A stretch of 34,010 nucleotides of DNA from positions 1-34,010 of the IMG/VR virus record IMGVR_UViG_3300020172_004712, one strand, 5' to 3'. The notes beneath the pieces were generated by a model. The model was not told the DNA's origin. It was given only the letters and a program-made list of their open reading frames with translations, and ran no database searches. This DNA is from a virus. Below, piece by piece: positions 1-34,010 of the stretch. A program made the position numbers and the translations under genes. How positions within the stretch are numbered: position 1 is the first letter of the stretch; each line of letters opens with the position of its first letter.

Positions 1-15
1 ATGACATGTAGCCAT
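1..15 (-). CDS. Possible start of a gene running off the left edge
   Basis: On the minus strand an ATG lies at 15-13 and another at 7-5. An AAAAAGGG stretch at about 18-25 could serve as ribosome binding site and is better spaced for the second ATG. Only a few codons are visible, so neither the frame nor the product can be judged. The tight packing to the right suggests that another small leftward gene begins here. Confidence 0.25.
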
Positions 16-41
16 AGCCCTTTTTAATTAAAACGATTAGA

Positions 42-176
42 TTACATCTTCTTTTTTTTCTTAGCTATTGCAGCCTGGATAAAGGGTGGAAGTTTCTTTT
101 GTGCTGCTGTAAGACCAGCTGTCTTTTTTGAAGCTGTCTTCTTAGGTGCAGCTGCTTTCTTTTTCATCATTGCCAT
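42..176 (-). CDS. Small lysine/alanine-rich basic protein, 44 aa
   Basis: A 44-codon frame opens MAMMKKKAAAPKK and ends in a run of lysines plus methionine. It lies two bases downstream of the 88-aa membrane protein gene, so it is probably translated from the same mRNA. About one third of the residues are lysine and alanine, giving a strongly positive charge and little predicted fold beyond a possible helix in the middle. Such proteins may bind nucleic acid or be packaged with DNA, but no family is recognised. The frame fits the gap exactly, which is the main support. Confidence 0.6.
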   Translation of the reverse strand: MAMMKKKAAAPKKTASKKTAGLTAAQKKLPPFIQAAIAKKKKKM

Positions 177-178
177 AA

Positions 179-445
179 TTACACCCCCTCTACTTTTTTC
201 TTTCCTTCAGTAGATTTTTTATAATGCCACATCATGTGACCCTGCATTTGGTCATCAACTTTGTCGACCTGCTCATCTACATGATCTATCTTTGAATGAA
301 GGTCAATGATCTGGTCCTTCACCTCTAGCAAGACAGAAGCTACTGTGTTATGATCATTTTTATTTTCTTTACGACTTTTTTGAATGAGAACAACCAGTGG
401 CCCCAAAATTACTGCTGAAATTATTGTAGACCAGAAAGCTGACAT
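179..445 (-). CDS. Membrane-anchored coiled-coil protein, holin-like (88 aa)
   Basis: Residues about 3-21 form one hydrophobic segment (FWSTIISAVILGPLVVLIQ), followed by basic residues and then a charged heptad-like region (residues 35-68, including VDEQVDKVDDQM) typical of a coiled coil, and a basic tail. This layout resembles short actinophage proteins annotated DUF2746 and sometimes proposed as holins. The similarity is recalled by layout, not demonstrated. A second, better holin candidate lies at 24287-24484, so this one may instead be an accessory lysis or membrane protein. It starts just after the stop of the 96-aa basic protein, with a GGTG-type ribosome site. Confidence 0.65.
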   Translation of the reverse strand: MSAFWSTIISAVILGPLVVLIQKSRKENKNDHNTVASVLLEVKDQIIDLHSKIDHVDEQVDKVDDQMQGHMMWHYKKSTEGKKKVEGV

Positions 446-448
446 GGT

Positions 449-739
449 TCACCATTTCACTTTATTAGCCCAGAAGGCTGCAGAAAGCTTACCCTTGGCG
501 ATGTTTGCTGCGTGGCGTGCTTTAAAAGACTTTCTTCTTGCTGCCTCTGATGAAGATTCGCCCTTCTTTGCTGGGGATCCTGAAACGCCTTGCTGTCCAA
601 AGCGAATGGTTTTAACTTTATCCCCTGACTTAGCGACGACCACATGTGACTTAGTGGGGTGGCTAGGTGTGCGCTTTGGTTTATTATAACCAGAAACTCC
701 AGCTTTAGTTAATCGTGAATCTTTTTTAGCAGCCATCAT
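449..739 (-). CDS. Basic phage protein resembling DUF6321 (96 aa)
   Basis: A strongly basic 96-aa protein. Recognisable segments are SRLTKAGVSGYNKPKRTPSH near the N-terminus, a glycine/serine-rich middle (FGQQGVSGSPAKKGES) and a helical C-terminus (FKARHAANIAKGKLSAAFWA) ending in VKW. This pattern is shared by many phage-encoded proteins grouped as DUF6321, function unknown. The charge and the conserved tail suggest nucleic-acid binding. Two ATGs lie in tandem at 739 and 736. The first is chosen because it forms an ATGA overlap with the stop of the preceding 36-aa gene. Confidence 0.8.
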   Translation of the reverse strand: MMAAKKDSRLTKAGVSGYNKPKRTPSHPTKSHVVVAKSGDKVKTIRFGQQGVSGSPAKKGESSSEAARRKSFKARHAANIAKGKLSAAFWANKVKW

Positions 740-846
740 TTTTTCTTTCTAGCTTTACGTTTTTTACCTAAAACTGGACCATTGCTTTTTTGATTACTGG
801 TACCCATGCGAGGACCACTTATATAGATAAATTTTTTTATTGCCAT
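736..846 (-). CDS. Tiny basic protein, 36 aa
   Basis: The frame opens MAIKKFIYISGPRMG and ends GKKRKARKKK. Its TGA overlaps the ATG of the next gene as ATGA, the usual sign of translational coupling in this genome. It lies three bases from the 49-aa gene upstream. The tail of nine basic residues in ten suggests nucleic-acid or membrane-surface contact. The ribosome site is weak, so translation probably depends on coupling to the upstream gene. No family is recognised. Confidence 0.55.
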   Translation of the reverse strand: MAIKKFIYISGPRMGTSNQKSNGPVLGKKRKARKKK

Positions 847-848
847 GG

Positions 849-998
849 TTACTTTTTGTTCTTGTAAGCCGTCCACTGACTTGAATAATGTCCACCTTTA
901 CGTGGAGTATCGATAACGTTCATTACTGAATCTTTCAATAACTTATAATAATTGTTGTCCGAAGAAGTCTTGCTTCCCCAACCCTTATCCTTAGCCAT
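849..998 (-). CDS. Small basic hypothetical protein, 49 aa
   Basis: The frame opens MAKDKGWGSK and contains NNYYKLLKDSVMNVIDTPRK, then ends AYKNKK. The start has a good ribosome site (AAGGTAGGT, about four bases before the ATG), so it is probably the first gene of the transcript that begins left of the hairpin at 1050-1078. It belongs to a run of five small genes, three of them markedly basic. No family is recognised. Confidence 0.6.
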   Translation of the reverse strand: MAKDKGWGSKTSSDNNYYKLLKDSVMNVIDTPRKGGHYSSQWTAYKNKK

Positions 999-1022
999 AA
1001 TGACCTACCTTAAAATAATAGT

Positions 1023-1051
1023 GTAATATATATAGTAATCCTATATAGCAA
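1023..1051 (-). promoter_or_regulatory. Candidate promoter for the 998-42 gene group
   Basis: On the minus strand TTGCTA (1051-1046) is followed after 17 bases by TATTAC (1028-1023), or after 15 bases by TATATT (1030-1025). The -35-like box resembles the TTGCAT box of the promoters at 5235-5298 and 17170-17199. It sits directly after the terminator hairpin and before a gene with a good ribosome site. Spacing and the -10 box are not ideal, so this is tentative. Confidence 0.35.
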
Positions 1052-1078
1052 AAAAGAGAGGCGCTGCCTCTCTTTTTT
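1050..1078. terminator. Bidirectional intrinsic terminator
   Basis: A perfect 13-bp inverted repeat (AAAAAAGAGAGGC, 1050-1062, and its complement, 1066-1078) encloses a 3-base loop. It gives a stem with a T-run on either strand. It lies 12 bases after the stop of the AT-hook-like gene (1091), so it ends the leftward transcript that begins near 5228. Confidence 0.85.
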
Positions 1079-1090
1079 GTCTATAATATG

Positions 1091-1405
1091 TTATTTTTTA
1101 TTTGGATTACTTTTTGGAGCAACCTTTTTTGTTGGTTTAGTGCCACTATGATTCTTGGATACTTGACCCTTTGGTCTACCAGGCTTTCTAGCCGGTGCTG
1201 TGGTCTTTGCTTTAGGGTTAATATCATTAGAATCGGCGGGCGTAATCTTGATATCTTTAGGGGTCGAATTGACAGAAGTGCTTGGAGTCATCCAAATAAT
1301 TGGCTTCTCTTCCTTAGCAATACTCTGATCATCTAAGTCGTATCCATCAATTTTTGTTTTCTTTTTAAATAGTATTTTTCTTGCTATTTTTCTAATTAGT
1401 TTCAT
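1091..1405 (-). CDS. Basic protein with an AT-hook-like motif (104 aa)
   Basis: Residues 1-18 are basic (RKIARKILFKKKTK), the middle is polar and proline/threonine-rich, and the C-terminal third carries RKPGRPKGQ, which matches the GRP core of AT-hook DNA minor-groove binding motifs, followed by a lysine- and proline-rich tail. The composition suggests a disordered DNA-binding protein. It is the last gene before the terminator at 1050-1078. The start has AAAAGGA about 12 bases upstream, rather far. AT-hook function is an inference from a short motif; a generic basic tail is the alternative. Confidence 0.6.
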   Translation of the reverse strand: MKLIRKIARKILFKKKTKIDGYDLDDQSIAKEEKPIIWMTPSTSVNSTPKDIKITPADSNDINPKAKTTAPARKPGRPKGQVSKNHSGTKPTKKVAPKSNPNKK

Positions 1406-1451
1406 AATTGTTTTTTATCCTTTTCCATATTTGTTAGCTAACTATTGTTTA

Positions 1452-1772
1452 TTATTTTCCTTGTTGTGATTCTTTAATCAACTGATATCTTTCGCCTGTT
1501 TCTTTTGAAACAATTGAAAAGCCATATGAAGCTGCAGCTTCGATCATTTCAGTTAATTTATCTTTATCTTCCAAAGAAACTTCATTCAATGGTAAAGTAA
1601 TACCTGCGTATACGTCGATATTCTCAAAATTACCAATGTTAATTTTTCTATTTACTCCACATATAAATACTGGATTAGTTGAAATAGATATTTCTGAACT
1701 CAAAATATTCACCACCTGGTCTATGGGAGAGTCTAATGACTGCTCCATTGCTGTTTTTGATATCTTAGGCAT
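1452..1772 (-). CDS. Conserved-looking phage protein of unknown function (106 aa)
   Basis: A mixed alpha/beta protein. The segment NRKINIGNFENIDVYAGITL (residues about 42-61) reads as paired beta strands. It is followed by a predicted helix (DKDKLTEMIEAAASYGF) and a lysine-rich end. The GNFE plus amphipathic strand pattern occurs in small proteins of other phages, but no named family can be assigned with confidence. Its start overlaps the end of the dNMP kinase gene by eight bases, so it is probably translated with it. Confidence 0.65.
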   Translation of the reverse strand: MPKISKTAMEQSLDSPIDQVVNILSSEISISTNPVFICGVNRKINIGNFENIDVYAGITLPLNEVSLEDKDKLTEMIEAAASYGFSIVSKETGERYQLIKESQQGK

Positions 1773-2562
1773 ACACGTCCGTAAAAGTTTGAACTAAATT
1801 TGTAGTAGCTAATGCTTGTTCCGCTATGTTTAAGTTGTCGGTATTAATTATAGCAGAGGCTTTTTCTTTTATCAAATCAATTTCTTGTTCTGATCTATGA
1901 TTCATTTGCTCGGGCGTCATTTCATGACCGTCTCGACGCATCATTCTTTCATTTCTAACTTCGTCAGATGCCTCGTAGCAAATGATTAATCCGTTGGGTT
2001 GATCAAGTATTTTCTTAGCTTCATTCTCAAATCTAACATCAGAGATAATGATAGCCATTGGCATATCTTGATCTTCAAACTCTGGAGTTCTCATATGAGA
2101 TCTGAATAATTTATTAGCTTTCAATATCCCCCACTTAGCAAAGCATTCTTCATCATACGCTCTGCATAGATCTCCTGCTTTTTGAAGGAAAGATCTAGGC
2201 TTATAGCCCTCAGGCTCTATGGGCAAATTGTAGATATCTTTCACTAACTGACAAAACATATCATAATCTGGAATAGTGCCTAAGGCATTTGAGCCAAAGA
2301 TATCATATACTGTTTGATGAATAGAGAATAGTTGACGGTCCTTTTGCCTAGTGCCAAGTGAGTTCTTTTTCACTGACGCTAGTTCATAAAGTGGTAAGGC
2401 AAAAAATAAGTGATCCCATTTAACGTGATTTGAAACAGGACTGACTTCTGCTTTAGGGACTATCTTTTCTGCAACTGATGTTTTTCCAGTTGCTGCCTTA
2501 CCTGCTAGGCCAATAACTATCGGATAATCTTTATAAAATTTTTTATCTTTAATCATATCCAT
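1765..2562 (-). CDS. Deoxynucleoside monophosphate kinase-like protein
   Basis: Predicted to phosphorylate dNMPs to dNDPs for phage DNA synthesis. The P-loop is GKAATGKT (residues 21-28, fitting GxxxxGKT), inside a beta-strand context VIGLAGKAATGKTSVAEKI. DVRFENEAKKI (175-185) is the second signature seen in phage dNMP kinases of the T4 gene 1 type. At 265 aa the length is close to that of T4 gp1 (about 240). It lies next to RNase H in the sigma-factor operon and complements the ribonucleotide reductase, ThyX and dCMP deaminase genes elsewhere in the window. Alternative ATG at residue 3. Substrate range cannot be read from sequence. Confidence 0.8.
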   Translation of the reverse strand: MDMIKDKKFYKDYPIVIGLAGKAATGKTSVAEKIVPKAEVSPVSNHVKWDHLFFALPLYELASVKKNSLGTRQKDRQLFSIHQTVYDIFGSNALGTIPDYDMFCQLVKDIYNLPIEPEGYKPRSFLQKAGDLCRAYDEECFAKWGILKANKLFRSHMRTPEFEDQDMPMAIIISDVRFENEAKKILDQPNGLIICYEASDEVRNERMMRRDGHEMTPEQMNHRSEQEIDLIKEKASAIINTDNLNIAEQALATTNLVQTFTDVYA

Positions 2563-2572
2563 ATTATACCAT

Positions 2573-3007
2573 TCATATCCTATTTATTTTCTCTTTTCTT
2601 ACTTCTAATTCATCTAAAAATTTATTTGCCAAGGCGTCTGGTTCCCAAACAAATGTTCTTTTAACTTGAATAACCCGAAAATTAAATTCATCTCTAATTT
2701 CCTCAATAGTCATCAGCAAGGGGATCAGAGCTGCACTCTTGCACTTCCATTTACCATTAACCTGATTAGCAACAACAGCTGAGTCTGTATATAAGATTGG
2801 GTCTATGAGATCAGCCATGGAACATATTAGCAGTCCAGCTATTACGGCCTCATACTCTGCCTCATTGTTAGTCCTAGGACCTAGGCCTCTGGCAAACTGT
2901 GCTATCTTTTTTCTATTGCGATAAACAACGACAGAGCATGCAGCTTCTCCGACCTTTTTTTGACCTTGTCCTCTAGATGCTCCATCGCAAAATACTTCTA
3001 TGTTCAT
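2573..3007 (-). CDS. Ribonuclease H (type I-like)
   Basis: Degrades RNA in RNA:DNA hybrids, most likely Okazaki primers. All four catalytic carboxylates of the RNase HI fold can be placed: D8 in FCDGASRG, E49 in TNNEAEYEA, D75 in LYTDSAVV and D124 in WEPDALANKF. The last motif replaces the usual HxGxxxNExAD-like loop with a shorter WEPDALAN version, as in the RVT_3/plant-type RNase H branch. At 144 aa it is a lone RNase H domain. It pairs functionally with the phage primase (10609-11811) and DNA polymerase. Its stop lies 10 bases from the kinase start. Confidence 0.88.
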   Translation of the reverse strand: MNIEVFCDGASRGQGQKKVGEAACSVVVYRNRKKIAQFARGLGPRTNNEAEYEAVIAGLLICSMADLIDPILYTDSAVVANQVNGKWKCKSAALIPLLMTIEEIRDEFNFRVIQVKRTFVWEPDALANKFLDELEVRKEKINRI

Positions 3008-3043
3008 AAATAAAAAGCCAATCTTAAAAACTTAAACACTTTT

Positions 3044-3250
3044 TCAATCAACCTTTACATCATAATCTATATTAAATCTTTTTGCTACTTCTGTTAGATT
3101 CTTTTTAAGACTTGATGATATCTGAATTGTTTTTGTTAATAGATATTTATTATTTTTATATTCAACTTGTGTTGGAAAATTGAGATCTTCTTTTTCTGTG
3201 GAATAAAATTCTTCAGATGTATTCAAACTTTTATAATGACCGATAAACAT
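3044..3250 (-). CDS. Hypothetical protein, 68 aa
   Basis: A short polar protein with alternating charged and hydrophobic residues and no membrane segment. A possible C-terminal helix is SSLKKNLTEVAKRFNID. The start has AAAGGA about nine bases upstream. It sits between RNase H and the helical 171-aa protein in the same direction. No family is recognised. Confidence 0.55.
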   Translation of the reverse strand: MFIGHYKSLNTSEEFYSTEKEDLNFPTQVEYKNNKYLLTKTIQISSSLKKNLTEVAKRFNIDYDVKVD

Positions 3251-3262
3251 ATTGTTTGTCCT

Positions 3263-3778
3263 TTAGTAGGTACTAAAATCCGATTCCTGATAGGAACCTT
3301 TTTCTTCTCTAAACGCAGCTACTTGCATGGCCTGCATTTTGTCCATTAGTTTTCTAGCTGATTCTGATGCTATTCTAGCTGATGTTTCCATTGCCTCAGC
3401 TAGGCTCATAATTGCTTCACAGGTGATCATTTCAGTATGCTGTGACTCTGCTGCTGCCATGGCTGAGGCTTCTCTTTCAGCTTCATTCTTTCCAGCTCTA
3501 TTTGATTTATAGACTCTTTTATAATTACCTTCTATGATCTTATATTGTGCTCTGGACATTCCGGCAAAGCGCGCTGCTCTACCATAGACGTTAGATGTGC
3601 GAGCAACCAGTGATGCAATAGTATCTATTCCTAGATCTATGATGTCAACCTCTGGAATTTCTACAAAATATTTACTACTTTTTTCTACGTCAGCGTATGC
3701 TTCGATAACCTCTTTTAATTGAGGTCCAAGAAAATTCTGCAATAGCTCTTGCAGTTTTTCCATTGATTGTAGGTTCAT
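3263..3778 (-). CDS. Mostly helical protein of unknown function (171 aa)
   Basis: Nearly the whole chain is predicted helical. The conserved-looking centre is ARFAGMSRAQYKIIEGNYKR (residues about 69-88), followed by an alanine- and glutamate-rich stretch (NEAEREASAMAAAESQ). The start overlaps the sigma factor stop as TAATG and has a GGAGAAG ribosome site, so it is co-translated with the sigma gene. Size, helical content and location among replication genes would fit a small recombination mediator or sigma partner, but no motif proves either. A second methionine lies at residue 6. Confidence 0.7.
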   Translation of the reverse strand: MNLQSMEKLQELLQNFLGPQLKEVIEAYADVEKSSKYFVEIPEVDIIDLGIDTIASLVARTSNVYGRAARFAGMSRAQYKIIEGNYKRVYKSNRAGKNEAEREASAMAAAESQHTEMITCEAIMSLAEAMETSARIASESARKLMDKMQAMQVAAFREEKGSYQESDFSTY

Positions 3779-4638
3779 TAATTCTTCTCCATATTAATTA
3801 GCATTGCGTATTCACTCAGATCATTTTCTATAATTAAATCTTTTACTTTATTTTTAATCTTAGATAAATGCTCTCTAACTGTATTCGGATGTTCATTAAC
3901 TTTTTGAGATATTTCACTGGATCGTTGTCCATCTACATATCTCCATTTTAAAAGCTGTCTTTCTTGCACTGTTAGTCTATCAAATGGCGCAATGTTTTTC
4001 TCGCCTAAGACCCAAAATTCATCAATTTTATCTGCAGCTAATAACTGTTCCATACTATACTCCACTGGATCTGCTTTAAAACCAATTACATAGTTCTCAT
4101 CGCCCTCATCATTAGTGGCATCGTCGTCCAATAATGGGAATGTCTTCCTGCCTAATTGATCAATAAGAAATGTATCTACGTTCTTTTTTAACAAATAAAA
4201 GAAATAGCTATATAAGAAACCACTAAAGGGAATTGGACCTTTAGCTGAATCCTTCCTTTCGTATCTTCCTATGCATTGAAAGAAGGTCATATATACTGTC
4301 TGTCTAATATCCTCTTCATCTCCGTACCTTTTTGCCATATAATGAATACCTCTCATGCATTCATTTATTACTCGCATATTGGATCCACTCATTTTATTCT
4401 TCATGAGAGCAAAGCGTGTTCCTGAATCCTTGATGAACAAAGAAATAAACCTTCGTATGTCATAGTCATTCAGGTTGAACTTTCCATAATATAATAGTGA
4501 AATATATTTAGTTAAAAAATTACTGAATACCTTTAATAATTCTTCTTGTGCTTTTGCTGAACCCTTTTTGGCCTTAGCGATTAGGTCTTGCATTTCATTC
4601 TCTTCTAAAGAGTAATATTGCTCCTTGTAAGCTGTCAT
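3778..4638 (-). CDS. Phage RNA polymerase sigma factor (sigma-70 family-like)
   Basis: Predicted to redirect host RNA polymerase to phage promoters. The N-terminal AKAKKGSAKAQEELLKVF (residues 21-38) looks like the start of region 2. DEEDIRQTVYMTFFQCIGRY (107-126) matches region 2.1-2.2. LTVQERQLLKWRYVDGQRSS (222-241) followed by EISQKVNEHPNTVREHLSKI (242-261) is a region 4 helix-turn-helix. Between the two region 2 parts lie about 65 extra residues, so region 2 seems split by an insertion. The acidic stretch 171-182 may be a linker. The start forms an ATGA overlap with the nuclease gene. Which promoters it serves is unknown; the late, virion block is the natural guess. Confidence 0.8.
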   Translation of the reverse strand: MTAYKEQYYSLEENEMQDLIAKAKKGSAKAQEELLKVFSNFLTKYISLLYYGKFNLNDYDIRRFISLFIKDSGTRFALMKNKMSGSNMRVINECMRGIHYMAKRYGDEEDIRQTVYMTFFQCIGRYERKDSAKGPIPFSGFLYSYFFYLLKKNVDTFLIDQLGRKTFPLLDDDATNDEGDENYVIGFKADPVEYSMEQLLAADKIDEFWVLGEKNIAPFDRLTVQERQLLKWRYVDGQRSSEISQKVNEHPNTVREHLSKIKNKVKDLIIENDLSEYAMLINMEKN

Positions 4639-5201
4639 TTTTTACCTTCCCAGTTAACTATGTACTGACTATAAAAAACCTTTATGTCTTCGTAGAAGAC
4701 AATTTGAGGAACTTCTATCTCAGCCATAAAATTCTTTGCGTCGTTTGAGTACTTACTTATGACGCATGTCATTTTTTTAAATTCATCAGGATAATACCTT
4801 TTAAATCTTTTTAATTTAATTTTACTTTTATCATCTAGATAGCCTTTAATCTCTACCCATTCACCATTTCGTTCTAGAAAAAAGTCAGGAGTATAACCCT
4901 TTGTTCCCCTTTTTATTGGGAAAGAAAAAACAGTAGGCTCAAATTTAAATTCTATTTTATAGATATTTAGGATTCTAACAAAGTTAGCTTCCCAGCTGGA
5001 TCTAACATTAAGTTCTATATCTTTCCTGAATCCAGTCTTAGTGTATTGGTACGCGTTACCCTTTTTTCTTGTGAAGACCCCATCATCCTCTAGGATTACT
5101 TTATCGATCTGCCTGTTTCTGATGTTATTCAAATTAGGTTGTTTTTTAAAAGAAGATTTTTCCAAAAAAAAGTCTTCTGCCTTGACAACATGTAGTTCCA
5201 T
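4635..5201 (-). CDS. PD-(D/E)XK nuclease (188 aa)
   Basis: A small endonuclease-like protein. Motifs in order: RSSWEANF with E71, YTPDFFLE with D106 and VEIKG with E117 and K119, the classic E-D-ExK arrangement. This layout resembles the TnsA / T7 endonuclease I-like branch found in many phages, suggesting a role in recombination junctions, host DNA breakdown or DNA end processing. The ATG at 5201 is chosen because AAGGA lies seven bases upstream and the promoter at 5235-5263 would place transcription start near 5228. An upstream GTG at 5243 overlaps the promoter and has no ribosome site. It is the first gene of the sigma-factor operon. Confidence 0.8.
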   Translation of the reverse strand: MELHVVKAEDFFLEKSSFKKQPNLNNIRNRQIDKVILEDDGVFTRKKGNAYQYTKTGFRKDIELNVRSSWEANFVRILNIYKIEFKFEPTVFSFPIKRGTKGYTPDFFLERNGEWVEIKGYLDDKSKIKLKRFKRYYPDEFKKMTCVISKYSNDAKNFMAEIEVPQIVFYEDIKVFYSQYIVNWEGKK

Positions 5202-5234
5202 TATGATATCCTTAATGCCTGTAAGCGTATATAT

Positions 5235-5263
5235 ATTATACACTAAAAAATAAAAATATGCAA
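5235..5263 (-). promoter_or_regulatory. Leftward promoter for the nuclease-sigma operon
   Basis: On the minus strand TTGCAT (5263-5258), 17 bases, then a perfect TATAAT (5240-5235). Start of transcription is expected near 5228, giving a leader of about 27 bases with an AAGGA ribosome site before the ATG at 5201. Its -35 box forms one half of an inverted repeat with the rightward promoter. Confidence 0.75.
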
Positions 5264-5269
5264 AACGAC

Positions 5270-5298
5270 TTGCATTACCACTAAGAAGGAAGTATACT
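5270..5298 (+). promoter_or_regulatory. Rightward promoter of the lone plus-strand gene
   Basis: TTGCAT (5270-5275), 17 bases, then TATACT (5293-5298). This is the mirror image of the leftward promoter; the two -35 boxes are ATGCAA and TTGCAT separated by six bases. The expected start of transcription is about 5304-5306, right at the ATG at 5306, so the mRNA may be leaderless. AGAAGGA at 5284-5290 would be upstream of the transcript and too far from the ATG (15 bases). Confidence 0.65.
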
Positions 5299-5305
5299 AA
5301 TCACC

Positions 5306-5470
5306 ATGAACACATTAACACACATCATCAACACAGCAATTGAAACCATTGACAACGAGATTATCGAGGACTTGGTTGTAGACCTCGGTTATGACTACGG
5401 CGATGCCGTTAAGGTAGTCACAGAGTTCAATGATTTCGATTTTGCTATCGATTCAGATTCAACTTTCTGA
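5306..5470 (+). CDS. Very acidic 54-aa protein, only plus-strand gene
   Basis: The frame opens MNTLTHIINTAIETIDNEII and ends FDFAIDSDSTF. Nine aspartates and four glutamates face one lysine and no arginine, so net charge is about -12. Codons favour C- and G-ending forms (GAC, ATC, GAG, GTC), unlike the A/T-ending neighbours, as in highly expressed genes. It has its own promoter, a probable leaderless start and its own terminator. No family is recognised. Small acidic phage proteins often act as DNA mimics or inhibitors of host proteins, or as antitoxins; here that is inference from charge, size and placement. Reading frame, promoter and terminator agree, so the gene itself is likely real. Confidence 0.7.
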   Translation: MNTLTHIINTAIETIDNEIIEDLVVDLGYDYGDAVKVVTEFNDFDFAIDSDSTF

Positions 5471-5497
5471 TTCTTTTTAAAAACTACGTATAGAATT

Positions 5498-5521
5498 GGG
5501 GCTGGGAAACCAGCCCCTTTT
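5498..5521 (+). terminator. Intrinsic terminator of the plus-strand gene
   Basis: GGGGCTGG (5498-5505), a GAAA tetraloop (5506-5509) and CCAGCCCC (5510-5517), followed by TTTT. The perfect 8-bp GC-rich stem with a stable loop lies 27 bases after the stop at 5470 and touches the stop of the convergent nuclease gene at 5522. On the minus strand no good T-run follows, so it mainly stops the rightward transcript. Confidence 0.85.
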
Positions 5522-6325
5522 CTATTTTCTGTAACTATTGTTTTTATTTCTGTAAACACCGGTTGGACAAGCACCTGATTTGGCGTGATCACAGTAAGAG
5601 CACACTCTGCTATTGGCAGTAGGGGTAAAATTTTGATCAACCATTATTTTTTGAATAGTATCAATCAGTTTATTCTTAACTTCTTCAATATCTTCTTCAG
5701 TAAAAAGATGACCTTTTCTTTTTCCAGATCTTAAATAATACAACTCAGCATAGATTTCTTTTTCTGGAAATATATTATGAAGTGCAAGGGCGTATATACC
5801 GAGTTGCAAATTTGAGTGCACGTGTTTCTGTGCAACTTCCCATTTACCAGTTTTATAGTCTGTTATGTTAACTCTATCGCCAATAATGTCCACCCTATCT
5901 ATAAAGCCAATTATCCTATATGACCCTATGATAAAAGAAAAAGACATTTCCTTATCGTATATGGAAAATTCTTTATCTACATTTTGATCATAGAATTCAT
6001 TTAATATAATTGATCCAACAGAAATAAGATCTGGAGCTATTTCTTGATTTGGATCCCAAATAGGAATATTATTTTTGTATTCTTCCTGAAGTTCATTTAA
6101 GTCTAAGACTTTATTATTCTCTAAGGTATTTTCAAGAACAGCGTGGACGATATTTCCTAGAGCAGCTGGCGCGTTAAACTGTCTTGGTTCTTTCTTAATA
6201 TAAGAGTAGAAGTATCTTGACGGACATTGATCGTACGTATCTATTCTAGAGTATGAAAAATCTACTAAACTTAATTTTTCTAAATCACTTAAGCTATCAT
6301 AATTTTTAATTAATATAGAACTCAA
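5522..6325 (-). CDS. Cas4/RecB-like PD-(D/E)XK exonuclease with Fe-S cysteines
   Basis: Predicted DNA exonuclease. FSYSRIDTYDQCPSRYFY (23-40) with C34 is the N-terminal signature. H61 lies in LGNIVHAVLE, D143 in GFIDRVD, D156 and K158 in ITDYKTG, and Q174 in LQLGIYAL. C242, C245 and C253 in CSYCDHAKSGAC complete a four-cysteine iron-sulfur cluster as in Cas4 and AddB. All catalytic positions look intact. The start is a TTG at 6325 with AGGA seven bases upstream; no in-frame ATG occurs near. It is the last gene of the leftward replication block. No CRISPR array or other cas gene is near, so a role in phage recombination or end processing is more likely than adaptation. Confidence 0.85.
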   Translation of the reverse strand: MSSILIKNYDSLSDLEKLSLVDFSYSRIDTYDQCPSRYFYSYIKKEPRQFNAPAALGNIVHAVLENTLENNKVLDLNELQEEYKNNIPIWDPNQEIAPDLISVGSIILNEFYDQNVDKEFSIYDKEMSFSFIIGSYRIIGFIDRVDIIGDRVNITDYKTGKWEVAQKHVHSNLQLGIYALALHNIFPEKEIYAELYYLRSGKRKGHLFTEEDIEEVKNKLIDTIQKIMVDQNFTPTANSRVCSYCDHAKSGACPTGVYRNKNNSYRK

Positions 6326-6333
6326 AAATATTC

Positions 6334-6501
6334 CTACTGTTCTTCATTGGGATCGTATATTAGTCGACCATTTTCATCGAATTCTCTTCCAATTTCATCT
6401 ATAGTGTGATTGTTGAGTTTGTTTATATAAGCGCCCTGGCCGATTGCCACCCAACCACTTTCACCTATTTCCATATGATCATCTTCTTCATAGGGCCACA
6501 T
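6334..6501 (-). CDS. Small acidic hypothetical protein, 55 aa
   Basis: The frame opens MWPYEEDDHMEIGESGWVAI and ends RLIYDPNEEQ. It overlaps the 76-aa gene upstream by 14 bases, has an AGGGGG ribosome site about seven bases before the ATG, and its stop lies nine bases before the TTG of the Cas4-like gene, whose ribosome site it overlaps. The compact IGESGWVAIGQGAYIN stretch suggests short beta strands. No family is recognised. Fit into the gap and the ribosome site support it as a real gene. Confidence 0.65.
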   Translation of the reverse strand: MWPYEEDDHMEIGESGWVAIGQGAYINKLNNHTIDEIGREFDENGRLIYDPNEEQ

Positions 6502-6718
6502 CTTCGCCCCCTATGGATACTTTAACTTCAGTAATATCATCTACATTTAGATAATAACTCACAACTGTGTATAGGTCTTTTAATTCTTTCTGCGTTAGAT
6601 AGAATCCAACACAGGTGCACTGTAAGAATAATTTGTCATCATAATTGTAAGTTGAATCAGTGTATTCTGTTAATTTAATATTACCTTTTTCAACAACTGC
6701 TGGAAAGTTCTGGCTCAT
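6488..6718 (-). CDS. Hypothetical protein, 76 aa
   Basis: Begins MSQNFPAVVEKGNIKL. A beta-rich first half (DDKLFLQCTCVGFYLTQ) is followed by a predicted helix (QKELKDLYTVVSYYLN) and a final strand (EVKVSIGGEDV). The ATG at 6718 is chosen because GAGG lies eight bases upstream; a longer frame to 6751 would run into the preceding gene without a ribosome site. It is co-directional with DnaE. No family is recognised. Confidence 0.65.
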   Translation of the reverse strand: MSQNFPAVVEKGNIKLTEYTDSTYNYDDKLFLQCTCVGFYLTQKELKDLYTVVSYYLNVDDITEVKVSIGGEDVAL

Positions 6719-6720
6719 TT

Positions 6721-7086
6721 TTAATCCTCGTAATAAGTTATGGGATCCCAATTAGGATCATTTAATTTTTCTCTCATATCTTTGACATATGAGTCCCAAT
6801 CGCGTTCATCATCTGATTTCTTTTCATACTTAACTTGGCTCTTAAATGGATTGGATTTAAACTTAGTCATAACAAGTCTACCCTGCTGGGTTTTCCATCT
6901 CAGAGTTCCATTCTTGCAATCACAGAAATCTTCACTGTCTGCTTTGATAATAAGTTCCGGATCGTATCGACCTGAGCACCCATTACATTTTGTATATCTT
7001 CCTTTATCTTGACACCTATTGCATGACGGGCAAAACACCCAGCACCATCTATCTGTAGGGTTAACTGAAGGTCTATCTGCTGACAT
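6721..7086 (-). CDS. Cysteine-rich zinc-ribbon-like protein (121 aa)
   Basis: The N-terminal half holds closely spaced cysteines: WCWVFCPSCNRCQDKG, then YTKCNGC and EDFCDCKNG, enough for two metal-binding knuckles (residues about 15-60). The C-terminal half is charged and helical (DDERDWDSYVKDMREKL). The ATG at 7086 abuts the DnaE stop at 7087. The function is unknown. A zinc-ribbon protein next to a polymerase gene could be a DNA- or protein-binding accessory factor. A second small CxxC protein lies on the other side of DnaE. Confidence 0.65.
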   Translation of the reverse strand: MSADRPSVNPTDRWCWVFCPSCNRCQDKGRYTKCNGCSGRYDPELIIKADSEDFCDCKNGTLRWKTQQGRLVMTKFKSNPFKSQVKYEKKSDDERDWDSYVKDMREKLNDPNWDPITYYED

Positions 7087-10000
7087 TTATTGCTCCAATT
7101 CAATTAATTGTCTAATCGCATCTTCCACTTTAGGGGATGCCTCTATCTTGTATTTGTAAATAAATTTATGTTTACCGTCCAATATCTGTAAGAATACAGG
7201 ACGATCACCTCGTGACGAATCAATTATATCATAAATCTTATCTATAGTCGAAGTGGATATATTCTTTTTTACATTAAAAATTATTGCCTTACCTGTGGCA
7301 AATAGGTGGGCATCTACCTTTTCACATGATGAGAAAAATAACTTACATGTGGAGTTTTCTTCGTCGCCCTCTTTATTTAAGGTTCCAGATATAATTACTA
7401 CATCACCCTTATTAAAGTAATCGTCCGCTATATTTTTTGCATTGTTGGGAAAGATAATTACTTCAACATCTGAAGAAATATCTTCTATTGATATCTTGAA
7501 CATCTTCTGACCCTTTTTGGTCATTATCTTTTTCGAGGCTGTAATTATTCCCCCGACTTTTATATTTGATCCGACTTGATACTCAGATAATTCAATTATT
7601 TCGCAATCAACTTTTTTAGAAAGTATGTCCCATATTCCCATAATAGGATGACTGGTTACATATATTCCAAGTTCTTCTTTTTCTTTTTCTAGCATTTCTA
7701 TTTCTTGTAGTCTAGGATATTCTCCTAAATCTATATTCACTAATTCATCAAATGCCCCTGCAGCTGCTAAATGTTCCAACGTACTCTTCTTCAGGATTAC
7801 CGGATCGCATCTTCTGAGGAAGTCCACAATGCTTGTGTATGGCTCTTCAGTGTTTCTGCAGTTGACTATTGCATCAGCTATCGATTGCCCAATGCCACTT
7901 ACAGCAGAAAGTCCAAATACGATTGATGTATCTCCTACTACTTCAAAGTCAATCCCAGATTTATTAATTGATGGTGGGGACACTTCTATATTTAATTTTC
8001 TACAGTCCGATAAATAGAATGCTTGCTTTTCTTTATTTCCAACTACTGATGACATGAGTCCTGCCATATATTCTGTTGGATGATTCGACTTAAGATAAGC
8101 AGTGACATAACTAATCATGGCATAGCTTGCGGCGTGTGCTCTGTTGAATCCATATCCACCAAAGTATTCAATATCTGAGAAAATTTTATTAGCTAAAGTT
8201 TCTGACATATCAGATGTTCGAACACATCCCTCGACAAACATAGATCGCATCTTGGCAATTTTATCCATTAATTTTTTACCAATAACTTTTCTTAAATCAT
8301 CAGCCTCTGCGGAAGTAAAGCCTGCTAATTCTCTAGCGACGCCTAAAACATCCTCTTGATACAGCATGATCCCTAAGGACGGTGCTAGTACCTTAGCTAA
8401 TTTTGGATGCTCATATTTAATTTGACTACGACCATGTTTACGGTCAATATATTCTTTATCCATTCCAGATCCCATTGGACCTGGTCTATACAATGAAATC
8501 AATGCCATGATGTCTTCTACGTTACGTGGTTGAAGCTGCATCATTAATTGTCTCATGCCCGATGATTCAAGTTGAAAGACTCCGGCGCAATTACCTTTGC
8601 ATAGTTCATCGTAAGTTTTTGCGTCGTCAAGCGGAATTTTATCAACATCAATAAGTTCGCCTTTACGCTTATGGACTAACTTGATGCATGAATCAATAAC
8701 TCCAAGGTTTCTTAGACCAAGAAAGTCAATCTTTAAAAGGCCACACTGCTCGACTCTACCCATGTCCCATTGTGTAATGATTGGATTGTCCACACCCTTG
8801 CGCATAATAGGCAGGTATTCGGTTAGTGCGTCTCTAGATATAACTATACCAGCAGCGTGTATGCCAGTTTGTCTTACTAAACCTTCCAGCCCAAATGCCG
8901 TATCTACAATAGTTTTAGCATCTGAGTCTTTCTCGTATAGTTGTTTAAATTCCTCAACTTCCATACATTCCGAAAGATTTTTTGAGATGCCCAATACTGG
9001 CGGAGGAACAAGTTTTGCTACTACGTCTCCACCGGCAAAATCATAACCTAAGGCTCTAGCTGCATCTCGAATAGATTGTCTCGCACCTGTCTTGTTGAAT
9101 GTGCAGATGTGGGCAACGTGGTCAGACCCATACTTTGTTCTAGCATAGTTAATTACCTCGTCACGATATCTATCATCAAAGTCAAGGTCGATGTCGGGCA
9201 TTGATTTTCGACCCTCAACAAGGAATCGTTCAAACATTAATCCGAACTTAATTGGATCTAGATTTGTAATTTTAAATGCGTAGGAGAGAATACTGCCTGC
9301 TGCAGAGCCTCGTCCCCAACCAACTCTGACATTGTTATTCTTAGCCCAATTAACTAGATCTGATACGACTAAGAAATATTCAGTAAATCCCATTTCTTTT
9401 ACGACACGTATTTCGTGATTAGCTCTATCTACAATATGAGCAGGTAAGGGATCGCCGTATCTTTCCTTTAGGCCGCTCCAAGCTAATCTATCGAAGTAAT
9501 CCATAGGTGCCTCTAGAGTTGGAATAGGAAAGTCGGGGAAGTGAATATCTCCAAAAGAAAGATTCAAATCAATCATGTCACAAACGTCCATACTGTTTTT
9601 TAGCCAGTCTGGATTGAATTTAGAAGACATTTCATCATATGATTGAAGATAAAATTCTTCTCCAGTAAATGAGAATCTGTTTGGAGTATGTATGTTTGCG
9701 TTAGTTGCTACGCACAACATGATGTCATGAGATCTTGCATCGTGCTTATGCACATAGTGGCAGTCACCGCTTGGAACAACTTTTGCGCCAATAGTTTCCG
9801 CTATCTGCACTAGTTGATTAAATACTTTTTTCTGCTCTCCAAGACCATGATCTTGAACTTCGATAAAGTAGTTTTCCTTACCAACAATATCTTGCATTTT
9901 TTTTGCAGATGCAAGAGCAAATTGGTAATCGTCTCTTAGCAATGCCTGGCATACTTCACTATTCAAGCATCCCGAAAGAACAATAATTCCTTCCGAGTGT

Positions 10001-10410
10001 TCTGCTATTAAATCATGATCAATACGTGGCTTAACATAATATCCCTCTAAGAAAGATCTAGAAGATATTTTGATAATATTATTATAGCCAACTTTGTTTT
10101 TAGCTAAAATAGTTATATGATAGGGACCTCTTTGTTCCCACTCGTTTTGTGATGGTCCAGATCTTTCTTCTGGATCTCTATCAAATCTAGTTTTTCTAGC
10201 TTGATAGAATTCAGAACCAAGAATTGGCTTAACCCCAATAGAGGTTCCAGCGTCATAGAAGTCTAACCATGAATGTATGTTTCCATGATCGGTAGTAGCT
10301 AAGCCTCTCATTCCCAAGGACTTAGCTCTAGTTAAGTACTGCTCTATGTCACCGTGACCGTCTAACATTGAAAAGACTGTATGGTTATGGAGGTTAGTCC
10401 AATTCTTCAT
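7087..10410 (-). CDS. dnaE: DNA polymerase III alpha subunit (DnaE-like)
   Basis: The phage replicative polymerase, a C-family enzyme. PHP domain: NLHNHTVFSML (H8, H10), TTDHGN (D41, H42), GSEFY (E67), SGCLNSEVC (C148) and GDCHYVHKHD (D216, H218). Polymerase core: WGRGSAAGS (365-373), PDIDLDF with D406 and D408, and KIDFLGLR with D562 as third catalytic aspartate. A helix-hairpin-helix-like part and an OB-fold near the C-terminus (IKVGGIITASKKIM) follow. At 1107 aa it is slightly shorter than E. coli DnaE (1160). The PHP metal ligands look intact, unlike E. coli, so it may proofread itself; no separate epsilon exonuclease is seen in the window. Its ATG overlaps the preceding stop as TAATG. 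Confidence 0.95.
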   Translation of the reverse strand: MKNWTNLHNHTVFSMLDGHGDIEQYLTRAKSLGMRGLATTDHGNIHSWLDFYDAGTSIGVKPILGSEFYQARKTRFDRDPEERSGPSQNEWEQRGPYHITILAKNKVGYNNIIKISSRSFLEGYYVKPRIDHDLIAEHSEGIIVLSGCLNSEVCQALLRDDYQFALASAKKMQDIVGKENYFIEVQDHGLGEQKKVFNQLVQIAETIGAKVVPSGDCHYVHKHDARSHDIMLCVATNANIHTPNRFSFTGEEFYLQSYDEMSSKFNPDWLKNSMDVCDMIDLNLSFGDIHFPDFPIPTLEAPMDYFDRLAWSGLKERYGDPLPAHIVDRANHEIRVVKEMGFTEYFLVVSDLVNWAKNNNVRVGWGRGSAAGSILSYAFKITNLDPIKFGLMFERFLVEGRKSMPDIDLDFDDRYRDEVINYARTKYGSDHVAHICTFNKTGARQSIRDAARALGYDFAGGDVVAKLVPPPVLGISKNLSECMEVEEFKQLYEKDSDAKTIVDTAFGLEGLVRQTGIHAAGIVISRDALTEYLPIMRKGVDNPIITQWDMGRVEQCGLLKIDFLGLRNLGVIDSCIKLVHKRKGELIDVDKIPLDDAKTYDELCKGNCAGVFQLESSGMRQLMMQLQPRNVEDIMALISLYRPGPMGSGMDKEYIDRKHGRSQIKYEHPKLAKVLAPSLGIMLYQEDVLGVARELAGFTSAEADDLRKVIGKKLMDKIAKMRSMFVEGCVRTSDMSETLANKIFSDIEYFGGYGFNRAHAASYAMISYVTAYLKSNHPTEYMAGLMSSVVGNKEKQAFYLSDCRKLNIEVSPPSINKSGIDFEVVGDTSIVFGLSAVSGIGQSIADAIVNCRNTEEPYTSIVDFLRRCDPVILKKSTLEHLAAAGAFDELVNIDLGEYPRLQEIEMLEKEKEELGIYVTSHPIMGIWDILSKKVDCEIIELSEYQVGSNIKVGGIITASKKIMTKKGQKMFKISIEDISSDVEVIIFPNNAKNIADDYFNKGDVVIISGTLNKEGDEENSTCKLFFSSCEKVDAHLFATGKAIIFNVKKNISTSTIDKIYDIIDSSRGDRPVFLQILDGKHKFIYKYKIEASPKVEDAIRQLIELEQ

Positions 10411-10616
10411 TAAATTCCTCTACTCTTATCTGAACCTTTTAAAGAGCTATCTCTTACTTCTCGATATGTAATAATTACCACTCCACCACAATACTTGCAC
10501 GGCACTGGTTTACCTTCTTGAGCAAAGGGGCTATTATACATATATCTTTCCGGCTGATCTGATTTGCATTCAGAGCAGACTCCAATAACATCATCTGTAT
10601 CTTCTATCTCAGGCAT
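10410..10616 (-). CDS. Small CxxC zinc-ribbon protein, 68 aa
   Basis: Begins MPEIEDTDDVIGVCSECKSD and has a second knuckle PCKYCGG, the two CxxC pairs of a rubredoxin-like zinc ribbon (about 26 residues apart). The tail is basic (SLKGSDKSRGI). The ATG at 10616 is chosen because an almost perfect AGGAGG site lies five bases upstream, the strongest seen in the window; a GTG two codons earlier overlaps that site. It sits between primase and polymerase with overlaps on both sides, so it is likely made in step with them. The function is unknown. Confidence 0.7.
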   Translation of the reverse strand: MPEIEDTDDVIGVCSECKSDQPERYMYNSPFAQEGKPVPCKYCGGVVIITYREVRDSSLKGSDKSRGI

Positions 10617-11811
10617 GTTCACCTCCTTTGTCCATTAATTTATATGCGAAACGCACCGGGGATGGAGAGGACTGTTCTTGTGTTTCGACATACTTGTCCC
10701 CTATCTTTACCCATTTATTTTTTTTCTCCAGTGAACATTGTCCACATCCAACACCTGCAGAATTAGCTCTTTCACACGTGTAAGGTCTTCCGCCAATTCC
10801 CAATTCTCTTCTTTTAATCCAATCGTTTATGTGGCTATTAGTTTTTTCAACATTATAGTCTGAACAATTGCTTAAGATACCATGAAGAAATTTTATTGAC
10901 TCTTCGTTATATGTCAAGATTGAACATAGGAACAATCTTGCCTCATGCTCTAGATATTTCTTTTCAATAGCCTGTTGCTGAAGTCTAGCTATTGATGTAC
11001 AGCTTTTCAATAGTTTATCAGGAGTAAATTCTTTTTCTTTAACATTCATTTGTTTGAATGCAGTTGAGCCGTACTTGTTAAAGTAGCCAATAAAATCTTT
11101 TGACTTTTCTTTTTCTATTTCCATATCATAAGTAAATTCTCTAAACCATTCGTTGGCTTTGGCATTAAAGTTTTGTTCTGATACTTCATTGGATGAGCGT
11201 GTAGTGCAGTAACTCGTTATTGTATCCATGCCCTGAAGAAGAATATCTTCTGGTATTAAATTTTTATATAGATTTGTATCTTGATGCTTACTGCCCTCTA
11301 GGCGCCACATTCTTCTAGCATCGTACACACTAAAGTCAAGTGACTCTAATTTAAGCTTATCCTTTAGGGTTGAAGCTATAAATCTAAAGATATTAGGAAG
11401 ATTATTGGATGGATTAATACCCAATGTAATAGCTTCACATTCTATGTGAAAGCCTTTTTTGCCAGTAAAATATACAAGTACGGCTGACTTTGGAATATAA
11501 TTAATAAGATAATTATATAACTTCGTACAGTCACTATATGATTCTTGTGGATCTTTGTTATCTATGTCAAAGTATAACGAGCCTAATCTAATAGCTTTAT
11601 CGAGATCAGTGGAATTATAGTGCCAGATAGAAGTGTAAAGGCCAACATTCCCATTCTGTTGACGAAAAGATTCTTTATCTTTAGCTTCTATGAATAGAGT
11701 ATTGTCTCCGTCCTTTTGACGAATAACTCTACCTAAACTTTGTACGTACTTTGCTGTCTCTAGATACTTCCAAGAAGACAAAAATTTATCTGGATCATTT
11801 GGGATTATCAT
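10609..11811 (-). CDS. Archaeo-eukaryotic primase (AEP/PriS-like)
   Basis: Predicted DNA primase making primers for the phage polymerase. Motif I is SLYFDIDN with D82 and D84. Motif II is YFTGKKGFHIE (114-124) with H122. Motif III is VYDARRMWRLEGSKH (162-176) with D164 and basic residues for nucleotide contact. These three match the AEP catalytic core. The C-terminal third is helical and carries four cysteines in TCERANSAGVGCGQCS (about 355-372), which could bind zinc or an Fe-S cluster as in PriL-type regions. 400 aa fits a stand-alone AEP. It starts in an ATGA overlap with the 53-aa gene. No DnaG-type primase is present in the window. Confidence 0.82.
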   Translation of the reverse strand: MIIPNDPDKFLSSWKYLETAKYVQSLGRVIRQKDGDNTLFIEAKDKESFRQQNGNVGLYTSIWHYNSTDLDKAIRLGSLYFDIDNKDPQESYSDCTKLYNYLINYIPKSAVLVYFTGKKGFHIECEAITLGINPSNNLPNIFRFIASTLKDKLKLESLDFSVYDARRMWRLEGSKHQDTNLYKNLIPEDILLQGMDTITSYCTTRSSNEVSEQNFNAKANEWFREFTYDMEIEKEKSKDFIGYFNKYGSTAFKQMNVKEKEFTPDKLLKSCTSIARLQQQAIEKKYLEHEARLFLCSILTYNEESIKFLHGILSNCSDYNVEKTNSHINDWIKRRELGIGGRPYTCERANSAGVGCGQCSLEKKNKWVKIGDKYVETQEQSSPSPVRFAYKLMDKGGEHA

Positions 11812-11969
11812 AGTATTTTTGCCTTAGACTCTTCGTTAGAAATATTGGCGATTACAATACGATTTTCTTTTTTCAAATTAAATGAATTATTTCTATAGTA
11901 GACTGATTCCTTAATTATATCTTCTAATATAGAAATTATATAGATTCTCTTTGATATTCTACTATTCAT
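11808..11969 (-). CDS. Small basic protein between HD hydrolase and primase, 53 aa
   Basis: The frame opens MNSRISKRIYIISILEDIIK and ends SNEESKAKIL. It overlaps the HD gene by eight bases and the primase start as ATGA, so it fills the gap exactly and is probably a real coupled gene. It has an amphipathic N-terminal helix and a mixed middle. It is too short for a domain call. The ribosome site is weak (TGGA), in line with coupling to the upstream gene. Confidence 0.6.
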   Translation of the reverse strand: MNSRISKRIYIISILEDIIKESVYYRNNSFNLKKENRIVIANISNEESKAKIL

Positions 11970-12630
11970 TTGTCCATCTGTCATTGATTAATTGACTATC
12001 TTCGATTACAACATGTACCTTACTGGCAATATTATCAGCTAAGTGAACTATGTAATCCATGTAAGTTATTGGATATGTTTCTGGGACTGGTGACCAAGGA
12101 CCTAGATGGCATCTAACTAGTCTCAATATGCTCTGTACATTTTCTTCAGAAATAAACAATGTAGAAGAATGACTATCATTAGCATATTCCTTATCGTGAC
12201 GGATACAGTCTGCTACAAATTTATTAACAGTATAAGGATGCATGGGGTCATAGTGAAACATTCCACTTTCTTCAGATGGAATTCCTTTAGTAATATCATG
12301 CAACAGACATGCTGCAATTATAAGATCTCTTTCTTCTGTACTTAATGCATAAGAGTCCGATATTATTTCCGCAACTCTAATAACTCTTTTGGTATGCAGG
12401 ACATTCCCACCAGGGCCATGCTCATCCGGTGGATGATATCTTCCAGAAAAACTAGATGGTATTTCCCAAAATGTACTAGCTTTCAATAAAAGCGATCTAA
12501 CAAATGACTTAATTCCTTCATCATCTATTAATGCAATTTCTTCCAATAAAGGAGCTAAGTATTCATCTTCTTGAATAATTTGACTACTTGTATCTTCTTT
12601 GAGAATATCATCTAAAATACTTTTACTCAT
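11962..12630 (-). CDS. HD-domain phosphohydrolase (222 aa)
   Basis: Likely a metal-dependent phosphohydrolase acting on nucleotides. Metal ligands of the HD fold: H79 in GGNVLHTKRV, H111 and D112 in ACLLHDITKG, H131 in PMHPYTVNKF and the aspartate of VHLADNIA near the C-terminus. Residues 1-55 form a helical lead-in. It lies in the replication block between a Cas4-like protein and the primase. A role in dNTP balance or in removing signalling nucleotides is possible; the sequence does not decide. The ATG at 12630 overlaps the upstream stop (TAATG); a further upstream ATG at 12648 would overlap the neighbour without benefit. Confidence 0.8.
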   Translation of the reverse strand: MSKSILDDILKEDTSSQIIQEDEYLAPLLEEIALIDDEGIKSFVRSLLLKASTFWEIPSSFSGRYHPPDEHGPGGNVLHTKRVIRVAEIISDSYALSTEERDLIIAACLLHDITKGIPSEESGMFHYDPMHPYTVNKFVADCIRHDKEYANDSHSSTLFISEENVQSILRLVRCHLGPWSPVPETYPITYMDYIVHLADNIASKVHVVIEDSQLINDRWTNE

Positions 12631-13406
12631 TATTTCCATCCAATCCATTTAGAACATGCGTCGTCGTGCGGGCATTTTTTACAATAAGCTGTTAGGCCTC
12701 TTCTTGGTACAAAGGTTTCTTTGTGACACATTGTATCACACCAGTACTCCAGCGAGTCAATGTCTTCACTATTAATTTCATATTCTATAAAATCTAAACT
12801 ATTTGACATTAGATCGATATAACCAAAGTTAGTTTCACTAACTCGACTTGGATGACGAAGTTGAAATCCCATATACATGGCAGAGAAATCAACCTGATAC
12901 ATGTGCCTATGGTTTGTCTTGTAATTAAAAAGAAGTTTTGTTACATAATTTTTATTATCTTTTCTAATTATTAAATCAAATTTATCTACTATTTTAATTT
13001 CTTTGTTAATAATTGCTATATACTCTTCAGATATAGCTAGAGGAATCATATCTGCGTCTGAATAAGTTTCATGAAACATGAGGAGTATGCTCGCTGCTTT
13101 TGTGGTCAAGCTAGCCATATTTCCATACATACTTTCATGCTGTTCGGTTACTATGTCATAATGATCGACATTTTTTGGGAACCATAATTTTTCCCACCTA
13201 TTTAAGAGAGATGCATAAGATGGACTTATGCCTGCTTGCTTTTTGAACCAAAAGAAATAGATAATATTCTTAATAGTTGATTCAAATTTAGCAGTGTAAA
13301 TATCTCTTGAATATACTTTTTCAGGAAGTTTATCACGATATCTAAAATCGTATAATCTTTCACAAGTTTGAAAATCTTTAATTGCTTCTACGTTTAATTC
13401 TAGCAT
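12630..13406 (-). CDS. Cas4-like protein with degenerate nuclease site (258 aa)
   Basis: The frame of a Cas4/RecB nuclease is recognisable: NVEAIKDFQTCERLYDFRYR (5-24, with C15), a strand DKFDLIIRK with D144, then LLFNYKTNH and the C-terminal YCKKCPHDDACSKW (C242, C245, C251). The four Fe-S cysteines are kept. The catalytic acid before YK is N161, where the active family has D, and the histidine of the GxxxH motif is absent. It may therefore bind DNA or act structurally, not cut. Compare the intact relative at 5522-6325. It lies in the helicase-primase operon with TAATG-type overlap to the HD gene. Confidence 0.7.
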   Translation of the reverse strand: MLELNVEAIKDFQTCERLYDFRYRDKLPEKVYSRDIYTAKFESTIKNIIYFFWFKKQAGISPSYASLLNRWEKLWFPKNVDHYDIVTEQHESMYGNMASLTTKAASILLMFHETYSDADMIPLAISEEYIAIINKEIKIVDKFDLIIRKDNKNYVTKLLFNYKTNHRHMYQVDFSAMYMGFQLRHPSRVSETNFGYIDLMSNSLDFIEYEINSEDIDSLEYWCDTMCHKETFVPRRGLTAYCKKCPHDDACSKWIGWK

Positions 13407-14866
13407 TAGTCAAAACCTTCTCCACTTAATAGTTCTTGAAGATCTGTTGACTCTGAGTATGATTGATCACTAATGACTTCATAATCTTCATAGATTTTTT
13501 TTGCATCGTTATATCTCACTAAAGGTGGATCATACATAAATGCAGAACCAGTAATTCTGTTCTTAGGTATTTGAAGCTGCATTATATTTTCATCTTCTGT
13601 TTCATCATTTGAAGCCAAACGTTTTTCTGTGATGAAAATTGTAACTGCGCACTTTTGCTGGATGGCCAAAGATCCACCTGTATCTGACTGCTGAACAACT
13701 TCTCTTTTTTCTTTCATTCTGTTTGAGTTTTCTTGAGCTGTGATGATCATGGCGCAGTTCATATCTCTAGCAAGCTTTTCTAATCTAACCATCATTTCTT
13801 CAAACTCGCCCCATCTTGGCTTACCTTTGCCACTGCCACGAGTAAACATAGATTGGATAGTGTCGATGATAACTACGTCTGGCATGTCTCCAGTATGACC
13901 TATCAAATCTCTTAACCAAAATTCAAGATCTTCAAAATATGGAGTTTCAGGATCATGGCGGACCATTAATCTATCCCCCCACTCTTCAAGTTTTGATTTA
14001 AATTTAGCCAAATAAAACTGTTTCTTTTCTTCGCTCCATTTATGAGCTTCTGAATAAACATTTTCACCAATGATTTGGGTCATAAGAATTCTCTCCCAGT
14101 GACCTAAGGCTTCTTCAAAGTTTACATATAAAACTCTATAGCCAGTATCCAGCCAATTATTAGCTAGGCACTTAGCAAAGGTACTCTTACCCTTGCCTGA
14201 GGGTGCGATAATTGCGTGTACAGCGCCCTTAAAGAATCCACCCTCATCTGTGTATCCCATAGCCCTATTGAGGGCTTTAAATTGCGTTGGCACAAAATCA
14301 GGTATGTCTAGCAAACGATCAGCTCTATTTAGAATGTCATTAGCTGTAGTCAATTTACTAAAGGGGTCGTACTTAATTTGATTTTCAAGATCCTTAATTA
14401 AGGATGTCAAATCATTAATTCGATTAATATCTTCTTGTGATTTCAAACCTTTTTTGTTAATAAGTATTTGAAGTTCTTGAAGATTAAGAATTTGTTTACG
14501 CTTATTTGCTTTATGCTTTATTAATTCAACAACTGATTCTTTTGTAGAAGAATCCAGACTAAGAATATAATCTATCATTATACCTACGCCGGAAGAACCG
14601 CCAAGTGCGTCATAGATATCTGTCTCGCTAGACAGCCATGACTTAAAAGCTATTGGATCAACTATGTCTAAATTAGTTGCTCGATAAAAACCAAGGAGCG
14701 CACCATAAAATTCATGGATTCCTTTTTCCCCATGAATCATACCAACTATATCTTGTGAAAGATTCTCGTCAAAATAGGATATCGCACCTTGCTCTTTCAA
14801 GCAGAGTGCGAATGCCTGGTATTCTAGTGGAGTTTCTTGTGATTCTTCTATATCTTCAAGTGCCAT
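13406..14866 (-). CDS. Replicative DNA helicase, DnaB-like (486 aa)
   Basis: Predicted hexameric 5'-3' helicase. The N-terminal helical domain (about 1-120) is followed by a linker and a RecA-type motor: Walker A APSGKGKST (221-229), catalytic glutamate in NFEEAL (E251), Walker B VVIIDTIQS, sensor-like IITAQEN, and an arginine-rich loop near KNRITGSAF. The length fits DnaB. It has the shorter phage-type core with weak N-terminal similarity to E. coli DnaB. Start ATG at 14866 overlaps the preceding stop as TGATG; a TTG one codon earlier is unlikely. It is in one operon with the primase and polymerase, which together make a near-complete replisome. Confidence 0.88.
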   Translation of the reverse strand: MALEDIEESQETPLEYQAFALCLKEQGAISYFDENLSQDIVGMIHGEKGIHEFYGALLGFYRATNLDIVDPIAFKSWLSSETDIYDALGGSSGVGIMIDYILSLDSSTKESVVELIKHKANKRKQILNLQELQILINKKGLKSQEDINRINDLTSLIKDLENQIKYDPFSKLTTANDILNRADRLLDIPDFVPTQFKALNRAMGYTDEGGFFKGAVHAIIAPSGKGKSTFAKCLANNWLDTGYRVLYVNFEEALGHWERILMTQIIGENVYSEAHKWSEEKKQFYLAKFKSKLEEWGDRLMVRHDPETPYFEDLEFWLRDLIGHTGDMPDVVIIDTIQSMFTRGSGKGKPRWGEFEEMMVRLEKLARDMNCAMIITAQENSNRMKEKREVVQQSDTGGSLAIQQKCAVTIFITEKRLASNDETEDENIMQLQIPKNRITGSAFMYDPPLVRYNDAKKIYEDYEVISDQSYSESTDLQELLSGEGFD

Positions 14867-15501
14867 CAATTTTTAGAGCCTTTTAGTTTGCGGTAAAGAT
14901 TCTTTTTATACTCTGAATTTTTCTTTTTCATTTCCTGATAATAATTAGAAGTTGTAATACTTGCTTTATTATTATCTTTCTTGCTATCTGGACTACTTCT
15001 AATAGCTTCCAGCATCCTATTATACACGCTGCTCTCAGTTAAAGAGTCATTATAGCGGAAAACAATTAACGCAATTCCATTATCCTTGCACCACTGTGCC
15101 TTAATGATATCTCTTCTTTGCGCTTCTTCAAATTCATATTTTGATTCAAAAAATCTAGATGTATAAAAGAAGTGTTGACGGCCATGGTATTCAGCAGCTA
15201 TTCCATATGAGGGGCAATAGACATCTAGTCGAAGTTTCTCGCCAATATGGAATTCATTAACTACGTCTTCTCCTGGCAAAAGTTTCTTCATTATCATTGT
15301 CAGAGCAGTTTGACCACGTGACATTTTCTTTTTAGAATCTTTTAACCAATTTAATCCAAGATAATTAATCTTTTTATTTATCTCAGATATTGGAACGTCA
15401 AGTTCTTTTGCTATTTGATTTATTGAATAATTGGTATCAAATAAAAGATCTACTAAAAATTCAATATCATCATCTTGTATTTTTTTATAATTATCTTTCA
15501 T
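14866..15501 (-). CDS. HTH plus DUF559/Vsr-like nuclease domain protein (211 aa)
   Basis: Residues about 24-55 (TNYSINQIAKELDVPISEIN) read as a helix-turn-helix. A nuclease-like core follows: NEFHIGEKLRLDVYCP with E83 and D93, then GIAAEYHGRQHFF with E104 and the QH pair at 109-110, then RDIIKAQWCKDNGI. This is the layout of Vsr-like and DUF559-type PD-(D/E)XK proteins. The C-terminal 40 residues are basic. It could be a DNA-binding endonuclease in recombination or repair, or a free-standing homing-type enzyme. ATG at 15501 is chosen; a TTG at 15522 has no ribosome site. Confidence 0.72.
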   Translation of the reverse strand: MKDNYKKIQDDDIEFLVDLLFDTNYSINQIAKELDVPISEINKKINYLGLNWLKDSKKKMSRGQTALTMIMKKLLPGEDVVNEFHIGEKLRLDVYCPSYGIAAEYHGRQHFFYTSRFFESKYEFEEAQRRDIIKAQWCKDNGIALIVFRYNDSLTESSVYNRMLEAIRSSPDSKKDNNKASITTSNYYQEMKKKNSEYKKNLYRKLKGSKN

Positions 15502-16138
15502 TAGTACTGTTGTGAAATGCAACCTTGCTCAATGACAAAGTTTTGCCAGTATCAATTATGGATATATTTAGATTATCCCACATTTTATTCATCAAAGCTA
15601 AGCCAAAAACACCACAATCTAAAAGGCAGTAATCTACTTCGTTTTCCATTTCGGCCAACTGTGCGTAGACGCTATCTAATTTTTCATGATAATTATTATA
15701 TGGAACATTGATAATATGAGTATCAAATCCAAAGTGGCGTTGAGCCAGTTTCTTATCATGGAGTGTGACGATAACTTTTGGAGTATTTCTAATATAGAAA
15801 TCAATTACTGCGTTATAGGCATCTTTGTTATTCAGATAAAAGTATTCAAATACATTTGAATAGTAATATTCAAAGTTTTTGTTCAATCCAATTTTAAAGT
15901 GTCTTCCATTTTCAATGTCGGAAACTAGAGTGTGGGAAATTGCTTTCATAATTCTCTTGTCATTATTTTTTAATGAAGAGATAATATTCTTAGCAAAATT
16001 AGCTGGAAACGGATTCTCACTATTCTTACTTAAAGCAACTATAGAAGATTTAGGAACATTAATGTAACTAAACTTTTCTTTTTTACCCATTGCCGAAGTA
16101 AGATTTCTAAGTGAATCTGTTGGATTAAGAAATGTCAT
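15491..16138 (-). CDS. Unknown protein, possibly GT-D-like (215 aa)
   Basis: No family can be assigned with confidence. The C-terminal part (VDYCLLDCGVFGLALMNKM then NISIIDTGKTLSL) has alternating strand, glycine turn, helix and strand as in Rossmann-like folds, and recalls bacterial GT-D (DUF1792) glycosyltransferases, where a final D-x-G pairs with a glycine loop. The gene lies directly downstream of a family-2 glycosyltransferase, which makes a sugar-related role plausible. A clear AGGAGA ribosome site precedes the ATG. Its end overlaps the HTH-nuclease gene by 11 bases. Confidence 0.55.
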   Translation of the reverse strand: MTFLNPTDSLRNLTSAMGKKEKFSYINVPKSSIVALSKNSENPFPANFAKNIISSLKNNDKRIMKAISHTLVSDIENGRHFKIGLNKNFEYYYSNVFEYFYLNNKDAYNAVIDFYIRNTPKVIVTLHDKKLAQRHFGFDTHIINVPYNNYHEKLDSVYAQLAEMENEVDYCLLDCGVFGLALMNKMWDNLNISIIDTGKTLSLSKVAFHNSTNER

Positions 16139-16149
16139 TTTATCTCCTA

Positions 16150-16842
16150 TTAAATTCCGAATGAACCCCAGTTAATCAAAACTGGTTTTTCATCTACGAT
16201 TGAATTGATATGATCTAATTGATGAAAGGCTCCACCGTCTAGTTGTGAATATCGCTGATGCTTAGAAATTTTATCTTCATCTCTAATATAGCCAAGGTGT
16301 TGCATTACGAGTTTAGAACCAACCCAGTAATTTTTTCTAGCGATCATATCACCTACATAAGTAGGTTCAGATCCACACGCCAGCTGCCTATTATTGAACC
16401 CACCATTTTCTAGGTATCTGAATATTCTAGTACTATTATTTGGTGTCCATAGTTTATCAACTCTATACTGAGTTTCATTCCACATATGATAGAAGCGGAC
16501 ATTCACTACATCAAAAGGAGATGTATTTAAAACATCTCTAATTGGAGCGTCATCTAAATGATAAAGCTTTTCATCGCAGTCAATAGCTACGACCCAATCT
16601 CCAACACTAGCAAATTTTTCCAGATTACCCCAGGCAAAGGCTCTTAATTTTCCTTCATGAACATTGAAAAGTTGTTCAGGTGTTTGAAAAACTTCAGCGT
16701 ACTTTGCTGCTATTTCAGGAGTATTATCAGTTGAACAATCATCTGTAAATATTATTTTATCAACTTGAGTTGACAATCTTTGCAAAACATCTTCCAAAAA
16801 TCTAGAAGATTCATTTCTACCAATCATTTGTGCAATGATCAT
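16150..16842 (-). CDS. Glycosyltransferase, family 2 (GT-A fold), 230 aa
   Basis: Transfers a sugar from a nucleotide sugar to an unknown acceptor. N-terminal IIAQMIGRNESSRFLEDVL followed by IIFTDDCSTDNTPEIA is the nucleotide-binding half. VVAIDCDEKLY holds the DxD-type metal site (DCD). Middle segments such as RIFRYLENGG fit the acceptor part. ATG at 16842 is chosen for its AAGG site; an upstream in-frame extension would read through the 13-bp hairpin at 16865-16897. Substrate and acceptor (virion protein, modified DNA base or host surface sugar) cannot be told. Another GT-2 lies at 18356-19147. Confidence 0.82.
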   Translation of the reverse strand: MIIAQMIGRNESSRFLEDVLQRLSTQVDKIIFTDDCSTDNTPEIAAKYAEVFQTPEQLFNVHEGKLRAFAWGNLEKFASVGDWVVAIDCDEKLYHLDDAPIRDVLNTSPFDVVNVRFYHMWNETQYRVDKLWTPNNSTRIFRYLENGGFNNRQLACGSEPTYVGDMIARKNYWVGSKLVMQHLGYIRDEDKISKHQRYSQLDGGAFHQLDHINSIVDEKPVLINWGSFGI

Positions 16843-16864
16843 TTTTTTTTCCTTACCTTTAAAT

Positions 16865-16897
16865 GAGATTGAGGGGGGTTTTATCCCCCTCAATCTC
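16865..16897. terminator. Perfect 13-bp hairpin, partial terminator or processing site
   Basis: GAGATTGAGGGGG (16865-16877) pairs perfectly with CCCCCTCAATCTC (16885-16897) around a 7-base loop. It lies 37 bases downstream of the 63-aa gene and 23 bases upstream of the glycosyltransferase start. No T-run follows in the leftward direction (next bases ATTTAAAGG), so it would terminate only weakly; stabilising the 3' end of the short upstream mRNA or marking an RNase cut site is equally possible. Confidence 0.7.
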
Positions 16898-16933
16898 TGT
16901 CCAATAATTACTTAGAGACTTTATTGACGAAGG

Positions 16934-17125
16934 TCAGTCGACCATCTGTTCACGAGCCTCAACAGCCGAGATTCGCTCAGTCTCTACTTCTCTGTAGAGC
17001 ATCTCTCCAAGAGATGAACGACGATTGCTTGAACTTGTTGCAATCTTCTCTGCGTCTGTTTTGTTGTTAGCCTTCACGAGCGAAGTTGTTGTTACTGTGA
17101 AGTACTTGAACTTGTTATCTGACAT
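16934..17125 (-). CDS. Small, probably highly expressed protein, 63 aa
   Basis: Begins MSDNKFKYFTVTTTSLVKAN, a beta-strand-like opening followed by a helix (NKTDAEKIATSS), a serine/arginine patch (SSSNRRSSLG) and an acidic helix (REVETERISAVEAREQM). Codons are unusually rich in C- and G-ending forms (AAC, TTC, CTC, GAG), like the plus-strand gene at 5306. It has a good AAAGG ribosome site, its own candidate promoter (17170-17199) and a hairpin behind it, all pointing to strong separate expression. The strand-helix layout recalls small DpnD/PcfM-type proteins, but this is weak. Function unknown. Confidence 0.75.
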   Translation of the reverse strand: MSDNKFKYFTVTTTSLVKANNKTDAEKIATSSSNRRSSLGEMLYREVETERISAVEAREQMVD

Positions 17126-17140
17126 TGGTATTACCTTTCA

Positions 17141-17545
17141 TTAATTTGATGGATAATTGGTTGCGATATATTCTATCGCATCTTGCATTGTTGATGCAAG
17201 TTTCGTTGCCATATACTTTAGGTAAACTCTGTTCTTATTAGAGTCACAGCAAAAAACTACTGCTGGCTGATTATTGAATTTAGCCCAAGCCAATTCAAAG
17301 TCAGTTCCTATATATGCGCGATCTTGTAACATATATTCTACCAGAATAATATCTGCTCTGCGTTGCATGAACAAATTTTTCTCAACAATTTCTTCTGGTG
17401 TTTCGTACCCTTGATCTACAATAGTAGTTGGATCTAATACGTCATAGCCTGCAAGATGCAGTCCTTTAGTTGCGGATTTACGCCAAAAGCGTCCATAATC
17501 CTCAACCCCCTCAATTGCTCCGGAAAGAAATACTTTAAGCGGCAT
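17141..17545 (-). CDS. Nucleoside 2-deoxyribosyltransferase-like protein (134 aa)
   Basis: A small Rossmann-like protein. Signatures: VFLSGAIEGVEDYGRFWR near the N-terminus, YDVLDPTT (34-41), RADIILVEYM with D65 and YIGTDFELAWA with E84 as the likely nucleophile. These match the nucleoside deoxyribosyltransferase superfamily, which exchanges or removes bases from deoxynucleosides. It may salvage nucleosides or hydrolyse modified nucleotides. The ATG has AGGA eight bases upstream and overlaps the preceding gene by 11 bases. It also contains the internal promoter for the 63-aa gene in its last 60 bases. Confidence 0.78.
   Translation of the reverse strand: MPLKVFLSGAIEGVEDYGRFWRKSATKGLHLAGYDVLDPTTIVDQGYETPEEIVEKNLFMQRRADIILVEYMLQDRAYIGTDFELAWAKFNNQPAVVFCCDSNKNRVYLKYMATKLASTMQDAIEYIATNYPSN
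17170..17199 (-). promoter_or_regulatory. Internal promoter for the 63-aa gene
   Basis: On the minus strand TTGCAT (17199-17194), 18 bases, then TAGAAT (17175-17170), inside the 3' end of the deoxyribosyltransferase-like gene. The -35 box is identical to that of both promoters at 5235-5298 and is likewise paired with an inverted ATGCAA copy, here five bases downstream. Expected start near 17163, leader about 38 bases. Confidence 0.6.
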
Positions 17546-17954
17546 ATACTAATCCTGGCCAATAGTATTCTAAGTCATTTGGTTCGTCAAAATATTGCGA
17601 ATAATATTTAAAGTCTTTACGAAGAAGATTTGATCTATGAGATCTATGGAATTCTTCATTACCAAACCAAGCTGGCATTACTACAGTGCTTGGATCTATC
17701 TCTTCATACTGCATATTGTTCTTATATCCTCTATTGGCCCATTCTCGGATAGTCATATTTTGATATAACTTTAGAGCAGATTCATAACCAGTCCACATCA
17801 ATGTTACTGGATGATTTCTCCAGCCTTTTGTGGATGTTCTTTCTAGGAGTATATTGAGGACTTGGAATGTTTCAACACGTTGCTTTCCAAGACGACGATA
17901 ATCTAATACTTCTACAGATTTCTTAAAGTCTGCGTATGGTAGAAATGTCTGCAC
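17535..17954 (-). CDS. Pyrimidine-dimer glycosylase-like (MSMEG_6728-type) protein
   Basis: 139 aa. MQTFLPYADFKKSVEVLDYR, then RLGKQRVETFQVLN and WRNHPVTLMWTGYESAL match a small family common in actinobacteria and their phages (MSMEG_6728-type), related to T4 endonuclease V. That enzyme removes UV-induced pyrimidine dimers. The relation to a proven repair enzyme is by recalled family, not by an identified active-site residue. GTG start at 17954 with AAGGA six bases upstream. It is next to a staphylococcal-nuclease-like gene, so the pair may serve DNA repair or breakdown. Confidence 0.75.
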   Translation of the reverse strand: MQTFLPYADFKKSVEVLDYRRLGKQRVETFQVLNILLERTSTKGWRNHPVTLMWTGYESALKLYQNMTIREWANRGYKNNMQYEEIDPSTVVMPAWFGNEEFHRSHRSNLLRKDFKYYSQYFDEPNDLEYYWPGLVYAA

Positions 17955-17955
17955 T

Positions 17956-18354
17956 TCAATCCTTTTTAAATTCGGTGAATGTTTTGTCGCCTACGCCAAA
18001 GTATTCTCTAGCAAGACCAGACGCTATTATAGCATCATTGAGGCACTCTCCGGTTGCATTCCATACTCGAGCTAAAACTCTCCCATACTTTTCATTCTTG
18101 TCAATAATGGTTTCTATCTTAACCTTATGGCTAGCGGCTGTTAACCATTGATCAGTAAATTCTTTTGCTGCTAAGCCCATTTTCTTTTCTTCAATATTCG
18201 TAGTGCGACTCTCTGGAGTATTTACCCCATAAAGACGAACTCTACCTCTTTTCAGAGTATCGAACCCTAAATCAATAACAATATCAAATGTATCGCCATC
18301 AACAACTTTTTTTACTTCTGCGTTATATATCCATGGATTTAATTTATCTGACAT
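17956..18354 (-). CDS. Staphylococcal nuclease-like (SNase/thermonuclease) protein
   Basis: OB-fold nuclease domain of 132 aa. KKVVDGDTFDI holds D21. RVRLYGVNTPES holds R40 and E48, counterparts of R35 and E43 in the staphylococcal enzyme. EKYGRVLARVW holds R92, the counterpart of R87. The calcium ligand D40 of the family is N45 here (VNTPE for VDTPE), which could change metal use. No signal peptide is visible, so it would act inside the cell, for example in host DNA degradation or repair. It lies between the glycosylase-like gene and a glycosyltransferase. Confidence 0.85.
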   Translation of the reverse strand: MSDKLNPWIYNAEVKKVVDGDTFDIVIDLGFDTLKRGRVRLYGVNTPESRTTNIEEKKMGLAAKEFTDQWLTAASHKVKIETIIDKNEKYGRVLARVWNATGECLNDAIIASGLAREYFGVGDKTFTEFKKD

Positions 18355-18355
18355 C

Positions 18356-19147
18356 TTAATCTCTTTCTATTCCGATATAGTCGCATGCTTTGCGAAATAT
18401 TGCTTGACTTTCTTTAAACTTAGAATCTGCTTCTCCACCAACTGGTGAAGACTTGTGCCAGCTATGGCCAATCGATACACTCCCATCGTAGACTACATTA
18501 TAGCCTAGGTGTCTTGCAAAATAGGAGCACCATGTCTCCTCGTAATAGTGGGGAGTGGGGAGAAAAGCTCCTGCGGCATCCGGATACATTTCTCGGTACT
18601 GTGGGTGATTTGTTAATGCGTTCCAAACTTCTCTGCGGATAAAGTAAGCAGAGCCTGAAACTGTAACACATGGAACTCTGTCTTTATAGAGCTGGTCGTC
18701 AAAATCGCTTTGTCTCCAACCACGATGAGCTGGAGATGTATTAGTACCAACAATTCCCGCATGCGTTATTAATCCATTTTCATCTCTTTGCTTAGGACCA
18801 AGAATATGAATATCTGGATTCTCATCAAAAATTTGTTGAGCTCTTACCATAGAGCTACTAGTCATCCATACGTCAGCATTTAGTAGTGCAATCACGTCAG
18901 AGGAGCCTTCAGCTGCCAATTGATTGCAGGCTCCAGAATATCCTATATTATCATTGTGATAGAATTTATTAATTCTATATCTTTGATAATTATATTTTAA
19001 CCAACTAGCACTGTCGTCCTGCGAACCGTTATCTGCTATATATAAATTCCAAACCTTAGGGGTATCATGTAGATCACTGTGTAGGCAGTCTAAAAACCTA
19101 TTCAGCAATGGTCTTGTATTATAATTAATTACGCACAGATCTATCAA
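18356..19147 (-). CDS. Glycosyltransferase, family 2 (rhamnosyltransferase-like), 263 aa
   Basis: MIDLCVINYNTRPLLNRFL, then LYIADNGSQDDSASWL and NIGYSGACNQLA are the classic GT-2 nucleotide-sugar part. IALLNADVWM carries the DxD-like metal site (NAD). ILGPKQRDENG and SGSAYFIRREVW follow, as in WcaE/rhamnosyltransferase-type enzymes. TTG start at 19147 forms a TTGA overlap with the upstream stop and has GGAG seven bases upstream. Acceptor unknown. With the gene at 16150 it makes two clear sugar transferases within a nucleotide metabolism and repair region. Confidence 0.85.
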   Translation of the reverse strand: MIDLCVINYNTRPLLNRFLDCLHSDLHDTPKVWNLYIADNGSQDDSASWLKYNYQRYRINKFYHNDNIGYSGACNQLAAEGSSDVIALLNADVWMTSSSMVRAQQIFDENPDIHILGPKQRDENGLITHAGIVGTNTSPAHRGWRQSDFDDQLYKDRVPCVTVSGSAYFIRREVWNALTNHPQYREMYPDAAGAFLPTPHYYEETWCSYFARHLGYNVVYDGSVSIGHSWHKSSPVGGEADSKFKESQAIFRKACDYIGIERD

Positions 19148-19398
19148 TTTATTTCTCCAAATTCAATTACCGCATCAAAAGCGGATGTGGGACTTAATCC
19201 GAATTCTACTAAAGACAAGAATTCTTGTTCTATATCAAATAATAAATCGGAGTCATAAAACTCTTTCAATCTATTTTTATATTGATACACAGTTGGATCT
19301 TTTTTCTTGGGCTTTAAAGAATTAATAGATTTATTTCTAGCAATTGAAACACCCAAAAGAAAAGAGCTAATCAAGAAAGTAATTTTACCATTCTTCAT
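19144..19398 (-). CDS. Hypothetical protein with N-terminal hydrophobic segment (84 aa)
   Basis: Begins MKNGKITFLISSFLLGVSIA, a likely signal anchor or short membrane helix, followed by a lysine-rich stretch (KPKKKDPTVYQYKNR) and an acidic helical tail (FDIEQEFLSLVEFG). ATG at 19398 is chosen because it starts the hydrophobic segment; an in-frame ATG at 19431 lacks a ribosome site, and neither has a good one. It overlaps the 72-aa gene upstream and ends in a TTGA junction with the glycosyltransferase. Family unknown. Confidence 0.55.
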   Translation of the reverse strand: MKNGKITFLISSFLLGVSIARNKSINSLKPKKKDPTVYQYKNRLKEFYDSDLLFDIEQEFLSLVEFGLSPTSAFDAVIEFGEIN

Positions 19399-19603
19399 AT
19401 TCAGTATCTGATTCATTGTAGTGATTTTCATTAGCTTGAAATCTTATATGATCTGCTATTTCTCTAAATGAATCTGAATGTTCATCTTGATGTTCAGTAG
19501 CTAAATAGTCATATGTTTCAGCTATGTGCATAGCTAACTCATGGCTAACTACTATTGCAGTTTCCCCTACATTTAATTTTACTGAAATTTTTTTCTTACT
19601 CAT
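19385..19603 (-). CDS. Hypothetical protein, 72 aa
   Basis: Begins MSKKKISVKLNVGETAIVVS: a beta-rich start, then a helix (HELAMHIAETYDYLATEHQ) and a histidine- and glutamate-rich acidic end. The HELAMH and HEL-like pattern resembles a zinc motif (HExxH) only loosely and lacks its second histidine spacing, so no protease is claimed. ATG at 19603 has AAGGAAG seven bases upstream; a longer frame to 19633 is less likely. Overlaps its neighbours by 8 and 14 bases. Confidence 0.6.
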   Translation of the reverse strand: MSKKKISVKLNVGETAIVVSHELAMHIAETYDYLATEHQDEHSDSFREIADHIRFQANENHYNESDTEYEEW

Positions 19604-19817
19604 TTGCTTCCTTGTCATTACTTTCTTGCTCATTACTTACTTTATATAAACAGATATTATCAGTGTCTGGTTCAAATGTTACAAAAAATATATTCTTATC
19701 CTCCAAAGACATTCCTTCAGGAGGAGGACTATCGAGTGCTATTTTTTTAGATGAACATCCGTAAACTTGACTATGATTTTTATATACTACCATATAATTC
19801 AGTTTAGCTGCTGGCAT
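19596..19817 (-). CDS. Hypothetical protein, 73 aa
   Basis: Begins MPAAKLNYMVVYKNHSQVYG. Probably a small beta-rich domain with a polar acidic tail (NEQESNDKEANE). GAGGT lies seven bases before the ATG, and the gene overlaps the dCMP deaminase end by 14 bases. No motif or family recognised. Confidence 0.6.
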   Translation of the reverse strand: MPAAKLNYMVVYKNHSQVYGCSSKKIALDSPPPEGMSLEDKNIFFVTFEPDTDNICLYKVSNEQESNDKEANE

Positions 19818-20265
19818 TATTGACCTCGAATAAATTGATTGAACATTCTGATAAAAATTTCTTTACGTTGTCCCAATCCTTATAAGATTCATCATATAAG
19901 TAATAGACATTTTTTATTGTTGAATTAGCTATTAGTTTAGCGCAAGAAAAACATGGAGGACCATTTATGTATATTTTTTCTGGTCTACTAGAATAATCAG
20001 AATGAAGTAATGCATTAGCTTCGGCATGTACTGCTATGCAGTTATCATAGTTAGATCCACTAGGTGACTTCTCGGCTAGTCTAGGGCAACCGCCATCTTC
20101 ACAATGTTTCTTACCCCTAGGCCCACCATTATAGCCTACTCCAACTATATGTCCCTGCGCATCGACTAACACTGCTGAATATTTTCTTTTTCCACAAGTA
20201 GAAAAAATATTAGCTACGGCAGTACACATCTGCATGTACTGAATGTCTTTTCTTGTAACTGTCAT
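19804..20265 (-). CDS. dCMP deaminase (ComEB-like)
   Basis: Converts dCMP to dUMP, the substrate of thymidylate synthase, two genes upstream. The zinc site is complete: H80 and E82 in VHAEANAL, and C105 and C108 in PPCFSCAK. RKYSAVLVDAQGHIVGVGYN is the usual N-terminal strand pair, and a cysteine/histidine insert (KKHCEDGGCP, about 52-61) suggests the extra zinc seen in phage enzymes. 153 aa is typical. ATGA overlap with the 53-aa membrane protein. Confidence 0.9.
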   Translation of the reverse strand: MTVTRKDIQYMQMCTAVANIFSTCGKRKYSAVLVDAQGHIVGVGYNGGPRGKKHCEDGGCPRLAEKSPSGSNYDNCIAVHAEANALLHSDYSSRPEKIYINGPPCFSCAKLIANSTIKNVYYLYDESYKDWDNVKKFLSECSINLFEVNNASS

Positions 20266-20423
20266 AGAACTAATATAGCCGCAATTGCTGAAGCAAGTAT
20301 GGATATTGTAATTGTTATTTTCCTATTCTTTGCAATAGTTGCTGATTGAGACATGGACTGCATCGTAAATGCCCAATTAATAAATACTACAAATAAAATA
20401 ACTCTAACTGCGTCTATTATCAC
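20262..20423 (-). CDS. Two-helix membrane protein, 53 aa
   Basis: The frame opens MIIDAVRVILFVVFINWAFT and ends ISILASAIAAILVL: two hydrophobic helices joined by a short polar basic loop (SQSATIAKNRK). GTG start overlaps the ThyX stop as GTGA, and the stop overlaps the deaminase start as ATGA, so the gene fits its gap at both ends. Function unknown; location between two nucleotide enzymes is odd for a membrane protein. The size would also fit a small membrane-modifying protein. Confidence 0.65.
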   Translation of the reverse strand: MIIDAVRVILFVVFINWAFTMQSMSQSATIAKNRKITITISILASAIAAILVL

Positions 20424-21133
20424 GATACACCAGTCAACAAAGGTATTGATACAGGAAATTTATCAATAATTAGATCTTTAACAGCGCGAGCGTAGTCTTG
20501 AATTTCTCTCTGAGCTTCTCCTTCAAGACGCTGATTAAGGAATAGGGCTACTGACTGCAAGCTACATGACCATCTATAGATAACATACATCCCATATGCT
20601 GGAAGGAATAATCTTGCTTGTTCAGCTGCTACGCCATTTTCCATAGCCATATTATAAAGAGCTTCACCCTGTTTAATATAATCTTCTAGCTGTTGAGATA
20701 AAAGCGTTCCAGTCCATGGATCGAGAGGTCCTCCGGATCCTTGCTTTTTATTATCCGGTGCTAGTCTCCATTCTTCTTGTGATGGAATATAAAACTCAGG
20801 CTCAGAAGTTACATATCTTCTACTAGACTCATTCCAAGAATCCATAGTATGATCAGATCCAATAACATACTTCCAATGCTGACGGGCAACCATTAGGGGT
20901 GCCTTAATTTCGAATGTCATAAACGCATGTCTGAAAGGTGACATATGGTTTTCTCTTGCCAAGTAATCAATCAATCTTGCATCTCCTGCAGATAAAGTTG
21001 TTGATTCTTTTGCAAAAGAGGCTCGCGCGGCATTAGCTACACTGAGGTCTGAACCCATTATGTCCACTAATCTTACATAACCTTTGTCTAAAACTTTTTT
21101 AATGGAAGGTTCATTAACTGAATCATATTCCAT
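20420..21133 (-). CDS. thyX: ThyX-like flavin-dependent thymidylate synthase, divergent motif
   Basis: Expected to methylate dUMP to dTMP with FAD. The general frame is kept: MSPFRHAFMTFEIKAPLMV before the motif and EAQREIQDYARAVKDL near the C-terminus. The signature is unusual: in place of RQWFRHRxxSxNExSxRY it reads RQHWKYVIGS, then DHTMDS, then WNESSRRY, so the RHR positions are K-Y-V and six residues are inserted. Activity may be altered. ATG at 21133 has AGGAG six bases upstream and is preferred over the ATGs at 21151 and 21139. 237 aa is normal for ThyX. Confidence 0.82.
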   Translation of the reverse strand: MEYDSVNEPSIKKVLDKGYVRLVDIMGSDLSVANAARASFAKESTTLSAGDARLIDYLARENHMSPFRHAFMTFEIKAPLMVARQHWKYVIGSDHTMDSWNESSRRYVTSEPEFYIPSQEEWRLAPDNKKQGSGGPLDPWTGTLLSQQLEDYIKQGEALYNMAMENGVAAEQARLFLPAYGMYVIYRWSCSLQSVALFLNQRLEGEAQREIQDYARAVKDLIIDKFPVSIPLLTGVS

Positions 21134-21482
21134 TTTCATCTCCTTCATCATCTATGTCTAAATCAGAGTAATATTCTATCATACATTCGTTAAAGTCTTC
21201 AGATATTTTATAGAGTGAAGACAATAAACTACTGTAAACATTATCTCCAGTAGTTATTAGTTGCTCTTCTCCATCTACAGCATTTATTAGAACTTCAGAT
21301 ATATGACTCATGGCATCTGATAAGGACTGCTGGATTAAAAGGAGTTCCTTCAATCCAAGCTTTACATCTTTTTCAAAATGATCTGACATATCTTTTAATT
21401 CATCTGAACTAACAATTTCAGTAAATATCTTTTCAAAATCTTCATTGTCAAAGTTTTCTTTTTCAGGCATGATATTTGTCAC
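21123..21482 (-). CDS. Acidic helical hypothetical protein (119 aa)
   Basis: Predicted almost entirely helical and strongly acidic, ending IDDEGDENGI. The GTG at 21482 forms a GTGA overlap with the ribonucleotide reductase stop; an ATG four codons later (21470) is an alternative, and neither has a clear ribosome site. It lies between ribonucleotide reductase and ThyX, so a regulatory or partner role is possible. No family recognised. Confidence 0.6.
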   Translation of the reverse strand: MTNIMPEKENFDNEDFEKIFTEIVSSDELKDMSDHFEKDVKLGLKELLLIQQSLSDAMSHISEVLINAVDGEEQLITTGDNVYSSLLSSLYKISEDFNECMIEYYSDLDIDDEGDENGI

Positions 21483-23413
21483 TTAATAGGACAAGCTCCA
21501 CCTTCACATTCAAGACTATCTAATAAATCTATATTACTGGAATCAGCAAAATTAATTCCATCTTTAATTTTTGACTTTAGTTTATTATATGTGTCCAATG
21601 TAATTTCTTCATATGGAGCCATAATAAAACCATGATCACTATGAAGGAGAAAGGAAACTGACTTTACCTTATTCTTGTAGTTTTTCTTCATCCACTCTTG
21701 GATTTCAGGAAGCTCTTCTTTACGATAATATACTGTAACACTTACATTATTGTCTGCCCAACTTGTTTGGGCGCGAACTACCCATTCCAGTTGTTGTATG
21801 GCTGTCATTTCTTTTGCCAAGGTGGCGTGTTCAGGTGTTTCACATGGGAATTCTACTACGCAAATTGTATGATTTTCCTTGCCATCTAATCCAATATCAT
21901 ATTGGACTTTATGACCTTTTTCTCTACAATAATTAACCAAAGGATCGTTGCTGCCCATGCGCACGCGTCGAATGTAATATTGTGCATACGCTGGATGAAT
22001 ACCAGGGGTAACTCCAGCTAGAAGACTCAATGTTCCACTGGGCTTAACCGTTGTTAATTTAATTGATTTATTAATCTTAATTTCATTTGACCACTTTTCG
22101 TCAACAGCTTTAAGATTCTTGTAAGCGTCGTCAACCCAAGACAATTGTTCTTCCGTAGCTTGGAGCCAGCCAGTAATACCTTGACCTAATCTTCTATTTC
22201 TTTCAATTACATCTCGACTCTTTTTGTATGGATACGCCAATGTTGTAATAGCTTTTTGAGTCTTATAAAGAAGTGCACTAACATCAAATAGTTCTTCTTT
22301 AGAAGAAATATTGGGTAAGAAAATTTCAGCCAAATTACAAGGCTCACCGTCTTCTAGGCCAATTTCTCCACATGGATTAGTTCCAATAACTTTATTGTCA
22401 TTAACCTTTTCTCCAAGTCGGCCATTCTTACGAATCAAATTACGGTTAATCAAACCATACGGCTCACCAGATCCATCATAGCCTTTCCAGAATTCATCAA
22501 TTATTTCATCATATGAATCTGCGTAAATTGAGTTATTAGAGTTTGCACGCCAAGCTGGAATATCCCCCTTGCCCCAATTCTTAGCCTTTAAGAAAAGGAA
22601 GTCATCAGGATCCCCGATGGCAATTTGAGCAGAGCGACGAGCAGAGCCAGCTACCACTATCTTACCTATTATGTTGGCGATATCTAGGGCATCGATGGAA
22701 CGAATTTTCTTTCCAACTCTAGCATTAAGAATCTCGCATATATTTTGAATTCCCTCGATAAGAACTTCAGGGCCTGACGCTGTTCCTCCAAACGTCTTAA
22801 GAGCTGCACCATATCCACGTACTAGAATAGTACTATAGGTAAAAGACTCTCCAGTTTCGAAGTAACTCTTAAGAACTTTACCAAGCAAGGCTGACCAACC
22901 ATTGCGTGAGTCGCCTACAATAAAATCAGCGTCATTAGTTTTTTCATGGCGAACATATCCCACATTTTGCACTTTGGGGAAATCATGGACGCTAGCTCTT
23001 TCAACTGTGAAACCGACTCCACCGCCGACCATTAAATGGTCCATCAAAAATTGGAAATCTTCAACCTTTGAAATTGTTGTCATCCAACAGTTAACTAAAG
23101 AAACACCACTCATTTTTTCTACCAGGGGTGTACCTAATTGCCACAAACAACGACCGGCAAAAATACCTTTAAGATTGAAGACGTAATCGAATAATCTTTC
23201 TGCTTCTTCTTCCGTGTAATTCGCCCCAATTGCTTGGGCTCCATTAATGCAGCGTTCGATTGTCTCATGCCAATATTCTTTACGACCTAGAGATTCAATG
23301 TCTCTTGAATAAGTTCTACGATAGACTATTTCCCCTAAACCATTAAAGCCCCAAGGTGCTTTTTTATCTGCGTATGAATTAACGAATTCTTTTGAAAGAA
23401 TAATATTTTCCAT
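21479..23413 (-). CDS. Class II ribonucleotide triphosphate reductase, B12-dependent
   Basis: Reduces NTPs to dNTPs using adenosylcobalamin, matching the monomeric Lactobacillus leichmannii type. Active-site thiols and partners: C109 in SLVNCWMTT, N346-C348-E350 in TNPCGEIGL, C359 in GEPCNLAEIF, and the C-terminal redox pair C636 and C641 in LECEGGACPIK. 644 aa is shorter than the L. leichmannii enzyme (739) and typical of phage versions. It needs B12 from the host. AGGAG lies ahead of the ATG. Starts the deoxynucleotide operon with the 236-aa gene upstream. Confidence 0.92.
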   Translation of the reverse strand: MENIILSKEFVNSYADKKAPWGFNGLGEIVYRRTYSRDIESLGRKEYWHETIERCINGAQAIGANYTEEEAERLFDYVFNLKGIFAGRCLWQLGTPLVEKMSGVSLVNCWMTTISKVEDFQFLMDHLMVGGGVGFTVERASVHDFPKVQNVGYVRHEKTNDADFIVGDSRNGWSALLGKVLKSYFETGESFTYSTILVRGYGAALKTFGGTASGPEVLIEGIQNICEILNARVGKKIRSIDALDIANIIGKIVVAGSARRSAQIAIGDPDDFLFLKAKNWGKGDIPAWRANSNNSIYADSYDEIIDEFWKGYDGSGEPYGLINRNLIRKNGRLGEKVNDNKVIGTNPCGEIGLEDGEPCNLAEIFLPNISSKEELFDVSALLYKTQKAITTLAYPYKKSRDVIERNRRLGQGITGWLQATEEQLSWVDDAYKNLKAVDEKWSNEIKINKSIKLTTVKPSGTLSLLAGVTPGIHPAYAQYYIRRVRMGSNDPLVNYCREKGHKVQYDIGLDGKENHTICVVEFPCETPEHATLAKEMTAIQQLEWVVRAQTSWADNNVSVTVYYRKEELPEIQEWMKKNYKNKVKSVSFLLHSDHGFIMAPYEEITLDTYNKLKSKIKDGINFADSSNIDLLDSLECEGGACPIK

Positions 23414-23416
23414 TTG

Positions 23417-24127
23417 TTATGCTCCTATTTTATTTTCTATTTTTCTTATGTATTTAGGGTTTATTTTAGCTATCTCTGTTGATTTTATTTTAGATATTTG
23501 GTCCAATGTATATACCTTATGTATTTGCTTTTCAAAAAAGTATCCACTTCGCCAATTAAATACTTTATTAACAAACACTTTATGATTTACGAACATATTA
23601 CATATTACAGCACCGCCGTATGCTTTGACAATGTTCTTAAATTTATTTTCAATATCCTCACGATTATTTTCATTTATGCAGTCATGACTTACAGCTGACT
23701 CATATAGCCAGTTGTAAGCCTGTCTAGTCATTGGTGCTATATCAATTGGTTCTACGACACCAAGTGTTATTATTTTATTCCTATTTTTAGATATCTCAAG
23801 ATCTTCTTTTAAAACATCTATAAATATCTTAAACCAATCGTCTCTATAGAACTGCTTCCACGCAGTACACCAAAATAACAAGTTACTAGGCGGATCTGGT
23901 ATGGGAGTATTTTCCACTAGAGGAAGTATAGTAGCGCACGCTACCGCTCGTTTAATGTGATCTTTTGCTTCAGTTTCATTACTAAATTTGTTCATTGAAT
24001 TTTTCCACAGGGCAGCGATGTGTTCTGACCAACTTATGTCTGCTATGTACAGTTTTAAGTACTTTTCTGCAACAGAGAGTGGAAGGCTATTGCTATTGAT
24101 AGCTTCTTCTATTTCTTTCATTGACAT
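23417..24127 (-). CDS. Hypothetical protein, 236 aa
   Basis: Mostly helical, with several aromatic and cysteine residues (LLFWCTAWKQFYRDDWF, about 83-99) and a lysine-rich C-terminus. No membrane segment, P-loop or metal motif can be named. The ATG has AAGGA five bases upstream. It is the first gene after the terminator at 24194-24212, and directly upstream of ribonucleotide reductase, so a role in nucleotide supply or early takeover is possible but not shown. Confidence 0.65.
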   Translation of the reverse strand: MSMKEIEEAINSNSLPLSVAEKYLKLYIADISWSEHIAALWKNSMNKFSNETEAKDHIKRAVACATILPLVENTPIPDPPSNLLFWCTAWKQFYRDDWFKIFIDVLKEDLEISKNRNKIITLGVVEPIDIAPMTRQAYNWLYESAVSHDCINENNREDIENKFKNIVKAYGGAVICNMFVNHKVFVNKVFNWRSGYFFEKQIHKVYTLDQISKIKSTEIAKINPKYIRKIENKIGA

Positions 24128-24164
24128 TTGGAATCCTTCATAAGAGTGGATAAACAGGTTAAAA

Positions 24165-24193
24165 GGTATAAAAGGTTGACATTAATAAGACAA
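24165..24193 (-). promoter_or_regulatory. Candidate promoter for the ribonucleotide reductase operon
   Basis: On the minus strand TTGTCT (24193-24188), 17 bases, then TATACC (24170-24165). The -35 box lies in the tail of the terminator hairpin. It would start transcription near 24158 and serve the 236-aa gene, ribonucleotide reductase, ThyX and dCMP deaminase. Both boxes are imperfect. Confidence 0.35.
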
Positions 24194-24212
24194 CCCCGCC
24201 ATTGAGGCGGGG
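24194..24212 (-). terminator. Terminator closing the virion and lysis block
   Basis: CCCCGCC (24194-24200) pairs with GGCGGGG (24206-24212) around a 5-base loop; reading leftward the stem is followed by TTGTCTTATT, a broken but T-rich tail. It separates the structural and holin genes (right) from the nucleotide operon (left). Confidence 0.75.
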
Positions 24213-24245
24213 CTGCTTATAGTTCTTACTTCCTGCATGCACATC

Positions 24246-24254
24246 ATTATAGCA
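24246..24254 (-). promoter_or_regulatory. Extended -10 box just before the terminator
   Basis: The minus strand reads TGCTATAAT at 24254-24246, a perfect extended -10 element. Transcription would start near 24240 and meet the hairpin at 24194-24212 at once, giving a short RNA or an attenuated leader for the nucleotide operon. No -35 box is recognisable. Could be chance in AT-rich DNA. Confidence 0.3.
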
Positions 24255-24286
24255 TGGGCAGCTGGAGACTTGTACGAGATTAACGA

Positions 24287-24484
24287 TTATTTGATAGTTG
24301 CTGCACTTTCGGAGTCGCCCATTTTTGTTGCGACTAAACCCTTAACTACACTTATTGCTGCTGCAACAGCTGCTGTAGCTGCTGACTTGATTTCATCAAC
24401 ACCACCAACAGTATATACAGCAATAAAAGCTTGCGCTGCTGTCCAAATAGCTCTTTCTAAAATATCTTTTTGCAATTTATTCAT
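24287..24484 (-). CDS. Holin, r1t-like (65 aa)
   Basis: Predicted inner-membrane pore that triggers lysis. Two hydrophobic segments: ERAIWTAAQAFIAVYTVGG (9-27) and an alanine-rich helix AATAAVAAAISVVKGLVATK (residues 35-54), ending MGDSESAATIK. This order, with W near the start of helix 1 and KGLVATKxGDxxSA at the end, matches r1t-type holins of actinophages. AAGGTAGGT precedes the ATG, the same site as at the 49-aa gene. It sits next to a second membrane protein (24495-24743). No endolysin is seen in the window. Confidence 0.82.
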   Translation of the reverse strand: MNKLQKDILERAIWTAAQAFIAVYTVGGVDEIKSAATAAVAAAISVVKGLVATKMGDSESAATIK

Positions 24485-24494
24485 AGTACCTACC

Positions 24495-24743
24495 TTAGGA
24501 AAAATTCTTTCTAATTAGCTTCTCTATAAGAAGATGAAAAGTTAAACCTAGCCACACTCCTGTGAATATACTTCCTGTTAATTTATTCTCTGTATGTCTC
24601 CAAAAAGCTCTAGTTAATGTTTCGATCTTTTTGGACTTTATAGCATATATATCATACGCTATAATACCAAGGGCTAAACCGCCCCAAGCTATAACCCCAC
24701 TTTTTTTATCATCTTTCTCTAAGATGAGCGGGGTGCCAAACAC
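24495..24743 (-). CDS. Two-TM membrane protein, actinophage lysis-region type (82 aa)
   Basis: Two predicted membrane segments, GVIAWGGLALGIIAYDIYAI (about 16-35) and GSIFTGVWLGLTFHLLIEKL (about 57-76), with ETLTRAFWRH between them. This layout matches small membrane proteins (recalled as DUF7427) near actinophage lysis genes, which may act with the holin. The GTG at 24743 is chosen because the upstream gene stops at 24745; a longer frame to 25025 runs over that gene and is a shadow. The ribosome site is weak, so translation is probably coupled. Confidence 0.65.
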   Translation of the reverse strand: MFGTPLILEKDDKKSGVIAWGGLALGIIAYDIYAIKSKKIETLTRAFWRHTENKLTGSIFTGVWLGLTFHLLIEKLIRKNFS

Positions 24744-24744
24744 T

Positions 24745-25374
24745 TTAAAGGGCTTTCGCAGAAGCAACTCCGTTAAATTCCTTAACCTTTTCACGACCAT
24801 AATCTCCAGTAGTATTTGCTTGACCGTAACCACTAGTAAACACCACGGTACTAGGAACACCCTTGAATTCATTTGGTTGGAAGAACCCGAAAGATGAGGG
24901 GGCTCCCTGTGCTTCCGTGCGCTGAGCGTGTCCAGTGTTGGCAAAAACATTAGCGGAAGGCACACCGTCAAATATGTAGTTATCATATAAGGCGTAGTCG
25001 TTACTTCTATTCTGTGCATGGCCAAACGTTGAAGGGAATGCAGATGCTCCAGCTAAGCCTTTGAATTCCTGTGGCTTAAATCTTGCACCAACATATCCGG
25101 CACCATCCTGGAAAGTTCCAGATAGTGGATGAATATACAGAGTGGTACCATTTAATAATTGTGACAAGAATCTGTTGCCAGGGAACTGACCGGTGCCTGG
25201 ATCAAAATGATTGTCAGGAGCGCCATCTAAAACATGGCTTGTGCTATATAGCGGATAGAAAGAGTAAGTGCCCGTGCCCTTAGCTTTTCCTGTCATTGAT
25301 GTATATGGATTGACCATTCCAGCAGTGGTTCTACCCTTTAAAACTGGTCTAGGTCCTACGTAAAAAGTGGCCAT
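24745..25374 (-). CDS. Structural-type protein with EFKGV repeats (209 aa)
   Basis: Begins MATFYVGPRPVLKGRTTAG. The N-terminal half is glycine- and aromatic-rich (TGTYSFYPLYSTSHVLDGAP). The C-terminal half has four copies of a motif spaced 31, 35 and 30 residues: EFKGLAGASAF (103), IFDGVPSANVF (134), EFKGVPSTVVF (169) and a truncated EFNGVASAKAL (199), the first three each with a GHAQ or GQA tail. It has the strongest upstream ribosome site of the virion block (AAGGAG). The preceding 62-base gap may hold a promoter (CTATAAAG). A decoration or tail-associated protein is a guess; no named family assigned. Confidence 0.7.
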   Translation of the reverse strand: MATFYVGPRPVLKGRTTAGMVNPYTSMTGKAKGTGTYSFYPLYSTSHVLDGAPDNHFDPGTGQFPGNRFLSQLLNGTTLYIHPLSGTFQDGAGYVGARFKPQEFKGLAGASAFPSTFGHAQNRSNDYALYDNYIFDGVPSANVFANTGHAQRTEAQGAPSSFGFFQPNEFKGVPSTVVFTSGYGQANTTGDYGREKVKEFNGVASAKAL

Positions 25375-25436
25375 TTATTTTCTCCTTATGAAAACTACGT
25401 GACTTTATAGTACAGAAAAATTTGCTTTTTTAAACA

Positions 25437-26702
25437 TTACTCATAATTAATAATTAAATCTGTCAACACAGGGGCAGTCTTGTCATCTAGCATATTCAAA
25501 GTAACTTCTACCCATACCGAGTTAGAGGCGCCTGGATTGCTTAGAGTATAAGTGCCAGAATCGTTATAAATGATTCTATAACTAAACGCGCTGCTGATTA
25601 GGCTTGAGGGAACATTATATATTTTAGGAGTGACGTTAGTCACATTTTCAATAACGTCACCGTCTGGCGCAGTGAACTTAATAATTGTTCTGCCAGTTGA
25701 TAAGAACTTTTCATATCTGATATCCAGGTCTGATAATCCATATGTGTAGATAGCTTTTCCGAGTTCAGTAAAATAATTTCTTTGAATAAACTTGATTCTT
25801 ATTGCAGTTATATCAGTATCTGGGAAAGTGAATGCTACGGGTGGACAATTTCTTATGGTGTCAGCGCCTGTTGTGGACCAACCTCCTGGTGGTACTTTGC
25901 CTATGGCTTCTGTGGTTCCATTGTAGTATGCTTTTTTGTTTAAGGGAGTCCATCCATCAGAATCAGCTAGTGCTGGACTCTGCTTAGAACTGTATTCAAT
26001 GCTGACTAGATCTACGCCAAAAGCAGGATAGGGGTTTATCTTAATCATATTAGTTTTTAGCGACCCCGCTGCTTCTGCAGGTATTTTTACATAGAGCATC
26101 ATCTGTGCTCCAGCCATAGATGTTGACTCAACTATTACATTTCTTTTCCAAACTTTATCAGGAGCATCTAGAATAGCATTATAAATTGGTGTAGTATCAA
26201 TAACTGCACCGTTTCCATCTACCCCTGCAAAATTTGTATCTATTTTAGCCTTAAAAAACTCTGGCACTACTTGACCGGCAGTTGGGCTAGTGAATTTTAA
26301 TTTAGAAAATGAACCGCTAGAAACTTTTGGTAAAGAAATGGTATTATATATAGGATCAAAGCTAAGAAGTTCCGTTCCAGATACAGCGAATGAGGAACCA
26401 ACTAGAGTCGAATAATCTATTTGACTAAAGGAGTGCAGCGAAATAGTATTGGATGTAGCCTCTAAAGCGCTTACTCTATTGGTAAGATCTTCTACAGCTG
26501 AGGATAAGAATTTATGATCTTTAATAACTCTTTCAAAAGCCTGGGATAATTTATTGTCAATAATGTTAGATTTGTTATAGAGATAAACTAAATCTTTATA
26601 ATTTTCTTCTACTCTTTCATTGTAATCAGAACTTTCGACAGGACCGTTATATTGATAGTCTCTTTTTTTAGTGTTAAGTATGTCAGCCATATTAATTGCC
26701 AT
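25437..26702 (-). CDS. Virion protein with coiled-coil N-terminus (421 aa)
   Basis: A probable tail or baseplate protein. Residues about 24-82 are helical with heptads (FLSSAVEDLTNRVSALE), then a SF..IDYS.. stretch and IYNTISLPKV (118-127), then beta-rich sequence. Near the middle VDLVSIEYSSKQSP and FPDTDITAIRIKFIQRNYF resemble the second half of an F5/8-type C (discoidin-like) sheet, followed by an Ig-like end. The same order of parts recurs in the three larger genes upstream. ATG at 26702 overlaps the previous gene by 11 bases; an ATG at 26690 is possible. Confidence 0.7.
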   Translation of the reverse strand: MAINMADILNTKKRDYQYNGPVESSDYNERVEENYKDLVYLYNKSNIIDNKLSQAFERVIKDHKFLSSAVEDLTNRVSALEATSNTISLHSFSQIDYSTLVGSSFAVSGTELLSFDPIYNTISLPKVSSGSFSKLKFTSPTAGQVVPEFFKAKIDTNFAGVDGNGAVIDTTPIYNAILDAPDKVWKRNVIVESTSMAGAQMMLYVKIPAEAAGSLKTNMIKINPYPAFGVDLVSIEYSSKQSPALADSDGWTPLNKKAYYNGTTEAIGKVPPGGWSTTGADTIRNCPPVAFTFPDTDITAIRIKFIQRNYFTELGKAIYTYGLSDLDIRYEKFLSTGRTIIKFTAPDGDVIENVTNVTPKIYNVPSSLISSAFSYRIIYNDSGTYTLSNPGASNSVWVEVTLNMLDDKTAPVLTDLIINYE

Positions 26703-27087
26703 TCTCTAATCTTTGTATTTTATTTAGTAAACGAGAAAGTTTAGAACTGATCTTATTCATTACATCTATTTCTAAAGCTTCTTCCACTGAACCATCTTTG
26801 TCTATAAAAATATTTACATCATCTATAGAGTAAGTTAATCCATCATTTAAATTTACTGCATTAGTGACATCTGCAGTTTCTCCGATAAGGTAACTTAATT
26901 TATTTAAAATATCTATATCTATAGATTCTAGCTCATTTAATATTCTAGTTAAATCTAATTGTAGAAAATTAGTTTCCAAATTTTCACATTGACTTTCTCT
27001 ACTTCCTCTAAATCTTACCCTATTTACTTGAAATAGTGGTTCCCTAATTCTTTGGGTAATTTTTGGATTATTATAAGTTGTAGCCAT
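26692..27087 (-). CDS. Small virion-block protein (131 aa)
   Basis: Begins MATTYNNPKITQRIREPLFQ, a basic proline-containing opening, then helical and acidic (LDLTRILNELESIDIDILNK), with a C-terminal coiled-coil-like end (ISSKLSRLLNKIQRLENG). ATG at 27087 has GAGG four bases upstream; a TTG at 27102 is not needed. It lies between two large tail-type proteins, so a baseplate linker or chaperone is likely by position only. Confidence 0.65.
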   Translation of the reverse strand: MATTYNNPKITQRIREPLFQVNRVRFRGSRESQCENLETNFLQLDLTRILNELESIDIDILNKLSYLIGETADVTNAVNLNDGLTYSIDDVNIFIDKDGSVEEALEIDVMNKISSKLSRLLNKIQRLENGN

Positions 27088-27098
27088 TTTTCCTCTTA

Positions 27099-29228
27099 TC
27101 AACTATCATTATGTTTAAATTTAACTCTAATAGAATCTATTAAAGGAGTTTGAAGTGGATTTTCATGCCTTATTAAATCTGCCCTATATCTTACGGCGGT
27201 AACCGTATCTAACGCATTCGAATAGTAATTAAGCAAAGATTTTCCAGAGATTTCTCTTGAAGACAAAATTTCTCTTCTTGTATAAAAGGGAGCTATTGTG
27301 AATAAATTAGCGCTTATATCTGATCTTCTTTTGAATTCCATGGGATCTAAATATGAGAAATAATTCAAGAACATAGTTCCATAATCTATCAAATTTTTAT
27401 TAGACATTAAATCAAAATTAATAAGTCCGGAAAAATTCTTATCATAAGTGACAACTATATTATTAATTCCAGTAATAAAGTTCCATTCAATAGTAGAAGA
27501 AATTACACCGGACGGCAGGTCAGCTATCAGAGTACCATTTAAATATATTGCTAAATTAAAATCATCTCTACTTTTTGTAACTTTGTGAGATACTTTATAT
27601 TCTTTAGTCGTTAATAATTTTGTTTCCATTAAACCAACTCTAACACCATATATCCCTGGTGCTATATTGCTAATTTGGTCTTTTACAATATCTGTATTTA
27701 ATTCATTAACATCATCATTAATGGCTATTTTTTCTGTCCAAATATTTAAAGATTTATAATATTCTACATTTGAATTTCCAGGCGTTATATGATAGTGCTT
27801 ATAGCAATTTAAATCAGCTAAAATATATGGATCTATAAATTGATCGCTAGCATTGACGGCCTCAATGCGGTACACTTCTTTATCGGTACCAGGCAGAATT
27901 GTTGGATTAGCCTCATTAACATTTTCTGGATTAGGATTAATTGGAATAGAGCTTGAATCCTCACCCGGAACACCTATGTATCTTGATTGTACACTTGAAC
28001 CACTAAGGTTGACAATTTTTTGTGCAGTGGCGTTAGTCGATGAAGTTGGTTCAATAGGTATCCAATTGAACTCAGCAATTTGTTTAGCACTTGTGCTATC
28101 GGCTGCAACGTAATATTTTATATCTGTTCCAGACAATATTTGATCTTTCGTTTCAATTGAAACTGAATTGATTGTCAATTTATTATTGTCTGAAACTGGA
28201 ACTGAAATTGGAGCAGAAACTATTACTGCTGATTTATCATAGTAGTCTGCATTTATTACTAACTCTCTAATCCCGAATTTATATGTATAGGGATTTATTG
28301 AATTATTTTCTATTTGATCTGGTTCAGTTTTGTAAATAATTATCATTATTTTACTATAAAAATCAGCTGGGATAGTAAAAGAGAATCTATTATAATCTGT
28401 TTTTGAGGTTTGTGATCTCATTTGCTCTGGCTTATTTATGTCCGTCGGCGTTGCCGTTACATAGATCGCGCATGGTGCTGATGTCAATAATGATCCGCTA
28501 ATTTTAGACAGATTATACGAAGTATTAATTGGTATATTTAATGTCATCACGACCACTGATGGTTCTGGGGAGTTATGAGTATAAGACCAGTATGTATCAT
28601 TAAGTCCATCAAAAACAGATTCAAAATCTTGAACATCGACGTTATTGACTACGGGTTGATTATTTGACATAATACTATACGTCGCATTTGAGGACGTTAT
28701 GGTACTTGTTGTGAGCGCATTAGAAATACTGTTGGTTATTTTAGGTATACTAACATTGCCATATAGTGTATCGATATATGCAGACGTCATATCCATATCA
28801 ATTGTATCTAAGTTAGAAAAACCTTCTAAATAAGAATAAAAATATCCATCTGAATTTGAGTTTGCAAATATTAAATCATCTATTTTATTTTCTAATATTT
28901 TTCTTTTACTTTTAAGATTATCTAGTCTATTATTTAAAGCTGTAACAATAGAAAATATTTCTTGGTTATTTTCATTCACACAATCATATAATACTTCAAC
29001 ATTAAAAAGTGTATTTGCCATTAACTCATTTATTAGATTTACATCTGTTTTAGCTACTATGTCTAGCTTTGTGTAGTCTAATGGAATCGGATTTCCAAAT
29101 TTATATATAGAAAAATACTCTCCAAAAACTTTTTTAATTTCTAGTTCAGAAGGTTTTTTTCCTTGAGAATATAAAATTTTATATATATTTCCTAAAAATT
29201 TTCTTTTTTGGATAGATGATATATTCAT
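27099..29228 (-). CDS. Large virion protein with discoidin-like region (709 aa)
   Basis: Residues 1-125 are helical (NIYKILYSQGKKPSELEIKK, then a coiled coil around LDNLKSKRKILENKIDDL), followed by an F.NLDTIDMD.. stretch and LYGNVSIPKI (155-164). VFDGLNDTYWSYTHN (205-219) starts what reads as a discoidin-like carbohydrate-binding sheet, with further beta domains after it. The C-terminus (residues about 640-709) is mixed. This suggests a fibre or baseplate wedge binding cell-surface sugar. ATG 29228 overlaps the upstream stop as TAATG; AAAGG lies 10 bases before. Confidence 0.7.
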   Translation of the reverse strand: MNISSIQKRKFLGNIYKILYSQGKKPSELEIKKVFGEYFSIYKFGNPIPLDYTKLDIVAKTDVNLINELMANTLFNVEVLYDCVNENNQEIFSIVTALNNRLDNLKSKRKILENKIDDLIFANSNSDGYFYSYLEGFSNLDTIDMDMTSAYIDTLYGNVSIPKITNSISNALTTSTITSSNATYSIMSNNQPVVNNVDVQDFESVFDGLNDTYWSYTHNSPEPSVVVMTLNIPINTSYNLSKISGSLLTSAPCAIYVTATPTDINKPEQMRSQTSKTDYNRFSFTIPADFYSKIMIIIYKTEPDQIENNSINPYTYKFGIRELVINADYYDKSAVIVSAPISVPVSDNNKLTINSVSIETKDQILSGTDIKYYVAADSTSAKQIAEFNWIPIEPTSSTNATAQKIVNLSGSSVQSRYIGVPGEDSSSIPINPNPENVNEANPTILPGTDKEVYRIEAVNASDQFIDPYILADLNCYKHYHITPGNSNVEYYKSLNIWTEKIAINDDVNELNTDIVKDQISNIAPGIYGVRVGLMETKLLTTKEYKVSHKVTKSRDDFNLAIYLNGTLIADLPSGVISSTIEWNFITGINNIVVTYDKNFSGLINFDLMSNKNLIDYGTMFLNYFSYLDPMEFKRRSDISANLFTIAPFYTRREILSSREISGKSLLNYYSNALDTVTAVRYRADLIRHENPLQTPLIDSIRVKFKHNDS

Positions 29229-31675
29229 TACTTTTTGACCTTTGCTATTAACTCGTACGAATAAATTAATGGAGTTATATTTGTATTTTTATTCTTTATC
29301 ATTTCTATTTTAACATAAATTTTATTAACAATATTTGGGACCTTAGGACTATTCAAATATGCTACACCGGGAATTTGATATGAATCAGGAATATTTTTAT
29401 TAAAAACAATCACCTCTGCTATACCCTGGGTGTCTAATTGGACTGGAGAAATTTTCATCCAGTTGCTTCCATCAGCTGAAATATAATAATTAATATTTAT
29501 TTTATTAGAAAAAGTATTATCAATATTTGTCTCAACAGATAACATTATTGCCTCTACGGGGGCATCAAATAGGTATGGTGTAGAGACTATTTCTGCCTGA
29601 TCAGCGTATGTCTCATAGCTAACGCTTATATCCCTTATTCCTATGGCCAATCTTTTAGCTCTATACATCTCTGTTTCTGCTGTAATTGGAACCACTGGTT
29701 CCAAAGTTCTTCCTACACCAGTATGCGTAATGTATTCAACAGCGGGATTTATGATATTAAGAAGCTCAGAAGCGGTGGGAAATGATGATGAACTTATGCT
29801 AACAAAATTAGTTCTAGATATTCCTGTCACAGTTCCAGGCACTGGGGGCGTTCCACCGGTAACGGTGTATTTGATGCTAGTTGAACTAGTAATTTCAGAC
29901 ACTCTTACTGACTGAGGTGTTCCACCAAATAATTTTCCAGTACCATCTGTTGCAGTAATATAGGCTCCAACTTCGAGAAGTTGTACGTCTGTCATTCCAG
30001 TTATGGTAGCCGTCCATGGGCCAGCTCCTGCGACTGAACTGACGGTACCAGTAGTACTTATTGGTTGCTTTATACCATTGATAAATGATATAACAGATTG
30101 ATAATCTTGATTAGCATCGCTTTCTGATTGAAAATACTTTACTGGTCTTGGATCATCTGCATTTAGGGGTGCTTCAAAATCTGGAGATACCTTCCATTGA
30201 ATGTATCTATCTGGGTCATTTAAATCTGTAGTCCAATTCTGGAAATATACTTTTTCACCATCAACATCAAAAGTGATAATGTAGGCATTATACACAACTG
30301 GCTTTTTCTTAAGTGTTACTTTAATTGAGCCAGGATTGTTTGTATTTGCCTTGAACTTATTGGGTTGATGTAAAGGAGGAATTATTATATCTTTATTATA
30401 TGTCACCTCTTCATAAATGTCCCTACTGAGGACATCTGGATTAAATCTACTTAACCCATAAAATGGGCTTTCTGTTTCTTCATCTTGAGGATAATTTGGC
30501 TTCCAATATAGGTGCTTAATATCTATATCTTGTATTGAATCTTGTTCAAAAATTACTTCAACTTTTAGTATTTTTCTTTCAGAGAATTTAACTGTAGCTT
30601 TATTGTAAAAATAGTTTTGTGCTGATTCAATAGTTAGTGGAGCAAATGATAAGCCGATAAATATGGCTTTATCCAATATGTCTTCTGAGGTACCATCTTC
30701 TTTGAATATTCTAATTTGATTGACTTTAACGAAGTTAGACGAACCAAAGTAGGGGACTATATCAATAGAGTTTGCATTTGTAGCAACATTTGATTCCATA
30801 ACAACGGTTAGGACTAATGGCTTAGTTAAGTCATAATTAGACCAATTAGTTAGAGAACCTGCGCCCTGAGTTACATCTGATCGAGTTCCAGTTACGTAAG
30901 AAAACTCATTATCTGATACTGTATTCTTATTTACTGGACCACTATCCCTATCTACGTTTAAGGCTTCATACTCAAAGTAAGTTAATGGATTTGAATCTAT
31001 TATACCAGCTACAGAACTAATTGTTGGATTTGATTCAAAAATATACCTATATGAAGATGTCCCATCTGAACTGGTAGACCTAATAACTTGATGATTGTTT
31101 CCCATAAATCCATCAGATGAAGTAATGCTTACCCGATTAGGCGACCATAAACGACTTTTTACTATAGGTAAAGAAAAGGAACCATTGTATATGTGTGGAT
31201 TAAAATTAATCTTAACCCTATTGAAATCTACTTGATCTGCGTTATCAAAAGAGTCACCTAAATACACAACATCATTTGATGGACTTTGGGTGTACATCTG
31301 CAAAATTTTTGCTTTTGAAGCTATTCTTTCGGCGTATCTTTTTTCATTTTCTATCTCAGTAGAAAAAAGATTGAATGTATTAATTGTTTTAGCGACAAGG
31401 TAATCTACATGCTCGGCAATTACATTCATATCATTTGCTAGGTCTTTAGAAAATTTATTAATTTTAGAGGAGATGGGTGGTTCACCCTTTATGTATGGAT
31501 CAAATTTAGTCATTGGTCCAGAAATGCCCTGATATATTTCAGACAAAAGTTGATTGTATTTTTCAATTCTTTCTTCATTTGTTTTAAAAGAATTTGTTTT
31601 TTCTAAGATCATAAAATCTCTAATCTTTAAAAAGATTTGATCATATGCCATTAGGTTTGATGAAACTTGTGCCAT
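29228..31675 (-). CDS. Large virion protein with inserted beta module (815 aa)
   Basis: Helical residues 1-130 (ENEKRYAERIASKAKILQM) precede a DSFDNADQVDFNR stretch and IYNGSFSLPIV (162-172). ISSVAGIIDSNPLTYFEYEA (219-238) begins a discoidin-like region. Residues about 542-618 form a glycine/threonine-rich beta module (GAGPWTATITGM) common in phage tail fibres, which stands out by higher GC. ATG 31675 has AGGA six bases upstream; the TTG at 31690 is not needed. A tail fibre, tail tip or baseplate role is inferred from architecture and neighbours. Confidence 0.72.
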   Translation of the reverse strand: MAQVSSNLMAYDQIFLKIRDFMILEKTNSFKTNEERIEKYNQLLSEIYQGISGPMTKFDPYIKGEPPISSKINKFSKDLANDMNVIAEHVDYLVAKTINTFNLFSTEIENEKRYAERIASKAKILQMYTQSPSNDVVYLGDSFDNADQVDFNRVKINFNPHIYNGSFSLPIVKSRLWSPNRVSITSSDGFMGNNHQVIRSTSSDGTSSYRYIFESNPTISSVAGIIDSNPLTYFEYEALNVDRDSGPVNKNTVSDNEFSYVTGTRSDVTQGAGSLTNWSNYDLTKPLVLTVVMESNVATNANSIDIVPYFGSSNFVKVNQIRIFKEDGTSEDILDKAIFIGLSFAPLTIESAQNYFYNKATVKFSERKILKVEVIFEQDSIQDIDIKHLYWKPNYPQDEETESPFYGLSRFNPDVLSRDIYEEVTYNKDIIIPPLHQPNKFKANTNNPGSIKVTLKKKPVVYNAYIITFDVDGEKVYFQNWTTDLNDPDRYIQWKVSPDFEAPLNADDPRPVKYFQSESDANQDYQSVISFINGIKQPISTTGTVSSVAGAGPWTATITGMTDVQLLEVGAYITATDGTGKLFGGTPQSVRVSEITSSTSIKYTVTGGTPPVPGTVTGISRTNFVSISSSSFPTASELLNIINPAVEYITHTGVGRTLEPVVPITAETEMYRAKRLAIGIRDISVSYETYADQAEIVSTPYLFDAPVEAIMLSVETNIDNTFSNKININYYISADGSNWMKISPVQLDTQGIAEVIVFNKNIPDSYQIPGVAYLNSPKVPNIVNKIYVKIEMIKNKNTNITPLIYSYELIAKVKK

Positions 31676-31686
31676 AATATTTCCTG

Positions 31687-34010
31687 TCAACTATTCTTAG
31701 CTACTGATGTTAATCTGTCATAATTCGAATCAAATGTTGCTGTCTTAATTTTCAACAGAACTGAGTCAGCCTTAGCGGGGATGTCTAAGTTGGGGATATT
31801 CTTTCTCATGATTAATCTGAATCGTAAATTATAAGGAACATATTCATACAAAACTCTAAAATTGGAATTAATAACTTTATTGAAAGTAATATTTTTTCCA
31901 CTTTGAATAAATAAAGTTAAATTAGTATCGTAGAATTTTGCGCTGTATTGACTATTGGTATAATTCGTCATATTTATTGCGTATGTTCCATCTGACAATA
32001 ATATTTTAACAGGATTATACCCGGTTCCTGCGCTTCTGAATATAGTGCCTATTGTCGATCCATACGTAGCATCATTTAAATATCTCTCATTTATATATGG
32101 AGTATATTCTAAGCTAATTGATCTATTCGAATCATTTTTAGCAAAAGCCTGACCTGGGCCAGAATTATCGCCATAATTTTTTGTTATATCTTCATACAAA
32201 TTATATTTAATAAAATCTATTTCATATGGATCATACATTACTGTATCCAATGAATACGATACGCAGAAAATACTTGCTGGCCCAAAAAGAGATCTATCCG
32301 TAATGGTAACTTTATTTGACACTACGTTAAATGAGTACTGATTAGTATTACATCTAAGGCCATCTTTAAATAGTACTAGAGATCCGCTCAATGCTCTAAA
32401 TCTTAATTTAGCTGAAAAATCTGTAGTGTCAAAAAATATTACTTCAGAATCAATTGAAGTTTCAGAATTAAATGCTATAGGCACCCAATCTAGTTCATTG
32501 TTAGGACTTTCTTTATTTGAAATAGAAAGTTCATAAGATAACAAGTTGTTTAGATTAAAACTTGCTGCCTCATTATTAACTGAACTTTTAATAACTTCAG
32601 CTTTACTTTTTACTGCTAATATCTGACCATTTACTGGAATTTTTCTACTGACAAAACAAGACTTAGCGACATTTAAAGAATCACTTTCTAAAAATTCTAT
32701 TGATTTTAGAGAAAAAATATACTCGTAACAATCTGGAGCTTCCTTGGTTAGAAGATCTAATACTGCGTCCTGCGCAGTTCCATGCGAACTAGCTTGTGTA
32801 TAGAATTGATATTTTTGATCTGACATATTATTGCTATTGCCTTGCAATATATTTCCAGGGTAAGCTAGTGTTTGTTGTGGGTTTTTGGTTATTGATGATT
32901 CTACAAAGTAATTAGAATAAATATTAGAATAATTAGTATCTAAATTAGATACTATATTGTAGAAGAGATTTTTAAATATTGGCGAATTAAATAATTTACC
33001 TCTGTCGCTTAAATCAAAATTATTTGCCTTAAATATTTCATCCGAGATCATCTTAGAGTATTCATCAAGATCTTTAGGAAATCTATAGCTATAATATTCG
33101 TTTTCTACGTTTTTATTTTTAGACAAACCATTAACTGTATTATTTCTTTTGAAATGCCAATAAACCAAGTCTTGCATTAAGCTAAATTTTTTACTTCTTT
33201 CATTTAATCTTTCGTTAATAAATGACTGAATATTTTTTGAATTTAGTTCAGAAGTTATTGGTGCCAGTTTAGTTCTGATATAAGATGATTGATTAAAGAT
33301 AAATATAAATTTATTAATTATTCTTTTGTCAAAAGATATTTCTAATCTTGAATCAAGATTTTTTGGTGTAGACAATAATAAATTGTACGACTCCGCCGCA
33401 TTTAGATTCGATGAGTTTGTATTTGGCGGATTAAAAGCAACGATCTGCAGCAGTTGCAATCCGTTTCCGAGGTTTGGATTTAGTCTTATCGTATCAATAT
33501 TAATCCCAGAAACAAGCTCTACTTCGACAGCTGTTTGTGCTCCGTTAATTCTACTATAATCATAATTTAAATATTTTAAATAATTAATTATATTTGAAGT
33601 TAAAACTATTGGACTTTTAATAGTTAAATTCCAAGAATCTTTTAGATTATCATTAAATAAATTATTGAAATTACTATCAGTAGTTATATAATTTGCATAA
33701 TTAGAAGCTATATTAATTGATTTAATATTGTTCATTATATTTTTATTAGAATAAGAATTTCCCATTTTAAGAATTCCACTAACAGTATCTATGAAGTAAT
33801 TCCCACCATTCACAAACGGCGCATTATCTCTATCTGGAATAGTAAAGTTAGACCCGTCATAAGAGTAATCATATAGGCTGTTATCAAATTTTTCAATATA
33901 ATTAGCATTATATAAATCATCTTTACCTGAAATATATTCGTAATTGTTAATAAAAATTTCTAGATCATTGATATCTTTGTGAATTTTTTCTATTTCAGAA
34001 GAAAGGACAT
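31687..34010 (-). CDS. Large virion protein, N-terminus beyond right edge (773+ aa)
   Basis: The frame is open to the right edge: after a GTG at 33813 it continues upstream for about 65 codons without stop, reading SSEIEKIHKDINDLE, then FDNSLYDYSYDG and NFTIPDRDN. The true start therefore lies outside the window. LFNDNLKDSWNLTI, then VEVELVSGINIDTIRL and FDKRIINKFIFIFNQ resemble a discoidin-like sheet, as in the two following genes. Later parts are beta-rich. Likely tail fibre or baseplate protein and the most upstream of a set of four related ones. Confidence 0.7.
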   Translation of the reverse strand, partial: VLSSEIEKIHKDINDLEIFINNYEYISGKDDLYNANYIEKFDNSLYDYSYDGSNFTIPDRDNAPFVNGGNYFIDTVSGILKMGNSYSNKNIMNNIKSINIASNYANYITTDSNFNNLFNDNLKDSWNLTIKSPIVLTSNIINYLKYLNYDYSRINGAQTAVEVELVSGINIDTIRLNPNLGNGLQLLQIVAFNPPNTNSSNLNAAESYNLLLSTPKNLDSRLEISFDKRIINKFIFIFNQSSYIRTKLAPITSELNSKNIQSFINERLNERSKKFSLMQDLVYWHFKRNNTVNGLSKNKNVENEYYSYRFPKDLDEYSKMISDEIFKANNFDLSDRGKLFNSPIFKNLFYNIVSNLDTNYSNIYSNYFVESSITKNPQQTLAYPGNILQGNSNNMSDQKYQFYTQASSHGTAQDAVLDLLTKEAPDCYEYIFSLKSIEFLESDSLNVAKSCFVSRKIPVNGQILAVKSKAEVIKSSVNNEAASFNLNNLLSYELSISNKESPNNELDWVPIAFNSETSIDSEVIFFDTTDFSAKLRFRALSGSLVLFKDGLRCNTNQYSFNVVSNKVTITDRSLFGPASIFCVSYSLDTVMYDPYEIDFIKYNLYEDITKNYGDNSGPGQAFAKNDSNRSISLEYTPYINERYLNDATYGSTIGTIFRSAGTGYNPVKILLSDGTYAINMTNYTNSQYSAKFYDTNLTLFIQSGKNITFNKVINSNFRVLYEYVPYNLRFRLIMRKNIPNLDIPAKADSVLLKIKTATFDSNYDRLTSVAKNS

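Follow-up and report, generated by a model that had tools for sequence, protein, structure and literature searches.

The window, by which we mean the whole 34,010-nt stretch of freshwater phage DNA that was analysed, contains a short plus-strand gene for a very acidic protein of 54 aa (Table 1). A first-pass annotation made from the sequence had described this gene as the only one on the plus strand in 34 kb, and the description holds, as each of the other plus-strand ORFs that reach 50 aa shares sequence with a minus-strand ORF that also reaches 50 aa. The coordinates, frame, length, count of 13 acidic residues and single lysine given in that annotation were all correct on re-reading; in detail, the protein contains 9 D, 4 E, one K and no R, for a net charge of -12. 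Its gene was also said to use more C/G-ending codons than its neighbours, and the fraction of G/C-ending codons (GC3), at 0.50, does exceed the maximum of 0.48 found for 46 minus-strand ORFs (mean 0.27, sd 0.064), a set of which a few may be spurious. The gene converges on an exonuclease gene and diverges from a gene for an endonuclease or Holliday-junction-resolvase-like protein, behind which lies a sigma-factor-like gene; a DnaE gene is also nearby. The endonuclease ORF, called mechanically, starts at 5243, and its likely start is the ATG at 5201, which follows AAGGAT. In a 126-kb relative (G001) few ORFs are on the plus strand: in a tiled layout, there are four other isolated ones (68–110 aa) and one cluster of four at 123.3–125.5 kb.

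Table 1. Coordinates of the acidic-protein gene, its signals and its neighbours in the window.
Feature	Position	Strand	Basis or remark
CDS, 54-aa acidic protein	5306..5470	+	dN well under dS; same site in 85 of 87 assessable contigs
Gene end TTC-TGA (terminal Phe codon, stop) and following T	5465..5471	+	invariant among relatives
-35 element TTGCAT of predicted leaderless-type promoter	5270..5275	+	position; conservation of TTG at 17 nt from the -10 (18 in L045)
-10 element TATACT	5293..5298	+	ends 7 nt before the ATG; predicted transcript start at or beside 5306
Divergent promoter TTGCAT-17-TATAAT	5235..5263	-	faces the endonuclease and sigma-factor genes
Palindrome ATGCAA-N6-TTGCAT over the -35, operator candidate	5258..5275		arms covary between relatives
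Intrinsic terminator, 8-bp stem GGGGCTGG-GAAA-CCAGCCCC-TTTT	5498..5521	+	stem, GAAA loop, T run
Convergent neighbour, PD-(D/E)XK exonuclease, RecB/Cas4-like	5522..6325	-	PDDEXK_1 5.5e-31
Divergent neighbour, endonuclease or Holliday-junction-resolvase-like	4635..5201	-	phrog_9019 2e-15; Phage_endo_I below cut-off
Phage RNA polymerase sigma-factor-like protein, next behind the endonuclease	3778..4638	-	9e-08; Sigma70_r4_2 at its cut-off

The 54-aa protein is too short and too variable for direct searching, and relatives were therefore sought through the adjoining exonuclease. Searching with the window exonuclease and keeping the best 80 of 284 yielded 80 contigs; a search with a distant exonuclease, under the same limit of the best 80 of 284, added 11 more, so that the resulting 91 contigs are a part of the existing relatives. 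Four contigs (L065, L078, L089 and L159) were unassessable because of contig ends and were dropped. Among the 87 that were left, 85 have the gene at the same place and in the same orientation, convergent with the exonuclease gene, presence being scored as an ORF of 50–90 codons ending in Phe. The two exceptions are L081, in which the gene and the end of the exonuclease gene are missing and the exonuclease is joined straight to the promoter region, and L105, which was counted as absent and in which the start ATG reads ACG. Seventeen viral contigs encode close relatives of the window protein, with 80–100% identity. All eight longer records have one copy of the gene, and a separate search located the divergent endonuclease gene in 42 loci.

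Comparison of the window gene with three close relatives gave dN values of 0.00–0.04 and dS values of 0.10–0.34. When 11 family members, each 58 aa long, were compared pairwise, dN was below dS, or dS was undefined or saturated (21 pairs), in 54 of the 55 pairs. From these sequence comparisons we judge the whole acidic protein to be under purifying selection, and the ORF is confirmed as a real, conserved gene belonging to a family in related phages. The ORF is short and has no database family, as a spurious or non-functional ORF might be, but dN well under dS, a terminator and a promoter or Shine-Dalgarno sequence that are kept, and presence in nearly all of the assessable contigs make such an origin vanishingly improbable. 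The first-pass annotation had made its claims hang on conservation of the frame and its acidity in related phages, and had proposed a homolog search with synteny; frame and acidity are conserved, and the synteny search places the gene at one site beside the exonuclease. That annotation had noted none of three further features described here: conservation of the neighbourhood, a palindrome over the -35 element and a gene end that is always TTC-TGA. Among the roles it had suggested were a DNA mimic and an RNA polymerase inhibitor, both of which are weighed below.

The gene had been credited with its own promoter, placing the mRNA start at the ATG, and with a clean GAAA-loop terminator. Comparison supports both features: the -10 element ends just upstream of the ATG in an architecture kept in relatives, and the terminator hairpin likewise has downstream counterparts in the relatives. 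A generic sigma-70 promoter scan of the window did not list the plus-strand promoter, because TTGCAT agrees with TTGACA at three of six positions where four are needed. Given this low score, the support for the promoter is its position and conservation rather than its match to the consensus. Perfect copies of TTGCAT-N17-TATAMT occur only twice in the 34 kb, as the plus-strand promoter and as its divergent partner; when up to two mismatches were allowed there were 20 matches in the window, compared to 18.5 expected by chance. In each of 38 relatives the gene is followed by a hairpin with a stem of 6 bp or more. Its stem sequence varies, with 33 different arm strings that in part reflect unequal detected lengths, and the distance from stop codon to hairpin ranges from 6 to 31 nt.

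The palindrome over the -35 element differs in sequence from clade to clade and nevertheless stays symmetric, as in ATGCAA-N6-TTGCAT, TCACAAC-N4-GTTGTGA, GCTACAAC-N4-GTTGTAGC and others. For 23 distinct regions, obtained from 25 rows with the leaderless type of promoter, complementarity of the arms was 0.66 at the true centre, compared to 0.14–0.35 at 12 slid centres. Some rows, e.g., L052, L056, L067 and L075, have no clear palindrome. In the window's clade the mirrored arm doubles as the -35 element of the divergent promoter. The idea that the palindrome is merely two back-to-back -35 boxes holds in that clade and fails in other leaderless-type rows, as judged by a test for an exact TATAAT at a spacing of 16–18 nt. 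Because the palindrome keeps its symmetry while changing its sequence, and is not always a pair of -35 elements, the simplest reading is that it is a candidate operator for a dimeric regulator.

The control region is, in the window, common to the acidic-protein gene and the endonuclease and sigma-factor genes. Small acidic early proteins that bind RNA polymerase or a sigma factor exist in other phages, T7 gp2 and T4 AsiA being examples. The acidic protein might thus be a ligand of RNA polymerase or of a sigma factor, acting in host shut-off or as a helper of the phage sigma factor, and made early along with that factor from the divergent promoter pair. The searches made found no sequence or fold match to such proteins, and we consider this role unlikely.

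Two types of expression signal were found among the relatives. In the window's branch, the start codon is preceded at 7 nt (6 nt in L099) by a -10 element that matches TATAAT at 4–6 of 6 positions, and a TTG-type -35 element is found 17 nt further upstream (18 nt in L045). The remaining rows lack such a -10 element and have an AAGG, AGGA or GAGG core 6–14 nt before the ATG (13 of 13). A maximum-likelihood tree of the exonuclease with 39 rows has a branch, with support 98/93, that parts 26 leaderless-type rows, including the window, from the 13 Shine-Dalgarno-type rows; in this count L045 and L099 were reclassed by hand to the leaderless type after reading their sequences. When uncorrected labels from the rigid rule were placed on the exonuclease tree, there were three changes of expression type. 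Given the split at the 98/93 branch, a single gain or a single loss of leaderless expression, maintained ever since, is the probable history on this unrooted tree. Rows of the leaderless branch often still have a purine-rich stretch upstream of the -10 element, outside the predicted transcript (judged by eye), and it looks as if the -10 element had arisen just behind an old Shine-Dalgarno sequence, on what is an unrooted tree. In these phages a single gene thus seems to have changed its mode of initiation once, between Shine-Dalgarno-led and leaderless, and to have kept the change; such a natural series makes the benefit of leaderless expression testable.

A -10 element that ends 6–8 nt before the start codon, together with a message devoid of a Shine-Dalgarno sequence, was found in the window and 25 relatives, among which L083 and L084 qualify only if ATT is taken as the start. 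In L083 and L084, and in contigs sharing the stretch, the leaderless start position is occupied by ATT, in contrast to the ATG of L090, a close relative; their TATAAT is overlapped by an ATG. Passages in PMC4633059 state that an ATG or GTG at the mRNA 5' end suffices for leaderless translation in mycobacteria, and that ATG or GTG at the 5' end is necessary for leaderless initiation in M. smegmatis. Translation in L083 and L084 may start at the ATG overlapping TATAAT, on a message from another promoter. As in the leaderless small genes of mycobacteria, the promoter spacing would start the mRNA at the ATG, and the message would be free of a Shine-Dalgarno sequence; the present case differs in being a phage gene whose start is predicted from sequence, and in having Shine-Dalgarno-led relatives outside the branch. 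The host-type promoter fits early expression.

The host of the window phage is likely actinobacterial, since a WhiB gene is present in two of eight longer relatives and Streptomyces phages are among the top matches of the window DnaE. WhiB was not found in G001–G003, the three records closest to the window. A passage of a paper on phages of Nanopelagicales describes WhiB as exclusive to Actinobacteriota (PMC10202952). The window DnaE has less than 60% identity to any phage record, and the top matches listed are a faecal phage contig (38.7%) and Streptomyces phages. A search of bacterial genomes with the exonuclease gave a single weak Bacteroidetes match, which was uninformative as to host.

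Family searches gave little. At E 0.01 the window protein matched nothing in Pfam or PHROGs; when 25 members were compared to PHROGs, the best match (E 0.0041, one member) was to a family of unknown function. A tblastn search of 50,697 phage records returned nothing better than partial matches with E of at least 2 for the window protein, and no match at E up to 1 for two distant members. The best E in a profile search of the PDB was 0.21. Neither the protein nor its gene end was described among the matches listed from open-licence papers. The acidic protein family appears new, while its kind, i.e., a small acidic phage protein with its own promoter, was already known.

The structural model of the window protein has helices at residues 3–25 and 31–41 followed by an unstructured acidic tail (mean pLDDT 72.1, below 50 at residues 49–54), and the model of a distant member has an extra, short third helix (mean pLDDT 71.7). 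Structure searches with these medium-confidence models returned no match at E of 0.001 or less, and VIA-align Z scores did not exceed 5.3. No Pfam SSB match appeared, whether with the window protein or in the family lists of the 25 members, and the models are all-helical, giving no sign of an OB-fold. Nor were anti-restriction mimics of the Ocr or ArdA type among the family and fold matches listed, the latter from a medium-confidence model.

The nearest approach to a known family was to the Pfam UBA/TS-N domain (PF00627), which gave matches in 5 of 25 members. The best of these (E 1.4e-4) scored 22.1 bits against a curated cut-off of 22.4 and covered positions 1–21 of 37. Membership in this family was rejected, the cut-off being unreached and the three-helix domain not spanned. 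A weaker proposal is that the protein is a UBA/TS-N-like adaptor whose helix-loop-helix binds a host factor in the way that RuvA domain III engages RuvB and the N-domain of EF-Ts engages EF-Tu. A helix-loop-helix, a DLxxLGFxxxxAV-like motif and the near-threshold Pfam score are shared features, and EF-Ts and RuvA domain III occupy rows 2 and 3 of the Foldseek PDB list. Those rows have E above 2, however, and the VIA-align results are led by unrelated proteins; neither method gave significant support for a three-helix UBA fold, for which the models (pLDDT about 72) show two and three helices, respectively. The part of the profile that matches leaves out the third helix, the family has a long first helix and an acidic tail, no member scores above the cut-off, and the window protein itself has no UBA match. 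Such an adaptor role is very unlikely.

The distribution of charge bears on the proposal that the protein is a DNA mimic. By this proposal the acidic helices would form a charged rod that blocks the DNA channel of a host nuclease or restriction enzyme in the manner of T7 gp5.9, lambda Gam or Ocr; the target might be, e.g., a host end-resection helicase-nuclease, with phage ends being spared. T7 gp5.9 inhibits RecBCD by mimicking DNA, and is a parallel coiled coil, according to passages in PMC9836394. There are resemblances: gp5.9 has 52 aa and is strongly acidic, and its gene adjoins an exonuclease gene near a DNA polymerase gene, as the window gene adjoins an exonuclease gene near DnaE. In the window protein, moreover, the net charge is spread along the length, with -2 for the first 17 residues, -6 for the middle and -4 for the tail. 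Across 37 distinct proteins of the family, however, the mean net charge is -0.7 for the first 17 residues, -3.4 for the middle and -5.9 for the C-terminal tail. As the family-average acidity lies mainly in the tail, with the first 17 residues near neutral, the mimic proposal is somewhat disfavoured. In addition, a middle Lys is kept in 33 of 38 genes, and mimicry by a rod leaves the invariant terminal Phe, described below, without an explanation. There is no detectable homology to gp5.9 (hhalign probability 0.1%, one aligned column), gp5.9 ends in ...NGTS, and the window gene has its own promoter and strand. Overall, a DNA mimic is rather doubtful.

When 37 family proteins were aligned, the only invariant columns were one Ala and the terminal Phe, which is the last residue in 37 of 37 sequences even though tail length varies. 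Each of the 38 distinct genes, picked without requiring a terminal Phe, encodes this residue with TTC and stops with TGA. TTCTGAT is present in 84 of 85 contigs; T after TGA is ordinary, being found in 32 of 50 TGA-ending genes of these phages. TTC-TGA is found in all 20 clusters formed at 80% protein identity, for which the chance is about 8e-10 for TTC, assuming independence. Two other conserved Phe columns are mixed, with 16 TTC and 19 TTT in one and 16 of each in the other. Among 25 amino-acid columns, each shared by at least 25 members, only the Met and terminal Phe columns use a single codon. In the exonuclease genes of these 38 contigs the stop codon is TAA in 31 cases, TAG in 7 and TGA in none. 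The endonuclease genes, where located in the same contigs (26; the script mislocated the start in some rows, e.g., L052, L056, L067 and L075), stop with TGA in 23 cases, TAA in two and TAG in one, and TGA as such is therefore not rare in these phages. The endonuclease excess of TGA may arise because the stop codon overlaps the ATG of the next gene, as is seen in the window. Gene stops in G001 are TAA in 62 cases, TGA in 34 and TAG in 12.

SSB genes, whose products have a known essential Phe tip, were used as a yardstick. Thirty Bacteroidota loci gave 29 SSB ORFs (L253–L281, with L252 unrecognised), a small set from related genomes, and 27 of the 29 end in Phe. Among these 27, the Phe codon is TTC in 20 and the stop is TGA in 17. 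Of 605 ordinary ORFs taken for comparison, 26 have Phe as their last residue; in 10 of these it is encoded by TTC, and in 10 the stop is TGA. The difference in TTC use was significant (20/27 versus 10/26, Fisher p 0.013), and the TGA excess in this small SSB set was not (17/27 versus 10/26, p 0.10). Genes with an essential Phe tip thus appear to lean toward TTC likewise, far less than does the acidic-protein family. Our guess is that the choice of TTC avoids a UUU-U slip before the stop codon. The fixed TTC-TGA, weakly mirrored in SSB genes, makes it testable why genes with an essential terminal Phe pick that codon and stop.

A role of the peptide does not account for the invariance of TGA, and part of the conservation may therefore be at the RNA or DNA level. 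Carried further, UUCUGA before the terminator would be a seed or regulatory end, the transcript acting partly as a small RNA or undergoing UGA-specific termination, and the terminal Phe would be a by-product. The constancy of TTC-TGA in every distinct gene and cluster, and the lack of TGA stops in the adjoining exonuclease genes, speak for such an element. Against it are the purifying selection across the whole protein, the frequency of TGA stops in the endonuclease genes, the ordinariness of the following T, the variable distance between stop codon and hairpin, and the fact that no target was found; an element of this kind is quite unlikely. Stop read-through or frameshifting at TTC-TGA was considered as well and rejected: in 6 of 38 genes TAA or TAG comes right after TGA, and the +1 extensions differ in sequence and length as judged by eye.

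The terminal Phe is invariant in an otherwise drifting tail, which suggests that the tail tip is a working part of the protein. By analogy with SSB and T7 gp2.5, we tentatively favour, at well under even odds, an early docking protein expressed from a host-type promoter, in which a helical core carries an acidic tail with a terminal Phe that acts as the tips of those proteins do. Host RNA polymerase would start at the ATG and produce an mRNA of about 215 nt that ends at its own hairpin; being leaderless, this message would suit an actinobacterial host well. The product, of 54–68 aa across the family and probably abundant, would combine a small helix-loop-helix core with a flexible acidic tail that has to end exactly at Phe. 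The tail, with the carboxylate of the terminal Phe, would enter basic pockets of host (or phage) DNA replication and repair proteins. Docking might result in competition with SSB or in recruitment of replication and repair proteins to phage DNA, and the core might add specificity or dimerise.

Several observations are consistent with docking. Just before the terminal Phe, all 38 genes encode D, E, S, T or N, with D in 28 of them. The adjoining genes encode an exonuclease, a resolvase-like endonuclease, a sigma factor and DnaE. Tail residues 49–54 are of low confidence in the window model, and the TTC lean of SSB genes points the same way, more weakly. The C-terminus of T7 gp2.5 is ...EADEDGDF, and its terminal Phe is essential for strand displacement according to a title cited in PMC9917605. 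For the SSB C-terminus (DDDIPF), a passage in PMC5872125 suggests that an arginine of DnaG forms a salt bridge with the carboxylate of the terminal Phe. In common with these proteins, the family has a flexible acidic tail with an obligatory Phe as its last residue.

Other observations argue against docking. The family tips, e.g., DSTF, DSDF, PVTDF and NSEF, differ from the SSB tip and do not fit D-D-[IL]-P-F; they lack IPF and are mostly DF, with TF, NF, SF and EF also found. The last five residues contain no acidic residue in 3 of 38 genes (L047, L064 and L091) and only one in 18 of 38. The family proteins are much shorter than SSB and gp2.5, from which binding is predicted by analogy, and no OB-fold, or other significant fold or family match, was found. 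The SSB control was small and from related genomes, the invariance of TGA goes beyond a role of the peptide, the ATT starts of L083 and L084 are not expected to work in leaderless translation, and WhiB was not found in the three records closest to the window.

A stricter version of the docking reading is that the protein is a free-standing SSB tail, i.e., nothing but an SSB- or gp2.5-like acidic-Phe tip on a mini helical core, made early from a leaderless message and rewiring host replication and repair. UUC-UGA would then be locked in place since the exact C-terminus or UGA-dependent termination is itself the active feature. This version is doubtful. If the tail reading is true, the family would represent a phage route to hijack the SSB interaction hub.

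Other observations were made in passing. An SSB-like protein encoded by a 194-kb relative (L154:1408-1833, minus strand) ends in SIPSSF, a terminal Phe that does not follow an acidic stretch. Near the left end of the window, 449-739 and 1091-1405 (minus strand) encode small, very basic proteins with net charges of +19 and +17, respectively. Small proteins with hydrophobic stretches, holin-like in appearance by eye, are encoded at 24287-24484 and about 24495-24740 (minus strand). Two glycosyltransferase family 2 genes (16150-16893 and 18356-19147) and a gene with a weak nucleoside deoxyribosyltransferase-like match (17141-17545), all on the minus strand, sit among nucleotide-metabolism genes and may constitute a DNA-modification set.
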